Positions 1 through 64,000 of a stretch of 64,000 nt of DNA are shown here, one piece after another; within the stretch, counting starts at the first letter, position 1, and each line of letters starts with the position of its first letter. Origin of the DNA: Methylomonas koyamae (GTDB lineage Bacteria > Pseudomonadota > Gammaproteobacteria > Methylococcales > Methylomonadaceae); assembly GCF_019669905.1 (NCBI RefSeq), contig NZ_AP019777.1, positions 3,658,001 to 3,722,000 on the forward strand, read 5' to 3'. The translations under genes were made by a program, and so were the position numbers. Under the pieces are notes generated by a model, which had not been told where the DNA came from, ran no database searches, and worked only from the letters and a program-made list of their open reading frames with translations.

Positions 1-360
1 CCGTCGTCGGTGCTGCAGAACGTGCTGATCCGGGCCAAAATGTGCGAACTGCTGGCCAAGGAAGCCAAAGACGACAGCGAACATTATTTCTTGATCGGCA
101 TGCTGTCCGGCCTGGACAGCCTGATGGATTCGCCTTTGCCGAAATTGCTGGAACAATTGCCGCTGGCGCAGGAAATCAACGACGCCGTGCTGCACCATCG
201 CGGCCCCGCCGGCGAAGCGTTAAAATTCTGCATCGCGTACGAACGCTGGGAACCCGGCCTGAGCGCTTACCGCAACATCGCGCCGGAGCGCATCGCCAAC
301 ATTTATTTGGAAAGCATCGACTGGTGGGCGACCCACATATCGCCGTTACTGGCCGGATAA
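1..360 (+). CDS. EAL/HDOD-type signalling protein, C-terminal part (5' end outside window)
   Basis: The frame is open from base 1, so this is the last 119 codons of a longer gene and no start should be assigned. The visible residues resemble the end of the HDOD domain in YuxH-type proteins, which join an EAL domain to a degenerate HD (HDOD) domain. Matching features are a motif like LIRAKMCELLA, a GMLSGLDSLMD helix, LEQLPLAQEI and a late AYERWE segment. Such proteins usually act in cyclic-di-GMP or stress signalling and are often enzymatically inactive. The EAL half is not visible, so the family call rests on the tail alone. A 27-base gap separates it from the rhodanese gene. Confidence 0.6.
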   Translation, partial: PSSVLQNVLIRAKMCELLAKEAKDDSEHYFLIGMLSGLDSLMDSPLPKLLEQLPLAQEINDAVLHHRGPAGEALKFCIAYERWEPGLSAYRNIAPERIANIYLESIDWWATHISPLLAG

Positions 361-387
361 CACTTCATTGACTGGTATGTATCGACT

Positions 388-825
388 ATGAAACGCAAAT
401 TACCCCTGTTCTGCCTGGCCGCGTTATTGTCGGCCAGCCTGCACGCCGCCGAACTCGGCGAACTCGACACCGAACAACTCGGCGCGATGCAACAAAACCA
501 AAGCGCGCTGGTGGTAGACATCCGCACGCCGCAGGAATGGCAGGCCACCGGCCTGATTCCGGGCAGCCACAAGCTGCAATCGTTCGATGCCGACGGTAAA
601 TTCGACCAGGAAAAATGGCTGGCCGACCTGGAGAAATTGAAAACTTCGCCCGACCAACCGGTGGTTCTGGTGTGCCGCTCCGGCAACCGCAGCGCCAAAG
701 TCGGCAAAATGCTGAGCGAACAGCCCGGCATAGCCAAGGTTTACCATTTGAACAACGGCATCCAGTCCTGGATCCGTTCCGGCCGGCCGGTAGCGCCGGA
801 TTGCCTAGCCAGCGCCTGCAACTGA
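388..825 (+). CDS. Periplasmic single-domain rhodanese
   Basis: This 145-residue protein has a typical signal peptide ending near residue 20 (hydrophobic stretch, then LHAAEL), so it should act in the periplasm. One rhodanese domain follows, with a VVDIRTPQEW motif near residues 42-51. The active-site loop CRSGNRS has the catalytic cysteine at about residue 96, which would carry a persulfide during sulfur transfer. The gene stops one base before hflD and is probably co-transcribed with hflD and mutM. The natural sulfur acceptor cannot be read from sequence. The intact active-site loop argues against a purely structural role. Confidence 0.85.
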   Translation: MKRKLPLFCLAALLSASLHAAELGELDTEQLGAMQQNQSALVVDIRTPQEWQATGLIPGSHKLQSFDADGKFDQEKWLADLEKLKTSPDQPVVLVCRSGNRSAKVGKMLSEQPGIAKVYHLNNGIQSWIRSGRPVAPDCLASACN

Positions 826-826
826 T

Positions 827-1450
827 ATGGCGCTGTACACGCTCACCAATCAGACCATCGCGCTGGCCGGCATCGCCCAGACCTGTTCGCTGGTACAGCA
901 ACTGGCGACGGCCGGCGCCTGCCAAAGCACCGCTTTGGAAGCCAGCATCGGCAGCCTGTTGAAAATAGACTCGGATAGCGTCGCCGATGTATACGGCGGT
1001 CTGGCCGGCGTCCGCCACGGCCTGGAGCAATTGCAGACCCAATTGGGCAGCAGGGCCTTGGCCAATCCGGAACAAGCCCGCTATGCCGCGCAACTGGTCT
1101 ACCTGCAAAAGCGGCTGGCCGGCAAGCCGGAGATGTTGGACAGCATCCGGGCCGGAGTCGGCCGGGCCCAGGCCCAGGCCGAGCATTTCGGCGTATTGCA
1201 CGAAAACGTACTGGCCAATCTGGCCGACGTTTACCACAGCACGATCAGCACGCTGCAGCCGCGGATCATGGTCCAGGGCGATCCGCAGCATTTGGGCAAC
1301 CAAGGCACCGTCAACAAAATTCGCGCCGTGCTGCTGGCCGGCATCCGTTCCGCTCACCTCTGGCGCCAGTGCGGCGGTAGCCGCTGGAAATTGTTGTTGG
1401 CCCGGCAGAAAATCCGCCACGAAGCCCAATTCCTGTTAACCCAAATCTGA
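827..1450 (+). CDS. hflD: High-frequency lysogenization protein HflD homologue
   Basis: The 207-residue product matches the HflD (YcfC) family in length and layout. It has an N-terminal helical region starting with an alanine-rich GIAQTCSLVQQLA stretch and the family signature IRAVLLAGIRSAHLWRQ near residues 165-181, followed by a GGSR tail motif. In E. coli HflD is a membrane-associated protein that restrains lambda CII. Its housekeeping role is unclear, although the gene usually lies beside tRNA-modification or repair genes. Here the ATG follows the rhodanese stop by one base, and mutM starts nine bases after its stop. Confidence 0.9.
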   Translation: MALYTLTNQTIALAGIAQTCSLVQQLATAGACQSTALEASIGSLLKIDSDSVADVYGGLAGVRHGLEQLQTQLGSRALANPEQARYAAQLVYLQKRLAGKPEMLDSIRAGVGRAQAQAEHFGVLHENVLANLADVYHSTISTLQPRIMVQGDPQHLGNQGTVNKIRAVLLAGIRSAHLWRQCGGSRWKLLLARQKIRHEAQFLLTQI

Positions 1451-1459
1451 AGCGCCGCG

Positions 1460-2275
1460 ATGCCGGAATTACCCGAGGTCGAAACCAGCCGGCGCGGCAT
1501 CGCGCCGCATATTCTGGGCAAAACGTTCAAGGCGGTCGAGGTACGCGAGCCGCGCTTGCGCTGGCCGGTTGCGGCCGAAATCGGTGCGGTTCTGCCCGGC
1601 CAAACTCTGCGCTCGGTCGAGCGCCGCGGCAAATACCTGTTGCTCGGCGCCGAAACCGGAACGCTGATTCTGCATCTGGGCATGTCCGGTAATTTGCGGA
1701 TCACGGCGCCCGACCAGTTGCCCGGCAAACACGACCACGTCGATTTCGTATTTGCCGACGATACGGTGTTGAGATTCAACGACCAGCGCAAATTCGGCGC
1801 GGCGCTGTGGACTTCTGCCGATCCGCTGCAGCACCCGCTGCTGGCGGAGCTGGGGCCTGAGCCGTTATCGGCCGAATTCGACGCGGCATATTTGCAACGG
1901 CGCGCCGGCCAACGCTCAGCGTGCATCAAGAGCCTGATCATGGACAGCCACATTGTGGTCGGCGTCGGCAATATTTACGCCAGCGAATCGTTATTTCTGG
2001 CCGGCGTGCTGCCGACACGCGCGGCCGGAAGTTTGCAAACGGCAGAGTTCGAACGTCTGGCGGCCGCGATCAAAACCGTACTGGGCAAAGCCATCGAACA
2101 AGGCGGCACCACGCTGCGCGACTTTACCAACGCCGAGGGCAAACCCGGCTATTTCAAGCAGGCATTGGCCGTCTACGGCCGCGGTGGCGAACCCTGCCGA
2201 ACCTGCGCCGAACCGGTCCGGCATTTGAAAATCGGCCAACGCGCCAGTTATTACTGCGGCCGCTGCCAGCGCTGA
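1460..2275 (+). CDS. mutM: Formamidopyrimidine-DNA glycosylase (Fpg/MutM)
   Basis: The 271-residue protein excises oxidised purines such as 8-oxoguanine and nicks the abasic site. All key elements are visible. The start PELPEVE places catalytic Pro2 and Glu3 after Met removal. Lys58 lies in RRGKYLLL, the central helix-two-turn-helix follows, and a C-terminal zinc finger has CRTC and CGRC pairs in the last 30 residues. Length equals the family norm. It ends the rhodanese-hflD-mutM run and faces a minus-strand gene whose stop lies nine bases beyond. Confidence 0.97.
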   Translation: MPELPEVETSRRGIAPHILGKTFKAVEVREPRLRWPVAAEIGAVLPGQTLRSVERRGKYLLLGAETGTLILHLGMSGNLRITAPDQLPGKHDHVDFVFADDTVLRFNDQRKFGAALWTSADPLQHPLLAELGPEPLSAEFDAAYLQRRAGQRSACIKSLIMDSHIVVGVGNIYASESLFLAGVLPTRAAGSLQTAEFERLAAAIKTVLGKAIEQGGTTLRDFTNAEGKPGYFKQALAVYGRGGEPCRTCAEPVRHLKIGQRASYYCGRCQR

Positions 2276-2283
2276 GCTTCGGC

Positions 2284-3957
2284 TTAGGCCTGCCAATCGA
2301 ACACGGCCGTGACCCGGTTACCGCATCCGTGGTAGGTCACGCTGCTGCAAAGCTTTTCCAATAGGGCAATGCCGCGCCCGCTGTAGCCGAAATTGTGTTG
2401 CAACTCGGTACGGCACCGGCGCCAGTCGAAGCCGCTGCCGCTGTCGGCGACCTTGATCGTCAGCCGCCCGCCGGCCGCGGTGGGTTGGTGGGCAAACAAC
2501 AGGCGGATTTTGCCGTGCGCCTGGGTTTGCAAGCGTTGCTGTTTCAATTCGTAAAAGCGTAGGAAACCCTCGGGACTATCCTTGTCGGCGGAATCCAGTT
2601 GCAGCAGGCCATGATCCAAAGCGTTGCTGAACAACTCGTTGACGATCATGAATATCGCCTGGCGATGGGCCTGCAAGCACTGAAGCTCCAACAAAGTATT
2701 GACCAGCAGCGGAACCGGGTTGCTGCTGCGCAGGCTGTCGATATCGAACTCCATCATCTGTTTCCAGGCCATCGCCGCCAATCTATTGCCGGCAGCGCGG
2801 TCCCGACTGCTACGCCACGGTGCGCTGTCGACCGCGCAATGCAGAATCGCCATCGTGTTGTCGTCTTTCCGCAGGCCGCCGCCGGTATGTTCCGCCAGCC
2901 GGCTTTGCAGCAGTTCGAAGTCGCCGGCCGGATTTTGCAGGATGGCCTGCAATACGCGTTCGGCGCCGAACAATTCGCCCAGCGCGTTTTCCGCCTCGAA
3001 AACGCCGTCGGTCAACAAATACAAACTTTCGTGCTCGCCGACCCGGTGCAGTTGCGGATTGGGCCGGATCGCCGGCTGGATCCCGAGCGGGATATTGTTG
3101 GAAGTTATGGTCCGGTAACTTTTATCGATACGGTTGACCAGATAATGGTCCGGCAAACCGCAGGCGATGGTTTTTAGCGTCGAACCCTCGGGGTACAGTG
3201 CGACCAGCGTCGCCGCCAGGAAGCGATTGGCCGGCAGCAACCGATACAATTTCGCGTTGATCTCCGCGGCGATGTCTTCGACATCGAAGCCTTTGCGGGA
3301 CATGCCGTAAAACATGTCCGCCAGCGGCGGCGTTGCAATCGACGCCGCCAGGCCGTGGCCGGTGAAATCGCCCAATAGCAGGTGCAAATGGTCTTCCGGC
3401 GTTTTCGCCACCAGCACCAGATCGCCGTTGAACAGGGCCATCGGCGACATCGATACGGCAACCGCCTCGGTTTCCAGAAAATCGGCTTTAAGGACGTTGT
3501 TGAACAATTTGGCGGCCACTTCGTGCTCGAGGTCGGCGGCCTGCCAGTAGCCCAACAATTGGTTTTTTTGCTCGCGCTCGCGCCGGTACAGTTCGCGCAA
3601 GCGTAGCGAAGAACGGATTTTGAACAACAACAAGCCGAAGTGGACCGGTCTGAACAATACCGTATCGACGTCTGCGGCGGCGCACTGCTCTAGGACGGTA
3701 TCGCTGATCGATTCGCTGATGCGGACGATAGGCAGATAGCTGTCGGCCGCTTCGCGAAGCTCGGCCATTTTCCGCCAAGGCCAATCGCGGCAACTGGCGA
3801 TCAACAGATCGGCCGGCCGCCCTTCGACCAGTGCCAAAGCCTCCTCGACCGATGTCGCTGGCCAACAGGTGTAGCCTTGGCCGGCCAGCAGGCGTTGTAA
3901 ATTATCGGCCTCCGCGTCGGCGCCGGCATCCCGGAAAAACACGATTGCTGTTTGCAT
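2284..3957 (-). CDS. SpoIIE-type phosphatase with degenerate receiver and C-terminal HATPase domain
   Basis: The 557-residue protein has three parts. Residues about 1-115 fold like a response-regulator receiver but lack the usual acidic pair and phospho-acceptor Asp (the strand ends LLIASCRDW), with Arg replacing the conserved Lys. Residues about 150-370 form a PP2C/SpoIIE serine phosphatase with GDFTGHG, LLTDGVFEAEN and KDDNTM metal-binding motifs. Residues about 410-557 are a GHKL ATPase of the anti-sigma kind, with NELFSNALDHG and VADSGSGF. Phosphatase and kinase-like domains in one chain suggest a partner-switching module acting on an STAS anti-anti-sigma protein. No such partner lies nearby. 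Confidence 0.85.
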   Translation of the reverse strand: MQTAIVFFRDAGADAEADNLQRLLAGQGYTCWPATSVEEALALVEGRPADLLIASCRDWPWRKMAELREAADSYLPIVRISESISDTVLEQCAAADVDTVLFRPVHFGLLLFKIRSSLRLRELYRREREQKNQLLGYWQAADLEHEVAAKLFNNVLKADFLETEAVAVSMSPMALFNGDLVLVAKTPEDHLHLLLGDFTGHGLAASIATPPLADMFYGMSRKGFDVEDIAAEINAKLYRLLPANRFLAATLVALYPEGSTLKTIACGLPDHYLVNRIDKSYRTITSNNIPLGIQPAIRPNPQLHRVGEHESLYLLTDGVFEAENALGELFGAERVLQAILQNPAGDFELLQSRLAEHTGGGLRKDDNTMAILHCAVDSAPWRSSRDRAAGNRLAAMAWKQMMEFDIDSLRSSNPVPLLVNTLLELQCLQAHRQAIFMIVNELFSNALDHGLLQLDSADKDSPEGFLRFYELKQQRLQTQAHGKIRLLFAHQPTAAGGRLTIKVADSGSGFDWRRCRTELQHNFGYSGRGIALLEKLCSSVTYHGCGNRVTAVFDWQA

Positions 3958-4084
3958 ACTCGGCGAAAATCGAACGGATCGTTACATTTCGGCCAATTCG
4001 GCGGAACGGCGTATTGCCATTCGCAACAGGCGCGGGTTTACGGCTGGCTTATAATGGCAGCCCCTAAACCCCGACCCAGCAGCC

Positions 4085-4450
4085 ATGGCGATACTATTTT
4101 TTTCACTCCGCGGCGTCCCGGCCGACGAAATCGAGGACGTCCGGCAACTGTTGGCCGATAACGCCATCGAATTCTACGAAACGTCGGCCGGCACCTGGGG
4201 CACGTCGCTGGCGGCGATCTGGCTTTACCACGCCGAGGATCTACCGGCGGCGAACGAATTGTTCGACCGCTACCAGACCCAGCGCGCATTGACCCAGCGG
4301 GCGCATTACCAAGCCCTGAAAAGCAGCGGCGCGGCGGTCGGGTTTTGGCGTCACAATCTGGCGCGGCCGCTACGTTTCGTCGGATTGAGCATAGCCATAG
4401 CGCTGGTCGCTTTCGTCTCGCTGAAATGGCTGTTCGAGTTGGGCCTTTAA
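4085..4450 (+). CDS. Small DUF6164-like membrane-associated protein
   Basis: The protein has 121 residues. The N-terminal 70 are soluble and begin with FFSLRGVPADEIEDVR, a pattern seen in a small uncharacterised family that I recall as DUF6164. One hydrophobic helix near residues 95-117 ends the protein, so it is probably tail-anchored. A TATAAT-like hexamer lies about 30 bases upstream at 4050-4055, with no good -35. The last four bases overlap the end of the convergent gene. Function is unknown and the family name is from memory. Confidence 0.65.
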   Translation: MAILFFSLRGVPADEIEDVRQLLADNAIEFYETSAGTWGTSLAAIWLYHAEDLPAANELFDRYQTQRALTQRAHYQALKSSGAAVGFWRHNLARPLRFVGLSIAIALVAFVSLKWLFELGL

Positions 4451-4686
4451 GGCGCCGTCGACAATATCGCCAAAGCCCGCTGAGCGTGTTCGGCGGCTTC
4501 GATGCCGAGGTCGGTCAAATAACCGCCGTCGGCCTGCGAAATCAAACCCTTGCCGAACAGGCGCCGGGCAGCCTCGATCAATTCCGGATCGGCATTGCCG
4601 TGCACTTTGACGCCTTCTTGCGCGCTGGCCAAGTTGAACAGCGATAAAAATCGGATTTCCGCGACTAGTTCTTCGTTGAATAACAT
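4447..4686 (-). CDS. TIGR02647-family small protein
   Basis: This 79-residue soluble protein matches a small conserved gammaproteobacterial family (TIGR02647) by its start FNEELVAEIRFLSLFNL and its end GGYLTDLGIEAAEHAQ. The layout looks like a compact winged-helix or marR-like fold, with a turn at KGLISQADGGYLTDLG. DNA binding is therefore possible but unproven. It ends inside the last four bases of the convergent DUF6164-like gene. It lies 22 bases upstream of the DUF3530 gene on the same strand, so the two may share a transcript. Confidence 0.75.
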   Translation of the reverse strand: MLFNEELVAEIRFLSLFNLASAQEGVKVHGNADPELIEAARRLFGKGLISQADGGYLTDLGIEAAEHAQRALAILSTAP

Positions 4687-4708
4687 GCTGATTCCCCTGT
4701 TGTTATGG

Positions 4709-5482
4709 TTATTTTTCGTTGGCTGTTACAGCCAGCCAAGCATAAATCCGCTTCAGCAGCAGATTGTGTTCTTGTAGATATGCATGCCCCTCGCCATCGA
4801 CGCGGATTTGCCGGTACACCGGGTTATCCTTGCCGGCCATGCGCCGTTGCCAGGCGCTGCCGAGCACGGCGGGCAGGTCGAATTCGGCATACACATCGAG
4901 AAACGGTAAGCCGATCCGTTTGATCTGCTCCAGGCTTTGCCCTTGCGGCAGAGGATAGTCGGCAACCGGTAGACTGATTGCGGCGAAAGCCATGACGCCG
5001 TCCGGTTTGCCGCTGAGCCGGTAAAGCGCCATCGCCGCACCGACGCCGTAACCGACCACGGCGATCCGTTTGGCACCGCCCTGCTGCAAGTAGGCGACAG
5101 CCGCATCGATCCGCGCTGCCGCTTCGTCGAACAGTGCAAAGTATTCGTCAAGGCCCGCGCCGGCCTCCCGCACCGGCATTTGTATAGCCAACACCGCCCA
5201 GCCGTGTTGCGGCAAGCTGGAGCGCAGGCCGCGCACCACCGGACCTTGGTCGGGATGGCCGCCCATGTCGTGCAATACGATAGCGGCATCGCGGTTGTCG
5301 GTTTTTTCGGCGTCGCTATAAAGCCCCAGAAACGTCCGGCTCTCGGCCTGTAGCCAAACCGCACGGCCGGCTGCCAACTGACGTTGGATTTGTTCGGCAT
5401 AATCCTGTTCGCGGCGCGGGTCGCCGGCGGCGGGCAGCGCCGCCGCCAAGCAGAAAATCGCGAACGCCGGCCCGAAACGCAA
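4709..5482 (-). CDS. DUF3530-like periplasmic alpha/beta-hydrolase-fold protein
   Basis: The 257-residue protein has an N-terminal signal peptide (cleavage likely near residue 20) and an alpha/beta-hydrolase fold of the DUF3530 kind. Fold marks are VLHDMGGHPDQ near residue 70, an elbow VVGYGVGAAMAL near residues 142-153, and a late acid/His pair in VDGEGHAY. In true hydrolases the elbow reads GxSxG. Here the nucleophile position is glycine (GYGVG), so catalysis by a classical Ser triad is unlikely. It may be a binding or structural protein. It is followed at five bases by the upstream AI-2E-type gene. Confidence 0.75.
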   Translation of the reverse strand: MRFGPAFAIFCLAAALPAAGDPRREQDYAEQIQRQLAAGRAVWLQAESRTFLGLYSDAEKTDNRDAAIVLHDMGGHPDQGPVVRGLRSSLPQHGWAVLAIQMPVREAGAGLDEYFALFDEAAARIDAAVAYLQQGGAKRIAVVGYGVGAAMALYRLSGKPDGVMAFAAISLPVADYPLPQGQSLEQIKRIGLPFLDVYAEFDLPAVLGSAWQRRMAGKDNPVYRQIRVDGEGHAYLQEHNLLLKRIYAWLAVTANEK

Positions 5483-5487
5483 GACGG

Positions 5488-6561
5488 CTAACCGTTGCTG
5501 TAGAAACCGCTGAAGGTGTAACGCTCGTGGATGTGGCGCAACAGCACCATCACCACCGATGCTACCGGCAAGGCCAATAACACCCCCAAAAACCCGAACA
5601 GCCGGCCGCCAGCCATGACCGCGAACATCACCGCGACCGGATGCAGGCCGATCTTGTTACCGACCAGCCAAGGCGTCAGCAACATGCCTTCTATGCTTTG
5701 GCCGACCGCAAACACGGCAACCACCGGCAACAAATGCATCGCGTCCTGGAATTGCAGCAAGGCCGACATGCAGGCAAAGACGATGCCGGTGATCGCTCCC
5801 ATGTAGGGCACGAAACTGACCAAGCCGGCCATCATGCCGATGACCAAAGCCAATTCCAGATCGACCAGCCATAAACCGAAACTGTAGATGCCGCCCAAAG
5901 CCAGCATCACGTAAAACTGGCCGCGCATGAAGGCGCCCAACACGTCGTCGGCTTCCGCGGCCAATTTCGCCACGGTGCCGGCCGCCCGGCGCGGAAACAA
6001 ATCGTGGATTCTTCTGACCAACTCGTCCCAATCGCGCAGCAGGTAAAAGGTGATGACCGGAATCAGCACCAAATTCATGATCCAGCCGATCAACACCGCG
6101 CCGGAATGCGACACCGATTCCAGCAGATTTTCGCCGACGCCGCCGTTTTGCCAGTGGTTCTTGATCATGTTCAGCAATTGTTCTTCGCGCAGCGGGCGGA
6201 TGCTGCGGCCGAAGTATTTTTGCAGATCGGGAATCACCGCCTTGTTGATCCAATTCAAGTAGGACGGCAATTTATCGATGAACTCGCCGATCTGGTATTC
6301 CAACGCCGGAATGATGACGACCAGCAGCGCCGCAATCGTGAAAATGATGCCGGAAAACACGACAACCACGGCCAGCGTGCGATTCAGGCGCCAGCCGCGT
6401 AATTGCAAAGTTTCCAGCCGGTCGACCAAGGGGTCGCCCAGATAAGCCAGAATCGCGGCGACCGCGAACGGCATCAATACCGGGGCCAGCAAATAGAGCA
6501 AAGCGCCGAATACGGCAACGAAAGCCAATAACAACCACTTCTGCGAATCACTCATCTCCAC
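5488..6561 (-). CDS. AI-2E transporter family (PerM/YdiK-type) membrane protein
   Basis: The 357-residue integral membrane protein has the family pattern of an N-terminal helix pair, a central hydrophilic region (about residues 90-160) and several C-terminal helices. The hallmark VPYMGAITGIV segment lies near residue 255, and GRLFGFLGVLLALPVAS lies near the end. Members have been linked to autoinducer-2 export or Na+/H+ exchange, and the family name should not be read as a proven substrate. It lies between the DUF3530 and DedA genes with short gaps, consistent with one minus-strand transcript. Confidence 0.88.
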   Translation of the reverse strand: MEMSDSQKWLLLAFVAVFGALLYLLAPVLMPFAVAAILAYLGDPLVDRLETLQLRGWRLNRTLAVVVVFSGIIFTIAALLVVIIPALEYQIGEFIDKLPSYLNWINKAVIPDLQKYFGRSIRPLREEQLLNMIKNHWQNGGVGENLLESVSHSGAVLIGWIMNLVLIPVITFYLLRDWDELVRRIHDLFPRRAAGTVAKLAAEADDVLGAFMRGQFYVMLALGGIYSFGLWLVDLELALVIGMMAGLVSFVPYMGAITGIVFACMSALLQFQDAMHLLPVVAVFAVGQSIEGMLLTPWLVGNKIGLHPVAVMFAVMAGGRLFGFLGVLLALPVASVVMVLLRHIHERYTFSGFYSNG

Positions 6562-6579
6562 ACCGTTTCTCCGCTGGAT

Positions 6580-7215
6580 TTAATTTTCCGGTTGTTTGCG
6601 CGCCTTCCAGAGCTCAATTGCAATAGGCGTGACCGACATCAGTACGATGGCCAGAATCGCCAGCTCGAAATTCTGTTTGACGATCGGAATGTTGCCGAAA
6701 AAATAGCCGGCAAACACGCAAATCAAGACCCAGGCCAAGCCGCCCACCACATTGTAAAGAATGAAATAAGCGTAGGGCATGCGGCCGATGCCGGCGACGA
6801 ACGGCGCAAAGGTGCGGACGATCGGCACAAAGCGCGCCAGCACGATGGTTTTGGCGCCGTAGGTTTCGTAAAAGCTTTGCGCCCGCTCCAGATGTTGCCG
6901 GTTGACCCAGCTCAACGAGTAAGCGCGTTTGCCGATGCTGCGGCCGATCCAGTAATTGACGGTGTCGCCCAACACGGCGGCTACGCTCATGATGCCGAGC
7001 AGCATCGGCAGATTCAGCGCATCCACCGCGACGAAGGCGCCGGCGGCAAACAGCAAGGAATCTCCGGGCAGAAACGGCATCACGACAAAACCGGTTTCGA
7101 CAAAGATCACGGCAAACAAGATCGCATAGGTCACGGCGCCGTATTCGCCGATCAACTCGGCCAGATGCTTATCGATATGTAACAAAACGTCGAGCAGGTA
7201 ATGTAGCCAATCCAT
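6580..7215 (-). CDS. DedA-family membrane protein
   Basis: The 211-residue protein carries the DedA (SNARE-associated/VTT) pattern. It has a re-entrant segment PFLPGDSLLFAAGAFVA near residues 47-63 and the signature ARFVPIVRTFAPFVAG near residues 127-142, with four to five membrane helices. DedA proteins act as undecaprenyl-phosphate or phospholipid flippases and support envelope homeostasis. It lies 18 bases upstream of the AI-2E-family gene on the same strand. Length matches the family norm and there is no sign of damage. Confidence 0.93.
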   Translation of the reverse strand: MDWLHYLLDVLLHIDKHLAELIGEYGAVTYAILFAVIFVETGFVVMPFLPGDSLLFAAGAFVAVDALNLPMLLGIMSVAAVLGDTVNYWIGRSIGKRAYSLSWVNRQHLERAQSFYETYGAKTIVLARFVPIVRTFAPFVAGIGRMPYAYFILYNVVGGLAWVLICVFAGYFFGNIPIVKQNFELAILAIVLMSVTPIAIELWKARKQPEN

Positions 7216-7267
7216 CTGTAATCTCTGAAATCCTGGAAATAGTGCGGTAATGCGCCGGCCGGCCGAG

Positions 7268-7597
7268 TTACCGGTAGAAATAAGCCGCGGCCGCCGCGCT
7301 GATCAAGCCCAGCAACAGCGCAACCAGCCAACGCCAGACTTTAACGGGCTTGGATGGGGCTGCCTCCTGATAGGCCACGCCTTCGATGCTGGCGTCAACC
7401 GCCTTCAATTTGCCATCGGCTTCGCGAGCCACCCGGTAGACTATCACGTCACCCCTTAACGGCCGCCGCGCCATGCCTTTCAGCGAAGAGATATGGATAA
7501 AAATGTCCTTGTCGCCGCTATCCGGCTGAATGAAGCCGAAACCTCTGTCGTCTTTCCAGGTTTTTAAAACACCTTTGTGGACGGTGCTATCCGCCAT
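7268..7597 (-). CDS. Membrane-tethered cold-shock-domain protein
   Basis: The 109-residue protein has an N-terminal cold-shock domain (residues about 6-70) with RNP1-like DDRGFGFI and RNP2-like DIFIHIS motifs, so it should bind single-stranded RNA or DNA. A single hydrophobic helix (residues about 86-107) ends the chain, tethering the domain to the inner membrane. Relatives exist with a C-terminal DUF1294 domain; this one has only one helix. The 270 bases upstream up to the next gene hold no convincing gene. Confidence 0.85.
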   Translation of the reverse strand: MADSTVHKGVLKTWKDDRGFGFIQPDSGDKDIFIHISSLKGMARRPLRGDVIVYRVAREADGKLKAVDASIEGVAYQEAAPSKPVKVWRWLVALLLGLISAAAAAYFYR

Positions 7598-7825
7598 ATC
7601 GATTCACCTCTTAAATTACGAACTGGATTTGTAGGGAACTCCGCTGCCGATGCAGCAGATTAACGTCGCCCGTATTTTGGACGAAATGCGCGACAATGCG
7701 GTTAAGCCGGATCGATCCGGCCGCAAGCGCGAAAATGGAATAGGGTCGCAAGGCTGGCAAATTCGCAAAGTGCAAGTTACCGTCCCGGTCTGCCTCGGCA
7801 ATAATCCGCGCAGAACCCACCGAGA

Positions 7826-7861
7826 CGAAAACGGCGTTTACGCTTAAGCGCATAAACGCCG
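7826..7861 (-). terminator. Intrinsic terminator downstream of the 120-residue protein gene
   Basis: A stem with arms at 7832-7840 and 7853-7861 (CGGCGTTTA and its complement) and extra inner pairing is followed on the minus strand by TTTTCG. It begins eight bases after the stop of the gene ending at 7869. Confidence 0.65.
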
Positions 7862-7868
7862 TCTGCAC

Positions 7869-8231
7869 TCAAATTTTCTTGTCGATCAAAACCTTATCGT
7901 CTATGACCAACTTCGATACGCCCCCCAGCGACAAATGCAGCGTGCAGGACGCGGTTTTAAAGTTGGAGCCCGGTTCGCCCACCCATTCCATCGTCACGTA
8001 AGTGGCTTTATCGGTATCGGTCTTGGACGGGAAATAAACCTGGGTGCCGGTTTTGTTTTGAATCAATTTCGGGCATTTTTGGTTGGCCATTTCCTGCATG
8101 GCGACCAAAGAACGGATCTGCGACGCGGCTTCCTTCTCTTCGTTGCTTTGCTCCTTGCTGGCGCCAACCAGAATGAAACCGATCACAAATACACCCAGCA
8201 CAGCGATCATAGCTTTTTGTATTTCACCCAT
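7869..8231 (-). CDS. Hypothetical membrane-anchored protein
   Basis: I do not recognise this 120-residue protein. A hydrophobic helix near residues 7-24 (AMIAVLGVFVIGFILVG) is followed by a charged linker with NEEKEAASQ, then a small soluble domain containing two cysteines (NQKCPKL and TASCTLHL) that could form a disulfide outside the cytoplasm. There is no clear signal-peptidase site, so it is likely an anchored periplasmic protein. A Shine-Dalgarno-like GGAG lies just before the ATG and a hairpin terminator follows. It looks like a single-gene transcript. Confidence 0.75.
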   Translation of the reverse strand: MGEIQKAMIAVLGVFVIGFILVGASKEQSNEEKEAASQIRSLVAMQEMANQKCPKLIQNKTGTQVYFPSKTDTDKATYVTMEWVGEPGSNFKTASCTLHLSLGGVSKLVIDDKVLIDKKI

Positions 8232-8267
8232 TGTTGCTCTCCTCTGTTTGTAATTATTCTCAAAGCA

Positions 8268-8292
8268 AATCCGAAACCTCAGGTTTCGGATT
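8268..8292 (-). terminator. Perfect 11-bp hairpin between genes
   Basis: AATCCGAAACC and its exact complement flank a three-base loop. On the minus strand the stem is followed by TTGCTTTG, a weak U-tract. It lies 46 bases after the stop of the ketosteroid-isomerase-like gene and probably ends that transcript. Confidence 0.5.
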
Positions 8293-8337
8293 CTAAGCTA
8301 AATGGCCGGTAGCGGCAATGAGCCGGCAATAGAGCGT

Positions 8338-8748
8338 TTAGGCCTGCGGATCGACCTGGGCAATCCAGTCGCCGAGATTGTAGTAATTGGTGATGCGGGC
8401 GACTTTACCGTCGCGGATTTCGAAGAACGCGCCGGCCGGCAGGCGGTAAGTCTGGCCGTTGGCTTCCGGCAGGCCTTCGTCGGTATTCAGGTATTCGCCC
8501 AACACGACGAATTCGGCGGCACCGCGGCTACCGTCGGCATTGGCCATGACCACCATGTCAACCAACTGCTCCTTATAGTGGTGATTCATTTTTTTCATGA
8601 ATTCGGCAAACGCGGCCTTGCCTTGTTCGCGGCCGCCTTGATTGATGTCGTGCACCACGTCGTCGGTCAACAAGCTCAGGAAAGTCTCCATGTCGCCGTC
8701 GTTGAATGCTTGATAGTACTTTTGGATCAATTCGATTGCTTGTTGCAT
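8338..8748 (-). CDS. Ketosteroid-isomerase-related SnoaL-like protein
   Basis: The 136-residue protein starts best at the ATG giving MQQAIELIQKYY, because family members begin there; the frame stays open 11 codons further upstream with no ribosome site. It has the NTF2-like/SnoaL cone fold signature: YYQAFNDGDMETFLSLL, then DDVVHDINQGG, and the end PAGAFFEIRDGKVARITNYYN. It resembles the TIGR02096 group. The substrate is unknown; members include isomerases, hydrolases and binding proteins. The gene is followed by a hairpin and sits downstream of the corrinoid adenosyltransferase. Confidence 0.85.
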   Translation of the reverse strand: MQQAIELIQKYYQAFNDGDMETFLSLLTDDVVHDINQGGREQGKAAFAEFMKKMNHHYKEQLVDMVVMANADGSRGAAEFVVLGEYLNTDEGLPEANGQTYRLPAGAFFEIRDGKVARITNYYNLGDWIAQVDPQA

Positions 8749-8810
8749 AGTGGTCTGTGACTGAATGGAAAAAGGCGGCAATTTTGCCAGAAGCCCGTTT
8801 TTTTTTCAGC

Positions 8811-9347
8811 TTAAAATTCAACGCCCTGCTCGGCTTTGATTCCGGCTTGAAAGGCGTGTTTGACCCGGGTCATTTCGGTGACGGTGTCGGCGATCTCGAC
8901 CACTTCCGGCGCCGCGTTGCGCCCCGTCAACACCAAGTGCAGCCAGCCGGGCTTGTGTTGGCGGATGAAATCGGCGATTTCCTGGCCGCTGATCCAGCCG
9001 TAGCCGCAGCAGTAATTGATTTCGTCCAAAACCACCAAATCGAATTGTTCCGACAGGATTTTCTGTTTGGCAAATTCCCAAATCTCGCGGCTGGTCTTAA
9101 TGTCCTGTTCCGGATTTTTGGTATCCCAGGTAAAGCCGTCGCCCAGGGCGTGCCACTCGATTTCCTCGAAGCGGGCGGCCGCTTTCTGTTCGCCGGTCTG
9201 CCACTGGCCCTTGATGAACTGGATCACGCAAACCTTCATGCCCCAACCCGCGGCGCGAAACACCATGCCGAACGCGCTGGACGATTTGCCCTTACCCTCG
9301 CCGGTATGTACCAATACCAGGCCGTGTCGTTTTTCTCTTACTTTCAT
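8811..9347 (-). CDS. cobO: Cob(I)yrinic acid a,c-diamide adenosyltransferase
   Basis: The protein transfers the adenosyl group from ATP to reduced corrinoids in cobalamin synthesis or salvage. It shows the CobA/CobO/BtuR family P-loop GEGKGKSS near residue 17, then DLVVLDEINYCCGYGW and HLVLTGRNAAPEV. I chose the internal ATG (start MKVREKRHG, 178 residues) because homologues begin there and AAGG lies upstream; the longer frame adds 16 unrelated residues. No cobalamin riboswitch is visible in the short upstream gap and no other cob genes are adjacent. Confidence 0.92.
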   Translation of the reverse strand: MKVREKRHGLVLVHTGEGKGKSSSAFGMVFRAAGWGMKVCVIQFIKGQWQTGEQKAAARFEEIEWHALGDGFTWDTKNPEQDIKTSREIWEFAKQKILSEQFDLVVLDEINYCCGYGWISGQEIADFIRQHKPGWLHLVLTGRNAAPEVVEIADTVTEMTRVKHAFQAGIKAEQGVEF

Positions 9348-9457
9348 GCTGCAGCCTTCGCCATCCCTACGGTTAAAGGGCGCGCATTGTAACAAGTTAT
9401 TGTTGCCGCTACCGGTTTCCGCCGAGCCGATTGCGGCGGCAACGAAAAACTCCTGAT

Positions 9458-9718
9458 CTATTTCCGCAACGAATTATGCAACTTAACCGCCAGTATCGCT
9501 GCGGCCAATAAAAACGTCACGGCGTTGGCGACAATGATCGCCCAGTTCGCCAGAAACACGCCGTAAATCAACCAGCACAGCACGCCCAGCGTGAACAGGC
9601 TGTACATGCCCAAAGACAGCGACGATGTATCGCGGGTTTTGACGGTCATGACCGCCTGCGGCAAAAACGAGGCCGTCGTCAACGCCGCGGCCAGATAGCC
9701 TATCCAATCGGAATTCAT
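9458..9718 (-). CDS. SemiSWEET-type PQ-loop transporter
   Basis: The 86-residue protein has three hydrophobic helices and the SemiSWEET pattern: an N-terminal GYLAAALTTASFLPQA with the PQ motif, a KTRDTSSLS loop, then SLFTLGVLCWLIYG. SemiSWEETs dimerise to move sugars or other small solutes passively across the inner membrane. Length equals the family norm. It lies six bases downstream of a small membrane-protein gene, itself immediately downstream of ftsK, so all three may be co-transcribed. The substrate cannot be read from sequence. Confidence 0.9.
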   Translation of the reverse strand: MNSDWIGYLAAALTTASFLPQAVMTVKTRDTSSLSLGMYSLFTLGVLCWLIYGVFLANWAIIVANAVTFLLAAAILAVKLHNSLRK

Positions 9719-9724
9719 AAAAAA

Positions 9725-9919
9725 TCAAACGCCAAAACGTTGCCAGCCCAAATAGGCCAACACCGCCAATATCAGTAAAGAAAAAGCCAGCCCCCAAAAA
9801 TAACCGACGAACAGCATGACTTTAACCGGTTTTTCGACGGGCTTGTTGCGGCACAGCAGCCAACCACCCAAGGCCGATACGGCAAGAATAGCCAGTAAGG
9901 CGTCGATGGCGGGATTCAT
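9725..9919 (-). CDS. Small two-helix membrane protein
   Basis: This 64-residue protein is unrecognised. It has two hydrophobic segments (about residues 6-22 and 34-58) joined by a basic loop with RNKPVEKPVK, so both ends should face the same side. It starts four bases after the ftsK stop and ends six bases before the SemiSWEET gene. Tight packing and an ATG in register support it as real and co-transcribed. No function can be inferred. Confidence 0.65.
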   Translation of the reverse strand: MNPAIDALLAILAVSALGGWLLCRNKPVEKPVKVMLFVGYFWGLAFSLLILAVLAYLGWQRFGV

Positions 9920-9923
9920 CTAG

Positions 9924-12242
9924 TTAGCGCGGCGGCGGCGCCAACACTTCGCGCGAGCCGTTGGTTTCGGGCGGGCTGACCACACCGGCGTTTTCCATGT
10001 CTTCGATAATCCGCGCCGCACGGTTATAGCCGATTTTGAAGCGGCGCTGCACGCTGGATATAGATGCCTTGCGCGACTCGGTAACAAAAGCGACTGCCTC
10101 GTCGTACAACGGATCGGACTCGCTCTCGTCGCCGTCCGCACTCGCCACTTCGCCGCTGTCGGTACGCTCCTGGGTAATCTCGTCCAGATAGTCGGTCGGG
10201 CCGGTCTTTTTCATGAACTCGACTACCCGATGCACTTCGTGGTCGTCGACGAAGGCGCCGTGAGCCCGCAGCGGAATGCTGGTACCCGACGGCAGGAACA
10301 GCATGTCGCCGTTACCCAGCAAGGCTTCCGCACCACCTTGGTCGATGATGGTCCGGGAGTCGATCCGCGACGACACCTGGAACGAAATCCTGGTCGGCAC
10401 GTTGGCCTTGATCAAGCCGGTCAAGACGTCGACCGAAGGCCGCTGGGTCGCCAACACCAAATGGATGCCGGCGGCACGAGCTTTTTGCGCCAGACGGGCG
10501 ATCAGTTCCTCGACCTTCTTGCCCACCACCATCATCATGTCGGCCAGCTCGTCGATGATAATGACGATGCTTGGCAACGTGGTCAGGTAGGGATAATCGT
10601 CCAGCGGAATCGGCGTTTGCGGGTTGAACAGCGGATCTCGGATCGGCTGGCCGGCCGCGTCGGCTTCCTTAACCGCGTGGTTGTAACCGGCCAGATTGCG
10701 CACGCCGACTTTGGACATCAATTTATAGCGCCGCTCCATTTCCGCTACGGCCCAACGCAACGCGTTTTGGGCGTCTTTCATGTCGGTGACGACCGGGGTC
10801 AGCAAATGCGGAATGCCTTCGTACACCGACAGCTCCAGCATTTTCGGGTCGATCATGATCATGCGCACGTCTTCCGGCTTGGCTTTGTACAGCAAGCTCA
10901 GAATCATGGTGTTGATCGCGACCGACTTACCGGAACCGGTGGTACCGGCTACTAGCGCATGCGGCATTTTGCCGAGATCGGCCACCACCGGCGTCCCGGA
11001 AATATCCTTACCCATCGCAATGCTGAGTTTGGACTTGGCCCGCTCGAATTCGTCCGATACCAGTAGATCGCGCAGCGACACCATCTCCCGCTCTTGGTTC
11101 GGAATCTCCAAACCGATTACCGATTTGCCTTCGATGATTTCGACGATGCGCACGCTGGTCACCGACAGGCCACGCGCCAAGTCTTTGGCCAGACTGCTGA
11201 TCCGGCTAACCTTGACCCCGGCGGCCAAACGCAATTCGAACCGGGTAATCACCGGCCCCGGCAGCACCGCTTCCACTTCGGCGGCGATGCCGTAATCTTG
11301 CAGCACGTCCTCGACCTGGCGCGAAATCTCTTCCAGCTCGGTTTTGGAATAGCGTTTGACCTTGATGTCGCGTTTGTCCAACAACGACAACGGCGGCAAG
11401 GCATTCAGGAAGGCGCTGTCGTCCAAATTTTCCAGGACCTTGCTGTCCTTGCGCCGCGCCGGTCTGATGACCTCGGCGGCGTTGGCGTTCGCCTGCACGG
11501 TTTCCACAACCTGAATTTGCGGTTTGTTGCGCGGCGCCTCGTCGGCTCTGGCATCCACTTTGGTTTCGGGTTTGCTGCGCACTTTTTTGGCTTCGGCGCG
11601 AACCGGTTTCTCGATGCTACGGTAACGTTCGGCACCGGTGACAGCCTGGCGGCCGACCACGGAACACGCGCTCATCGCGCATTTGCCGATCAAACTCATC
11701 ACCATCAGCCAGGACAAGCCGGTGAACATCGTCACCCCGGTCATGAAAATGGCCAGCAGCAACAGCGTCGAGCCGGAGTTGCCTAACAAATGTACCAAGG
11801 CGTCGCCGATTTCCCGGCCCAGAATACCGCCCGGACTCTCTGGCAGATCGACTTTGGTCCGCAAAAAATGCAGATGTAAGAACAAAATGGCCGAGCCGGA
11901 AACGACGGTCGCCAGAAAACCGACCGAGCGCGCCGCGACCAACCATTGGCTGGCCTGCTGTTGGCTGGGACCTTGATAGACCATGTAGCCGTACCAAAAC
12001 ACCATCACCGGGATCAGATAGGCCATCAAACCGAGAAAACTCAACACGAAATCGGCCAGCCAGGCGCCGAACACGCCGCAAGCGTTGCTGATCGATTGGT
12101 AGGACGTGCTGTGGCTCCAACCCGGATCGTTGGAGTTAAAAGTCAATAAGGCAATCAAAAAGAACAAGGCAAAACAGGAACAGCCCAGCAATGCGATTTC
12201 GCGATATCCTCGCGCGTCTTTCTCTTCCACAACAGCAACCAT
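9924..12242 (-). CDS. ftsK: DNA translocase FtsK
   Basis: The 772-residue protein couples cell division to chromosome segregation. It has an N-terminal block of four to five membrane helices (residues about 20-190), a short linker of about 100 residues, then the alpha/beta motor. Walker A GTTGSGKS lies near residue 432 and the Walker B region [11 protein letters not shown] near residue 565. A C-terminal winged-helix gamma domain ends the protein ([20 protein letters not shown]) and would read KOPS sequences. The short linker matches the smaller FtsK/SpoIIIE form rather than the 1300-residue E. coli protein. Confidence 0.96.
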
Positions 12243-12279
12243 GGGTGACGGCTCACAATAAAAGTGTAACGAAAACTGG

Positions 12280-12285
12280 ATTATA
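12280..12285 (-). promoter_or_regulatory. Candidate -10 element for ftsK
   Basis: A perfect TATAAT occurs on the minus strand 38 bases before the ftsK ATG. No good -35 lies at 16-18 bases, so this is tentative. Confidence 0.4.
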
Positions 12286-12351
12286 GATGATAAAAATCGA
12301 TTTCACATTAGCTCAGTCGGCGCAGCCCGCAAAATCCCGGCATTCCGCCGG

Positions 12352-13370
<1,019 letters not shown>

Positions 13371-13381
13371 ACCCTCCGCTG

Positions 13382-13404
13382 CGTTGCGGCCCGGCGCCGC
13401 AACG
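13382..13404 (+). terminator. GC-rich hairpin after trxB
   Basis: CGTTGCGGC and its complement form a nine-base stem with a five-base loop 11 bases after the trxB stop. It is followed only by CCGTTTC, so the U-tract is poor. Confidence 0.45.
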
Positions 13405-13520
13405 CCGTTTCAAGCCCCCTGACCCATCTGCTCAGCGGCCCGCCAAATCTTAATGGCCCGAAACGCCCCGTCCGCAGCGCCCGGTTCGGCGCCAATCCCA
13501 AGGTAAAACTTCGGCTTGTT

Positions 13521-14093
13521 TCAATAAAACCAGGGCAGCAAGCGCCAGCGGTTGTTCCGGTACGCCCGGTATGCGTCGCCGAATTGCCGCTCCAACAAAC
13601 GCTCTTCGATCTCGATCCGCCGCGCCAGCGCCCAAGCGGCCGGCAGCAACACACTGAGCAATGCCAGGCCGTCGCCCATGGCCAATCCGGCCGCGGCCAA
13701 AGCAATCAACAAACCGGTATAAGCCGGATGCCGCAGCACACGGTAGGGCCCGTCCTCGACCAATCGATGGCCGTGCAAAATCGCTACATTCGTGGTAAAG
13801 AACCGACCTAGCCCGACCACCGCCGTATAACGCAAATACAAACCACCGGCAAATATCGCCAACGCCAGTATCTGCCGCGGCAGATAATCCAGCGGAATCG
13901 GCAGCCAGGCCAGTTGTTTGAACACCAGCGCCGACAACAGTCCCAGCGTCACAAACAGCCACAGCCGGCGTTGCGAACGCCGCTCGCCGAAGGCGATTTC
14001 GCTATCCGGCGAACTCCGCCGCCGGGCCAGCCCGATCTCGGCCGCTACCCAGGCCAGAAACACCAAAAACCAGAAAACTCTCACCCAAACCAT
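13521..14093 (-). CDS. Isoprenylcysteine carboxyl methyltransferase-like membrane protein
   Basis: The 190-residue protein has four to five membrane helices and the conserved C-terminal ICMT/PEMT-type signature: LVEDGPYRVLRHPAYTG near residues 112-128 and an E-rich helix IEIEERLLERQFGDAYRAY near residues 161-179. These regions bind S-adenosylmethionine in the family. Bacterial members have unknown substrates, probably lipids or small hydrophobic molecules. It stands alone on the minus strand between trxB and the ABC genes. Confidence 0.85.
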   Translation of the reverse strand: MVWVRVFWFLVFLAWVAAEIGLARRRSSPDSEIAFGERRSQRRLWLFVTLGLLSALVFKQLAWLPIPLDYLPRQILALAIFAGGLYLRYTAVVGLGRFFTTNVAILHGHRLVEDGPYRVLRHPAYTGLLIALAAAGLAMGDGLALLSVLLPAAWALARRIEIEERLLERQFGDAYRAYRNNRWRLLPWFY

Positions 14094-14177
14094 CGCCTGC
14101 CCTCCTCCGGCTAGCGGCAGAATCCTTTGCCTCGCGTCGCGTTACCTCGTGTAACATACCCCAATTTGCCGAGCGCC

Positions 14178-14873
14178 ATGCAGCCGATTATCGAACTGAA
14201 CCAGGTTTACAAGGATTACCCGCAAGCCGGCGGCCGGCAAACGGTCTTGCACGGCATCGATTTACGCATTGCCGCCGGCGAATTCGTCGCGATCGTCGGC
14301 CCGTCCGGTAACGGCAAATCCACGTTATTGAACCTGATCGCCGGCATCGACCACCCGAGCCGCGGCGAGATCGTCGTCGCCGGCCACGCCCTGCAAAACC
14401 TCGGTAACGAACGGCTGGCGCGCTGGCGCGGCGAGCATGTCGGCATCGTATTCCAGTTCTTCCAACTGCTGCCGGCGCTGAGCCTGCTGCAAAACGTGAT
14501 TCTGCCGATGGACTTCCTGGGCCGGCTGCCGAAAAGGCAACGCCGCGAGCGGGCACTGCAATTGCTGGACAGCGTCGGCTTGCTCGGCGCAGCGGACCGG
14601 CTGCCGAGCCAGGTATCCGGCGGCCAGCAGCAACGGGCGGCCATCGCCCGCGCCCTGGCTAACGACCCGCCGCTGATCGTCGCCGACGAGCCGACCGGCA
14701 ATCTGGACAGCGCCAGCGCCGACTCGGTGTTCGATTTATTCAGCCATCTGCGCGACCGCGGCAAGACGCTGTTGATGGTCACCCACAACGAGGCGCTGGC
14801 CGACGCGGCCAGCCGCAAACTGGAAATTCGCGGCGGCCGGCTGCACGCCGACAGCCACCGGGAACCGCGTTGA
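14178..14873 (+). CDS. ABC transporter ATPase, LolD/MacB type
   Basis: The 231-residue ATPase starts best at the ATG giving MQPIIELNQVYKDY, where relatives begin; the frame extends 17 codons upstream without support. Walker A is GPSGNGKST (Asn in place of the commoner Ser), the signature is VSGGQQQRAAIARAL and Walker B is LIVADEPTGNLDS, the form typical of LolD/MacB/FtsE-type ATPases. Its stop overlaps the TTG start of the following permease in a TTGA, so the two are translationally coupled and form one exporter or lipid-release machine. Confidence 0.92.
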   Translation: MQPIIELNQVYKDYPQAGGRQTVLHGIDLRIAAGEFVAIVGPSGNGKSTLLNLIAGIDHPSRGEIVVAGHALQNLGNERLARWRGEHVGIVFQFFQLLPALSLLQNVILPMDFLGRLPKRQRRERALQLLDSVGLLGAADRLPSQVSGGQQQRAAIARALANDPPLIVADEPTGNLDSASADSVFDLFSHLRDRGKTLLMVTHNEALADAASRKLEIRGGRLHADSHREPR

Positions 14874-17281
14874 GCGCGCTGGCCTACAAATTCCGCGCCG
14901 ATTTGTGGCGCCATAAAGGCCGCAGTCTGCTCGCCGTCGCCAGCATCGCCATCGGCTTGTTTTGCGTCGGCACCATCTTCGGCATGATCGATTTATTGCT
15001 GGCAAAAATGGATGCCGCTCACCGCCAATCGCAACCTTCGCATATCAATATGCTCCTGCGCAGCGCCGCCGATTCGGCGCTACTGGAGCGGATCGCGGCG
15101 CTGCCCGACATCGCCGGCGTCGAAGGGGTAAATCCGGTGGCGGCGCGCTTCCGTTCGGCGCCTGACGCCGCTTGGCAAAACGCCAGCCTGATCGTCAGAA
15201 CCGATTACGCCCACCAGCTTTACGACAGGACGACCTTGGTTTCCGGCGACTGGCCGACTGCGGGCAGGCTGGCCATCGAAAACCTGTCGGCCCAACATAC
15301 CGGGCTCGGCAGCGGTGCCAACCTGCAACTGCAAATCGAACGCGCTGAACTCAATTTTCCGCTCGATGGCGTGGTCCGCCACCCGTTCGTCAAACCGCCC
15401 AAATTCGGCGGCCAGACCGTGTTTTTTGCTTCCGCTGCGGATGCGGCCTTATTCGGGCTGGCCCCGCGCAGTTTTCGGCAACTGCTGGTACAGGTCAAGC
15501 CGCCTTACAGCGAGGACAAGGCCCGCGCCGCCGCGTCCCAAATCCGCAGCCTACTCGCCGAACGCGGCGTTGCGGCTAACGCCACTTTATTGCAAGACCC
15601 GGACCGGCACTGGGGCCGGCCGTTTCTGGCCGGCATCAACGGCGTACTGGAAATCATGGCTGTGGCGGCGTTGGCGCTGTCCGCTAGCCTGATCGCCAAC
15701 ACCGTCTCGGCCCATATCACCCAACAAACCGATCAGATCGGCGTGATGAAGGCGGTCGGCGGCAGTAATCTCGCCATCGCCGGTTTGTACCTGAGCGAAA
15801 CCTTGCTGCTGGCGATTGCCGCAATCGCGCTGGCCGCGCCGCCGGCGGCGCTGGCCGCCCATTTTGCTTCGTGCCGGCTGCTGGCCATCTTCGATATCGG
15901 CTGCGGCACGTTCGAACTCCCCAACCGGGCACTGGCGTATCTGGTCGTCGGCGGTTTGCTGGTGCCGCTGGCAACCGCCGTCGGGCCGGTGTGGCGCGGC
16001 GCGGCGATGACGGTGCGCGCCGCGATCGCCAGCTACGGCCTCGGCGCCGATTTCGGCAAAAGCCGGTTCGACGCCCGGTTACAAGGCCTGGCCGGCCGCT
16101 GGTTCCCTACCGTCTACGCCGCAGCGCTGGGCAATCTGTTCCGCCGCAAAACCCGGTTACTGTTGACGCAGAGCGTATTGGCCGTGGCCGGCGTCGCGTT
16201 TTTGAGCCTGGCCAGCCTGATCGCGTCGCTCAACCTGACCTTGGACAACGAAATGGCGCGCAGCCGATATGCCTTAAAATTGGGTTTGGCCAGCGACCAA
16301 CCCCGGCAAATGGTGCAGGATACGATCAAGGCCGCCGATCCGGCCTGCAGCGTCGAAATCTGGCGCCGCCTGCCGCTGGAACTGAGCGGCGGCCGGGGCG
16401 TTTTCCGCCAGAAAGGCAGCCTGGGCCTGCAATTGCTGGCATTGCCGGCCGGCAGCGAGACTTACCGGCCGCGGATCGAGAGTGGCCGCTGGCTGCAAGC
16501 CGACGACGCCGGCCGGGCCGTATTGGTGCTGAATGCCGAAACCGCGGCCTTGAACGGCATTAAAACCGGAGACACGGTCGCAGCGGCGATCGGCAGAGAC
16601 CGCCAAACTTGGCAAGTCGTGGGTTTGTACCGCTGGCTGGCCGGTAGCCAATATGCCGTGGAACCGGTATACGCCCCGCTGGAAACGATAGAAAAAAGCC
16701 TGGGCGGCGATACCGCATCGTTGGCGCTGGTCACCGCGCCGGTCGCCACTCTGCAGGACGAAACCGCGCTGCTGAGCCGGCTCAGCGAGATACTGCAGCA
16801 ACGCGGCGTCGCGGCGGACATTTACAACACACACGGCCGACTGGAACAGCGCGGATACGCCCGCAACCAATTTAAACCGTTGATTGGGGCCTTATCCGGC
16901 CTGGCGGCGATGCTGGCCGCGGTCGGCGGCATCGGCCTTTCCGGTACGCTGGCGATCGGCGTGCTGCAACGCAGCCGGGAAATCGGCGTGTTAAGGGCAA
17001 TCGGCGCCCCATCGCCGACCCTGTTCCGGCTGTTCATGCTGGAAGGCTTGTTCCACGGCGTTCTGGCCTGGCTGATCAGCGTACCGCTGGCCTACCGGGC
17101 CGGCGCACCGCTGGCGAAACGGCTCGGCGAAACCATGTTCGGCTTGAGTCTGGACTATCGCTTCGACTTCGCCGCGGCCGGCTATTGGCTGGGCCTAATC
17201 TTACTGCTGGCCGCCACGGCCTCGTATTTCCCGGCGCGGAAAGCGGCAAATATGGCGATCCAAGACTGCCTGTCGCATTGA
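14870..17281 (+). CDS. FtsX-like ABC permease with two FtsX domains
   Basis: The 803-residue permease begins at TTG overlapping the ATPase stop. It has an N-terminal helix (residues about 20-43), a large periplasmic domain, a first FtsX helix set near residues 255-380 (containing TDQIGVMKAVGGS), a second N-terminal-type helix and periplasmic domain, and a final FtsX set near residues 670-800 (containing REIGVLRAIGAPS). This duplicated layout is that of YbbP-like permeases, which move lipids or other hydrophobic substrates without a pore. No adaptor protein gene is adjacent. The substrate is unknown. Confidence 0.9.
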   Translation: MSALAYKFRADLWRHKGRSLLAVASIAIGLFCVGTIFGMIDLLLAKMDAAHRQSQPSHINMLLRSAADSALLERIAALPDIAGVEGVNPVAARFRSAPDAAWQNASLIVRTDYAHQLYDRTTLVSGDWPTAGRLAIENLSAQHTGLGSGANLQLQIERAELNFPLDGVVRHPFVKPPKFGGQTVFFASAADAALFGLAPRSFRQLLVQVKPPYSEDKARAAASQIRSLLAERGVAANATLLQDPDRHWGRPFLAGINGVLEIMAVAALALSASLIANTVSAHITQQTDQIGVMKAVGGSNLAIAGLYLSETLLLAIAAIALAAPPAALAAHFASCRLLAIFDIGCGTFELPNRALAYLVVGGLLVPLATAVGPVWRGAAMTVRAAIASYGLGADFGKSRFDARLQGLAGRWFPTVYAAALGNLFRRKTRLLLTQSVLAVAGVAFLSLASLIASLNLTLDNEMARSRYALKLGLASDQPRQMVQDTIKAADPACSVEIWRRLPLELSGGRGVFRQKGSLGLQLLALPAGSETYRPRIESGRWLQADDAGRAVLVLNAETAALNGIKTGDTVAAAIGRDRQTWQVVGLYRWLAGSQYAVEPVYAPLETIEKSLGGDTASLALVTAPVATLQDETALLSRLSEILQQRGVAADIYNTHGRLEQRGYARNQFKPLIGALSGLAAMLAAVGGIGLSGTLAIGVLQRSREIGVLRAIGAPSPTLFRLFMLEGLFHGVLAWLISVPLAYRAGAPLAKRLGETMFGLSLDYRFDFAAAGYWLGLILLLAATASYFPARKAANMAIQDCLSH

Positions 17282-17504
17282 GCGCCGGCTGCGGCCGTTC
17301 CAGGCACCTGCTTGCAGTTCGTAGCTCGGCTTGCGACCGCCGAAAAAGCGGAACTCGGCAGCAAAACGCCGGAACGCGGCGGTCGCAGCGGCTGCAGAAA
17401 GCGGCCGGGTAGCCGATAATGATGAATAACGACGAGCCGCTGCGACTGCTCGATCGAACCCATTTGCTACCGTAACTCAAGCTTTTATTACTCTCACCCG
17501 AATT

Positions 17505-18640
17505 ATGTTCTCAATATTCAGCCGCAAACGCGAAATAGAAGAATTACAACAACATCTGGCTAAAGCGGAACAGCGCATCGAACAGCAAAACAGCGAGCTG
17601 GAACAACTGCGCCAGCGTGTGCAAGTAGCCGACAAAGCCAATTCCAGCCTGGAGCAGCAGTTGAACAGCCAGAACGGCACCGTGCGCCATTTGCAAAATT
17701 TCGGCCAGTCGCTGGTGACGATGCAGGCCAGTTTGCTGACACTGGCCAACCGCCTGCGGGACGAAAAAGACAATGCGGTCGAGGCGCAAGGTATCTCGCT
17801 GGATAGCAGCAACGCCATCGAGCGCATTTCGAAAAACCTGGCCAACCTGGCCGACGCCTCCAGTTCCGCCGCGCAGCAGGCCGGATCGCTGGACCAAAGT
17901 TCGCGAGAAATTATCGGCGTCGTCAAACTGATTCACGATATCGCTGACCAAACCAATCTGTTGGCGTTAAACGCGTCGATAGAATCGGCCCGTGCCGGCG
18001 AACAAGGCCGCGGTTTTGCCGTCGTCGCCGACGAAGTGCGGACGCTGGCGCAAAGAACGGCCGAGGCCACCAACAAAATCGCCAAACTGGCCGAGTCGAT
18101 CCGCGTCGCCAGCGGCGGCACCCGCGACCAGATGAACTCGCTGGCCGAACAGTCGCGCAGCTTCAGCGAGGATGGCCAGCGCGCCACCGGCACGATGCGC
18201 GAATTGCTGGATTTTTCGGTGACGATGGAGAAAGTGGTCGCCGCGTCGTCGTTACGCAGTTTTTGCGAACTGGCGAAACTGGACCATCTGATTTACAAGT
18301 TCGAACTGTATAAAGTGCTGTTCCATTTATCGCAAAAATCGCGGTGCACGATTTTGCCCAACACACCGAATGCCGCTTGGGTAAATGGTATTACCAGGGC
18401 GAAGGCAGGGCCTGTTTTTCGCAATTGCCCGGTTACCACGACATCGAACAACCGCATATCGGCGTACACAGCAGCGCCATCAACGCGCTGAAAGCCCATG
18501 CCGCCGGCGACGTCGACACCATGTTGCGCGAGGTCGGCAATATGGAAGACGCCAGCTTGTTGGTGTTGTCGAATTTGGAAAAGATGGCGCACAGCGCCGA
18601 AGCGAACAGCAATTTGCTGTGCCAAGCCAAGCACCCCTGA
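17505..18640 (+). pseudogene. Soluble methyl-accepting chemotaxis protein with CZB zinc domain, split by a frameshift
   Basis: The first frame (from 17505) gives a coiled coil (residues about 5-60) and an MCP signalling tip with [19 protein letters not shown], with no membrane helix, so the receptor would be cytoplasmic. It then enters a CZB domain ([19 protein letters not shown]) but leaves the family pattern after about 18341. The frame from 18344 resumes the same domain ([16 protein letters not shown], then [11 protein letters not shown]) to 18640. Restoring one A to the five-A run at 18334-18338 rejoins the frames with all CZB zinc ligands (three His, one Cys) intact. It is either a recent mutation or a sequencing error. 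Confidence 0.82.
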
Positions 18641-18663
18641 ATTGGCGACGGTTGCCCCGACCG

Positions 18664-19068
18664 CTAAAGCAAAGGGTCGGGTGCGAAGAAAATATTCGAT
18701 AAATCGATGAAAATTTCGATCCGGTCGCCGCGCCGGCGTTCCCGCTGCCTTTGCTCCGCTGCGACATCCTCTTCGCAGCCGCGGCGGCGGTCGTTCAGAT
18801 CGTCCCGGAAATTGTAGGGCCGCACCAAGATTTCGCTGCCGTTGAAGGCTTTGCCGTTGAGCCGCTCTATGGCTCTGAGGCCGGACTGTTCCGAATCGAG
18901 CATGGCCAAACCGTGGTGCTCCAGCGCATTGGTGGTTTTGTCCCGGATCACCATGACCTCGGCTTTCAACACCTCGCCGCTGTCCGCTTCGCCGCCGGCC
19001 GAGGCAATCAGGCTGTACAGTTCGTTGGGCCGGGAATTAACCGGAATATCTTTAAAAAACAAAATCAT
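18664..19068 (-). CDS. RRM-like putative RNA-binding protein
   Basis: The 134-residue protein begins with an RNP2-like strand MILFFKDIPVNS. An RNP1-like strand HHGLAMLDSEQSGLRAIERL and a GSEILVRPYNF strand follow, the order of an RNA-recognition motif, although the aromatic RNP1 residues are mostly absent. The last 45 residues are strongly charged (NDRRRGCEED, RQRERRRGDR). It ends 24 bases from the stop of the frameshifted chemoreceptor on the other strand. RNA binding is an inference from fold-like patterning. Confidence 0.65.
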   Translation of the reverse strand: MILFFKDIPVNSRPNELYSLIASAGGEADSGEVLKAEVMVIRDKTTNALEHHGLAMLDSEQSGLRAIERLNGKAFNGSEILVRPYNFRDDLNDRRRGCEEDVAAEQRQRERRRGDRIEIFIDLSNIFFAPDPLL

Positions 19069-19162
19069 AAAGCGCTCGATGCCGTTGCGGCAGGCTGGTT
19101 ATGGGCCAAGCCGGCGACGACAACCGGCCCCGGCCGCATTTTAGCCCGTTGCCCGGCTAACT

Positions 19163-20662
19163 TTAAACCCCCATGTCGGCCAGGATTTTGTCGCGCACCA
19201 ATTGCCCGGACAGCGTTACCATCGGCATGCCGCCGCCCGGATTGACGCTGCCGCCGACAAAATACAGATTGGCCAACTGGCTGCTGCGTTGCGGCGCTTT
19301 GAAGCCCAAATTCTTGTTGCGGTCGGCCACCACGCCGTAAATCGAGCCCCGATTCGAATAGTAACGGGCCTGGATATCCAGCGGCGTCCAGTACTCCTCG
19401 GTAACGATGTGCTTACGCAGATCGGTCAGACCCATCCGTTCCAGCTTCAGCAAGACCCGTTCGCGCAGCGCCCAATAATCCTCCGCGGTTAACGGCTTGT
19501 CCGGGTCCAAATGCGGAATGTGCGGCAGAATTTTGATGATCTCGCAACCGGCCGGGGCCTGCTCCGGATCGGTTTTACACGGTGCGACCAGATAAATGGT
19601 CGGATCTTCCGATAACCGGTGGCTGTGAAACACCGCGTCGAAATGCGCCCGCGAGTCGGCCGAATAAAAGAAGTTGTGGTGCGCCAATTGCGGATAAATC
19701 CGGTCCACGCCCAAGTGCAACACCAGACCGGAACAGGTCGGCTCGAAGCGCTGCATTTTTTTCAGTTCGGCCGGAGTGCTGTTTAGCAATTTCTGCATCG
19801 CCGGGATCACTTCCATGTTCGATACCACGATATCGGCCTGCAACAACTCGCCGTCGGCCAAACGCACGCCGGTTGCCCGGCCGTTTTGGCGTTCGATTTC
19901 GGCGGCTTCGGCGTTCAAGCGGATCGTCACGCCGAGTTCTAAAGCCAGTCGTTCCATGGCCTTGGCCAAGCCGTACATGCCGCCTTTGACGTACCACAAA
20001 CCGTAGCCGTATTGGATGTAAGGCATCAGATTCATCAAAGCCGGTGCATCGTAAGGCGAGGAACCGACATATTTAATGAAGTAATTTAGAATGTCGGCCA
20101 GCTTCGGATCCGAAACGAAACGCCTGACGCCCTGGTCCATGGTCCGAAACACATCGAATTTCAAACTGCGCAACGGACCGTAAAACTTCAGCAATTCCCA
20201 AAAGCCGTCCAAGCCCTTGGCAAAATACCCGGCTTCGGTTTCTCTAGTAAGCTCTTGCGAATAGGCCATGAAGCGTTGAAACTCTTGGTAGACCTGCGGC
20301 CCGAGCTTATCCAGTTCTCGGCGCTGGTTGTCCGGGTCTTCGCATAAATCGACGACGGTGCCGTCTTCGAAAAAATTGCGCCAGTGCGGTTCGACTTTTT
20401 CGATCGCGACGTAATCGGCCATGCGTTTTCCGGCCCGCTCGAACAACGCCTCGAACACGTGCGGCATGGTCAGAATCGACGGCCCCAGGTCGAAGGTGAA
20501 TCCGGCTTGGGTCATGATATTCAGCTTGCCGCCGACTTTGTCGTTCTTGTCCAGTAACTGTACCCGAAAGCCTTCTGTGGCCAACGAGATCGCCGCCGAC
20601 AAACCGCCCAGGCCGGCACCGACTACGACGACGTTTTGATTACCAAGGTTTTGCTTCATCAA
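19163..20662 (-). CDS. crtNb: CrtNb-like C30 carotenoid oxidase
   Basis: The 499-residue FAD enzyme has the dinucleotide motif VVVGAGLGGLSAA at the N-terminus, the CrtI-family FDLGPSILTMP segment near residues 56-66, and the C-terminal LYFVGGSVNPGGGMPM FAD-binding segment. Among CrtN-type proteins it closely resembles, from memory, the third gene of the Methylomonas sp. 16a cluster, which was described as oxidising the terminal methyl groups of 4,4'-diapolycopene to aldehydes. It overlaps the stop of the aldehyde dehydrogenase gene by four bases (ATGA), implying coupled translation. A plain desaturase role is the alternative. Confidence 0.85.
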   Translation of the reverse strand: MMKQNLGNQNVVVVGAGLGGLSAAISLATEGFRVQLLDKNDKVGGKLNIMTQAGFTFDLGPSILTMPHVFEALFERAGKRMADYVAIEKVEPHWRNFFEDGTVVDLCEDPDNQRRELDKLGPQVYQEFQRFMAYSQELTRETEAGYFAKGLDGFWELLKFYGPLRSLKFDVFRTMDQGVRRFVSDPKLADILNYFIKYVGSSPYDAPALMNLMPYIQYGYGLWYVKGGMYGLAKAMERLALELGVTIRLNAEAAEIERQNGRATGVRLADGELLQADIVVSNMEVIPAMQKLLNSTPAELKKMQRFEPTCSGLVLHLGVDRIYPQLAHHNFFYSADSRAHFDAVFHSHRLSEDPTIYLVAPCKTDPEQAPAGCEIIKILPHIPHLDPDKPLTAEDYWALRERVLLKLERMGLTDLRKHIVTEEYWTPLDIQARYYSNRGSIYGVVADRNKNLGFKAPQRSSQLANLYFVGGSVNPGGGMPMVTLSGQLVRDKILADMGV

Positions 20663-22251
20663 TAATTCCTATGCCAAGTCAGCAGTAATTTCAGGTTATG
20701 CCAGCGCTGGGCCAGATCGAAAGCCGAATACTCCCGAAACGCCTGCAAGGCCGGCCAATTGCGCTTTATGCGTTGCCGCAGCGAACCGCTGCCGTAGACG
20801 AAATCGAGGTAGCCTTGCAACGCCCGGTAATGTTGTGCCGAATACGGAAACCAGTTGGGTTCCTTGGGCAAGTGGCTACGGCTGGTCAAGCCCGACACCG
20901 GATAACTGAACGCCAGCAAGCCTTCCGCACCGTGGTAACGGCCGAAACCGCTACGTTTGACGCCGCCGAACGGCAAGCCGGCGTGGCCAATGTTTTTGAT
21001 CACATCGTTGACCGCCCAATTGCCGACCTGCAATTGCCGAGCGACCCGCTCGGCTTTGGCGATGTCGCGGCTCCACACCGAAGCATTCAAGCCGTATTCG
21101 CTGTCGTTGGCCAGCCCGACTGCATCGGCTTCGCCGTCGAAGGCCATCACCGGCAGCAAGGGGCCGAAGGTCTCTTCCCGCATCAGCCGCATGCCGTGGT
21201 GCACGTTCCACAACACCACCGGCCTAACGAAGTTGCCGTCGCAAACCAACGGTCCGGAGGCTGCCGCGCCCTGCGCGATGGCATCCTCGTACTGCGCCTT
21301 GATCAGCTCGATTTGCCGCCCGGAAACCATCGCCCCCAGCTCGGCATCTGCGCCGACTCCGACCCGTAGCGCCGCCACAGCGTCGAGCAAGCGGCGCAGG
21401 AATTCGTCGTGGCAGTGCCGCTGCAGGTACAGCCGTTCCACTGAGACGCAGACCTGGCCGCTGTTGCTGAAGGCGCCGTAAACGGCCGCCGCCGCGGCCC
21501 GATCCAAATCGGCATCGGCGAACACCAACATCGCATCCTTGCCGCCCAATTCCAGCAATACCGGCAGCGGATGCTGCGCAGCCTGGCGCATTACCGCTCG
21601 GCCACCCTCCAGACTGCCGGTGAAAAAAACCAGATCCGGGCCGGCCTCGATCAACTGGGCACCAACCGAGCCGTCGCCCGCCAGCCATTGCACCAAGTCC
21701 GGCGGCAGCTCCAGGCGTTGAAATAAATCGACAATGAGTTGGCCGACCGGCAGGCTCAACTCCGACGGTTTCAAAATCACGGCGTTGCCGGCAAACAAGG
21801 CGGTCAGCAGCGGCGCCACCGACAATTGGAACGGATAATTCCACGGCGAAATTATCGCCGCGACGCCGACGGGCCGGTAGCGAATGCCGGCGGTGGCGCC
21901 GGGAAAGGCAAACGGCGAGGTCGCCACACTACGATCGGCCAAAATATCCGGCGCATGTTTGCGGTAATACGCCAGCAAATCCAGCAACGGATAGATTTCG
22001 CCGAGCAAGGCCTCGCATGCCACCTTGCCGGTAGCCAGACGCAGGCAATCGACGATAGGGTCGATTTCGGCCAGGACCAGTTCGCCGAATTTCGCCAGAA
22101 TTCGGCAACGCTCCCGAACCGGCGTTTGGCCCCAAATGCCGGCAGCGGCACGGGCGCGCTGCAGCTTGAGGGCTATCTCGTCAGCAGTAGCGGCGGGATA
22201 CTCGCCGAGCAAACGGCCGTCGAGCGGAGAAATGGCAGGTAATATCGCCAC
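20659..22251 (-). CDS. ald: Carotenoid-cluster aldehyde dehydrogenase
   Basis: The 530-residue protein is an NAD(P)-dependent aldehyde dehydrogenase. It has the cofactor loop FFTGSLEGG, the general-base region LLELGGKDAMLVF (Glu in ELGGK), the catalytic cysteine in SNSGQVCVSVERLY near residue 265, and the late FGPLLPVM motif. The final 80 residues form a longer basic tail than in many relatives. Its place between two CrtN-like genes, overlapping the second by four bases, points to oxidation of diapolycopene aldehydes to carboxylic acids, as proposed for Methylomonas 16a. The substrate is inferred from context. Confidence 0.88.
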   Translation of the reverse strand: MAILPAISPLDGRLLGEYPAATADEIALKLQRARAAAGIWGQTPVRERCRILAKFGELVLAEIDPIVDCLRLATGKVACEALLGEIYPLLDLLAYYRKHAPDILADRSVATSPFAFPGATAGIRYRPVGVAAIISPWNYPFQLSVAPLLTALFAGNAVILKPSELSLPVGQLIVDLFQRLELPPDLVQWLAGDGSVGAQLIEAGPDLVFFTGSLEGGRAVMRQAAQHPLPVLLELGGKDAMLVFADADLDRAAAAAVYGAFSNSGQVCVSVERLYLQRHCHDEFLRRLLDAVAALRVGVGADAELGAMVSGRQIELIKAQYEDAIAQGAAASGPLVCDGNFVRPVVLWNVHHGMRLMREETFGPLLPVMAFDGEADAVGLANDSEYGLNASVWSRDIAKAERVARQLQVGNWAVNDVIKNIGHAGLPFGGVKRSGFGRYHGAEGLLAFSYPVSGLTSRSHLPKEPNWFPYSAQHYRALQGYLDFVYGSGSLRQRIKRNWPALQAFREYSAFDLAQRWHNLKLLLTWHRNY

Positions 22252-22300
22252 GGCTGGGGCAATCCGGTTAGCGGAAATATTGAAATAACATGGCCGAGGC

Positions 22301-23827
22301 TTACGACTTCAACCAGCGGCTGTGCTGGATGTCGGCAAAGTCCGCACCGTGTTTTCGGGAAATCATGTTGGCGGAGATCCGCGCCGACTCGTAAATCGTC
22401 GGCAAGCCGCTGCCGGGATGGGTACCGCCGCCGACCAGATAGCAATTGTCCAGTTCTTCGAAGCGGTTATGCGGCCGCCAGTACAGCATCTGGCTGAATT
22501 TGTGCGCCAGACTGAAAGTGGCGCCTTTGTAAACGTATTCGTCGCGCTCCCAGCCGCCCGGCGTGATGATTTTTTCGCATTCGATATGGTCGCGGATATC
22601 GCTCAAACCCAGGCGGGCGCCCAAGCTATCCAACACCTGCTCGCGTACCGCCTGGCAATGGGCATCCCAATCCAAGCCGCTGTCGTTGTTCGGCATCGGC
22701 GCCAACACGTACAAGGCCGACTTTCCGGCCGGCGCCAGACTGGGATCGTTGACCGAAGCGTTTTGCACGTAAAACGACAAATCCGCGCTCAGCGTCTTGT
22801 TGGCGAAGATATTGCTGATGTTGGTCCGGTAATCCTTGGCGAACACGATGGTGTGATGCGGCAGGTCGTAAAGCTTGTCCAGCCCCAGATAGAGCATGAA
22901 GGTGGAACAGGAATAATCCAGCTTTTGCAATTTGTCCGGCGCATATTTCTTTAGGCTGCCGGCCGGCGCCAACCGGCTCATCGCATGGGCGAAATCGGCA
23001 TTGACCACCGTTTCGTCGCCGCTTACTTCAGTGCCGTCGTCGAGCCTGACGCCCTTGACCGCGCCGTCTTCGACCCATAACGACGCCACGCCGGTCGAGG
23101 TGTGAATTTCGCCGCCGTTTTCGACGACGACTTTGGCCATCGCCGCGGCGATGCGGTTCAATCCGCCAGCCACGTGGTAGATACCGTATTCGTGTTCCAA
23201 ATACGGCAACATGGTGAACAGTGCCGGACATTCCCACGGCGACATGCCCAGATATTTGGACTGGAAACAAAAAGCCAGGCGCATTTTTTCCTGGGTGAAA
23301 TAGCGACCCAGATTGGCGAACACGCTTTTCGGAAACGCCAGCCACGGTAAGGCTTTAATCAAGTCCGCCGACAAAAACGAACTGAGACTGGAATAGTCGC
23401 GGGTGATGCAGGGATAGAGTGCGTTAAAACGCTTGCGCTCGACTTGTAAGAACGCTTCGTAACCGGCCGCGCCTTCGTCGAACACCCGGTTCAACTCGGC
23501 CCGCATGTTTTCCCGATCGGAATACACCTCGATCTGACGGTCGTCGTACACCAGCCGGTACATCGGCGACAGCGGCAGGAATTCCAGATAATCCGAACTA
23601 CGCCGGCCGCACATTTCGAACATTTCATCCAACACACCTTTCATCAACAAAAAGGTGGGACCGGTATCGAAGGTAAAACCGTCGAGCCGAATCGGCCGGT
23701 TCCGGCCGCCGACTTCCGGATGCTTGTCGTATATCGAGACTTTGAAACCGCGCTGGCTCAGGAGCATGCCTGCGCACAAGCCTCCCGGGCCGGCGCCGAC
23801 GATGATGATGTGTTTGGACTGGCTCAT
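22301..23827 (-). CDS. crtN: 4,4'-diapophytoene desaturase (CrtN)
   Basis: The first gene of the cluster encodes a 508-residue FAD-dependent desaturase. It has IIVGAGPGGLCAGMLL at the N-terminus, DGFTFDTGPTFLLM near residues 48-61, and the C-terminal CYLVGGGTHPGSGLPT segment. It should turn the C30 precursor 4,4'-diapophytoene into diapolycopene-type pigments at the membrane. The strongest resemblance I recall is crtN of Methylomonas sp. 16a. The diapophytoene synthase gene is not in the window. The 49-base gap to ald and the following overlap suggest one operon read from upstream of 23827; I see no clear promoter. Confidence 0.88.
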   Translation of the reverse strand: MSQSKHIIIVGAGPGGLCAGMLLSQRGFKVSIYDKHPEVGGRNRPIRLDGFTFDTGPTFLLMKGVLDEMFEMCGRRSSDYLEFLPLSPMYRLVYDDRQIEVYSDRENMRAELNRVFDEGAAGYEAFLQVERKRFNALYPCITRDYSSLSSFLSADLIKALPWLAFPKSVFANLGRYFTQEKMRLAFCFQSKYLGMSPWECPALFTMLPYLEHEYGIYHVAGGLNRIAAAMAKVVVENGGEIHTSTGVASLWVEDGAVKGVRLDDGTEVSGDETVVNADFAHAMSRLAPAGSLKKYAPDKLQKLDYSCSTFMLYLGLDKLYDLPHHTIVFAKDYRTNISNIFANKTLSADLSFYVQNASVNDPSLAPAGKSALYVLAPMPNNDSGLDWDAHCQAVREQVLDSLGARLGLSDIRDHIECEKIITPGGWERDEYVYKGATFSLAHKFSQMLYWRPHNRFEELDNCYLVGGGTHPGSGLPTIYESARISANMISRKHGADFADIQHSRWLKS

Positions 23828-24072
23828 GTTTCCGATTGAGTTTTCGTAGCTATAGCTTTGGAATATGCCGGTAATGTAACAGTAAAACTCGAAAAAGCGA
23901 TTTTTGATCGGCCTTGCAGCGTATTCGGATCTGGCAGCGGATTGGCAGGAAACACAGCCGAGAGGCCTGGCGCAGGCGGATTGCGGGAATTGCAGGGCCT
24001 GGCCGCGTGGCGAAAGGCGGCCAACGAAGTTGCCGCAGCCATTACCTCGGCGGATGATTTGTTCGCAGGCAT

Positions 24073-24255
24073 AAAAAAGCCCACCTAAGTGGGCTTCGTC
24101 CGGTTTTATTTGTTATGTGTTGGACGCCTACCGCGCGATACGGCAGGTTAATGGCTTGCGTTTATTATTGTTGTTCTACCAGATAACTGGTCGCTTTCCT
24201 CCCTCCCCCTATTGGCAGGAAGCGCCTCTTGCGAAGCGACCAACCTACTCAAGGT
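24073..24255 (-). ncRNA. Candidate intergenic small RNA, about 183 nt
   Basis: This minus-strand transcript is predicted from a near-consensus promoter at 24262-24290 and a textbook terminator (stem 24079-24094, then six U). Between them lies clear structure. A nine-base stem TGGTCGCTT/AAGCGACCA encloses a G-rich loop with GGGGGAGGGAGG. A small CCAG-TTAT-CTGG hairpin competes with its last bases. An A-rich unpaired stretch (AACAACAATAATAAACG) follows, then a CCTGCCG/CGGTAGG hairpin at 24127-24147. No open reading frame of note runs through it. I compared it from memory with 6S, tmRNA, 4.5S, RNase P and Rsm RNAs and found no match. Confidence 0.72.
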
Positions 24256-24261
24256 GGACGC

Positions 24262-24290
24262 ATTGTAGGGGATAAAAAAACCGATGTCCA
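24262..24290 (-). promoter_or_regulatory. Sigma-70 promoter of the candidate small RNA
   Basis: On the minus strand TGGACA (5 of 6 matches to the -35 consensus) and TACAAT (5 of 6 to the -10) are separated by exactly 17 bases. It is among the best promoters in the window and has no protein gene behind it. Confidence 0.75.
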
Positions 24291-24418
24291 GAAAAACTGC
24301 GACGTTTTGTCGCATACCCTGCCACACCTTGAATCTTAAGGCTTACAGCCGTTCGGAGCGGATGAGTTCGCCGTGTATTTGCCCGGTTTCGAATCTTGGC
24401 CTGGCCGTCGCTGCCTGC

Positions 24419-24530
24419 AAAAAAAAGCCCCGGAGAACCGGGGCAAATGTCAAAGAGGGGGAACTCCGCTTCAGGCTGCGCCGGGTATTCGCTCCGGAAT
24501 ACGCCGTCGTGCCGCTCCGCTCATAGTTCG
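24419..24530 (-). ncRNA. Second candidate small RNA, about 110 nt
   Basis: A very strong intrinsic terminator on the minus strand (stem GCCCCGG-AGAA-CCGGGGC at 24427-24444, then eight U) has no protein gene upstream, because the next gene runs on the other strand. A -10-like TATAAC at 24537-24542 would start a transcript near 24530, but its -35 is poor. The RNA would hold a GTATTC/GAATAC hairpin and an unpaired CCCCCTCTTT able to pair with Shine-Dalgarno sequences. A 17-codon reading frame starts at 24524 and could instead make this a tiny peptide gene. Confidence 0.45.
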
Positions 24531-24700
24531 GAAACAGTTATAGAAGAGTCTGCCGAAAAAACCTGGACGGCAATCACAGATACAATATTGCGCGGCAATC
24601 GGAGCCGAACGCTTGGTACCGAAAAGCTGCGGCCGTCACAAAATCACCCAGCAACCCAACGCATGCCGCCGATCAGGCGCACGACACCCATACGACTTCG

Positions 24701-25498
24701 ATGATCGCGGAATTCATACACTACCTGGGTACACGGACCAATCCAGGCGCGCGACGATTGGGTTACGCCGGCGAAGCAGCCGCCTTGGAAGCCCGCCACC
24801 GCCGCTGCCGGGAGGCCTGGTTACCGCATTTGGCCGCCACCCGAGCCGCCTTGCTGCGCGCCGCCGAACTGGCTCATCCGAATTCGGGCGACGCTTTGCT
24901 GGTCGGCGGCGGCAGCGTCCACGATCTGCCGCTCGCCGAGTTAATGGACCGGTTCGACCGCATCGTGTTATTGGACATTGCTTTCGGCGTCGAGGCCCGG
25001 CGCTTGGCCAAACGTTGGCCGAAGCGGTTGCGGCTATGCCGCCACGACGTCACCGGCATCGTCGATTGGCTGGCAAAACACCGCAGCCTGCCGCCCGCCG
25101 AATTGCTTAGCCGCCCCGTGTTGCCGCAACTTGACATACCCCCCGGCTGGGTCGCGTCGGTGAACTGCCTGACGCAATTGCCGCTGCTGCCGCTAAATTA
25201 CCTAGCCGGCCGCATAGTCGACGAATCCGCGCTCGAGGCATTCGGCCGAGCGCTGGTACAAGGCCATTTGCATTGGTTGCAAGCGTGGCGCGTGCCGATT
25301 TGCCTGGTCACCGAAGTCGAGGACCGGCAGTTCGACCGGGACGGGGTATTGACGAGCGGCACCGACTACCGCGCCTTACTGCAAGGGTTTACAACCGATG
25401 CCGCACGCATCGGCCGCTGGCCGTGGCTGATTCATCCGCCGGGCGAACTGGCCGACGGCCGCCACGAAAGCAGAATTGTCGAAGCTTGGTGCCTTTGA
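24701..25498 (+). CDS. Unknown 265-residue protein, methyltransferase-like
   Basis: I do not recognise the family. Residues about 63-75 read GDALLVGGGSVHDLP and residues 83-95 DRFDRIVLLDIAF. This is a glycine-rich loop followed by a strand ending in an acidic residue, the order seen in Rossmann-like S-adenosylmethionine methyltransferases. There is no signal peptide or membrane segment. A later VASVNCLTQLPLLPLNYLA segment would fit the strand after the cofactor site. It stands alone on the plus strand, opposite to the small acyl-carrier-like gene. Function is unknown. Confidence 0.6.
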   Translation: MIAEFIHYLGTRTNPGARRLGYAGEAAALEARHRRCREAWLPHLAATRAALLRAAELAHPNSGDALLVGGGSVHDLPLAELMDRFDRIVLLDIAFGVEARRLAKRWPKRLRLCRHDVTGIVDWLAKHRSLPPAELLSRPVLPQLDIPPGWVASVNCLTQLPLLPLNYLAGRIVDESALEAFGRALVQGHLHWLQAWRVPICLVTEVEDRQFDRDGVLTSGTDYRALLQGFTTDAARIGRWPWLIHPPGELADGRHESRIVEAWCL

Positions 25499-25512
25499 CG
25501 TTTGGCCGCTCG

Positions 25513-25538
25513 AAAAAAAGCCGGCGCGAGGCCGGCTT
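25513..25538. terminator. Intrinsic terminator between convergent genes
   Basis: GCCGGC stems at 25520-25525 and 25531-25536 flank a five-base loop. On the minus strand seven U follow, ending the acyl-carrier-like gene. On the plus strand only TTGGTTG follows, so it is weaker for the 265-residue protein gene. Confidence 0.75.
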
Positions 25539-25560
25539 GGTTGAGCGGGTTCGGAATGGT

Positions 25561-25833
25561 TCAGTGAACCGTCACTTTGGCGATCTGCCGAACCACGTCG
25601 CGCACGGTATTCGCCTGGCTGAAGTCGACCTGAAAATTGTTAAACATCTCCATGATCGATTGGTCCAGTTCGTGCAGAACCGCGGATGTCATACCTAAAT
25701 CCTGCTTCAGGTTGCTGTCGGGGTAAATCTCGTCGACATCGATATCCAATGTGTCGGCGATCACCAAATAAACCGCCATGGACATCATATTTTCCATACT
25801 CTCAATCTCGTTCTCACCCATTTTTCCGCACAT
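25561..25833 (-). CDS. Stand-alone acyl-carrier-protein-like protein
   Basis: The 90-residue acidic protein has the four-helix acyl-carrier layout: ADTLDIDVDEIYPDSNLKQD, then DLGMTSAVLHELDQSIMEMF, then a late TVRDVVRQIAKV helix. The Ser in DLGMTS aligns with the phosphopantetheine-bearing Ser of the usual DLGADS motif, so it could be charged, although the residue before Ser is Thr rather than Asp. Possible starts are codons 1, 5 and 13; GGAG stands ten bases before the first. No fatty-acid, polyketide or peptide synthase genes are adjacent. An Sfp-type transferase gene at 61889 could modify it. Confidence 0.72.
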   Translation of the reverse strand: MCGKMGENEIESMENMMSMAVYLVIADTLDIDVDEIYPDSNLKQDLGMTSAVLHELDQSIMEMFNNFQVDFSQANTVRDVVRQIAKVTVH

Positions 25834-26103
25834 TTGCTGGAATCTCCATGCTGTTATAGATGGAACAATTGTCGGAAAATACTTACAAAATATCCGTGAA
25901 TAACTACCTTTTTCCTTACCCGAATTGAGAAATACCGGACAAATAAAGCGATATTGCGTCCAGACCGCCCCAAACCGCTTCGCAAAGGAATCGCGCTACC
26001 TTGTTATATTTTTTAGAGACCACCGTTTTTCGCCAATTTCCTCGTCAAAAAAACTGTTTCTAAAAAACGTACTAATAAATCGATTAGCCAGCAAATCAGC
26101 CCC
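25834..26103. other. AT-rich intergenic stretch without recognised gene
   Basis: About 270 bases, visibly richer in A+T than their surroundings, lie between the acyl-carrier-like gene and the IS5 remnant. No reading frame looks protein-like. The composition shift and the neighbouring insertion-sequence remnant suggest acquired or eroding DNA. Confidence 0.5.
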
Positions 26104-26789
26104 TTACCCCAAGCCACAAGGCGGATTTAGGATAATGGCCTCTGCGTTCCGTTCGGCAATCGCCGTGTGAGCGTGCTTGGTATCTTAGGCGCCATCGCCA
26201 CTGACGGCATCGATCCGTTCATTTTGAGGAATCTGGTTGAGCAAATCCGGCAATACCTGGGCATCACCGATACGATTCGATGTGACTTCAATCGCTCGAA
26301 TTTCCAGCGTTTCGGCGTCGATACCCAAATGAACCTTGCGCCACTGGCGACGATACTCGGCACCGTGCTTCTTGGTTTTCCATTTATGCCCTTTGGGTAT
26401 CACCCAGCATTTTCACGCCGGTACTATCGACCAGCAAATGCAAGCCATTTGGATTAGGGCGATAGGCAATGCAAACCTGCAAACGCTGCTGGCGACGACA
26501 TAATGTGGAGTAATCAGGCGTCGGCCAATCCAGACAGGATAGTTTCAATAAGCTTTCCGCCATGCCGGTGACTTGCCGGAGCGCCAACCCAAATAGATTC
26601 TTAACCATGAGGCAAAACTGAATGGCGGCATCAGAAAATTTTTCTGCTCGCTCCCGCTTTCCGCTGGCGACTGCTAACCAGTCCATTTCTTTATCTATCC
26701 AGAGTAAAAAGCGAACCGCGTTGCTTCAAGGATCGGTTGTAATCTCGCCAGTTCGTGGTTCGGTATTTGATGGATTGGGGCTTTGGCAT
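26104..26789 (-). pseudogene. IS5-family transposase remnant
   Basis: The frame begins at 26789 (MPKPQSIKYRTTNWRDYN). It shifts at an A run (26706-26710, one extra base), continues with AEKFSDAAIQFCLMVKNLF to VDSTGVKMLGD, and shifts again near 26398. It resumes with WKTKKHGAEYRRQWRKVHLG, the conserved IS5 core with the first DDE Asp region upstream of it. After AVSGDGA a TAA replaces the usual Tyr codon before DTKHAHTAIAERNAEA. Similarity ends soon after, without the C-terminal glutamate region. Two frameshifts, one stop and a truncation make it clearly inactive. Confidence 0.85.
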
Positions 26790-26853
26790 TCGGGGCGTTA
26801 GGTTAACAATTTGACCTTAACATGGGGTTGTCATCGGATTTATGCAACAAAGC
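26104..26853 (-). mobile_element. Decayed IS5-family insertion sequence, one end left
   Basis: The transposase remnant (26104-26789) is flanked on its start side by a terminal repeat at 26837-26853 that reads GCTTTGTTGCATAAATC outward-in on the minus strand, the type of end seen in IS5/IS903-group elements. No matching repeat is present on the other side, where similarity stops near 26118. The element has therefore lost its distal end and cannot move by itself. Confidence 0.75.
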
Positions 26854-26863
26854 ACCGCACATG

Positions 26864-26885
26864 AAAAGGGCCGCGGTTGCGGCCC
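26864..26885 (-). terminator. Terminator of the molbindin gene
   Basis: GGGCCGC-GGTT-GCGGCCC at 26868-26885 is followed on the minus strand by four U. It lies about 38 bases after the mop stop, directly beside the IS5 end. Confidence 0.65.
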
Positions 26886-26922
26886 TCGGTTTATCCGCCG
26901 GTTGCCGCCGGGGATTGCCTTA

Positions 26923-27351
26923 TCAGGCTTTTGTCGCCAACAACACGGCGCCGGCTTTGAATACCGCGGTAACGGTCTGGCCCTTTTTCAAGCTCAGAGA
27001 CGACGCACTTTCGTTGGTGACGGTCGCCGAAATTTGCTGGCCGCCGGCGGTATCCAAATCGATTTCGGTGTTGACTGCGCCCGGTTTGACCTCGGTAATG
27101 GTACCGGCCAGTTGGTTTCTTGCCGAAATTTTATAGCCGCCGAAATCGGCAACAATGACGATTTGCGGGGCTTTTATCAAGGTAATGACTTCGCTGCCCG
27201 GTTTGACGCTCAGCGCCTTGACTGATTCCTTGGTGATCGACGCCACCACTTTTTCCCCGCCGGCCAGTTCGACGATGACTTCGGCGTATACGGCGCCATC
27301 GATGATTTCGCTTACTTTGCCGCTGAATTGATTTCTTGCACTGGTTTTCAT
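26923..27351 (-). CDS. mop: Di-domain molbindin (Mop/ModG type)
   Basis: The 142-residue protein is two tandem Mop/TOBE repeats. The first begins TSARNQFSGKV and the second KISARNQLAGTI, each ending in a V(K)xG-type turn and about 68-70 residues long. Such molbindins assemble into hexamer-like rings that store molybdate or tungstate in the cytoplasm. I chose the ATG preceded by AAGGAG (start MKTSARNQ); the longer frame adds 18 unrelated residues. It follows modE on the same strand after about 100 bases, matching a molybdenum-supply role for the formate dehydrogenase. Confidence 0.9.
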   Translation of the reverse strand: MKTSARNQFSGKVSEIIDGAVYAEVIVELAGGEKVVASITKESVKALSVKPGSEVITLIKAPQIVIVADFGGYKISARNQLAGTITEVKPGAVNTEIDLDTAGGQQISATVTNESASSLSLKKGQTVTAVFKAGAVLLATKA

Positions 27352-27412
27352 GGTTACTCTCCTTAGTGGTTCGGAAAGCTGCAGTGTAGCCTTGTTGAAC
27401 CGCACGGTCCTT

Positions 27413-27428
27413 TATTCGATTTCGAATA
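27413..27428. promoter_or_regulatory. Palindrome upstream of mop
   Basis: TATTCGA and TCGAATA flank two T in a perfect inverted repeat about 60 bases before the mop start. It has no U-tract and could be an operator. It does not look like a ModE box. Confidence 0.3.
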
Positions 27429-27455
27429 GCGCCACCCGACAGCAACCGGGCCTAG

Positions 27456-28265
27456 TCAGCAAGCCAAGGTTGCCAGCAATACTGCATTGGCTTTGAAGAT
27501 GGCCCGGCATTGCAAACCGGGTTTCAACCGCATGCGTTCCGCACTCGCCCGGGTCATGACGGCCGACAAGGTTTCTTCGTTGCCTTTCAGATTAACGATA
27601 ATTTCCGCTTCGACCTGGTCCAGCTCGATTCTGCCGACCGATCCCCACAGTTGGTTTCTGGCCGACAAACGCAACTTTTCCGGTCCGGTCGCCAGCGTAA
27701 TTTCGGTGTTGTTGATCAATACCGCGACTTCGGCACCAACCGCCAGTTCCAACGCGTGCGCCTCTTGCCGGCTCAAGTTGGCGCAAACGTATTCGCCGCC
27801 TTTGAGTTTGACCACGGCTTCCGAGCCGACGATGCCGTGTCTAATTAGCCAGACTACCCCGAACATTTGATTGGCTGCGGTCGTCCTGATCGTCAATGGT
27901 TTCAGCAGCCGCAACGCTTCGGTGTCGGATTCGACCGCGCGATTCAATTCCACCAGCAATTGGGCGTGTTTCTGTTCCAGCGATTCGAATAGTTTGAGCA
28001 GGATTTGGCCGGAGCCGGTCAACATGGTGCCGCCGCCCTTTTGGCCGCCGGTTTCCGACACCACCAAAGTCTTGGCCGACTTGTTATTGGCGCGTTCGAT
28101 CAGCGTCCAGGCGCTTTTGTAACTCAGCCCGACCTGCTTGGCGGCGGCGTTGATGGAACCGGTGCGGTCGATGGCGCGCAGCAATTCGAACAAATGCCGG
28201 TCCAGGCCGTTGCCCAACCGGATGTCGCCTTGTACGCACCAAGAGCGTCCATCGCGCTGCCACAT
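27456..28265 (-). CDS. modE: Molybdate-responsive regulator ModE
   Basis: The 269-residue protein has an N-terminal winged helix (LLRAIDRTGSINAAAKQVGL then SYKSAWTLIERANN, residues about 27-62) typical of ModE/LysR-like DNA binding. Two C-terminal TOBE repeats follow (TAANQMFGVVWLI near residue 137 and LSARNQLWGSVG near residue 203) that bind molybdate. I chose the ATG giving MWQRDGRSW because it follows the formate dehydrogenase stop by two bases; the frame is open far upstream only as a shadow of that gene. ModE usually represses molybdate uptake and activates molybdoenzyme genes. A ModE-like box lies at 31652-31675. Confidence 0.93.
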   Translation of the reverse strand: MWQRDGRSWCVQGDIRLGNGLDRHLFELLRAIDRTGSINAAAKQVGLSYKSAWTLIERANNKSAKTLVVSETGGQKGGGTMLTGSGQILLKLFESLEQKHAQLLVELNRAVESDTEALRLLKPLTIRTTAANQMFGVVWLIRHGIVGSEAVVKLKGGEYVCANLSRQEAHALELAVGAEVAVLINNTEITLATGPEKLRLSARNQLWGSVGRIELDQVEAEIIVNLKGNEETLSAVMTRASAERMRLKPGLQCRAIFKANAVLLATLAC

Positions 28266-28267
28266 AC

Positions 28268-31135
28268 TTAAGTGCCGGCCGCGGCATTGGGTTGCTTCAA
28301 AAAATTCTCCTGCGCTTCCTTGAATTGCAAATAGCGCTGTTGCCATTCGGACGGCAACTCCACTTTGACCACCTGTACCGCGGTGACCTTGTATTCCGGG
28401 CAGTTGGTCGCCCAGTCGGAGTTGTCGGTGGTGATGACGTTGGCGCCGGAAAACGGGTGATGAAAGGTGGTATAGACCACGCCGGGCTGCATTCGGGTCG
28501 AGATTTTGGCGTGCAATACCGTTTCGCCGGCCCGGCTTTGAATGCCGACCCAATCGCCGTCGAGGATGCCGCGTTCCTCGGCGTCGTGCGGATGGATTTC
28601 CAATATGTCCTCTGGATGCCAGGCGGTGTTCTTGGTGCGCCGGGTTTGGGCACCGACGTTGTATTGCGACAGAATCCGACCGGTGGTCAAAATCAGCGGG
28701 AAGCGGCGGGTGATTTTTTCGTCGGTGGCAACGTATTCGGTGGTCATGAAGCGGCCCTTGCCGCGCACGAAACCGTCGATGTGCATGGTCGGCGTGCCTG
28801 CCGGCGCATCGTCGTTGCAGGGCCATTGAATGCTGCCCATTTCTTCCAGTTTTTGGTAGCTGACGCCTTTGAACGTCGGCGTCAGCGCGGCGATTTCGTC
28901 CATGATTTGCGACGGATGGTCGTAGTGCATCGGGTATCCCATCGCGTTGGCCAACATCATCGTCGCTTCCCAGTCGCCGTAACCGCCCAGCGGCGCCTTG
29001 ACCTTGCGCACCCTGGAAATCCGGCGTTCGGCATTGGTAAAGGTACCGTCCTTTTCCAGGAACGACGCCCCCGGCAGCAGTACGTGGGCGAATTTGGCGG
29101 TCTCATTCAGGAACAAGTCCTGGACGACGATGCATTCCATCGCTCGCAACGCGGCTTCGACGTGCTGGGTGTTCGGGTCGGATTGAGCGATGTCTTCGCC
29201 CTGGCAATACAGGCCCTTGAAAGTGCCGTCGAAGGCGGCTTCGAACATGTTCGGAATGCGCAGGCCGGGTTCGCTTTGCAATGCCACGCCCCAGGCTTGT
29301 TCGAACGTGGCCCGCACCGCATCGTTGGACACGTGGCGATAGCCCGGCAATTCGTGCGGGAAGGCGCCCATGTCGCAGGAGCCTTGCACGTTGTTCTGGC
29401 CGCGCAACGGATTGACGCCGACGCCGGGCCGGCCGATATTGCCGGTTGCCATCGCCAGGTTGGCAATGGCGATCACCATCGTCGAGCCCTGACTGTGTTC
29501 GGTCACGCCCAAGCCGTAGTAAATCGCGCCATTGCCGCCGTTTGCAAACAAGCGCGCCGCGCCGCGTACCAGCTCGGCCGGCACGCCGGTAATCGCCGCC
29601 ATTTCTTCCGGCGAATTGCGCGGGTCCAGAATGAAGCCCTTCCATTTGGCAAATTCGTGGCTGTCGCAACGTTCATTGATAAAAGCTTCGTCGTACAAAC
29701 CTTCATTAATGATGACGTGGGCCAGCGAATTGGCCATCGCCACGTTGGTGCCGGGGCGCAGTTTGAGATGGAAATCCGCCTTGATATGCGCGGAATTGGC
29801 CAGATTGATTTCGCGCGGATCGACCACGATCAGCTTCGCGCCTTGACGGATGCGGCGTTTCAGGCGCGAGCCGAACACCGGGTGGCCGTCGGTCGGGTTG
29901 ACGCCGATCAGCATCACCACGTCGGCATCCATCACCGAATCGAAGGTTTGGGTGCCGGCCGAGGTGCCGAAAGTCGCGCTCAGGCCGTAACCGGTCGGCG
30001 AATGGCACACCCGCGCACAAGTATCGACATTGTTGTTGCCGAAGGCCGCGCGTACCAGTTTCTGCACCAAGTAGTCCTCTTCGTTGGTGCAGCGCGACGA
30101 CACCAAGCCGCCGATCGCGTTTTTGCCGTATTTGGCCTGGATGGCCTTGAATTTGTCCGCCGCAAACTGTATGGCCTGTTCCCAGCTGGCTTCCTGCCAC
30201 GGATCGGTGATTTTCTCGCGGATCATCGGCTTGGTCAGCCGGTCCGGATGGTTGGCGTAACCCCAGGCGAAGCGGCCCTTGACGCAGGCGTGGCCATGGT
30301 TGGCGTGGCCGTCCTTATTCGGGAACATGTTGACGACCTGGTCGCCCTTGACCTCTGCGACCAGCGAACAACCGACGCCGCAGTAAGCGCAGGTGGTGAC
30401 GATGTGGTCGTCGGTCTGGCCGTGCTCGATCAGGGTTTTTTCCATCAAAGTCGCGGTCGGGCAGGACAGCACGCAGGCGCCACAGGACACGCATTCCGAA
30501 TCCAGAAACGGTTGATTCTGTCCCGCCGATACCCGCGATTCGAAACCGCGGCCGTCTATCGTCAAGGCGAAAGTGCCCTGGATTTCTTCGCAGGCGCGTA
30601 CGCAGCGGTTACACACGATACATTTGGAGGGATCGTACGTGAAATACGGGTTGGATTCGTCTTTGGTCAGCGACAAATGGTTATGACCTTCGTAGCCGTA
30701 ACGTACTTCGCGCAAGCCGACCCGGCCGGCCATGGTTTGCAGTTCGCAGTGGCCGTTGGCCGGACACGTCAGGCAATCCAGCGGGTGGTCGGAAATATAC
30801 AGCTCCATCACGCCGCGCCTAATGTTGGCGAGTTGCGGCGTTTGGGTCTTGACCACCATGCCGGCTTCGGCCGGCGTGGTGCAGGATGCCGGATAGCCGC
30901 GTCGGCCTTCGACCTGGACCAGACACAGGCGGCAGGAACCGAAGGGCTCCAGGCTCTCGGTCGCGCACAATTTGGGAACTTCGATACCGGCCATCGCGGC
31001 GGCGCGCAGCAACGAGGTACCCTGCGGTACGCTGACCTTGATGCGGTCTATTTCCAATTCAACCAAAGTGTTCGAGACTTTTTCAGGGGTTCCTAAATCA
31101 CTCCCGCATCCGCAGTTACCGCATTTGTGCGCCAT
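28268..31135 (-). CDS. fdhA: NAD-type formate dehydrogenase molybdenum subunit (FdsA/FdhA)
   Basis: The 955-residue catalytic subunit oxidises formate to CO2, the last step of C1 oxidation. Domains in order: a short cysteine-rich tag (KCGNCGCG); a NuoG-like 2Fe-2S domain (SCRLCLVQVEG); a Cys/His 4Fe-4S site (CLTCPANGHC); a two-cluster ferredoxin (CIVCNRCVRACEE, CVSCGACVLSCP); then the molybdopterin domain opening with CAYCGVGC. Residue 377 (RVCHSPTGYG) is the molybdenum ligand, Cys rather than selenocysteine. A C-terminal dinucleotide-binding domain ends it. Length matches FdsA of soluble FdsABG enzymes, yet no fdsG, fdsB or fdsD flanks it. A weak promoter TTGTCA-N18-GATAAA lies upstream on the same strand. 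Confidence 0.93.
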   Translation of the reverse strand: MAHKCGNCGCGSDLGTPEKVSNTLVELEIDRIKVSVPQGTSLLRAAAMAGIEVPKLCATESLEPFGSCRLCLVQVEGRRGYPASCTTPAEAGMVVKTQTPQLANIRRGVMELYISDHPLDCLTCPANGHCELQTMAGRVGLREVRYGYEGHNHLSLTKDESNPYFTYDPSKCIVCNRCVRACEEIQGTFALTIDGRGFESRVSAGQNQPFLDSECVSCGACVLSCPTATLMEKTLIEHGQTDDHIVTTCAYCGVGCSLVAEVKGDQVVNMFPNKDGHANHGHACVKGRFAWGYANHPDRLTKPMIREKITDPWQEASWEQAIQFAADKFKAIQAKYGKNAIGGLVSSRCTNEEDYLVQKLVRAAFGNNNVDTCARVCHSPTGYGLSATFGTSAGTQTFDSVMDADVVMLIGVNPTDGHPVFGSRLKRRIRQGAKLIVVDPREINLANSAHIKADFHLKLRPGTNVAMANSLAHVIINEGLYDEAFINERCDSHEFAKWKGFILDPRNSPEEMAAITGVPAELVRGAARLFANGGNGAIYYGLGVTEHSQGSTMVIAIANLAMATGNIGRPGVGVNPLRGQNNVQGSCDMGAFPHELPGYRHVSNDAVRATFEQAWGVALQSEPGLRIPNMFEAAFDGTFKGLYCQGEDIAQSDPNTQHVEAALRAMECIVVQDLFLNETAKFAHVLLPGASFLEKDGTFTNAERRISRVRKVKAPLGGYGDWEATMMLANAMGYPMHYDHPSQIMDEIAALTPTFKGVSYQKLEEMGSIQWPCNDDAPAGTPTMHIDGFVRGKGRFMTTEYVATDEKITRRFPLILTTGRILSQYNVGAQTRRTKNTAWHPEDILEIHPHDAEERGILDGDWVGIQSRAGETVLHAKISTRMQPGVVYTTFHHPFSGANVITTDNSDWATNCPEYKVTAVQVVKVELPSEWQQRYLQFKEAQENFLKQPNAAAGT

Positions 31136-31707
31136 TCAATTTTCTCCAAAATCCGATCCGGAGCTGTTTATCTCCGGCTTACAAAAACAGTGACAACGAA
31201 GCGCTCCGGTTAACAGAACGAAAGCGGCCGCTGAACTGCGCGCCGGGAACGGGGCGAACCGATATGCACTCACATTATGTATCCACAAGTATGTAACGAA
31301 GTACAAGCGCCTTCCATCCCCGGCCACGGCGGCCATGTTTTATTCCAACCACTGGAAAATGGCTCAGATCGCGCAGGCAACGCCCGCTCAACCGCGTTCG
31401 ACCCTAGCGCATCCAGCAACCCGCCACCGCCAACGACACAGACAGAATCAGATATATATTATTTTTTAAGGACTTGACGGCATTGGAATCGTCAACGGTG
31501 CCCCGCCGCAGCATAGCGGATTCGTGCAACCAGCCGGCCTCCGACGCGCGGGGCGTTAACATCGATAAACAATAAATTTCCGCAAAGTGAGCAAACGCCC
31601 TGCCGGTTTAAGCTGGTTTATATCCGGCGTTTGGCCCTATAATCCGACAAACGTTATATATAAAAATTCATAACGAAATACACGAGCCATGGAGAAGGAC
31701 GCTGACT
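31136..31707. other. Intergenic region between fdhA and the IS256-interrupted gene
   Basis: About 570 bases hold no convincing protein gene. Visible signals are the probable fdhA promoter near 31140-31200, a short inverted repeat TTGACG/CGTCAA at 31474-31495 beside an AT-rich run, and the promoter with ModE-like box at 31638-31675. Confidence 0.5.
31638..31675 (+). promoter_or_regulatory. -10 element with overlapping ModE-like operator
   Basis: A perfect TATAAT at 31638-31643 is followed at 31652-31675 by CGTTATATA, six bases, TTCATAACG. The known ModE consensus is two CGnTATATA half-sites in inverted orientation separated by six to eight bases; the left half matches fully and the right half at six or seven of nine positions. 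Placement at the expected start point fits repression by molybdate-bound ModE, encoded 3.4 kb away. The -35 is poor. Confidence 0.6.
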
Positions 31708-31782
31708 ATGCGACACGATCTGTACGAAATATTGATTTCCGCGCCGGCGGCGAGTAAAGAGGGTGTAAGAATTTTTGTGTAA
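31708..31782 (+). pseudogene. Start of an unknown gene cut by the IS256 element
   Basis: The ATG follows AAGGAC at a good distance and opens a frame reading MRHDLYEILISAPAASK, which runs into the left end of the insertion sequence at 31759 and stops at 31782. Only 17 native codons remain. The sequence right of the element does not continue the frame. The ModE-like promoter just upstream suggests a molybdenum-related gene, but the product cannot be named. Confidence 0.5.
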
Positions 31783-33087
31783 ACGGCCATTAGGCAGGAA
31801 ACTGCCCTTACTTTGAGGAGTAACTATGACCTTACCAAAAGCCATCCCAACCGACCTAATTGATACCTTATTGTCGGGCTATCAAAAACCTGAAGACCTG
31901 CTGGGCGAAAATGGCCTGCTAAAACAACTCACCAAGGCCTTGGTCGAGCGAGCCTTAGAAGCCGAAATGACTGAACATTTAGGCCATGCCAAGCATGAGT
32001 CAGTCTGCAACGCCACCGGCAACACCCGCAATGGCAAGAGCCGTAAAACCCTCAAAGGCGATTTTGGCGCATTGCCGATTGAGATTCCCCGTGATCGTCA
32101 TGGTCAGTTCGAGCCGCAAATCATTGGCAAACACCAATCCCGCTGGACGGGCTTTGATGACAAGATCATTTCACTCTATGCCCGAGGTCTGACCGTCAGG
32201 GAAATCCAGAGCCATCTGGAAGAACTGTATGGCACTGAAGTTTCACCCACCTTGATCTCCTCGGTGACGGACGCCGTGATTGAGGAAGTCAAAGCCTGGC
32301 AATTGCGGCCGCTTGATCCGGTTTACCCCATCGTTTATCTCGATTGTATCCACGTCAAAGTGCGCGATACCGGTGCCGTTCGTGTCAAGGCCGTTTATCT
32401 GGCCATAGGGATTAACCTGCAAGGAGAGAAGGAAGTGCTGGGCTTGTGGATCGCCCAAACCGAAGGCGCCAAGTTTTGGTTACAGGTCGTGACAGACCTC
32501 AAGAATCGCGGCGTGCAAGACATCTTCATTGCCTGTGTCGACGGTTTGAAAGGCTTCCCGGAAGCGATTGAAACCGTCTATCCACACGCCGCCGTCCAAC
32601 TGTGTATCGTCCACCTAGTCCGCAACAGCCTGAACTATGTCAGTTGGAAAATGCGTAAACAGATCGCCGGCGATCTCAAACGAATATACCAATCCGCCAG
32701 CGTCGTTGAAGCAGAGCAAAGGCTGGCTGAGTTCGAGACGCAGTGGAACGAGGCCTACCCGCCCATTGCTCAAATTTGGCGACGTAATTGGGATAGAATC
32801 ATTCCCTTCTTCGACTATCCGCCCGAGATACGCCGCATCATTTACACTACGAATGCGATCGAGTCGGTGAACATGAGTTTGCGGAAAATCACCAAGAATC
32901 GCGGCTCATTTCCCAGTGATGAAGCCTTGTCGAAATTGTTCTATTTGGCCCTGATGAATATCAGTCAAAAATGGACCATGCCGTTGCATGACTGGAAAGC
33001 GGCTTTGAATCGGTTTAGCATTCAGTTTGAAGACAGGATGCCCAATCGATAATTAAATCCCGTTTACACAAAATTCAGGACACCCTC
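31759..33087 (+). mobile_element. Intact IS256-family insertion sequence
   Basis: The element is 1329 bp with 28-bp imperfect terminal inverted repeats at 31759-31786 and 33060-33087, both beginning GAGGGTGT inward and sharing TTTTGTGTAAACGG. It encodes one full transposase. The eight bases outside the two ends (CGAGTAAA and AGCTCCAT) do not match, so the target duplication expected of IS256 elements is missing. Confidence 0.93.
31826..33052 (+). CDS. IS256-family transposase
   Basis: The 408-residue protein is full length for the mutator-type IS256 family. It has an N-terminal DNA-binding region with VRDRHGQFEP-like context (PRDRHGQFEPQIIGK). The DDE triad is visible as Asp173 (PIVYLDCIHVKV), Asp239 (FIACVDGLKGFPEAI) and Glu346 (YTTNAIESVNMSLRK), with the family CxxH motif in QLCIVHLVRN. 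GGAG stands seven bases before the ATG. No stop or frameshift is present, so the enzyme is probably active. Confidence 0.96.
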   Translation: MTLPKAIPTDLIDTLLSGYQKPEDLLGENGLLKQLTKALVERALEAEMTEHLGHAKHESVCNATGNTRNGKSRKTLKGDFGALPIEIPRDRHGQFEPQIIGKHQSRWTGFDDKIISLYARGLTVREIQSHLEELYGTEVSPTLISSVTDAVIEEVKAWQLRPLDPVYPIVYLDCIHVKVRDTGAVRVKAVYLAIGINLQGEKEVLGLWIAQTEGAKFWLQVVTDLKNRGVQDIFIACVDGLKGFPEAIETVYPHAAVQLCIVHLVRNSLNYVSWKMRKQIAGDLKRIYQSASVVEAEQRLAEFETQWNEAYPPIAQIWRRNWDRIIPFFDYPPEIRRIIYTTNAIESVNMSLRKITKNRGSFPSDEALSKLFYLALMNISQKWTMPLHDWKAALNRFSIQFEDRMPNR

Positions 33088-33149
33088 AGCTCCATAAAGT
33101 TAACACCTAACAAGCAATTAAAAAATTTACACATCTTCCTATGGGCACC

Positions 33150-35144
33150 CTAGACCACTAACCTCGGCACCGCCCCCAACAACCTCCGCGTATACTCATG
33201 CTCCGGCGCCCCACAAACCTTAGCAGTCAAACCTTCTTCTACGATCTTCCCCTGATACATCACCACCGTCCGGTCGCTCAAATACTCCACCACGCCGATG
33301 TTATGGGTAATGAACAACAAGGTCAGATTGCGGCGGCGGCGGATGTCTAACAGCAGTTGCAGGATTTCCGCCTGCACCGACACGTCCAGCGCGCTGGTAA
33401 TCTCGTCGCAGACGATGAATTCGGGGTTCAAGGCCAGGGCCCGCGCCAGGCCGATGCGTTGGCGCTGGCCGCCGGAAAATTCGTGCGGATAGCGCCACAG
33501 CGAATCGCGGCCGAGTTGCATGTCGTCCAGCAGTTGTTCGGCCAGGGCGATGCGCTCGTCGCGGCTGGCGCCGATGCCGTGCACCTGCATCGGTTCGGTC
33601 AACGTGGTTTCGACCAGCAGGCGCGGGTTTAACGACGATTGCGGGTCCTGGAAGGCGATCTGCATCTGCCGGCGCAGCGGCCTTAGTTCTTTCGCCGACA
33701 AGCCGACCAATTCCCGGCCGTTTATCTTGATACTACCTGCGGTCGGCGGCTCCAATTGCAACACGGCACGGCCCAGCGTGGTTTTGCCACAGCCGGATTC
33801 GCCGACCAAGGCGACGATTTCGCCGCGCGGAATGTCCAGGCTGACGTCGTCGACGGCTTTGACGTGATCGACCACCCGACGCAACAAGCCCTTGCGCACC
33901 GGGAACCAGACTTTCAGGTTGCGGATTTCGATCAACGCGGCGCTGTCGCCGGAAGTTGTCTGCTTCGCCCCGTCAAATGCGGCGCCCCAATCACTCACCG
34001 TATTCTCAGGCAAATGAAACGGCCCAGAAGGTTCGTAGACGGGCGATGATATTTCGCCTGGCTTTGGAGCAGCCGTTCGATCGAAAACCGGCCCAGCGCC
34101 CGCTTCCACCGGGTCGGGATTGGATTGCGCTAAATTATTCGCGGCATCCAATGCTGCTTGCAGTTTCAGACCGGCCCTCTCCATAATCGTCGCCCGCTCA
34201 GACTCGACGCCACCCGCTTCCACGGCCTGCTTCCCCCTTTGCAAAAGAGGGATCGAGGGGGATTCATTCGATAAATCTCCCCCTTGCCCCTCTTTTTCAA
34301 CGAGGGGTGATGAAGAGACGCTAGGTTTACATCCAAACTCCGGCTTGGCCAAATTCTCCGGCAGCGAAGCTAGCAATTTTTGCGTGTAGGGATGCTTTGG
34401 ACTACCCAGCACTTCGCGACAACGGCCGGCTTCGACCAGGCGGCCTGACTGCATCACGCCGACCCAGTGCGCCATTTGCGCGACGACGCCGAAGTCGTGG
34501 GTGATGAACAGCATGCTCATGCCGATGTCGTCCTGCAATTGCCGCATCAGTCTTAGAATCTCCGCCTGCACGGTCACGTCCAGCGCGGTGGTCGGTTCGT
34601 CGGCAATCAACAGTTTGGGCCGGCAGGCCAAGGCCATCGCAATCATGACCCGCTGGCGCTGACCTCCGGACAGTTGATGCGGATAATCGCGGAAGCGCGA
34701 GCCGGGGTTAGGAATCTGCACCTGCGTCAATGCGGCGACGCTACGTTGTTCGGCCTCTTCCTCGCTCATGTTTGGAAAATGCAGTTGCAAGGCTTCGATG
34801 ATTTGCTCGCCGACCGTCAGCACCGGGTTTAATGACGTCATCGGCTCCTGGAAAATCATCGCGATTTGCGCGCCGCGCACCTGACGAATATCGGCGTCCT
34901 GCAGAGCCAACAAATCGCGCCCTTCGAAGATAATTTCGCCGCTCGGATGGCTGGCGATACCGTCCGGCAGCAGCCGGATCACAGACAATGCGCTGATCGA
35001 TTTGCCGCTGCCGGATTCGCCGACCAGGCAAAAGGTTTCGCCCTGCGGAATGTCGAAGCTGACATCCTCGACCGCCTTGACCGGTTCGGCGCCGGTTTGC
35101 AGATAGGTACGCAGGTTTTTGACTTGCAGTAACGGCTGGCTCAC
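33150..35144 (-). CDS. Double-ATPase subunit of a peptide-type ABC importer
   Basis: The 664-residue protein fuses two Opp/Dpp-type ATPases, as in YejF. The first (residues about 1-260) has [23 protein letters not shown] and [12 protein letters not shown]. The second (about 400-664) has [24 protein letters not shown] and [12 protein letters not shown]. Relatives are about 530-550 residues; the extra length is a low-complexity linker of about 130 residues, part of which (about 278-305) is encoded by an inverted-repeat element. Its start overlaps the permease stop by four bases. It energises import of peptides or similar solutes. Confidence 0.9.
34229..34310. repeat. Imperfect palindromic repeat inside the ABC ATPase gene
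   Basis: Two arms of about 33 bases (near 34229-34262 and 34276-34310), both built on CCCCT...AAAAGAGGG...GGGGGA, face each other in inverted orientation around a short spacer. The element keeps the reading frame and codes for the linker segment with EKEGQGG and [12 protein letters not shown]. It resembles dispersed palindromic repeats able to sit in coding sequence. Confidence 0.65.
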
Positions 35145-36322
35145 GACTCGCCTCCGTTGCGACGCGATAATTTCGGGTCGATGGCGTCCCTAAACGCTTC
35201 GCCGATCAGGTTGTAGGCGAACACAGTCATGAATATCGCGCCGCCTGGAAACACCGCCATCCACCAGTTGAAGGTGGATGATTTCACGGCCTGATCCAGC
35301 ATCGCCCCCCAGGACGGCGCATCGACCACACCCAAGCCGAGAAAGCTCAGGGTCGCTTCAGACAGAATCGCACCGGCCACGCCGAAGCTGACCGCGACCA
35401 GCAGGGGTGCGACGCCGTTGGGCAGCATGTGGCGGAATAAGATCGACGGCAGCGGCAAACCGCTGGCAATCGCAGCTTGCACGTAATCCTGCTTGCGCAA
35501 TTTCAGAAATTCGGTGCGCACGTAGCGGGCATAACCCGACCAGCCGGTGACGCCGATGATGACCATCATCATGTACAGGCTGCGGCCGAAAAAGGCGACG
35601 AAGGTCAGCAGTAAAAACAAGGTCGGAATGTCCTCGAAGATTTCCACCAAGCGCATGCCGAGCATGTCAACTACACCGGAGAAATAGCCCATCAGCCCGC
35701 CGACGACGATGCCGATGGCCAGCGCGATGCCGGTGGCGATGAAGCCGATGCTGAGCGCGATGCGGCTGGCGTGGATCATTCGGCTCAACACGTCGGCGCC
35801 GTTTTCCTCGGTACCCATCCAATGCGTGTGGCCTTCGCTGGCGAACGGCGCTTCCAGACCCTTGCTGCCCAGGTCGCGCAGATAATCGCCGGGCGCGTAG
35901 GGAATCGGCGGCATGATTTTCCAATCGACTTGAGTGTACTCGGGGCCGCGAAAGTCGTCGTAAATCACCAAGGCCGGCGGCTGAACGGTCAGGTTGGCAA
36001 TCAACGCGGCGACGGCGGTGCCGGCCAAAAAAATCGCAAATTTGGCGCCGCCTTGTAACGGCAATCGAGATACCGCCAAGGCGATGAAAAACGCCGCCAA
36101 TATCCAGGCATCCTCAATCGACAGATAGCGCAATACAGGAAAAGTGATTTCACCATTCTTGCTCATCAGCAATGGCATGGAGTTGGCTAGGAATGGCGCG
36201 ATTACCGCGAATAACACCAGTACACCGACCCAGGCCAGGCCGAACTTGACCCCGACGCCGTCCAGGGTACGACGCCAGATGCGGGCGGCGAAGGATTGCC
36301 GGCTGACAACAGGCTTAGTCAT
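35141..36322 (-). CDS. Peptide-type ABC importer permease (DppC/YejE-like)
   Basis: The 393-residue permease has an N-terminal helix, a region of extra hydrophobic segments (about 70-130), a periplasmic stretch with GSKGLEAPFASEGHTHWMG, and the core BPD-type permease domain (about 185-380). The coupling loop carries ASGLPLPSILFRHMLPNGVA (EAA motif region). Relatives begin with the same N-terminal helix but are often shorter, so the extra hydrophobic region is unusual. It overlaps the neighbouring genes by four and eight bases, so the permeases and ATPase are translated together. Confidence 0.9.
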   Translation of the reverse strand: MTKPVVSRQSFAARIWRRTLDGVGVKFGLAWVGVLVLFAVIAPFLANSMPLLMSKNGEITFPVLRYLSIEDAWILAAFFIALAVSRLPLQGGAKFAIFLAGTAVAALIANLTVQPPALVIYDDFRGPEYTQVDWKIMPPIPYAPGDYLRDLGSKGLEAPFASEGHTHWMGTEENGADVLSRMIHASRIALSIGFIATGIALAIGIVVGGLMGYFSGVVDMLGMRLVEIFEDIPTLFLLLTFVAFFGRSLYMMMVIIGVTGWSGYARYVRTEFLKLRKQDYVQAAIASGLPLPSILFRHMLPNGVAPLLVAVSFGVAGAILSEATLSFLGLGVVDAPSWGAMLDQAVKSSTFNWWMAVFPGGAIFMTVFAYNLIGEAFRDAIDPKLSRRNGGES

Positions 36323-37388
36323 AGCTCACCCTCGGATCGGCCAAGGTGTAACAGAAGTCGGCGATCAGATAGCCAATCAGAGTCAGAAAGCCACTGATCC
36401 AAGTTATCGACAACACCAATTCGCGGTCCCTGCCCTTCACCGCCTCGACGGCTAATTGGCCCATGCCGTTGATGCTGAAAATGTTCTCGACGATCAACGA
36501 GCCGGCCAGCAAACTGGGCAATAAACCGGCGGACACGGTAATCAACGGCAACAGGCTGTTGCGGAACACATGTTTCCACAGCACGTCATTTTCGGCCAAG
36601 CCCTTGGCTCGGGCGGTGCGGGCGTAGTCGGCGTGCAGGTTTTCCAGAATCGAGGTGCGGGTCAGTTTCGCCAACGCCGCGAAACCGCCGTAGGACAGAC
36701 AAATCACCGGCAACACCAGATGCCAGATGCGGTCGAGCAGAAAGCCGCGCACGAAGCCGCTGTCGTCACAATGCGGCAAAAACGGCATGTCCAACGCCTC
36801 GCGAGCGCTGAGACCGGCGGTCGGGAACCATTGGAAGTATTGAACATTAGCGAAGAAACCGAGCAGCAACACGCCGGCCAGCATGGTCGGAATCGACCAC
36901 AGACCCAGCATCGCCAGACTGGAGCCGACGTCGAAAGCACCGCCGCGCTCGGTCGCCGATTTCATGCCGATCCAGATCGCCAACGCGTAAGTAAACGGAA
37001 TGGTCACCAAATTGAGCAACAAGGTGACAGGGATGCGCTCGGCCAAAATATCAGCCACCGGCCGGCCGTATTGAAAGCTGGTGCCAAGGTCCATGCCCTT
37101 GCGTAGCGAGAATGATTTATGGCCTTGCTCGTCGGTGACGAAACCGACCGGCGACACGTTATTCAGCCAGCGCAGATATTGCAGCGGCGCCGGCTGGTCC
37201 AGGCCGTAACGCTTGTTGTAGTAATCCAGCAAGGCCTGCTTTTCCTGCGGCTTCATGTCCATGCCGCCGACCAGAGTCTGGGCACTGATACCACCTGGCG
37301 AAGCGGCCATCACGGTGAATACGACGATGGTGATGCCGAGCAGGGTCGGCACCATCAGCAGCAGGCGGCGCAGCAGATAAGTCAGCAT
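36315..37388 (-). CDS. Peptide-type ABC importer permease (DppB/YejB-like)
   Basis: The 357-residue permease starts with the family motif LLRRLLLMVPTLLGITIVVF, has a periplasmic domain (residues about 30-110) and five more helices. It carries the EAA loop TARAKGLAENDVLWKHVFRN near residues 250-270 and the late GMGQLAVEAVKGRD segment. It overlaps the second permease gene by eight bases. A 159-base gap with two hairpins separates it from the solute-binding protein gene upstream, which could lower permease expression relative to the binding protein. Confidence 0.9.
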   Translation of the reverse strand: MLTYLLRRLLLMVPTLLGITIVVFTVMAASPGGISAQTLVGGMDMKPQEKQALLDYYNKRYGLDQPAPLQYLRWLNNVSPVGFVTDEQGHKSFSLRKGMDLGTSFQYGRPVADILAERIPVTLLLNLVTIPFTYALAIWIGMKSATERGGAFDVGSSLAMLGLWSIPTMLAGVLLLGFFANVQYFQWFPTAGLSAREALDMPFLPHCDDSGFVRGFLLDRIWHLVLPVICLSYGGFAALAKLTRTSILENLHADYARTARAKGLAENDVLWKHVFRNSLLPLITVSAGLLPSLLAGSLIVENIFSINGMGQLAVEAVKGRDRELVLSITWISGFLTLIGYLIADFCYTLADPRVSYD

Positions 37389-37428
37389 AACGAATTCCTT
37401 TTGAGTGCCGAGAGAAAAATCAACGTCA

Positions 37429-37518
37429 ACTCGGCAGGGATTGCCGAGTTCCAGACTTCAGGAACATTAAAGGCCAACACCCTCCATGGTCTCTGGTCCC
37501 CGGCAGTCCCTGCCGGGG
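37429..37518. repeat. Two hairpins between binding-protein and permease genes
   Basis: ACTCGGCA/TGCCGAGT at 37429-37449 and CCCCGGCAG/CTGCCGGGG at 37498-37518 form perfect stems of eight and nine bases. Neither has a U-tract. They resemble REP-type elements that protect upstream mRNA. Confidence 0.5.
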
Positions 37519-37547
37519 TGACGCAACGCTGAAAGCTTGCCACGACG

Positions 37548-39395
37548 TTATTGCGTATATTTTTGTTGCGCCAGCGGCACGTAGTTTTCCAGCGGCAGCG
37601 AACCCAGATTCAAGCCCAGCTTGGTCATTTGTAGATTGTGGATACGCTTGTCGACGAACAACAGGCTTTTGCGGCGCATCAGAAAGGTGTAAGGCTGGTC
37701 TTCGTACAGGATGCGCTCAGCCTGTTGCCACAGCGGCATGCGTTTGCCTTCGTCGACGGTGCGGCGAGCGGCGTCGATCAATTTATCCAGTTCCTGATTC
37801 TGATAGCCGATGAAATTATCGCCCTTGCTGATTGCCTGCGAGCTGTGGAAAGCTTGGAACAGATCGGTCTCGATGCTACTCGTCCAGCCCAAGGTGATGG
37901 CGTCGAAGTCTTTTTTGTCCAGATTTTCCAGCATCACCGGCCATTCTTGCGGGAACGGCACCAACTTGACGCCGGCCTTGGCGTACAGGTCTTTCAGCAA
38001 CAGCACCATGCGGCTGGTATCTTCGTTGGCCTGGAAATAGGTCAGTTTGAATTCGAACGGCTGGCCGGCCTTGTCTTCCAGCACGCCGTCCTTGTTGCGG
38101 TCTTCATAACCTGCATCTTTCAGTAAAGCCTTGGCCTTATCCAGATTAGCCTGGTAAGGCTGCAACGCGCTGTCGTGCTGCTTGCTGGCATTGCCGAACG
38201 GGCTGACCGCCGGCTCGGCATAACCGAGGAACACGTCCTTGATGATGCGACTGGTATCGGTCAGATAGCTCATCGCCTGGCGCACGCGTTTGTCGGCAAA
38301 ACGGGTCGGCTTGCCGGCGCGCACCTGGTTCCAGCCAATGTAGCTATAACCGACCACCGGCGGCATGTATTCGAAGCTCTGGCTCTTGGCCTGAATCTGG
38401 GCGTCGTTTTGCAGTTGTTTATATTCCGATGCCCGCGCCGAGTAGGAGTCGATATCGCCGTTGCGGTAGGTGGTCAAACGGGCGCTGTCGTTCTGAATGA
38501 TTTTCCACAAAATGCGGTTGTAGGTCGGCTGCACGTCGCCCCAGTAGCGTTCGTTGCGCACCAGCTCGACGTTGCCCTGGTCCGGCGTCCAGCTTTTCGG
38601 ATCGGCCAATTTATACGGGCCGCTGCCGAGCAACAGGCCCTTGGATTCGTTGAATTTTTGCGGTTCTTTCAAATAAGGTTCGTAGAAATGCTTGGGCATG
38701 ATGTTCATACCGCCGGCCAACGACAGCGCTTCGAAATACGGTTCTTTATAAGTGAACACCACCCGGTATTTGCCCTCGGCCTTGACCGACTGGATCTTCT
38801 GCAAGTAGGCACGTTCGCGCGGCGCCTGAATCGCCTCGGTCATGATGAAATTGAAGCTGAACACCACGTCGTCGGCGGTCAACGGCTGGCCGTCGGAGAA
38901 GGTCACGTCGTCGCGCAAATCGAAGCTGATCGTCAAGCCGTCGTCGCTGACCGTCCAGCTTTTGGCAATCAGCCCTTCCCAGGCCAGCGTGTCCGGATTG
39001 CGGCTGATCAGGCTTTCCTGCACGTAGCTTTGCACGTTGGAGGCGTAAGCGTCTGTCGAGACCAGCGGGGTGATGGTTTTTAAGTTGGTGCCGAAGGCTT
39101 CGACGCTCCAGTCGCCTTGGGCGTAATCCGGCATTTTGCTGGCGACATAGGCACGTTGGAAGGCCGGCGCGATGCTAGCGGGTTGCGCGTTCGGCGTCTG
39201 CGCCGCCAACGCGCCGCTGCCGGCCAATGACCGTAATTCGCGCATCGCCTGAGCTTGTTCGGCCAATGCGGCCTGCATTTCGCTGAGCTTCAGCCATTGC
39301 CGGTCAATTTGGTACATGGTCAGCACGATCAGCACGAGTGCCAAGCAAACCAAGCTGTAAAGCGTCCAATCCCGAGAAGCGAATGGTTTTTCCAT
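37548..39395 (-). CDS. Membrane-anchored family-5 solute-binding protein
   Basis: The 615-residue protein is the binding component of the importer. A hydrophobic helix at residues about 12-27 lacks a clear cleavage or lipobox site and is followed by a heptad-like stretch (SEMQAALAEQAQAMRELRSLA), so it looks anchored through a coiled-coil stalk. The SBP_bac_5 fold follows, with LRDDVTFSDGQPLTADDVVF near residues 155-175, LLLGSGPYKLADP, and late DAITLGWTSSIETD. The ligand is probably oligopeptides or a peptide-like compound. It is the first gene of the four-gene unit. Confidence 0.88.
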   Translation of the reverse strand: MEKPFASRDWTLYSLVCLALVLIVLTMYQIDRQWLKLSEMQAALAEQAQAMRELRSLAGSGALAAQTPNAQPASIAPAFQRAYVASKMPDYAQGDWSVEAFGTNLKTITPLVSTDAYASNVQSYVQESLISRNPDTLAWEGLIAKSWTVSDDGLTISFDLRDDVTFSDGQPLTADDVVFSFNFIMTEAIQAPRERAYLQKIQSVKAEGKYRVVFTYKEPYFEALSLAGGMNIMPKHFYEPYLKEPQKFNESKGLLLGSGPYKLADPKSWTPDQGNVELVRNERYWGDVQPTYNRILWKIIQNDSARLTTYRNGDIDSYSARASEYKQLQNDAQIQAKSQSFEYMPPVVGYSYIGWNQVRAGKPTRFADKRVRQAMSYLTDTSRIIKDVFLGYAEPAVSPFGNASKQHDSALQPYQANLDKAKALLKDAGYEDRNKDGVLEDKAGQPFEFKLTYFQANEDTSRMVLLLKDLYAKAGVKLVPFPQEWPVMLENLDKKDFDAITLGWTSSIETDLFQAFHSSQAISKGDNFIGYQNQELDKLIDAARRTVDEGKRMPLWQQAERILYEDQPYTFLMRRKSLLFVDKRIHNLQMTKLGLNLGSLPLENYVPLAQQKYTQ

Positions 39396-39598
39396 GAGTT
39401 GTCTGTCCGAGAGTTTCGATGCGAAAGGACGGGCTATTTACCGGCCTGAGCCGGCGACTTGCGCCGATGCCCGGAACCGTCCTTAAACCGGGTTTACTTT
39501 AACCGCAGGCCGGCAATTTGCAAAATGGCTTCGACCACCCAAAGCCAACGATTCGTCGAAATCACTGGCGCAGCCGGGGTTAGGCCGGTTGCAGGCAT

Positions 39599-39623
39599 AA
39601 AAAAGGGAGCTCGACGCTCCCTT
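39599..39623 (-). terminator. Terminator of ppiD
   Basis: AAGGGAGC-TCGAC-GCTCCCTT at 39603-39623 is followed on the minus strand by a run of six U, about 20 bases after the ppiD stop. Confidence 0.8.
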
Positions 39624-39643
39624 TCCAAGTCCAGCCAGCCGGA

Positions 39644-41512
39644 TTATTGTTTCTCCGGCCGAATTTCGATATCGGCTTTGGCCTGCAACGCGTTCAGCAC
39701 CGCTTCGAGTTGCGCCTTGCCGAAAGCCGCAGCGATGTTTTTCGAGATCGCAGCTTGCTTGCTTTTGTCGGCCTCGGACATCACGCCTTCGTTGACTTTG
39801 TGAATGGCCAACACCAGCTTGCCGCCGCCGGCATTTTCCAGCACGGCGATACTCGGTTGACCGGCTTGCGGCTTGGCGGTTTTGAAGATTTCCTGCACAA
39901 CCGGTGCCGGTAGTTGGGTGGAATTCCGGGCCAAACCGTCCAGCTTTTTCGAAGCCAATTTTCTGGCCTCGGCCGCTTGGGCCAGGGTTTTTCCGGACGC
40001 CAGGTCCTGTTTGACTTGATCCGCAACGGCAATAGCTTGCTGGCTGGCCTTGTCGCGCTGAATCGCCGCAATCACCTCTTTTTTAACGTCTTTCAATTCC
40101 TTGACCGCCGCCGGTTGATGCGACGCTACCCGCAGCACTACCAACTTATCGCCGCCGACTTCTATCGGCTCGCTGTTGCCGCCTTTCAACACGTCTTCCG
40201 AGAACGCGGCCGCACGCACTTTTTCTTCAGCGGCAATGCCGACGCCGTTTGCCCGGGTAAATTCGCCGGTTTTCTGTGCCGGGCTACCCAGCAAATCGGC
40301 CGCGGCCGCCAGACTGTCCGGATTTTCATAGCTGACTTCGGCTAACTTCTCGGCCAAGGTATTGAATTTGGCTTCGGCTTGGCCCTTTTGGTAAGCCTTG
40401 GCGACTTCGGTTTTCACCGCTTCGTAGGGCTTGATTTCGCCGGGAACCAATTCGGTAACTTTGATCAGGTGGTAACCGAAGGCCGACCGGACCGGTTCGG
40501 AAACTTCGCCCAGCTTCAGCTTGCTGGCAGCGTCCTCGAAGGCCTTTTCCATCACGCCGACGTTGAACAGGCCCAAATCTCCACCGTTTTTCGCCGTGAG
40601 TTTGTCGTCGGACACTTCGGCCGCCAACGCGGCGAAATCCTTGGCTTGCAAATCCTGCTTGGCTTTTACGGCTCTTTGCAGCGCCTGGGCGTCGGCATCC
40701 TTATCTTTGCCGAATGCGAACAGGATGTGGCTGATTTTGCGGCGCTCTTGAGTCGTGAATTGCGCTTTCTGATCTTCGTAATAGGCTTTCAACTGATCGT
40801 CGTCGGCCGCAATCCCGGATGCCAGTTTATCGACCGACAATTCGACATACTCGACTGAAACTTGTTCGTCGGTACGGTAGTCGTCCTGGTGTTGCTGGTA
40901 ATAAGCGGCAATTTCGTCTTCACCGGGCTGCTGCGAGACGGGAACCAACGGCACCGTGACGTATTCGATATCGCGGGTTTGGTTTTGGATTTTGAAGAAT
41001 CCAGCGATTTCGGCCGGCGTCGCGAAACTGCTGTCGACGATCGCCCGCTGGAACTGCTCCATGACCAAGGCTTTTTTGATGCGGCTGACGAACTCGGCGG
41101 AAGACATGCCCTGAGAACCCAACAAAGTCTGGTACTGGGTTTTATCGAATTTGCCGTCCTTTTGGAAATACTCCAGCGATTGAATGAAATCGCGGGCGGT
41201 GTCGTCGCTGACGATCAGGTTTTCAGCCTGAACGTACTGCAACAATACTTCGTCGCGCACCAATTTTTCCAGCGCCTGCTTTTTCAGCGTTTCTTCATCG
41301 AATTTCATGCCCGCCAAGTTTTGGGCATATTGCTGGTAGGCCTGATTGACGTCGCGCTGGAAAAACTCCTTGCCTTCCACCGTGACGACCGGCGCTTCTT
41401 TGCCGCCGCCGAGATAATTTTGAATGCCCCATAATCCGAACAGCACGCAAATAAATATCAATATGATCGATGCAAAAACCCCATGCACCTTTTCTCTTAT
41501 TTCTAAAAGCAT
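39644..41512 (-). CDS. ppiD: Periplasmic chaperone/peptidyl-prolyl isomerase PpiD
   Basis: The 622-residue protein has one N-terminal membrane anchor (residues about 12-33, IILIFICVLFGLWGI), a SurA-like N-terminal chaperone domain, a parvulin domain near residues 250-355 (ISHILFAFGKD, GGDLGLFNVGVM, FGYHLIKVTEL) and a long C-terminal helical region. PpiD sits at the Sec translocon and helps outer-membrane proteins leave it. Length fits the family. Its position beside hupB and lon, with two tRNA genes between, repeats the lon-hupB-ppiD order known from enterobacteria. Confidence 0.95.
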   Translation of the reverse strand: MLLEIREKVHGVFASIILIFICVLFGLWGIQNYLGGGKEAPVVTVEGKEFFQRDVNQAYQQYAQNLAGMKFDEETLKKQALEKLVRDEVLLQYVQAENLIVSDDTARDFIQSLEYFQKDGKFDKTQYQTLLGSQGMSSAEFVSRIKKALVMEQFQRAIVDSSFATPAEIAGFFKIQNQTRDIEYVTVPLVPVSQQPGEDEIAAYYQQHQDDYRTDEQVSVEYVELSVDKLASGIAADDDQLKAYYEDQKAQFTTQERRKISHILFAFGKDKDADAQALQRAVKAKQDLQAKDFAALAAEVSDDKLTAKNGGDLGLFNVGVMEKAFEDAASKLKLGEVSEPVRSAFGYHLIKVTELVPGEIKPYEAVKTEVAKAYQKGQAEAKFNTLAEKLAEVSYENPDSLAAAADLLGSPAQKTGEFTRANGVGIAAEEKVRAAAFSEDVLKGGNSEPIEVGGDKLVVLRVASHQPAAVKELKDVKKEVIAAIQRDKASQQAIAVADQVKQDLASGKTLAQAAEARKLASKKLDGLARNSTQLPAPVVQEIFKTAKPQAGQPSIAVLENAGGGKLVLAIHKVNEGVMSEADKSKQAAISKNIAAAFGKAQLEAVLNALQAKADIEIRPEKQ

Positions 41513-41570
41513 AAACGCTTTCCTTAAACAGAATTAAACCCGATCGCTAAAGGCGATAAAAATTACACGC

Positions 41571-41604
41571 AAAAAAAAACCTCGAACCGTACGGCCCGAG
41601 GTTT
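41571..41604 (-). terminator. Terminator of the tRNA-Val/tRNA-Asp unit
   Basis: AACCTCG and CGAGGTT pair around a GC-rich inner stem, followed on the minus strand by a run of about nine U. It lies directly after the tRNA-Asp gene. Confidence 0.85.
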
Positions 41605-41610
41605 CTGTTT

Positions 41611-41687
41611 TGGCGGAGCGGACGGGGCTCGAACCCGCGACCCCCGGCGTGACAGGCCGGTATTCTAACCAACTGAACTACCGCTCC
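41611..41687 (-). tRNA. tRNA-Asp (GTC)
   Basis: The 77-base cloverleaf reads GGAGCGGTAGTTCAGTTGG at its 5' end, has anticodon loop CTGTCAC, T-loop GGTTCGAGCCC and an encoded CCA. Acceptor arms GGAGCGG and CCGCTCC pair fully. Confidence 0.98.
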
Positions 41688-41693
41688 AAAGTC

Positions 41694-41769
41694 TGGTGGG
41701 TGCTGAGGGGTTCGAACCCCCGACCCTCGCCTTGTAAGGGCGATGCTCTCCCAGCTGAGCTAAGCACCC
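41694..41769 (-). tRNA. tRNA-Val (TAC)
   Basis: The 76-base cloverleaf begins GGGTGCTTAGCTCAGCTGG, has anticodon loop CTTACAA, T-loop GGTTCGAACCC and an encoded CCA. It lies six bases upstream of tRNA-Asp and is transcribed with it. Confidence 0.98.
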
Positions 41770-41782
41770 GACTAAAGAGCGG

Positions 41783-42055
41783 CTAGTTTACAGCATCTTT
41801 TAAAGATTTGCCAGCTTTAAATGCAGGAATTTTTGCGGCCTTAATGGTGATCTCTTCACCGGTTTGCGGATTGCGGCCTTTACGTTCCGCTCTTTCTTTA
41901 ACATCGAAAGTACCGAAACCAACCAAGGCAACGGAATCGCCTTGTTTCAATGCGTCTTCTACAGCTTTGATAAAACCATCTAAAGCCCTGCCAGCATCGG
42001 CTTTTGTCAACTGTGACGCACTGGCGATAGCGTCAATAAGTTCCGATTTATTCAT
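41783..42055 (-). CDS. hupB: DNA-binding protein HU
   Basis: The 90-residue nucleoid protein has the full HU pattern: [14 protein letters not shown] at the start, the [20 protein letters not shown] beta-arm region near residues 46-65, and the end [14 protein letters not shown]. It bends and compacts DNA as a dimer. It lies between lon and the tRNA pair and has its own strong promoter at 42175-42204. The long GC-rich leader includes a hairpin near 42150-42170. Confidence 0.97.
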
Positions 42056-42174
42056 TTATTTCCCCTTAGGATGTCGTTGTATTAATTATGCTCGGCAAAC
42101 AAACGCAAGCTTTGCCCGCCAACCGGTATTTTCCACCAACCCGATTACAGCCTCTCCTCTGCGAGAGGCCGACA

Positions 42175-42204
42175 TTTATATCAACGGGCTGTAATCGGTG
42201 TCAA
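42175..42204 (-). promoter_or_regulatory. Sigma-70 promoter of hupB
   Basis: On the minus strand a perfect TTGACA (42199-42204) and TATAAA (42175-42180, five of six) are 18 bases apart, about 120 bases before the hupB ATG. Confidence 0.8.
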
Positions 42205-42214
42205 GCGTTGGAAA

Positions 42215-42247
42215 CCTTGGAAACCGTGATTTTTGCGGTTTCCAAGG
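42215..42247. terminator. Twelve-bp hairpin after lon
   Basis: CCTTGGAAACCG and its exact complement enclose a nine-base loop just after the lon stop. The minus-strand U-tract is short (TTTCC). Position suggests lon termination before the hupB promoter. Confidence 0.55.
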
Positions 42248-42261
42248 ATTTTAACCGAGCC

Positions 42262-44670
42262 TTAATGCGCCACGACTCCGGGCTGTTTTACTTCGACTTT
42301 TGCGGCCGCAGCATCGGACAGTTCGGCCGGAGAGAGAGGGGTTGGAATCCGCTGTAAGGCCAGTTCCAAGACTTCGTCGATCCAACGGACGCACTTGATC
42401 GCCAGATTGCGTTTGATGTTTTCAGGTATTTCGGCCAGATCCTTTTCGTTCTCGGCCGGAATGACCACGGTAGCGATGCCGCCGCGATGAGCCGCCAGCA
42501 GTTTTTCCTTCAAACCGCCGATAGGCAGCACTTCGCCGCGCAACGTAATTTCGCCGGTCATGGCCACGTCAGCCCGCACCGGAATCTTGGTCAGGGCCGA
42601 GATAATCGCCGTACACATGCCGATACCGGCGCTCGGCCCGTCTTTCGGGGTCGCCCCTTCCGGAACGTGGATGTGGATGTCGCTCTTCTGAAACACTTCG
42701 CTGTCTATCCCCAGGATATTGGCCCTACTGCGCGCCACGGTCACTGCGGCTTCGATCGATTCTTTCATGACATCGCCGAGTTTACCGGTGGCCAATTGCT
42801 TGCCTTTACCCGGCATCACCGCGGTTTCGATCGTCAACAACTCGCCGCCGACTTCGGTCCAAGCCAACCCGGTCACTTGGCCGATTTGGTCGCTATCCTC
42901 GGCCATGCCGTAGCTGAAACGGCGCACCCCAAGATACTTGTCCAGGTTCTTTTCGGTGATCGAGGTGCGCGACTTTTTCGACTTCAACAACAAATCCTTG
43001 ACCACCTTGCGGCAAATTTTCGAGATTTCCCGTTCCAACCCGCGCACCCCGGCTTCCCGCGTGTAATAACGCACGATATCCTTTACCGCCCCTTCCGAGA
43101 TATGGATCTCCGACTCGGCCAAACCGTTACTCTTGATTTGCTTCGGAATTAAAAACCGGATCGCGATATTGATTTTTTCGTCTTCGGTATAACCGGCCAA
43201 ACGAATGATTTCCATCCTGTCCAGTAAAGCCGGCGGGATATTCATCGTGTTGGCGGTAGCGACGAACATCACGTCGGACAGGTCGAAATCGACTTCCAGA
43301 TAATGGTCGGCGAACGTATGATTCTGTTCCGGGTCCAGCACTTCGAGCAGCGCCGAAGCAGGATCGCCGCGAAAATCGGCGGCCATTTTGTCGATTTCGT
43401 CCAACAGGAACATCGGATTGCGGGTTTTGATCTTCGCCAGATTTTGCAGGATCTTGCCCGGCATCGAACCGATATAGGTGCGGCGATGGCCGCGAATCTC
43501 CGCCTCGTCCCTAACTCCGCCCAAAGCCATCCGCACGTATTTGCGGTTGGTGGCGCGGGCGATCGACTGGCCTAGCGAAGTTTTGCCAACCCCCGGAGGC
43601 CCGACCAAGCACAAAATCGGCCCTTTCAGCGCTTTAACCCGCTGCTGAACCGCGAGATATTCGAGAATACGTTCCTTCACTTTCTCCAAGCCGAAGTGCT
43701 CGGCTTCCAACACTTCTTCCGCCACCTTTAAATCGTGGCGAACCTTGGTTTTTTTCTTCCAAGGCACGTTGACCATCCAGTCGATGTAATTACGCACGAC
43801 CGTCGCTTCGGCCGACATCGGCGACATCATTTTCAGTTTGTTCAATTCGGCGGTCGCTTTGGTTTTAGCTTCGGCAGACATGCCGGCCGCGGCGATTTTC
43901 TTCTCCAGCTCTTCGATTTCGTTGCTGGCCTCGTCCATTTCGCCCAGCTCTTTCTGAATCGCCTTCATCTGCTCGTTCAGATAGTACTCGCGCTGGTTTT
44001 TTTCCATCTGTTTTTTGACGCGGCCGCGAATTTTCTTTTCCATTTCCAGGATGTCGACTTCGCCTTCCATCAGCGTCATCAGATTTTCCAAACGCTTGGC
44101 CACATCGACCATTTCCAGCATGGCCTGCTTTTCCTCGACCTTCAACGCCATATGCGCAGCCATCGTATCGGCCAGACGACTGGGGTCGTCTATGCCGGAC
44201 AGCGAATTCAATACCTCCGGCGGTATCTTGTTGTTCAGCTTCACGTACTGGTCGAACGAATTGATCGCGGTGCGTTGCAGCACTTCCGCTTCCTGTTCGG
44301 AAATGTTCAGTTCGTCGTCCAATTCAACGACACTGGCGGCGCAATAACTGTCGACTTCGCAGTATTGGATTACCGAACAGCGCTGGCTGCCCTCGACCAA
44401 TACCTTAACGGTGCCGTCCGGCAATTTCAGCAATTGCAGAATATTGGCCAGAGTGCCGACTTTGTACAAATCGTCGAAGCCAGGCTCGTCGACATCGGCC
44501 TGTTTTTGGGCGACCAGCAGCACCTGCTTATCCTGCTTGATCGCGGCATCGAGTGCGTCGATAGACATGCCTCGGCCGACAAACAATGGGATCACCATAT
44601 GCGGGTAAACCACCACGTCCCGCAAAGGCAGGACCGGAATCAGTTCGTCTTGGTTTTTCAAATCGGTCAT
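42262..44670 (-). CDS. lon: ATP-dependent protease Lon
   Basis: The 802-residue protease degrades damaged and regulatory proteins. It has an N-terminal substrate-binding domain ([19 protein letters not shown]), a coiled central region, an AAA+ module with Walker [10 protein letters not shown] near residue 365 and Walker [11 protein letters not shown]. The C-terminal serine protease domain has catalytic Ser in [11 protein letters not shown] near residue 680, with the partner Lys about 43 residues later in [13 protein letters not shown] sigma-32-like promoter precedes it. It follows clpX after a terminator. Confidence 0.98.
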
Positions 44671-44710
44671 TTCAATTGCTCCCGGAGCACGTCAATACAC
44701 ACTCAATCCT

Positions 44711-44738
44711 ATATGAGGACGATCCCGGAGAAAACAAG
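44711..44738 (-). promoter_or_regulatory. Sigma-32-like heat-shock promoter of lon
   Basis: On the minus strand CTTGTTT and CCTCATAT are separated by 13 bases, about 40 bases before the lon ATG. The heat-shock consensus is CTTGAAA, 11-16 bases, CCCCATnT; seven of eight -10 positions and the invariant CTTG match. Confidence 0.65.
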
Positions 44739-44755
44739 TATCTTAAATTCGGCGC

Positions 44756-44787
44756 AAAAAAAAGGAGCTTAGCACCGGCAAAGCTCC
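44756..44787 (-). terminator. Terminator of clpX
   Basis: GGAGCTT/AAGCTCC stems at 44764-44770 and 44781-44787 are followed on the minus strand by eight U, 43 bases after the clpX stop. Confidence 0.85.
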
Positions 44788-44829
44788 CTGAATTTCCGTT
44801 TCGGCTCAACGAATAGCCGAATGTTACCG

Positions 44830-46107
44830 CTACGAGGCGTCGGACACGGCCAATTTCGGCTCGGTTTCGTAGACCAAAATCGGTTCGGAGTTGCCCAAAA
44901 TTACGCTTTCATCGATCACGACTTTCGCAATTTTGTCGTTGGAAGGCAATTCATACATCGTATCCAGCAATACGTTTTCGACGATAGTACGCAAACCGCG
45001 GGCGCCGGTTTTGCGCTCCATCGACTTGCGGGCAATCGCCGCCAACGAATCGTCTCTGAATTCCAATTCGGCGCCTTCCATCTCGAATAAATGCTTGTAT
45101 TGCTTGATCAGAGCATTTTTCGGCTGCGTCAGAATTTGAATCAACGCCGCTTCGTCCAATTCGTCCAAGGTCGCGATAACCGGCAAGCGACCGACGAACT
45201 CGGGAATCAGACCGTATTTGATCAAATCCTCGGAGCGCACATCCGCAAAAATCTCACCGACGTTTCTGTTGTCGTCCTTGGTTTTGACTTCGGCAGAAAA
45301 ACCGATCCCGCCTTTTTCGGTACGGTTCTTGATGACTTTATCCAGACCGGCAAAAGCGCCGCCGACGATAAACAGGATATTCGCGGTATTGACTTGCAGA
45401 AAATCCTGTTGCGGATGCTTTCTGCCGCCTTGCGGCGGCACCGAAGCTACCGTGCCTTCGATCAGCTTCAGCAGCGCCTGCTGCACCCCCTCGCCGGACA
45501 CATCACGGGTAATCGACGGGTTGTCGGCTTTACGGGAGATTTTGTCGATCTCATCGATGTAGACAATGCCGGTTTCGGCTTTCTCGACGTCGTAATCGCA
45601 CTTTTGCAAAATCTTCAGAATGATGTTTTCTACGTCCTCACCGACATATCCGGCTTCGGTCAAGGTCGTCGCGTCGGCGATCGTGAACGGTACGTCCAGC
45701 AATCTGGCCAACGTTTCCGCCAGCAGGGTTTTGCCGGAGCCGGTCGGACCGATCAGCAAAATATTGCTCTTCGCCAGCTCCACATCGCTTTTCTTGCTGT
45801 TGCTGCGCAGGCGCTTGTAATGGTTGTAAACGGCCACCGCCAGAATTTTCTTGGCATTTTCCTGACCGATTACATAATTATCCAATTCGGCTTTGATTTC
45901 TTTGGGTTTGGGCAACGCACCGCCGGATACCGCCATTTCGTCTTCGAGCAATTCATCCCTGATGATGTCGTTGCAAAGCTCGACACACTCGTCGCAAACA
46001 TAAACGGATGGCCCGGCAATCAGTTTCCGCACTTCATTTTGGCTTTTACCGCAAAAAGAACAGTAAAGAAGCTTTTCGTCGTCTTTACCTTTCTTGTCTC
46101 TACTCAT
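44830..46107 (-). CDS. clpX: ClpXP unfoldase subunit ClpX
   Basis: The 425-residue AAA+ unfoldase has the N-terminal zinc domain ([13 protein letters not shown], then [11 protein letters not shown]), Walker A GPTGSGKT near residue 115, Walker [10 protein letters not shown], the pore loop GYVGEDVE and the [13 protein letters not shown] sensor region near residue 365. I start at the ATG giving [10 protein letters not shown], preceded by GGAG at seven bases; the upstream ATG adds seven codons without support. It follows clpP after about 105 bases on the same strand. Confidence 0.97.
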
Positions 46108-46211
46108 AGACTGACTCCACCGTTTCACTTCGCTTCATCACAGAGATGAAATACTTCAAAAACCAATAGTAAACTCCCCCGCACATCGCGGCAACCGGGG
46201 TGCGCCGTTTT

Positions 46212-46847
46212 TTAAACGCTACGGCTGGTCAATACCTTATCGATCAAGCCGTAATCCACGGCCTGCTCCGCGCTCAGGAAGTTATCCCGGTCGGTATCCT
46301 GCTCGATTTTTTGCAAGGACTGGCCGGTATGGTGAGCCAACACCTTGTTCAACCGGTCCCGAATCTGCAGAATTTCCCGAGCATGGATGTCGATATCCGA
46401 GGCCTGGCCTTGGAAACCGCCCAGAGGCTGGTGGATCATGACCCGGGAATGCGGCAAGCAATAACGCTTGCCGGCCGCGCCGCCTGCCAACAACAAAGCG
46501 CCCATACTGGCGGCTTGGCCGATGCACATGGTGCTGACATCCGGCTTGATAAACTGCATTGTGTCGTAAATGGCCATACCTGCAGTTACCGAGCCGCCCG
46601 GCGAGTTGATGTACAGGTGAATATCCTTATCCGGGTTTTCCGACTCCAGAAACAGCAATTGGGCCACGACCAGATTGGCCATGTAATCCTCAACCTTGCC
46701 CACCAGAAAAATCACCCGTTCTTTCAGTAAGCGGGAGTATATATCAAACGATCTTTCCCCACGGGCTGTTTGTTCAACCACTATCGGCACTAGACCGCCC
46801 GCCGCTTGCGGCGCCATCATTTCGCTAATCACATTTTGGTTAAACAC
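46212..46847 (-). CDS. clpP: ClpP protease subunit
   Basis: The 211-residue serine peptidase has Ser114 in [11 protein letters not shown] and His139 in [10 protein letters not shown], with the catalytic Asp further on in the [11 protein letters not shown] region. Length fits the family with a short propeptide; mature protein would begin soon after residue 14. It forms the degradation chamber for ClpX, encoded next downstream. It follows tig by 18 bases, so tig-clpP-clpX is the classical order. Confidence 0.98.
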
Positions 46848-46865
46848 GTTAAGCCCTCATTGTCA

Positions 46866-48158
46866 CTATCGTTCCATTACCTGATCAAAACCGACGGTCA
46901 CGTCGGCGACTTTAGCCTGGCCTACGATCCATGCCACAGCCTGGTCCTCGAGAACCATTTGTTGCACGTCGTTCAACCGAGACTTGTCCGCATAATACCA
47001 GTTCACGACATCTTCGGGGCGTTCGTAGCTCTTCGCCATATCCTCGATGACCGAACGCACTTTATCGGCATCGACTTTCAATTCGTTTTTATGGATCACT
47101 TCGCCCAAGATCAAGCCCAATGCCACGCGGCGCTTGGCTTGCTCCTCGAACATATCGCGCGGCAGATTCAGGTCCTCCAGTTTCAAGCGCATGTTTTTGG
47201 CCCGTTCCGCGTAAGGTTTCATCAGCGCTTGAATTTCCTGGTCGACCAGCGCATTCGGAATCGAGACCGGAACATGCTCGACCAACGCATCCATTACCGC
47301 AGTTTTCAACTTGGTCTTCAGGCCTTGCGCCAGTTCGCGCTCCATGTTGGCGCGAACATCGGCGCGAAACGTTGCCGCGTCGCCGTCTTCTACCCCGTAA
47401 GCCTTGATGAAGTCGGCATCGACTTCGGGCAGCACCGGCTCTTCGACCTTGACTAATTCGACTTCGAACTCAGCCGGTTTGCCGGCCAGTTTTTCGCTGT
47501 TGTATTTTTCCGGAAAAGTCACGCTAAAGGTTTTGCTTTCACCCGCGCTGAGGCCTTTCAGTTCGTCTTCGAAACCGGGAATCATTTGTTTGCCGCCGAT
47601 TTCGACCTGATAATTTTCGACCTTGCCGTCGGTGAAGTTTTCGCCTTCGCAAACGCCGGAGAAGTGGATCAGAACTTTGTCGCCTTCTTGAGCGGCGCGC
47701 TCGACGCCGTTCCAGGTTTTCTTCTGCTGCCGCAACTTCTCGATCATGTTATCGACATCGCTTTCTTCGACGGTTGCATTCGGCCGCTCGATTTGCAGGC
47801 CGCTGACACCATCCAACGCTATTTCCGGATAGACTTCGAATTCAGCAACGTATTCGAAACCTTCGGTTTTTTCGCTGGGATGAATGTGGGGATGGCCAGC
47901 CGGGTTCAGTTCCTGCTGTTGCAAAGCTTCGAAATAAGTCGATTGAATCAGGTCGCCGGTTACTTCATTTCTGACCCGGTCGCCGTAAAGCTTTTTCACC
48001 ATGCTGGCCGGCACTTTGCCGGGACGAAAACCGTCCACTTTGACGGTGCGCGCCAGGGTTTTAAAGCGAGTTTCCATTTTTTCCTGAACTACGGCGTCAG
48101 GAATACTGACGGTCATTTTCCGGCTTAATTCTGATGTCTTCTCGACAGAAACTTGCAT
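46866..48158 (-). CDS. tig: Trigger factor
   Basis: The 430-residue ribosome-bound chaperone has the N-terminal ribosome-binding domain with the signature GFRPGKVPASMVKKLYG near residues 44-60. A central FKBP-type isomerase domain follows (GDKVLIHFSGVCEGE, residues about 160-245), then a C-terminal helical chaperone domain. It captures nascent chains at the exit tunnel. Length matches the family. The gene is first in the tig-clpP-clpX group and follows the tRNA-Leu gene. Confidence 0.97.
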   Translation of the reverse strand: MQVSVEKTSELSRKMTVSIPDAVVQEKMETRFKTLARTVKVDGFRPGKVPASMVKKLYGDRVRNEVTGDLIQSTYFEALQQQELNPAGHPHIHPSEKTEGFEYVAEFEVYPEIALDGVSGLQIERPNATVEESDVDNMIEKLRQQKKTWNGVERAAQEGDKVLIHFSGVCEGENFTDGKVENYQVEIGGKQMIPGFEDELKGLSAGESKTFSVTFPEKYNSEKLAGKPAEFEVELVKVEEPVLPEVDADFIKAYGVEDGDAATFRADVRANMERELAQGLKTKLKTAVMDALVEHVPVSIPNALVDQEIQALMKPYAERAKNMRLKLEDLNLPRDMFEEQAKRRVALGLILGEVIHKNELKVDADKVRSVIEDMAKSYERPEDVVNWYYADKSRLNDVQQMVLEDQAVAWIVGQAKVADVTVGFDQVMER

Positions 48159-48265
48159 TGCTTTACCTCAATAACTAAAAAATAGGAATTTATGATTCGG
48201 GGGAACGGTAGACGATGTTCAAATCCGGGGAGCTTACAGTCGTATGGCGACGCATGAAGCGGGTA

Positions 48266-48349
<84 letters not shown>

Positions 48350-48418
48350 AAAACAAAAGAACGCGGCATTATAATCAGCCGCCCCTGCAAAAACAACACC
48401 GGTTTAACCGCTTCCAGC

Positions 48419-48904
48419 ATGAACAATCGACTGCGCGGCGCAATCGCCGCTTTGATACTAACCGTTGTGCCAACGGCAAACCCGGCATTGGCCGAAGAGC
48501 AAAACCCGTTTGCCCACAAACTGGTTTTTGAAAATCAACAACATCCGGTCTACGTGGCTATTGCCAATACCGCCGAACAACGGGAATTGGGGTTGATGTT
48601 CCGCCGCGAACTGGGGCCGGACCAAGGCATGCTGTTCGTTTATGCGGACCAACGCCCGCGCAGCATGTGGATGAAGAATACGTTGATCGCCCTGGACGTA
48701 CTGTTTGTTACCGCAGATGCCAGAATCGCCGCCGTATTGAAAAACCTGCCGCCCTGCAGAAAAGACCCTTGCCGGATCTACGATTCGCAGATCCCGGCGC
48801 AGTACATGCTGGAATTACCGGCCGGGTTTAGCGACCGGCACGGAATCGGCGTCGGCCAGAAACTTGGCTTACCCGCCGGCCCGACAACGGCCGACGCGGA
48901 TTAA
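48419..48904 (+). CDS. Secreted DUF192 protein
   Basis: The 161-residue protein has a signal peptide ending near residue 25 (NPALAEEQ). A DUF192 domain follows with the signature LGLMFRRELGPDQGMLFVYA, then PRSMWMKNTLIALDVLFV and a tail with YMLELPAGFSDRHGI. The domain is a small beta-barrel of unknown function found in many bacteria and archaea. Its last four bases overlap the end of the convergent topA gene. Nothing in the context indicates a partner. Confidence 0.9.
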   Translation: MNNRLRGAIAALILTVVPTANPALAEEQNPFAHKLVFENQQHPVYVAIANTAEQRELGLMFRRELGPDQGMLFVYADQRPRSMWMKNTLIALDVLFVTADARIAAVLKNLPPCRKDPCRIYDSQIPAQYMLELPAGFSDRHGIGVGQKLGLPAGPTTADAD

Positions 48905-51216
48905 GGCCCGTTAACATCCTCGGCATCGCCTTCGTAAGGGGTTGCATATTTGCATTCCTTCTGCGGACAGACTTTTTCGGTGCCGCGGCGCTTGGTGGTT
49001 TTCAAGGTTAAAATCGGCCAGTGGCAATCGGGGCATTCTTCCTTGATCGGCGCATCCCATAACGCATAATCGCATTTGGGGTATTCCGAACAGGAATAGA
49101 AAATCTTGCCGCTACGCGCCTTGCGCTTCAAAATCGCGCCTTTCTTGCATTGCGGGCATTCGACACCGGTGTCCTGCGGCTTTTCCAGCGGCTCGATGTG
49201 CTTGCATTTCGGGTAAGCGCTACAGCCGACGAACTTGCCGTAACGTCCGGTCTTGATCACCAAAGCCGATTCGCACTTCGGGCAAACCCGGCCTTCAACC
49301 ACTTCCGGTTCGCCGGCCGCCACGGCATTGTCTTCGCCCAGATTACGGGTGTACGAGCAGGTCGGGTAATTGGTACAACCGATGAAGCGGCCGTTCCGGC
49401 CCAACCGAATCGACAAGGCGCTGCCGCATTCCGGGCATTTCTCGTCGATACTCTCTTGCGTGACGTCCTTGCGCTGCACGCTCTCTTCTTTCTCGTTGAT
49501 CAACTGGGTAAACGGCCGCCAGAAGTCGTTCATCAACGGAATCCAATCCTTTTCGCCGCGCGACACGGCATCCAGCTCGTCTTCCAGATTGGCGGTGAAA
49601 CTGTAGTCGACGTATTTGGTGAAATGCTCGGTCAGAAACTTATTGACGATGCGACCGACGTCGGTCGGGTAGAAACGCTTGTTTTCTATCGTTACGTATT
49701 CGCGGTTTTGCAGCGTGGAAATGATGGCGGCATAGGTCGAAGGCCGACCTATACCGTATTCCTCCAACGCTTTGACCAGACTGGCCTCGCTGTAGCGCGG
49801 CGGCGGCTCGGTGAAGTGCTGGGTGGCGACGATCTCTTGCAATTTGACCGGCCGCCCTTGTTCCATCGGCGGCAGTATGCTTTCCTGGTCGTCGGCGGCC
49901 TCCTTGCTGTCGTCGACCCCCTCCAAATAAACCATCATGAAACCGGGATTGGTCACCGTGGAACCGGTAGCGCGGAACACATTTCGCTCGCTGCCGCAGT
50001 TCAAATCCACGGCAACCTGGTTCAAAGTGGCATGAATCATCTGGCAGGCCACGGTACGCTTCCAGATCAGATCGTAGAGCTTGAACTGTTCGACCGTCAG
50101 CCGGCCTTTGACCTGATCCGGCAAGCGCTGCACCGAAGTCGGCCGTATTGCCTCGTGCGCCTCTTGCGCGTTCTTGGATTTGGTTTTGAACTGGCGCGGC
50201 TCTTTCGGCACATTTTCGGCGCCGTATTTTTCGGCGATCAGACCGCGAATATCGGCAATAGCCTCCTCGGCCAGATTCACCGAGTCGGTACGCATATAGG
50301 AAATCAAGCCCACCGTTTCGCCGCCGAGATCGATGCCCTCGTACAATTGCTGAGCGACCATCATCGTGCGCTTGGTGGTAAAACCCAGCTTCCGCGCGGC
50401 TTCCTGTTGCAATGTCGAAGTGATAAACGGCGGCGCCGGATGCTTGCTGCGCTGCTTCTTTTCCAGTTTGGCGACAATCAATTCGCCGTCGGCCGCATCC
50501 AACAACGTTTGCCGCACCTGATGCGCTTGCGCCTCGTCGGTAAAACTGAATTGGTTGAGTTTCTCGCCGTTGAAATGGGTCAATTTGGCTTTGAACGCTT
50601 GCCCTTGGGCGTTGGCCTCGGCGGTATGCGACCAGTATTCCCGGGTCTTGAACGCTTCGATCTCCATCTCGCGTTCAACGATCATCCGCAGCGCGGGACT
50701 CTGCACCCGGCCGGCGGACAAACCGCGGCGGATCTTCTTCCACAACAACGGCGACAGATTGAAACCCACCAAATAATCCAAGGCTCGCCGCGCCTGCTGG
50801 GCGTTGACCAAGCTGTTGGACAACTCGGTGGGATGGGCGATGGCTTCGGTTACGGCCTTTTTGGTGATTTCGTGAAACACCACCCGCCGTACTTCCTTGT
50901 CTTTCAGCAATTTTTTTTCTTTTAGATGCTCGAAGACGTGCCAGGAAATCGCCTCGCCTTCCCGATCCGGGTCGGTCGCCAGGTACAAGGTATCGACGTT
51001 TTTGATCGCCTTGCCGATTTCCTGCAGATGGCGCTGATTGCGGTCGATCACTTGATATTTCATGGCGAAGCCGTTGTCGGGATCGACCGCGCCTTCCTTG
51101 GGTATCAAATCGCGCACATGGCCGTAGGAGGCAAGCACCTGGAAATCTTTACCCAGGTATTTTTCGATGGTTTTGCATTTTGCAGGCGACTCTACAATGA
51201 CTAAACTTTTGCTCAT
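48901..51216 (-). CDS. topA: DNA topoisomerase I
   Basis: The 771-residue type IA topoisomerase relaxes negative supercoils. It has the N-terminal Toprim domain (SLVIVESPAKCKTIEKYLG; later LATDPDREGEAISWHV), the catalytic tyrosine in GLISYMRTDSVNLAE near residue 310, and the PSTYAAIISTLQNREYV motif near residue 485. C-terminal zinc ribbons follow: four Cys pairs, CPECGS, CPKCES, CPQCKK and CPDCHW. The tail is shorter than in E. coli (865 residues). It heads a minus-strand group running away from smg. Confidence 0.97.
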   Translation of the reverse strand: MSKSLVIVESPAKCKTIEKYLGKDFQVLASYGHVRDLIPKEGAVDPDNGFAMKYQVIDRNQRHLQEIGKAIKNVDTLYLATDPDREGEAISWHVFEHLKEKKLLKDKEVRRVVFHEITKKAVTEAIAHPTELSNSLVNAQQARRALDYLVGFNLSPLLWKKIRRGLSAGRVQSPALRMIVEREMEIEAFKTREYWSHTAEANAQGQAFKAKLTHFNGEKLNQFSFTDEAQAHQVRQTLLDAADGELIVAKLEKKQRSKHPAPPFITSTLQQEAARKLGFTTKRTMMVAQQLYEGIDLGGETVGLISYMRTDSVNLAEEAIADIRGLIAEKYGAENVPKEPRQFKTKSKNAQEAHEAIRPTSVQRLPDQVKGRLTVEQFKLYDLIWKRTVACQMIHATLNQVAVDLNCGSERNVFRATGSTVTNPGFMMVYLEGVDDSKEAADDQESILPPMEQGRPVKLQEIVATQHFTEPPPRYSEASLVKALEEYGIGRPSTYAAIISTLQNREYVTIENKRFYPTDVGRIVNKFLTEHFTKYVDYSFTANLEDELDAVSRGEKDWIPLMNDFWRPFTQLINEKEESVQRKDVTQESIDEKCPECGSALSIRLGRNGRFIGCTNYPTCSYTRNLGEDNAVAAGEPEVVEGRVCPKCESALVIKTGRYGKFVGCSAYPKCKHIEPLEKPQDTGVECPQCKKGAILKRKARSGKIFYSCSEYPKCDYALWDAPIKEECPDCHWPILTLKTTKRRGTEKVCPQKECKYATPYEGDAEDVNGP

Positions 51217-51232
51217 ACAGTCGGTAAAAGCC

Positions 51233-51700
51233 TCAGTGTAAAGAATTCGGTATCAGATCGTAGACGATGTCTTCCATTCTGGAAAAAGCGGCACTGTCGC
51301 CCGGTTGGCTCAACAACACCATCAACACAATCCACTTGAGCTTATCGATGGTGATATTTTCGTCTTTCAAGGCCATCGCCCGGTCGATGGCGATCTCGCG
51401 GTTGCCCGGCGTCAGAATGCCGGCGTGTTCCAAGTACATCAAAAAGTCGCGGCATTCCAAATCGAAAACGGCGACTTCCTGCTGGCTGAAAATTCGGAAA
51501 GACGACGAAACTGCCGGAGCGATGCTGTCCATCTCCGCCAGCGACTCCAGCCAATCGAAGGCTTTATTGACATCCGGCTGCTGAAAACCGGCATCCAACA
51601 ATTCGCTGGCAATGATTGAAGTATCGGGATAGTTATCGCTGTCGCCATCCAGATAGTTTTCAAACAGATATATCAGCACATCAAAAATATCTTCTTTCAT
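51233..51700 (-). CDS. smg: Smg-family (DUF494) protein
   Basis: The 155-residue acidic protein matches Smg: start MKEDIFDVLIYLFENYLDGD, a central RIFSQQEVAVFDLECRDFL, and end LKWIVLMVLLSQPG. Its function is unknown, but the gene is widely linked to dprA as here: the two are separated by eight bases on the same strand. It ends 17 bases before the topA start, so dprA-smg-topA may form one transcript. Confidence 0.92.
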   Translation of the reverse strand: MKEDIFDVLIYLFENYLDGDSDNYPDTSIIASELLDAGFQQPDVNKAFDWLESLAEMDSIAPAVSSSFRIFSQQEVAVFDLECRDFLMYLEHAGILTPGNREIAIDRAMALKDENITIDKLKWIVLMVLLSQPGDSAAFSRMEDIVYDLIPNSLH

Positions 51701-51708
51701 TAGAACCT

Positions 51709-52815
51709 TTATTTGATTCGAAGGTAGCTACCGCCGGCAATACCGGCCACGTAGCCCTGCAGCTCCAACACCAGCAACATCGAAGAAACCTCTTCGACCG
51801 ACCAGATACCTGCCTGAACCAGCGCATCTACCGTTGTTGGGCTATACGGAATCAAATTCAATAGATTTTGTTGTTCCAGGTCAAGCACAGTCTGCGCCGT
51901 TTCCGGTTCGGTTCGCATACTTTGTTGATTATATTGGCCTAATTCTTCAAAAATATCCTCGGCGGTTTCCACCAGTTTCGCGCCTTGCCGGATCAGCGCG
52001 TTACAACCGCGCGCCAGCGGATTATGAATCGAACCCGGAATCGCAAACACCTCCCGGTTTTGCTCCAGCGCCAGACGCGCAGTGATCAGCGACCCGCTCT
52101 GCTGCGCCGCCTCGACCACCAGCAAGCCGAGACATAGGCCGCTGATAATCCGGTTCCTGAGCGGGAAATGGCTGGCCTTGGCCCCGGTTCCGGGCGGAAA
52201 CTCGGACACCAGCGCGCCGTGCTCGACGATTTGCATCGCCAGGTCTTTGTGCCGGGCCGGATAAACCCGGTCCAGACCGGTGCCGGCTACGGCGACGGTG
52301 CGGCCGTTGGCGTTCAAAGCGCCCTGGTGGCTGGCGGCATCGATACCCAATGCCAAACCGCTGGTAATGACCAAGCCGGCGGCAGCCAGCGCTTCGGCAA
52401 ATTGCAGTGCGGTGCTGACGCCGACCGGCGACGGATTCCGGCTGCCGACGATCGCCAACTGCGGTTCGGCCAATACGGCCGGATCGCCTTTGACGAACAA
52501 CACCGGCGGCGGTCGATCGATTTCTTTTAATTGCGGGGGATAGTCCGGGTCCTGCAGCGTGAAGGCATGGTTACCGGGTTGAGCGAGCCAAGCCAAATCG
52601 GTTTCGACGGCTTGCCAGTCGGGCGCTTGCAGCACCGAGATTAATTTGTCGCTGAATCCGAGCGCACCGAGGCTGGCGCGGGACGCGGAAAAAATAGCTT
52701 CGGGTTCGAAATGCTCCAATAAGCGCTGGATCGTCCGGCCGCCGACTCCCGGCATGCGCTGCAACGCCAACCAGTATTTCAGCTCGGAATCGGGCGCCAG
52801 ATCCAATGCAGTCAA
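51709..52815 (-). CDS. dprA: DNA-processing protein DprA
   Basis: The 368-residue protein has an N-terminal SAM-like region (MPGVGGRTIQRLLEHF) and the central Rossmann fold with LAIVGSRNPSPVGVSTA near residue 130 and the SGLALGIDAASHQGAL motif. A C-terminal winged helix (YSPTTVDALVQAG) ends it. DprA protects incoming single-stranded DNA and loads RecA in natural transformation. Its presence alone does not prove competence. It is followed by smg and topA. Confidence 0.95.
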   Translation of the reverse strand: MTALDLAPDSELKYWLALQRMPGVGGRTIQRLLEHFEPEAIFSASRASLGALGFSDKLISVLQAPDWQAVETDLAWLAQPGNHAFTLQDPDYPPQLKEIDRPPPVLFVKGDPAVLAEPQLAIVGSRNPSPVGVSTALQFAEALAAAGLVITSGLALGIDAASHQGALNANGRTVAVAGTGLDRVYPARHKDLAMQIVEHGALVSEFPPGTGAKASHFPLRNRIISGLCLGLLVVEAAQQSGSLITARLALEQNREVFAIPGSIHNPLARGCNALIRQGAKLVETAEDIFEELGQYNQQSMRTEPETAQTVLDLEQQNLLNLIPYSPTTVDALVQAGIWSVEEVSSMLLVLELQGYVAGIAGGSYLRIK

Positions 52816-52872
52816 CCGATCGAGCCGTTCAATCCTGAGCTGTCAAGCCCAGAAGCAGCCACGCCTCAGCGG

Positions 52873-53904
52873 TCAAGGCGTCTGCACCCTATCCAAAGTG
52901 TGCATCGCCGCCGACGCTTTCATCACCAATGCGTAGCTGACCCGCTCGAAGGTGCGGAACACCATCAATTCGCCGGCGATTTCGTCCGGCATTTTCACCG
53001 CTACCCCTTCCGGAGATTGGTAGCGGTCCAGCACGAAATTGCCGCGCCGGTAAACATCGAACACATGGCCGACTTCGATGCCGTCGGCAGTGCCTTTATC
53101 GATCACCACCACGTCGTGCTGGCCGATTTGGGACACACCGCCCATGACGCGAATGATGCTGCCGATGATTTGTTCTTTCGGCGGCCGCGGAAAATAGTTC
53201 AGCGCCAATTCGCCCTCGGAGGTCAACATCAAGCGGTCGCCGCGCTGTACCTCCAGATCGGATTTATTGATCACCAGCGTCGCCGGATCGCCGGGCTGTT
53301 GCAAGGTGGTATCGGCGATGAACTGGGCCTCGTAACCCAAAATTTCTTTGGTCACCGGACTGACGTAAGGCTTGCCCTGCCTATAGATGGTATAACCCAA
53401 GCCTTCCGGTTCCTCGATCGCCCGGACGTAAATTCCGTCTCCGGCACCGGCGATCAGATGCTCGCCGACGAACCCGATCACATAAGGCGCCCGTTGCAAT
53501 TCCTCCGCCGTCACCACTTTCGGCGAATTCAGAAACTGGATGATCGCATCGCTGGGCACCATGCGCACGGCTTGTTCGATCGACGACTCGCGCACCCGCG
53601 GCAACACCTTTTCTTCTACGGCGTCGCCCGGCGTCAAACTAAGCCTGGGTTTGCCGTCTACGTAAGAAAAATACAAGGTGTCGCCCGGATAAATCCAGTG
53701 CGGATCCTTCACTTGCGGATTGTTATGCCAGAGTTCGGGCCATTGCCACGGATGTTGCAGAAATTTGCCGGAGATATCCCACAGCGTATCGCCCTTCACC
53801 ACCGTGTATTGGTCGGGATGGTTGGGGTTGATCTGCAATTCGTCGGCCCGCGCGGCGGCAACCCATAGCGAAAACGCGATACCCAGAGCGGTGCGAAGCA
53901 ACAT
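52873..53904 (-). CDS. Secreted LysM-domain protein
   Basis: The 343-residue protein has a signal peptide ending near residue 20 (AAARADELQ), then a LysM motif at residues about 33-80 (YTVVKGDTLWDISGKFLQ, then WIYPGDTLYF) that should bind peptidoglycan. The remaining 260 residues form the domain usual in the LysM proteins encoded beside dprA, with VEVGHVFDVYRRG-like motifs and no catalytic signature. It lies upstream of dprA on the same strand and divergent from def. A cell-wall structural or regulatory role is likely. Confidence 0.9.
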   Translation of the reverse strand: MLLRTALGIAFSLWVAAARADELQINPNHPDQYTVVKGDTLWDISGKFLQHPWQWPELWHNNPQVKDPHWIYPGDTLYFSYVDGKPRLSLTPGDAVEEKVLPRVRESSIEQAVRMVPSDAIIQFLNSPKVVTAEELQRAPYVIGFVGEHLIAGAGDGIYVRAIEEPEGLGYTIYRQGKPYVSPVTKEILGYEAQFIADTTLQQPGDPATLVINKSDLEVQRGDRLMLTSEGELALNYFPRPPKEQIIGSIIRVMGGVSQIGQHDVVVIDKGTADGIEVGHVFDVYRRGNFVLDRYQSPEGVAVKMPDEIAGELMVFRTFERVSYALVMKASAAMHTLDRVQTP

Positions 53905-54103
53905 AAATTTGTCCTGCCGAAGCCAGTAATGAGTCTACCCGGCAGCAACAGCCGGCACCGGGCATGATATGGTCGGGCCGGCGCATTGCCGCCGGCCGCC
54001 AATGGAATTTGCCGCACAGTTTAGATGAATTGGCGCAGATTGCCAGCGCTGCGCCGCAGCCGCTCCGCCCGGCCACAGCATGCAAACCCGAGCCGATTTC
54101 GGA

Positions 54104-54109
54104 TAGAAT
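54104..54109 (+). promoter_or_regulatory. Candidate -10 element of the def operon
   Basis: TAGAAT stands 34 bases before the def ATG-type start; a weak TGCAAA lies 17 bases further upstream. Confidence 0.35.
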
Positions 54110-54143
54110 CCCTGCCATCGATTTCAGCAATGCGGAGTAAAGC

Positions 54144-54650
54144 GTGAGTATTCTTACGATTTTGGAGTTCCCCGATAAGCGTTTGCGCACCGTCGCCAGC
54201 GAGGTGGAACAAGTCGACGCCGGCATCAAAAAGCTCGTCGACGACATGATCGAAACCATGTATTCGGCCAAGGGTGTCGGCTTGGCCGCCACCCAGGTCA
54301 ATGTTCACAAGCGAGTGATCGTGATGGACGTGTCCGAAAACAAGGACAATCCCATCTGCCTGATCAATCCGCAGATCGTCGCGCGCGACGGCGTCGAAGA
54401 ATCCGAAGAAGGCTGCCTGTCGGTGCCGGGTTTTTTCGAAAAAGTCAGCCGTGCCGAGCATATTAAAGTCAAAGCGCTCGACCGCAACGGAGACAGTTTC
54501 GAACTCGAAGCCCGCGACCTGTTGGCGGTGTGTATTCAGCATGAGATGGACCATCTGGAGGGCAAGCTGTTCGTCGATTATCTGTCGCCGTTCAAACGCA
54601 ACCGGATTAAAGCCAAACTGGACAAAATCCACCGCTCGCAGGGCGCATAA
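54144..54650 (+). CDS. def: Peptide deformylase
   Basis: The 168-residue metalloenzyme removes the N-formyl group from nascent proteins. All three signatures are present: GVGLAATQV near residue 45, EGCLSVPG near residue 90 and QHEMDHLEG near residue 132, giving the Cys and two His metal ligands plus the catalytic Glu. The start is GTG. It is the first gene of a six-gene plus-strand run; fmt starts eight bases after its stop. Confidence 0.97.
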
Positions 54651-54658
54651 GGACAATC

Positions 54659-55585
54659 ATGAAAATCGTTTTCGCCGGCACCCCGGAATTCGCGGTTCCG
54701 ACCTTGCAAACTCTGATCGATTCGCCGCACGAAGTGGTCGCAGCCTATACCCAGCCGGACCGGCCGGCCGGCCGCGGCCGCAAACTGACGGCCAGCCCGG
54801 TCAAAGACTTGGCCCTGACAGCGGGCATTCCGGTCGCCCAACCGGAAAACTTCAAAGCGGCGGAAGCCGTCCAAGCCTTGGCCGATTTGCAACCGGAGCT
54901 GATGGTCGTCGTTGCCTACGGCCTGATCCTGCCGCAAGCCGTACTGGATATTCCCAAATTCGGCTGTATCAACGTGCACGGCTCGTTGTTGCCGCGTTGG
55001 CGCGGTGCGGCGCCGATCCATCGCGCGGTGATGGCCGGCGACAGCAAAACCGGGGTCACCATCATGAAAGTGGTAAAAAAACTCGACGCCGGCGACATGC
55101 TTTACAAAATCGAGTATCCAATCGGCGCCCAAGCTACATCCGGAGAACTGCACGACCGTCTGGCTGAACTCGGCGCCGAGGCATTATTGAAAGTCGTGGA
55201 TATGATCGAAACCGGCACGCTACAGGCCGAAACCCAGGACGAGAGCCTGGTCACTTACGCGCATAAACTGGAAAAACAGGAAGCGGTGCTCGACTGGCGG
55301 GAATCGGCGGTCGAATTGGACCGGAAAATCCGCGGTCTCAACGCCTGGCCGGTGGCGCAAACGACATGCAACGGCCAAGTATTGCGCGTCTGGCGTAGCG
55401 AAGTGTTGAACCGGCCTGCCGCCGCTGCACCCGGCACGATAGACAGTTCCGCGCAGACGTTGGACGTCGCCACCGGCGCGGGCATGCTAAGGCTGCTGGA
55501 GGTGCAACTGCCGGGCGGCAAACGCATCAACGGCAAGGATTTTCTCAACGCGCATCCGGCCGCCGGCGTCGTACTCGGCTCATGA
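54659..55585 (+). CDS. fmt: Methionyl-tRNA formyltransferase
   Basis: The 308-residue enzyme formylates initiator Met-tRNA with 10-formyl-tetrahydrofolate. It starts MKIVFAGTPEFAVPTL and carries the formyltransferase signature around HGSLLPRWRGAAPIHRA near residues 108-124, with catalytic Asn and His in INVHGS. A C-terminal OB-like tRNA-binding domain follows residue 205. Its last four bases overlap the start of rsmB. Confidence 0.97.
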   Translation: MKIVFAGTPEFAVPTLQTLIDSPHEVVAAYTQPDRPAGRGRKLTASPVKDLALTAGIPVAQPENFKAAEAVQALADLQPELMVVVAYGLILPQAVLDIPKFGCINVHGSLLPRWRGAAPIHRAVMAGDSKTGVTIMKVVKKLDAGDMLYKIEYPIGAQATSGELHDRLAELGAEALLKVVDMIETGTLQAETQDESLVTYAHKLEKQEAVLDWRESAVELDRKIRGLNAWPVAQTTCNGQVLRVWRSEVLNRPAAAAPGTIDSSAQTLDVATGAGMLRLLEVQLPGGKRINGKDFLNAHPAAGVVLGS

Positions 55586-56877
55586 ACCTACGCGGCTGCG
55601 CAGCGCAAATTCTGGCTATGGTCATCGGCGACGGCCAATCGCTGACCGCCGCCCTGGATCACGGCCTACCCAAGCTGAAGGACACCAAGGACAGAGCCTT
55701 CGTCCAAGCCCTGTGTTACGGGGTGGTCCGCCACTACTACGCGCTGGATTTCGCGTTAAGCAAACTGCTGGGCAAGCCCTTGAAAGCCAAAGACGGCGAC
55801 ATCAAAGCTCTGTTGCTGGTCGGCCTTTACCAACTGCAGCACATGCGGGTTAAAGCGCATGCCGCCGTATCGGAAACCGTCGCCGCCACCAGCCACAAGC
55901 CCTGGGCTAGGGGCTTGGTCAACGGCGTGCTGCGCCAGTATTTGCGCGAGGCGGAAAGCCTGCTGCAAGCCACAGAGCAAGACCCGCAGGCCCGGCTCAA
56001 CCATCCGCAGTGGATAGTCGAAACGCTACGCCGCGACTGGCCGGAACGTTATGAAAAAATCCTGCACGCCAACGACCAGGCCGCACCGATGTTTTTGCGA
56101 GTTAACCAACGCCAAACCGGGCGCGATGCCTACCTGGACCAACTGGCTGCCCAGGGCATAGCCGGCCAGCCGGTCGATTGCTGTAGTACGGCGATCCGGC
56201 TGGACCAGGCCGTAGCAGTCGAGCAACTGCCCGGCTTCGGCGAGGGCCGGGTCTCGGTGCAGGACGGCGCCGCGCAACTAGCTGCGGAACTCCTCGACGC
56301 CCAAGCCGGCGACTGGGTATTGGACTTGTGCGCGGCACCGGGCGGCAAAACCGCGGCAATTCTGGAACGACAACCGGCGCTGGCCGGGCTGGTGGCGATC
56401 GATGTCGACGCCCAGCGCCTGCAACGGGTGGACGCCAATCTGGCGCGTCTGCATTTGCAGGCCGAAACCCTGGTTGCCGACGCCGGCCAACCGGCCGACT
56501 GGGCCGGGCAACGCCGTTTTCAACGGATTCTATTAGACGCCCCCTGCTCCGGTTTCGGCGTGATCCGCCGCCACCCGGACATCAAATTGCTGCGCCGGCC
56601 GGAAGACATCGCCGCATTGCAGGCGACACAAGCTCGGATTCTGCAAGCCGCATGGCAACTGCTGATTCCCGGCGGCATCCTGCTCTACGCCACCTGTTCG
56701 GTGCTGAAAGCGGAAAACGAGCAGCAAATCGCCGCGTTTCTGGCGGTTCACACGGACGCCGAAGAACTGCCGATAGACGCGCATTGGGGCTTGCCCCGCC
56801 CGCACGGCCGGCAAATCTTGACCGGAGAACGGCAAATGGACGGCTTTTATTATGCCAAGCTGCGCAAAGCGGTTTAG
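55582..56877 (+). CDS. rsmB: 16S rRNA m5C967 methyltransferase RsmB
   Basis: The 431-residue enzyme has an N-terminal NusB-like domain (residues about 1-130) and a Rossmann methyltransferase domain with LDLCAAPGGKTAAIL near residue 250. The first catalytic cysteine lies in LLDAPCSGFGVIRRHP near residue 322 and the second in LYATCSVLKAENE near residue 372. It overlaps fmt by four bases and the DUF4390 gene by 26, a tightly packed operon. Length equals the family norm. Confidence 0.96.
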   Translation: MNLRGCAAQILAMVIGDGQSLTAALDHGLPKLKDTKDRAFVQALCYGVVRHYYALDFALSKLLGKPLKAKDGDIKALLLVGLYQLQHMRVKAHAAVSETVAATSHKPWARGLVNGVLRQYLREAESLLQATEQDPQARLNHPQWIVETLRRDWPERYEKILHANDQAAPMFLRVNQRQTGRDAYLDQLAAQGIAGQPVDCCSTAIRLDQAVAVEQLPGFGEGRVSVQDGAAQLAAELLDAQAGDWVLDLCAAPGGKTAAILERQPALAGLVAIDVDAQRLQRVDANLARLHLQAETLVADAGQPADWAGQRRFQRILLDAPCSGFGVIRRHPDIKLLRRPEDIAALQATQARILQAAWQLLIPGGILLYATCSVLKAENEQQIAAFLAVHTDAEELPIDAHWGLPRPHGRQILTGERQMDGFYYAKLRKAV

Positions 56878-57418
56878 CCCCGGCCTGTTTGCGTTATGCC
56901 TGGCGCTCGCTTCGGCGCCGGCCGAGGCCGGCAACTACGCCGCCCGGATCGAGTACGCCGAACTGCAAACCGAAGGCGATACCGCGACCATCGCCAGCCA
57001 GATCGAATATCGGCTGAGCCCGGTCGCCAAAGAGGCGCTGGACAAAGGCGTGCCGTTAACCTGGGACGTGGTGATGGAATTGCGCGAGCCCGGCTGGCTA
57101 TGGGACAGCGTCGCCTACCGCAGCAAGCAACGCTACCGGCTGCAATTTCATGCGTTATTGAACCAATATGCGGTGCAAACCCCGCAAAACCACAGCGAGA
57201 TGTTTTTGACGCTGAGCGCCGCGCTGCATTTCATGGCCAGCGTGCGCGACCAGCAACCGATCCCGGCCGCAGCGCTGCAAACCGGCCGCTATTACCAACT
57301 GGCGGTGCGCAGCCAATTTAACCGCGAGGCGCTGCCGATTCCGCTACGCCCGATGGCGTATCTGGATCACCGCTGGTTTCTTTCCAGCCATTGGAGCTTA
57401 TGGCCTATTCAAAAATGA
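56852..57418 (+). CDS. DUF4390 secreted protein
   Basis: The 188-residue protein starts within the end of rsmB and has a signal peptide (LFALCLALASAPAEAGN, cleavage near residue 26). The mature part matches DUF4390: ARIEYAELQTEGDTATIASQ, a WDVVMELREPGWLWD strand and a late WFLSSHWSLWP. These proteins are regularly encoded between rsmB and an NtrY-like kinase, as here, which suggests a link to envelope sensing. Function is unknown. Confidence 0.88.
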   Translation: MPSCAKRFSPGLFALCLALASAPAEAGNYAARIEYAELQTEGDTATIASQIEYRLSPVAKEALDKGVPLTWDVVMELREPGWLWDSVAYRSKQRYRLQFHALLNQYAVQTPQNHSEMFLTLSAALHFMASVRDQQPIPAAALQTGRYYQLAVRSQFNREALPIPLRPMAYLDHRWFLSSHWSLWPIQK

Positions 57419-59559
57419 AGCTGCCGGCCAGCGCGTCCATCGTCATTCTGTTCGGTTTCGTGCTGCTTTCGCTGCAACTGATGAGCAGCGCCACCCAAGA
57501 GTCTTCGGAACTCGGCGAGCTGTATTCCTGGCTGCTGGTGATCAATACCCTGGGCTCGATAATCCTGCTGGGCCTGGTCGTCGTCAACGCCTACTCGCTG
57601 GTGCGGGAGCTGAAGAAAAAGGAAGCCGGCTCCAGACTGACCACGCGCATGGTCTCGCTGTTCGTATTGCTGGCACTGGCGCCGGCGGCGATTGTGTTCT
57701 ACTTCTCGGTACAATTCCTGCATCAGGGCATCGACAGTTGGTTCAACGTCGAAATCGACCGGGCCATGGACGACGCGCTGGAACTGAGCCAATCGGCGCT
57801 AAACCAGCGCATGAATTGGCACATCAAGCAAACCAAGCAAATGGCCGAGCAACTGCAGCGCAAATCGGAGACATTGATTGCGCTGGAAGTCGGTTCGCTA
57901 TGGCGGGAGTCGGGTGCGCTGGAATTGGCGGTATTTACCAGCCAGGGCCGGATTCTGGCCTCGAGCAGCATCAATCCCAGCGATATCTTGCCGCATTTGC
58001 CGGACGAGCAAATTTGGCTGCAGTTGAAGCAAAACAAAGAATATTTCGCCTTCGATCCCGGCGACAACGACGAAATGCTGGTGCGCATCATCGTCGCCAT
58101 CGAAGCCGACCAGAGCCGGTTTTTGCAGGTACTGTATCCGATTCCGGTGCGGGTCACCGATTTGGCCGATTCCATCGAATTCGCCTTCATCCGCTACCAG
58201 GAGATGAACTTCCTGCGCGACTCGCTGAAAACCAGTTTCTCGCTGATCCTGCTGCTGGTATTGCTATTGAGCTTGCTGGCGGCAATCTGGGTCGCCTTTA
58301 TCAGCATTCGCAACATCGTCGCTCCGGTCCGGGAATTGGTCAAAGGCACTCAGGCGGTCGCCGACGGCGACTACCAACAACAACTCCCGGTCATGAGCCA
58401 GGACGACCTGGGCTTTTTGGTCGAATCCTTCAACCAGATGACCCGGCGCATCGCCCGTTCCCGCGACGAAACCCGCGCCGCCGGCCTGGAGGTGGAAAAC
58501 CAGCGCGCCTACCTGGAAACCATCCTCGCCAATCTGACCGCCGGCGTGATCAGCTTCGATGCGGCTTATTTCATCCGCACCGCGAACCAAGCCGCCTACC
58601 GGATCCTGCATATTCCGGTCAGCCATTTCGTCGGCCAGAATCTGCCGGCCCTGGCCCGGCTGCACCCGGAATTGGCCGACGTGTTGACGGCGATTCAAAG
58701 CCTGCTGGAAAAAGCCGACGACATCTGGGAGCAGCGCATTGTGTTTCTCGGCCCGAACGGCCGCCAGGAATTGCTGTGCCGCGGTACGCCGCTATTCTCG
58801 CAACACGGCGCCCGCACCGGCGCCGTGGTGGTATTCGACGACGTCACCGACCTGATCCAGGCCCAGAAAAACGCAGCCTGGGGCGAAGTGGCGCGGCGTT
58901 TGGCGCACGAAATCAAAAACCCGCTGACGCCGATCCAACTTTCCGCCGAACGCTTACAACATAAGCTGTCCAAAGAGCTGCAGGACGGTTCGGCCGAATT
59001 CCTGCAGCGCGGCACCCGCACCATCGTCCAGCAGGTGGAAGCGATGAAACGCATGGTCGACGATTTCTCCGAGTACGCCCGCCCGTCGAAAAAACAGGTC
59101 GAAAAAATCAATCTGGTGGATTTGATCCAACAGGTCACCACGTTGTATCTGCCGTCCGGCATTAGCTTCGCGATGGCCGCCACCAGCCAACATGTCATTG
59201 TCGAGGTCGATCCGGTCAGCATTCGCCAGGTGTTGCATAACCTGATCAAGAACGCTCAGGAGGCCACCGCGGAAAAATGCCACATCAGTATCAGAATCGG
59301 CAAAGTGACCCGCAACAACACCGATTATGTGGAAGTGGGCCTGTACGACAACGGCAGCGGCCTGAACTCGGAACAGATCGAGACCATTTTCGAACCGTAC
59401 GTGACCAGCAAGGCCAAGGGTACCGGCCTGGGCCTGGCCATCGTCAAAAAAATCGTCGAAGAACACGGCGGCGTGATTTGGGTCGATACGTCATATAATG
59501 GCGGGGCGGGTTTTTTGCTCCAGCTACCGGTTTTTGAATTTGGAACGATCGATGAATAA
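57400..59559 (+). CDS. ntrY: NtrY-like membrane sensor histidine kinase
   Basis: The kinase of about 720 residues has two early membrane helices, a second pair of helices flanking a periplasmic domain (about 90-285), a HAMP domain near 300-355 and a PAS domain near 365-480. The phospho-acceptor His lies in RRLAHEIKNPLTPIQLSAER near residue 505, and the HATPase motifs are NLIKNAQEA, YDNGSGL and GTGLGLAIVKKIV. Start choice is uncertain: GGAG lies three bases before the ATG at 57400, while an ATGA overlap with the previous stop gives 57415. It overlaps ntrX by eight bases. Confidence 0.92.
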   Translation: MAYSKMKLPASASIVILFGFVLLSLQLMSSATQESSELGELYSWLLVINTLGSIILLGLVVVNAYSLVRELKKKEAGSRLTTRMVSLFVLLALAPAAIVFYFSVQFLHQGIDSWFNVEIDRAMDDALELSQSALNQRMNWHIKQTKQMAEQLQRKSETLIALEVGSLWRESGALELAVFTSQGRILASSSINPSDILPHLPDEQIWLQLKQNKEYFAFDPGDNDEMLVRIIVAIEADQSRFLQVLYPIPVRVTDLADSIEFAFIRYQEMNFLRDSLKTSFSLILLLVLLLSLLAAIWVAFISIRNIVAPVRELVKGTQAVADGDYQQQLPVMSQDDLGFLVESFNQMTRRIARSRDETRAAGLEVENQRAYLETILANLTAGVISFDAAYFIRTANQAAYRILHIPVSHFVGQNLPALARLHPELADVLTAIQSLLEKADDIWEQRIVFLGPNGRQELLCRGTPLFSQHGARTGAVVVFDDVTDLIQAQKNAAWGEVARRLAHEIKNPLTPIQLSAERLQHKLSKELQDGSAEFLQRGTRTIVQQVEAMKRMVDDFSEYARPSKKQVEKINLVDLIQQVTTLYLPSGISFAMAATSQHVIVEVDPVSIRQVLHNLIKNAQEATAEKCHISIRIGKVTRNNTDYVEVGLYDNGSGLNSEQIETIFEPYVTSKAKGTGLGLAIVKKIVEEHGGVIWVDTSYNGGAGFLLQLPVFEFGTIDE

Positions 59560-60913
59560 ACAAACGCCTTACATTTTGGTGGTCGACGACGAACAGGACA
59601 TTCGCCAACTGGTGTCTGAGATTTTGGAGGACGAGGGCTATCAAGTCGCGATGGCCGAGAACGCGGCGGAAGCCAAGAAGCTGAAAAGCCAGCGCCAGCC
59701 CAATCTGATTTTGCTGGATATCTGGATGCCCGACAGCGACGGCATCACCCTGTTGCGCGAATGGGTCGGCGAAGACAGCGCGCTGTGCCCGGTGGTGATG
59801 ATGTCCGGCCACGGCTCGGTGGAGTCGGCGGTAGAAGCCACCCGCCTCGGCGCTTACGATTTTCTGGAAAAACCGTTGTCGATGGCAAAATTGCTGTTGA
59901 TCGTCGAGCGCGCTCTGGAAACCAGTTCGTTGCAACGGGAAAACGCCGGCCTGAAACAGCAATTGATGATAGGCGTCGAACCGGTCGGCAAAAGCGCCGT
60001 GGTCGAACGCACCAAAGACAAATTGAAACGCCTGGCACAACACGATGCCCGCCTCCTTTTGGTGGGCGAAGCCGGCGTCGGTAAGGAAATGTATGCCCGC
60101 TACCTACACAACAACAGCTCCCGCCGCGACGGTGCGTTTGTCGACGTCTCGGTTGGCAGCATCTCCCCGGAAAACGCCGCGGTCGAGTTTTTCGGCCGCG
60201 AAGACAACGGCCGCGTTTACCGCGGCCTGCTGGAGCAAGCCGACCGCGGCACGCTATTCCTGGGCGAAATCGGCGGCATGGACCCGGAAACCCAAACCCG
60301 TTTGCTCAGCGCGTTGGAATCCAGTTCGTTCCTGCGTGTGGGCGGCAGCCAAGCCGTGCGGGTCGACGTGCGCGTGGTCGCCTCCACCCGGATGGCGCTG
60401 GAGGAAGAAGTCAACAGCGGCCGCTTCCGCCAGGACTTGTATTATCTGCTGAATGTGGTGACGCTGGAAATTCCACCGCTACGCGAGCACAGCGAAGACG
60501 TGCCGAGTTTGCTGAATTTTTACGTCGACCATTTCGTCGTGCACGAAAAACTGCCGTTCCGCCGCTTTTCGATGGCGGCGCAGAATTATCTGCGCAATTA
60601 CAGTTGGCCCGGCAACGTCCGCGAGTTGCGCAATCTGGTACAGCGCCTGATGATTCTGGGCGCCGGCGACGATATCGAACTGGACGAAGTCAAGGCGGCG
60701 CTGGGCTCGATCGCCGAGCAACCCAAGCTGGGGTTAAACGTGCCCGAGTTTTTCAACCTGCCGCTGAAAGAAGCCCGCGACCACTTCGAAAAATCCTATC
60801 TGGAATACCATTTCGAAAAAAACGGCGGCAGCGTCGCCAAGTTAGCTGCCGCGATCGGTATGGAACGCACCCACCTGTACCGGAAACTGCATTCGCTAAA
60901 AATCAAGCTGTAA
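59552..60913 (+). CDS. ntrX: NtrX-like response regulator with degenerate AAA+ domain
   Basis: The 453-residue regulator has a receiver domain with phospho-Asp56 in LLDIWMPDSDG, an AAA+ sigma-54-interaction-like domain (about 150-375) with Walker A-like GEAGVGKE, and a Fis-type helix-turn-helix at the end (GSVAKLAAAIGMERTHLYRKL). The GAFTGA loop that contacts sigma-54 is replaced by a segment starting FFGREDNGRVYRG, and the Walker B Asp is Gly (GTLFLGEIGG). It therefore probably works without sigma-54, as proposed for other NtrX proteins. The start overlaps ntrY. It ends 77 bases before rplM. Confidence 0.9.
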   Translation: MNKQTPYILVVDDEQDIRQLVSEILEDEGYQVAMAENAAEAKKLKSQRQPNLILLDIWMPDSDGITLLREWVGEDSALCPVVMMSGHGSVESAVEATRLGAYDFLEKPLSMAKLLLIVERALETSSLQRENAGLKQQLMIGVEPVGKSAVVERTKDKLKRLAQHDARLLLVGEAGVGKEMYARYLHNNSSRRDGAFVDVSVGSISPENAAVEFFGREDNGRVYRGLLEQADRGTLFLGEIGGMDPETQTRLLSALESSSFLRVGGSQAVRVDVRVVASTRMALEEEVNSGRFRQDLYYLLNVVTLEIPPLREHSEDVPSLLNFYVDHFVVHEKLPFRRFSMAAQNYLRNYSWPGNVRELRNLVQRLMILGAGDDIELDEVKAALGSIAEQPKLGLNVPEFFNLPLKEARDHFEKSYLEYHFEKNGGSVAKLAAAIGMERTHLYRKLHSLKIKL

Positions 60914-60920
60914 TTGCAAC

Positions 60921-60949
60921 TTGAAGTTAGCAGCCGCTTTAAGTAGAAT
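60921..60949 (+). promoter_or_regulatory. Sigma-70 promoter of rplM-rpsI
   Basis: TTGAAG (60921-60926) and TAGAAT (60944-60949) are separated by exactly 17 bases, starting the transcript about 35 bases before the rplM ATG. Confidence 0.7.
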
Positions 60950-60990
60950 GCCATGCTTTTACAGCTTCAACTGATTTTAAGAAAGCAACG

Positions 60991-61419
60991 ATGAAAACAT
61001 TTAGTGCAAAGCCCGCAGAAGTTAAGCGCGATTGGTACGTGATTGATGCAGAAGGAAAGACATTGGGTCGCCTTGCTACTGAAATTGCACGACGTCTTCG
61101 CGGCAAACATAAACCCGAATACACTCCGCACGTTGATACCGGCGACTACATCATCGTCGTCAATGCCGAAAAAATCGGCGTTACCGGCAACAAAGAAAAA
61201 GACAAAATGTACTACCGCCACACCGGTTATGTCGGCAACATGAAGTCCGCATCTTTGGGAAAATTGAGACAAACCTTCCCCGACCGCATCATCACCACCG
61301 CCGTGCAAGGCATGCTGCCCAAGAACCCACTGGGCCGGGCGATGTTCAAAAAACTGAAAGTGTATGCCGGTCCGGAACACAATCACCAGTCTCAACAACC
61401 TAAAGTTTTAGAATTCTAA
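60991..61419 (+). CDS. rplM: 50S ribosomal protein L13
   Basis: The 142-residue protein has the same length as E. coli L13 and its typical start [20 protein letters not shown], central [11 protein letters not shown] and the signature near [19 protein letters not shown]. It binds 23S rRNA early in large-subunit assembly. Codon use is more biased than in the neighbours, as expected of a highly expressed gene. It is followed after 15 bases by rpsI. Confidence 0.98.
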
Positions 61420-61434
61420 GCAGGTAGATAGTTT

Positions 61435-61824
61435 ATGGCAGCTCAATACTACGGAACCGGTCGCCGCAAAAGCTCTGTGGCGCGTGTTTACGCCACCGTC
61501 GGCTCCGGCAAATTCACTATTAACAGCCGTCCGGTTAGCGAATACTTCGGCCGCAAAACCGACGAAATGATCGCCAGACAACCTCTGGAACTGCTGGGTA
61601 AAACTGGCGATTTCGACATTAACATTATCGTTTCCGGCGGCGGCCCGTCCGGCCAGGCTGGCGCGATTCGCCACGGCCTGACTCGCGCATTGATGGAATA
61701 CGACGAAGCATTGCGCTCTCCATTGAGAAAAGCCGGCTACGTCACTCGTGATGCCCGCGAAGTCGAACGTAAAAAAATCGGCTTGCACGGCGCCAGAAAA
61801 CGTCCGCAATACTCGAAACGTTAA
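61435..61824 (+). CDS. rpsI: 30S ribosomal protein S9
   Basis: The 129-residue protein has the S9 start [18 protein letters not shown], the [19 protein letters not shown] signature near residues 66-84, and the basic tail ending [13 protein letters not shown] ([11 protein letters not shown]) that reaches the P-site tRNA. It forms the standard rplM-rpsI pair and is followed by a strong terminator. Confidence 0.98.
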
Positions 61825-61838
61825 GCACCTGCCGACGC

Positions 61839-61866
61839 AAAAAAGCCGCTTACCAGCGGCTTTTTT
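61839..61866. terminator. Bidirectional terminator after rpsI
   Basis: AAGCCGCT-TACC-AGCGGCTT is flanked by A and T runs of six on its two sides, so it can stop both rpsI and the convergent phosphopantetheinyl transferase gene. Confidence 0.93.
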
Positions 61867-61888
61867 GTGCCGGCCGCATTTTGCGACC

Positions 61889-62596
61889 TCACCCGCCCGG
61901 TTCGAGTTTGCGGCAACTGAATGCGTAGGGTTTATTCGGCACCACCAATGCGGCGGCGGCATTGGCATCGCCAAGCTGCAATTCAGCCACCGACCAATCG
62001 CCGGCGACACCGAATTCGGCTGGGATCGCAGCAATCTGCCCACCCGGCTCGACAGCAAATTCGCACAATTCCAAACCCGCCGCGATACCGCGGCCGACCG
62101 CCTTGACGAAGGCCTCCTTCTTTACCCAGAGACGGTAAAAGGCCGGCAATTGCTGATCAGCCGGCAATGCCGCCCAATCCCGATACTCCCGCCCGGAAAA
62201 ACAGCGGCCGGCAAGCGCATGCAGATTGCGCCCAGCCCGAACTTTCTCCACATCGACCCCCACAACGCCGAAATCAGCCACCGCAATCAGCAAATGCGCT
62301 CCGGAATGGGAAATATTGAATTGCAGTTCCGCCGCCTGAAGCGCGGGCTTACCGAACTCGCCCAGTTCGAACACCAATTCCTGCGGCTCGACACCCAAAT
62401 AGCCGGCCAACGTGCGCCGCAATAAGCCGCGCACCGCAACGAAGCGATGGCGCTGCTCAAGGCGCTTATACGCCTGGACCAGACCACGCTCCCGATCCGG
62501 CAACAATGCGTCCAAAGCGCGTAAAGCTCCCAAATCCAGCCGCTCCAGGTCGGCATGCCAAACATCAACAAAATTCGCCCGCAACACATCCCTCAC
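61889..62596 (-). CDS. Sfp-type 4'-phosphopantetheinyl transferase
   Basis: The 235-residue enzyme attaches the coenzyme-A-derived arm to carrier proteins. It shows the two-half Sfp fold with FNISHSGAHLL near residue 93, VGVDVEKVRAG (metal-binding Asp and Glu) near residue 112, and the WVKKEAFVKAVGRG motif near residue 157. Length is typical of the Sfp/HetI class, which acts on polyketide, peptide or special acyl carriers rather than only on AcpP. A possible client is the carrier-like protein at 25561; that link is inference. Confidence 0.93.
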   Translation of the reverse strand: MRDVLRANFVDVWHADLERLDLGALRALDALLPDRERGLVQAYKRLEQRHRFVAVRGLLRRTLAGYLGVEPQELVFELGEFGKPALQAAELQFNISHSGAHLLIAVADFGVVGVDVEKVRAGRNLHALAGRCFSGREYRDWAALPADQQLPAFYRLWVKKEAFVKAVGRGIAAGLELCEFAVEPGGQIAAIPAEFGVAGDWSVAELQLGDANAAAALVVPNKPYAFSCRKLEPGG

Positions 62597-62740
62597 TATT
62601 CGAAGCCGGTCGCCGCGTAGCGCGAAACCGAGTAAAACCCTTGGTTTTCCTTGACGAAACCGGCCAAAGACAGTAGCTTATCCAACCTTTTTTGTAAAAT
62701 CCGCATTTCACGGTTTGGTTAGCTTTTCGAGGGCATAAAA

Positions 62741-64000
62741 TTGGAACTCAGTGGCGGACAAATTCTTGTCCAATGTCTTAAAGATGAAGGTGTCGAATTT
62801 GTATTTGGCTATCCGGGTGGCTCTGTTTTGCACATCTACGATGCCATTTTCCATCAAGACGACGTAAAACATATTCTGGTGCGGCACGAACAAGGCGCCA
62901 CCCATTCGGCCGACGCCTATGCGCGCGCGACCGGCAAACCCGGCGTGGTGCTGGTGACCTCGGGCCCCGGCGCTACCAACGCCGTGACCGGTATCGCCAC
63001 TGCCTATATGGACTCGATCCCGATGGTGATCATTTCCGGCCAGGTACCGTCGCCGGTGATCGGCAGCGACGCGTTTCAAGAAGTCGATACGGTCGGCATC
63101 ACCCGCCCCTGCGTCAAACACAACTTCTTGGTGAAGGATGTCAACCAGTTGGCCGAGACCATCAAAAAAGCCTTCTACGTGGCGACCACCGGCCGCCCCG
63201 GCCCGGTGTTGGTCGACGTACCGAAAGACATCACCGATCCCAACATCAAGGTACCCTACAAGTACCCGAAAAAAGTCAGCATGCGCTCCTACAACCCGGT
63301 TGTGACCGGCCACAAGGGCCAGATCAAACGTGCAGTGGAAATGCTGTTGAACGCGCAACGGCCAATGATTTATTCCGGCGGCGGTGTGATTTTGGGCGAA
63401 GCGCACGAAGAGCTGACCGAACTGACCCAATTGCTGGGTTACCCGATCACCAACACCTTGATGGGCTTGGGCGGTTACCCTGCCACCGACAACCTGTTCG
63501 TCGGCATGCTGGGCATGCATGGCACTTACGAAGCCAATATGGGCATGCACGAAAGCGACGTGATCCTGGCAGTTGGCGCCCGCTTCGACGACCGGGTGAC
63601 CGGCAAATTGGCCGAGTTCTGCCCGTACGCCAAGATCATTCACATCGACGTGGATCCGGCCTCGATTTCCAAAACCGTTAAGGTTGACGTGCCTATCGTT
63701 GGCGAAGTCAAACCGGTATTGCAACAGATGCTGGAATTGGTCAAGGAGAGCAAAACCAAGCCGTCCAAAGCCGCACTGGAATCCTGGTGGCAATTGATTC
63801 AAAGCTGGCGCGATGTGAATTGCCTGGAGTACGACCGCGAAAGCCGGATTATCAAGCCCCAATACGTCGTCGAACAACTCTACGAAGTCACCAACGGCGA
63901 AGCGTTCGTGACGTCCGACGTCGGCCAGCACCAGATGTACGCGGCGCAATACTACAAGTTCGACAAACCGCGGCGCTGGATCAACTCCGGCGGCCTGGGC
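62741..64000 (+). CDS. ilvB: Acetolactate synthase large subunit, 5' part (runs off window)
   Basis: The frame is open from the TTG at 62741 to the last base, 420 codons. It starts [17 protein letters not shown], has the thiamine-diphosphate Glu in [18 protein letters not shown] near residue 51, the [17 protein letters not shown] segment, and the central FAD-binding region with [13 protein letters not shown]. It makes acetolactate or acetohydroxybutyrate for branched-chain amino acids. TTG is supported by GAGG seven to eight bases upstream and by the usual ELSGG start of relatives. The C-terminal third lies outside. Confidence 0.95.

Follow-up and report, generated by a model that had tools for sequence, protein, structure and literature searches.

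ARN repeats constitute the motif bound by the distal face of Hfq (PMC4104026), and class II small RNAs (sRNAs) bind both the distal and the proximal face of this protein (PMC7145675). In Pseudomonas, Hfq is sequestered by the RNA CrcZ (PMC9890229). For Methylococcales, no natural regulatory sRNA emerged from the literature surveyed. The transcriptome of Methylomonas DH-1 lists rnpB, 6S, SRP RNA and tmRNA (PMC6373157), and two Rfam sRNAs were reported in Methylosinus, an alphaproteobacterial methanotroph (PMC12403871). Further, the sRNA in PMC7720504 is synthetic, small RNAs were removed during the RNA preparation in PMC11072679, and the word methanotroph is absent from PMC9029176.

The locus described here lies in a 64-kb stretch of Methylomonas koyamae DNA (hereafter, the window). 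With the class II sRNAs ChiX, MgrR, CyaR and McaS, its predicted RNA shares an intrinsic terminator with a U-tail and single-stranded ARN/AAY tracts in the body; it differs from them in having no Rfam match and in the two A-rich loops present in most RNAs of the family's core type (see below). With CrcZ and CrcY, the Hfq/Crc decoys of Pseudomonas, it has in common its own terminator and repeated AAYAAYAA-type tracts between hairpins. However, CrcZ is about twice as long as the new RNA, which also lacks an Rfam match and has a sigma-70-like promoter.

Table 1. Positions of the sRNA gene and its associated elements in the window.
Feature	Position	Strand	Remarks
Palindrome TGCGACAAAACGTCGCA, candidate transcription-factor box (RegA/PrrA/RegR-like)	24298..24314	minus	consensus TGCGACAAATTGTCGCA
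-35 hexamer TGGACA	24285..24290	minus	highly conserved in alignment
-10 hexamer TACAAT	24262..24267	minus	TAnAAT conserved
sRNA gene, paralog type (class A), ~185 nt	24073..24257	minus	start inferred from promoter
Hairpin 1 (ACCU...AGGU)	24243..24255	minus	from fold; helix 1: double changes at 3/4 pairs, 82.7% of cells paired
Hairpin 2, sequence variable	24222..24242	minus	from fold; helix 2: double changes at 6/6 pairs, 77.6% paired
G-rich linker AGGGGGAGGGAGGAAAG	24194..24210	minus	from alignments; run length varies among copies
GCG/CGC stem around hairpin 3 and A-rich tract 1	24158..24194	minus	helices 3 and 4: 94.3% and 98.2% paired
Hairpin 3 (ACCAG..CUGGU)	24191-24178	minus	one pair with G-C/A-U/U-A exchange
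A-rich tract AACAACAAUAAUAA, candidate Hfq distal-face site	24162..24175	minus	AAYAAYAA far above shuffles in both sets
Hairpin 4 (CCUGCCG...CGGUAGG)	24127..24147	minus	helix 5: double changes at 6/7 pairs, 93.3% paired
Stem CGUCC/GGACG around A-rich loop 2	24097..24126	minus	helix 6: 99% paired, no double changes in set
Intrinsic terminator, stem AAGCCCAC/GTGGGCTT into TTTTTT	24073..24096	minus	helix 7, 100% paired

The initial annotation had proposed, on the minus strand, a promoter TGGACA-N17-TACAAT followed by about 183 bases and then a stem with six U. Both hexamers were confirmed (24290-24285 and 24267-24262, with a spacer of 17). Counted from CCACC (24257) up to and including the sixth T (24073), the transcript would measure 185 bases, with the stem running into TTTTTT. 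The A-rich single-stranded stretch that it had also described proved to be real (24175-24162), and few parts of the family are better conserved. The predicted fold has an energy of -65.8 kcal/mol (z -4.0), which none of 200 shuffles equalled. Pattern scans performed by themselves were near chance, both for promoters (one site in 2.5 kb vs. 0.9 expected) and for terminators (five sites vs. 3.9 expected); the five terminator-like sites listed include the upstream palindrome and miss the terminator of the window RNA itself. It is because promoter, stems and terminator are conserved in relatives that the case for this RNA rises above chance, and the 185-base stretch looks like a genuine sRNA gene.

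A DNA search of the genus yielded matches in 33 of 37 genomes, with 1-8 matches each; 26 of the 33 contained at least two and up to eight, some of the matches being fragments of one copy. In an alignment of 51 copies, promoter included, the best conserved elements were the -35 region (TTTTTCTGGACA), the -10 region, GCGACC..GGTA, the A-rich stretch, GCGTCC, GGAC and the terminator; hairpin 2 and the loops varied. Realignment of 41 of the 51 copies gave the set A1, from which the covariance model R1 was derived; two of its rows (L030 and L042:3956) were later shown to be of the core type. On A1, 92.9% of the cells of a 37-pair structure were paired, compared to 27-45% for slid versions, a comparison in which the structure is favoured since it was drawn from a single row. 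Changes on both sides were seen at 18 pairs and in 70 cells, against 11.7 and 22.8 in shuffles, where the relatedness of the rows favours the observed values. The double changes in hairpins 1, 2, 3 and 4 and in the terminator are the stronger evidence; none occurred within A1 in the GCG/CGC and CGUCC/GGACG stems. At the position of helix 6, other pairings are found in many core RNAs. Compensatory changes, for which the initial annotation had suggested aligning relatives, are present in the 37-pair structure. The longest G run per RNA ranged from 3 to 8 in A1 and from 3 to 11 in 62 core RNAs. We also observed that the homopolymer G run of the linker varies between copies (L128 2001-2170 and others; 3 to 11), as if it were prone to slippage.

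The window RNA scored 166 bits against R1, a model whose training set of 41 copies included the window copy itself. Two further copies reside in the same genome, at C1:684220-684405 (152 bits) and, more distant, at C1:3047648-3047841 (83 bits). At E<=1e-3, R1 matched 107 of 151 genomes of the family and 139 of 201 of the order. A second model, R2, was built from A2, an alignment of 43 rows of distant-type sequences from many genera, and is mainly a sequence profile because its RNAalifold structure kept just the terminator stem. R2 detected the RNA in 157 of the 201 sampled order genomes and in 40 of 48 genera, while the remaining 44 genomes gave no match at the same threshold (E<=1e-4). The matches fall in families f1, f2, f4, f5 and f6 of the order, and none was obtained in the listed genomes of f3, f7 and f8; R1 gave a single weak match in f7 (G198, E 4e-4). 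On a class-wide sample of 369 genomes, R2 matched 11 at E<=1e-3, three of them strongly, and these three are members of the order. Outside it, the matches in the remaining eight genomes were weak (E 6e-5 to 1e-3); three spanned the full length and five just the 3' part. As far as sampled, the RNA family thus appears essentially confined to Methylococcales.

No Rfam family accounted for these sequences. When the whole window was searched against Rfam 15 at the gathering score, as the initial annotation had recommended, three tRNAs and nothing else were returned, and in 20 loci with R1 matches the same threshold revealed only tRNAs. In a lax scan, the best match of the window RNA was isrB, with 24 bits vs. 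a cut-off of 35; isrB, Trp_leader, Phe_leader, rsmX and anti-hemB all stayed below cut-off, and all fell in the 3' half of the RNA. The Trp_leader match recurs, also below cut-off, at the 3' end of core RNAs. 6S RNA (RF00013) resembles the window RNA in size (~185 nt), but was absent from its Rfam matches, strict or lax. In addition, 6S RNA is shaped as one long rod, unlike the window RNA with its several hairpins in series. On sequence evidence, this is a new, uncatalogued RNA family that spans most of Methylococcales. The idea of an unassigned sRNA conserved in methanotrophs thereby gains support from the order-wide distribution, the three copies in this genome, the compensatory changes and the missing Rfam match.

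Clustering of the neighbouring genes separated two types. The distant type follows a bepA-like gene on its 3' side, in the same orientation, in 38 of 46 loci and also at L030; the encoded protein, with its M48 and TPR domains, reaches 411 bits against NCBIfam BepA (cut-off 570). In an independent test, bepA loci were fetched by protein from named genomes, and in 66 of the best 80 of 125 such loci this core RNA was located immediately past the 3' end of bepA, in the same orientation. The RNA was lacking in 14 of the 80; in two of these the sequence stops no more than 130 bases from the bepA match. The 62 core RNAs used throughout come from 67 matches at these loci (best 80 of 125), with L208, L238, L260 and both L239 matches omitted. 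The core gene is present, for example, in Methylomonas, Methylobacter, Methylotuvimicrobium buryatense 5G and Methylovulum, and in the genome studied here its copy sits between bepA and spoT. The window copy belongs to the dispersed type, paralogs with differing neighbours. Among cultured methanotrophs, Methylobacter tundripaludum carries the family alongside M. buryatense 5G, and the occurrence in most sampled order genomes, cultured species included, opens a route into the post-transcriptional control of methane oxidisers. As a separate observation, paralog expansion is strong in single genomes, with eight matches in G009 and six in G138. Such expansion, up to eight matches per genome, together with an added promoter box makes this family a case of sRNA duplication and rewiring.

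The position of the core copy in the 66 loci mentioned, directly behind bepA and in its orientation, speaks for an element that acts in cis on the neighbouring gene (crt in the window, bepA for the core copy) or derives from its 3' UTR. This explanation is nevertheless very unlikely, considering that the aligned copies of both types preserve promoter elements, that a separate terminator closes each type, that the neighbours of the paralogs differ, and that 245 bases separate the terminator of the window RNA from the desaturase start. Even less credible is a short mRNA for a small protein. An SD-like GGAGG is present, and a TTG that starts an ORF of 8 aa or more is common to 19 of 41 A1 rows, another one to 15 of 31 core rows; yet no ATG/GTG start column is common to more than 4 of 41 rows (A1) or 6 of 31 (A5), and the pattern of variation is that of stems.

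Two other readings concern the G-rich elements of the RNA. Like RsmX/Y/Z and CsrB/C, the family is multi-copy, has multiple hairpins and contains GGA, which in a CsrA/RsmA sponge would titrate CsrA from loops and linkers. Indeed, csrA was found once in this genome, GGA occurs in all 41 A1 rows and all 62 core RNAs, and an ANGGAN hexaloop (at least four closing pairs, first 34 bases) in 18 of the 62. However, neither GGA (3.32 vs. 3.51 in shuffles for A1; 2.82 vs. 2.81 for core RNAs) nor ANGGA (0.73 vs. 1.13 and 0.92 vs. 0.96, respectively) is enriched, which argues against a sponge. Also, the hexaloop is found in none of the 41 A1 rows, core RNAs hold 1-6 GGA each, mostly 2-4, and the rsmX score of 15.7 bits is far under the cut-off of 56, so that we consider this possibility improbable. 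Somewhat less so, though still unlikely, is simple antisense regulation, in which the G-rich linker would base-pair with C-rich sites in mRNAs and the A-rich tracts would be mere spacers. The linker does stay G-rich between hairpins 2 and 3, and on the same strand a neighbouring stretch that resembles a transcript has UUCCCCCUCUU, the exact complement of the core linker consensus AAGAGGGGGAA. Against this, the length and register of the G run vary (3-11), unlike a fixed seed, and the conservation of AAY triplets in the A-rich tracts goes beyond the needs of a spacer. The adjacent C-rich stretch was discarded as a pairing partner, given that its whole-length duplex with the RNA was no better than chance (matched or bettered by 282 of 300 shuffles); it was present in just 4 of 61 genomes, the one under study included, a fifth match being terminator only.

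AAYAAYAA occurred 2.34 times per RNA in A1 vs. 0.06 in dinucleotide shuffles, and 5.0 vs. 0.07 times in the 62 core RNAs. Two AAN tracts were present in 51 of the 62, unpaired in the consensus of 43 core RNAs, and those of the window RNA are unpaired in its predicted fold. Judged by sequence and predicted structure, the RNA displays the class II combination of single-stranded ARN tracts in the body and a poly-U 3' end, and the repeated AANAANAA motifs typical of CrcZ were found as well. The linker of many core RNAs (GAGGAGGA) is also readable as AGG repeats, i.e. ARN. The genome holds one hfq. E. coli Hfq has Tyr25 and the rim RRER; the protein encoded here reads VSIFLVNGIKLQG, with Phe at the Tyr25 position and the rim RKEH, and therefore its faces may bind differently. 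Crc is ExoIII-like but devoid of the catalytic residues. Two homologs (43% and 29% identity) were considered as a Crc partner in this genome and rejected, both keeping the ExoIII-type motifs LQE, GDWN/GDFN and SDH; neither is recognisable as Crc.

Given the AAY enrichment, the ARN distal-face motif, the class II and CrcZ precedents and the single hfq gene, an Hfq-bound RNA is favoured. The gene would probably encode a trans-acting regulatory RNA of the new Methylococcales family that is bound by Hfq, either class II-like or Hfq-titrating, although the Hfq faces (Phe, RKEH) may bind differently and the tracts could bind another protein. The core copy would be transcribed from an AT-rich, sigma-70-like promoter. 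The U-tail would contact the proximal face and the AAY/ARN tracts the distal face, loading the RNA on Hfq as with class II sRNAs or CrcZ. The bound RNA might then either use its G-rich linker to pair with C/U-rich sites in mRNAs, or compete with A-rich mRNAs for Hfq. Any regulatory role of the window RNA is putative. A larger scheme, which we regard as doubtful, would be an order-wide Hfq-titrating system in which the bepA-associated core RNA and paralogs under redox control (RegA-type) would jointly set the amount of free Hfq, a CrcZ-like global switch without Crc.

The box upstream of the window copy recurs among the paralogs: TGCGACAAATTGTCGCA was found at <=3 mismatches in 44 of the 51 aligned copies, and in 45 of them the end of the best box-like site is 7-8 bases ahead of the best -35 match. 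Copies without it (7 of 51) are L030, both L042 copies, L044, L045, L049 and L050, two of which are core-type. In other genera, the box was present at <=2 mismatches in eight of nine loci with assigned starts, the miss being L145, and, in a further set, in all seven loci (of ten) for which the terminator pattern was found, two of these being the same places. None of the 62 core upstream regions had it (best 6-9 mismatches); these are T-rich, with TAGACA/TGGACA. The palindrome scans as the terminator of another transcript, with at least four T within 8 bases after it in 39 of 44 copies. Nevertheless, all seven arm pairs are possible as RNA in just 14 of 44 boxes and an uncompensated C/A occurs at one pair in 16 of 44, and we therefore prefer a candidate protein-binding site to a terminator stem.

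The box fits the published RegA/PrrA/RegR motifs, but these are degenerate, with 133, 21 and 14 equally good sites in the 64-kb window. A regulator of the RegA/PrrA family is encoded (helix HRRTLQRKL), scoring 186-187 bits vs. the NCBI cut-off of 250; this RegA/RoxR-type response regulator at G000:C1:840484-840990 (L283) adjoins a membrane sensor kinase. The kinase looks RegB-like. We hypothesise that RegA controls the paralogs via the palindrome; more weakly inferred than the Hfq steps, paralogs such as the window copy would be switched by a RegA/RoxR-type redox regulator. A search of the genome at <=3 mismatches retrieved 38 matches vs. 35 for the reversed pattern, and at <=2 mismatches two paralog boxes and one site before a putative TonB-receptor gene. 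With the estimate for <=2 mismatches also near chance, a wider regulon of the box in this genome was dismissed.

The window RNA has as neighbours two CrtI-family desaturase genes and an aldehyde dehydrogenase gene, and the initial annotation, which placed the RNA just upstream of the carotenoid operon on the same strand, had envisaged a conserved methanotroph regulator. The conserved RNA held up; a special tie to the carotenoid genes is unsupported: among the clustered neighbourhoods, this one is common to just four close loci (L001-L004), other copies lying elsewhere, and when pairing of the linker with the translation starts of 52 window ORFs was ranked, the first CrtI-family desaturase came last (-9.2 kcal/mol). 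A regulator of the carotenoid operon was therefore set aside as unsupported.

Other elements of the surroundings were also recorded. The C-rich stretch upstream is a second likely small transcript (24542-24420, minus strand), with TATAACT, C-rich AGTTCCCCCTCTTTGACA and, ahead of a T run, a terminator GCCCCGG..CCGGGGC; it matches suhB/mmgR weakly (E 0.045). A 265-aa ORF at 24701-25498 on the plus strand had no Pfam or NCBIfam match at E 0.001. Finally, overlapping ORF pieces are located at 26127-26686 on the minus strand and resemble a split insertion-sequence transposase.
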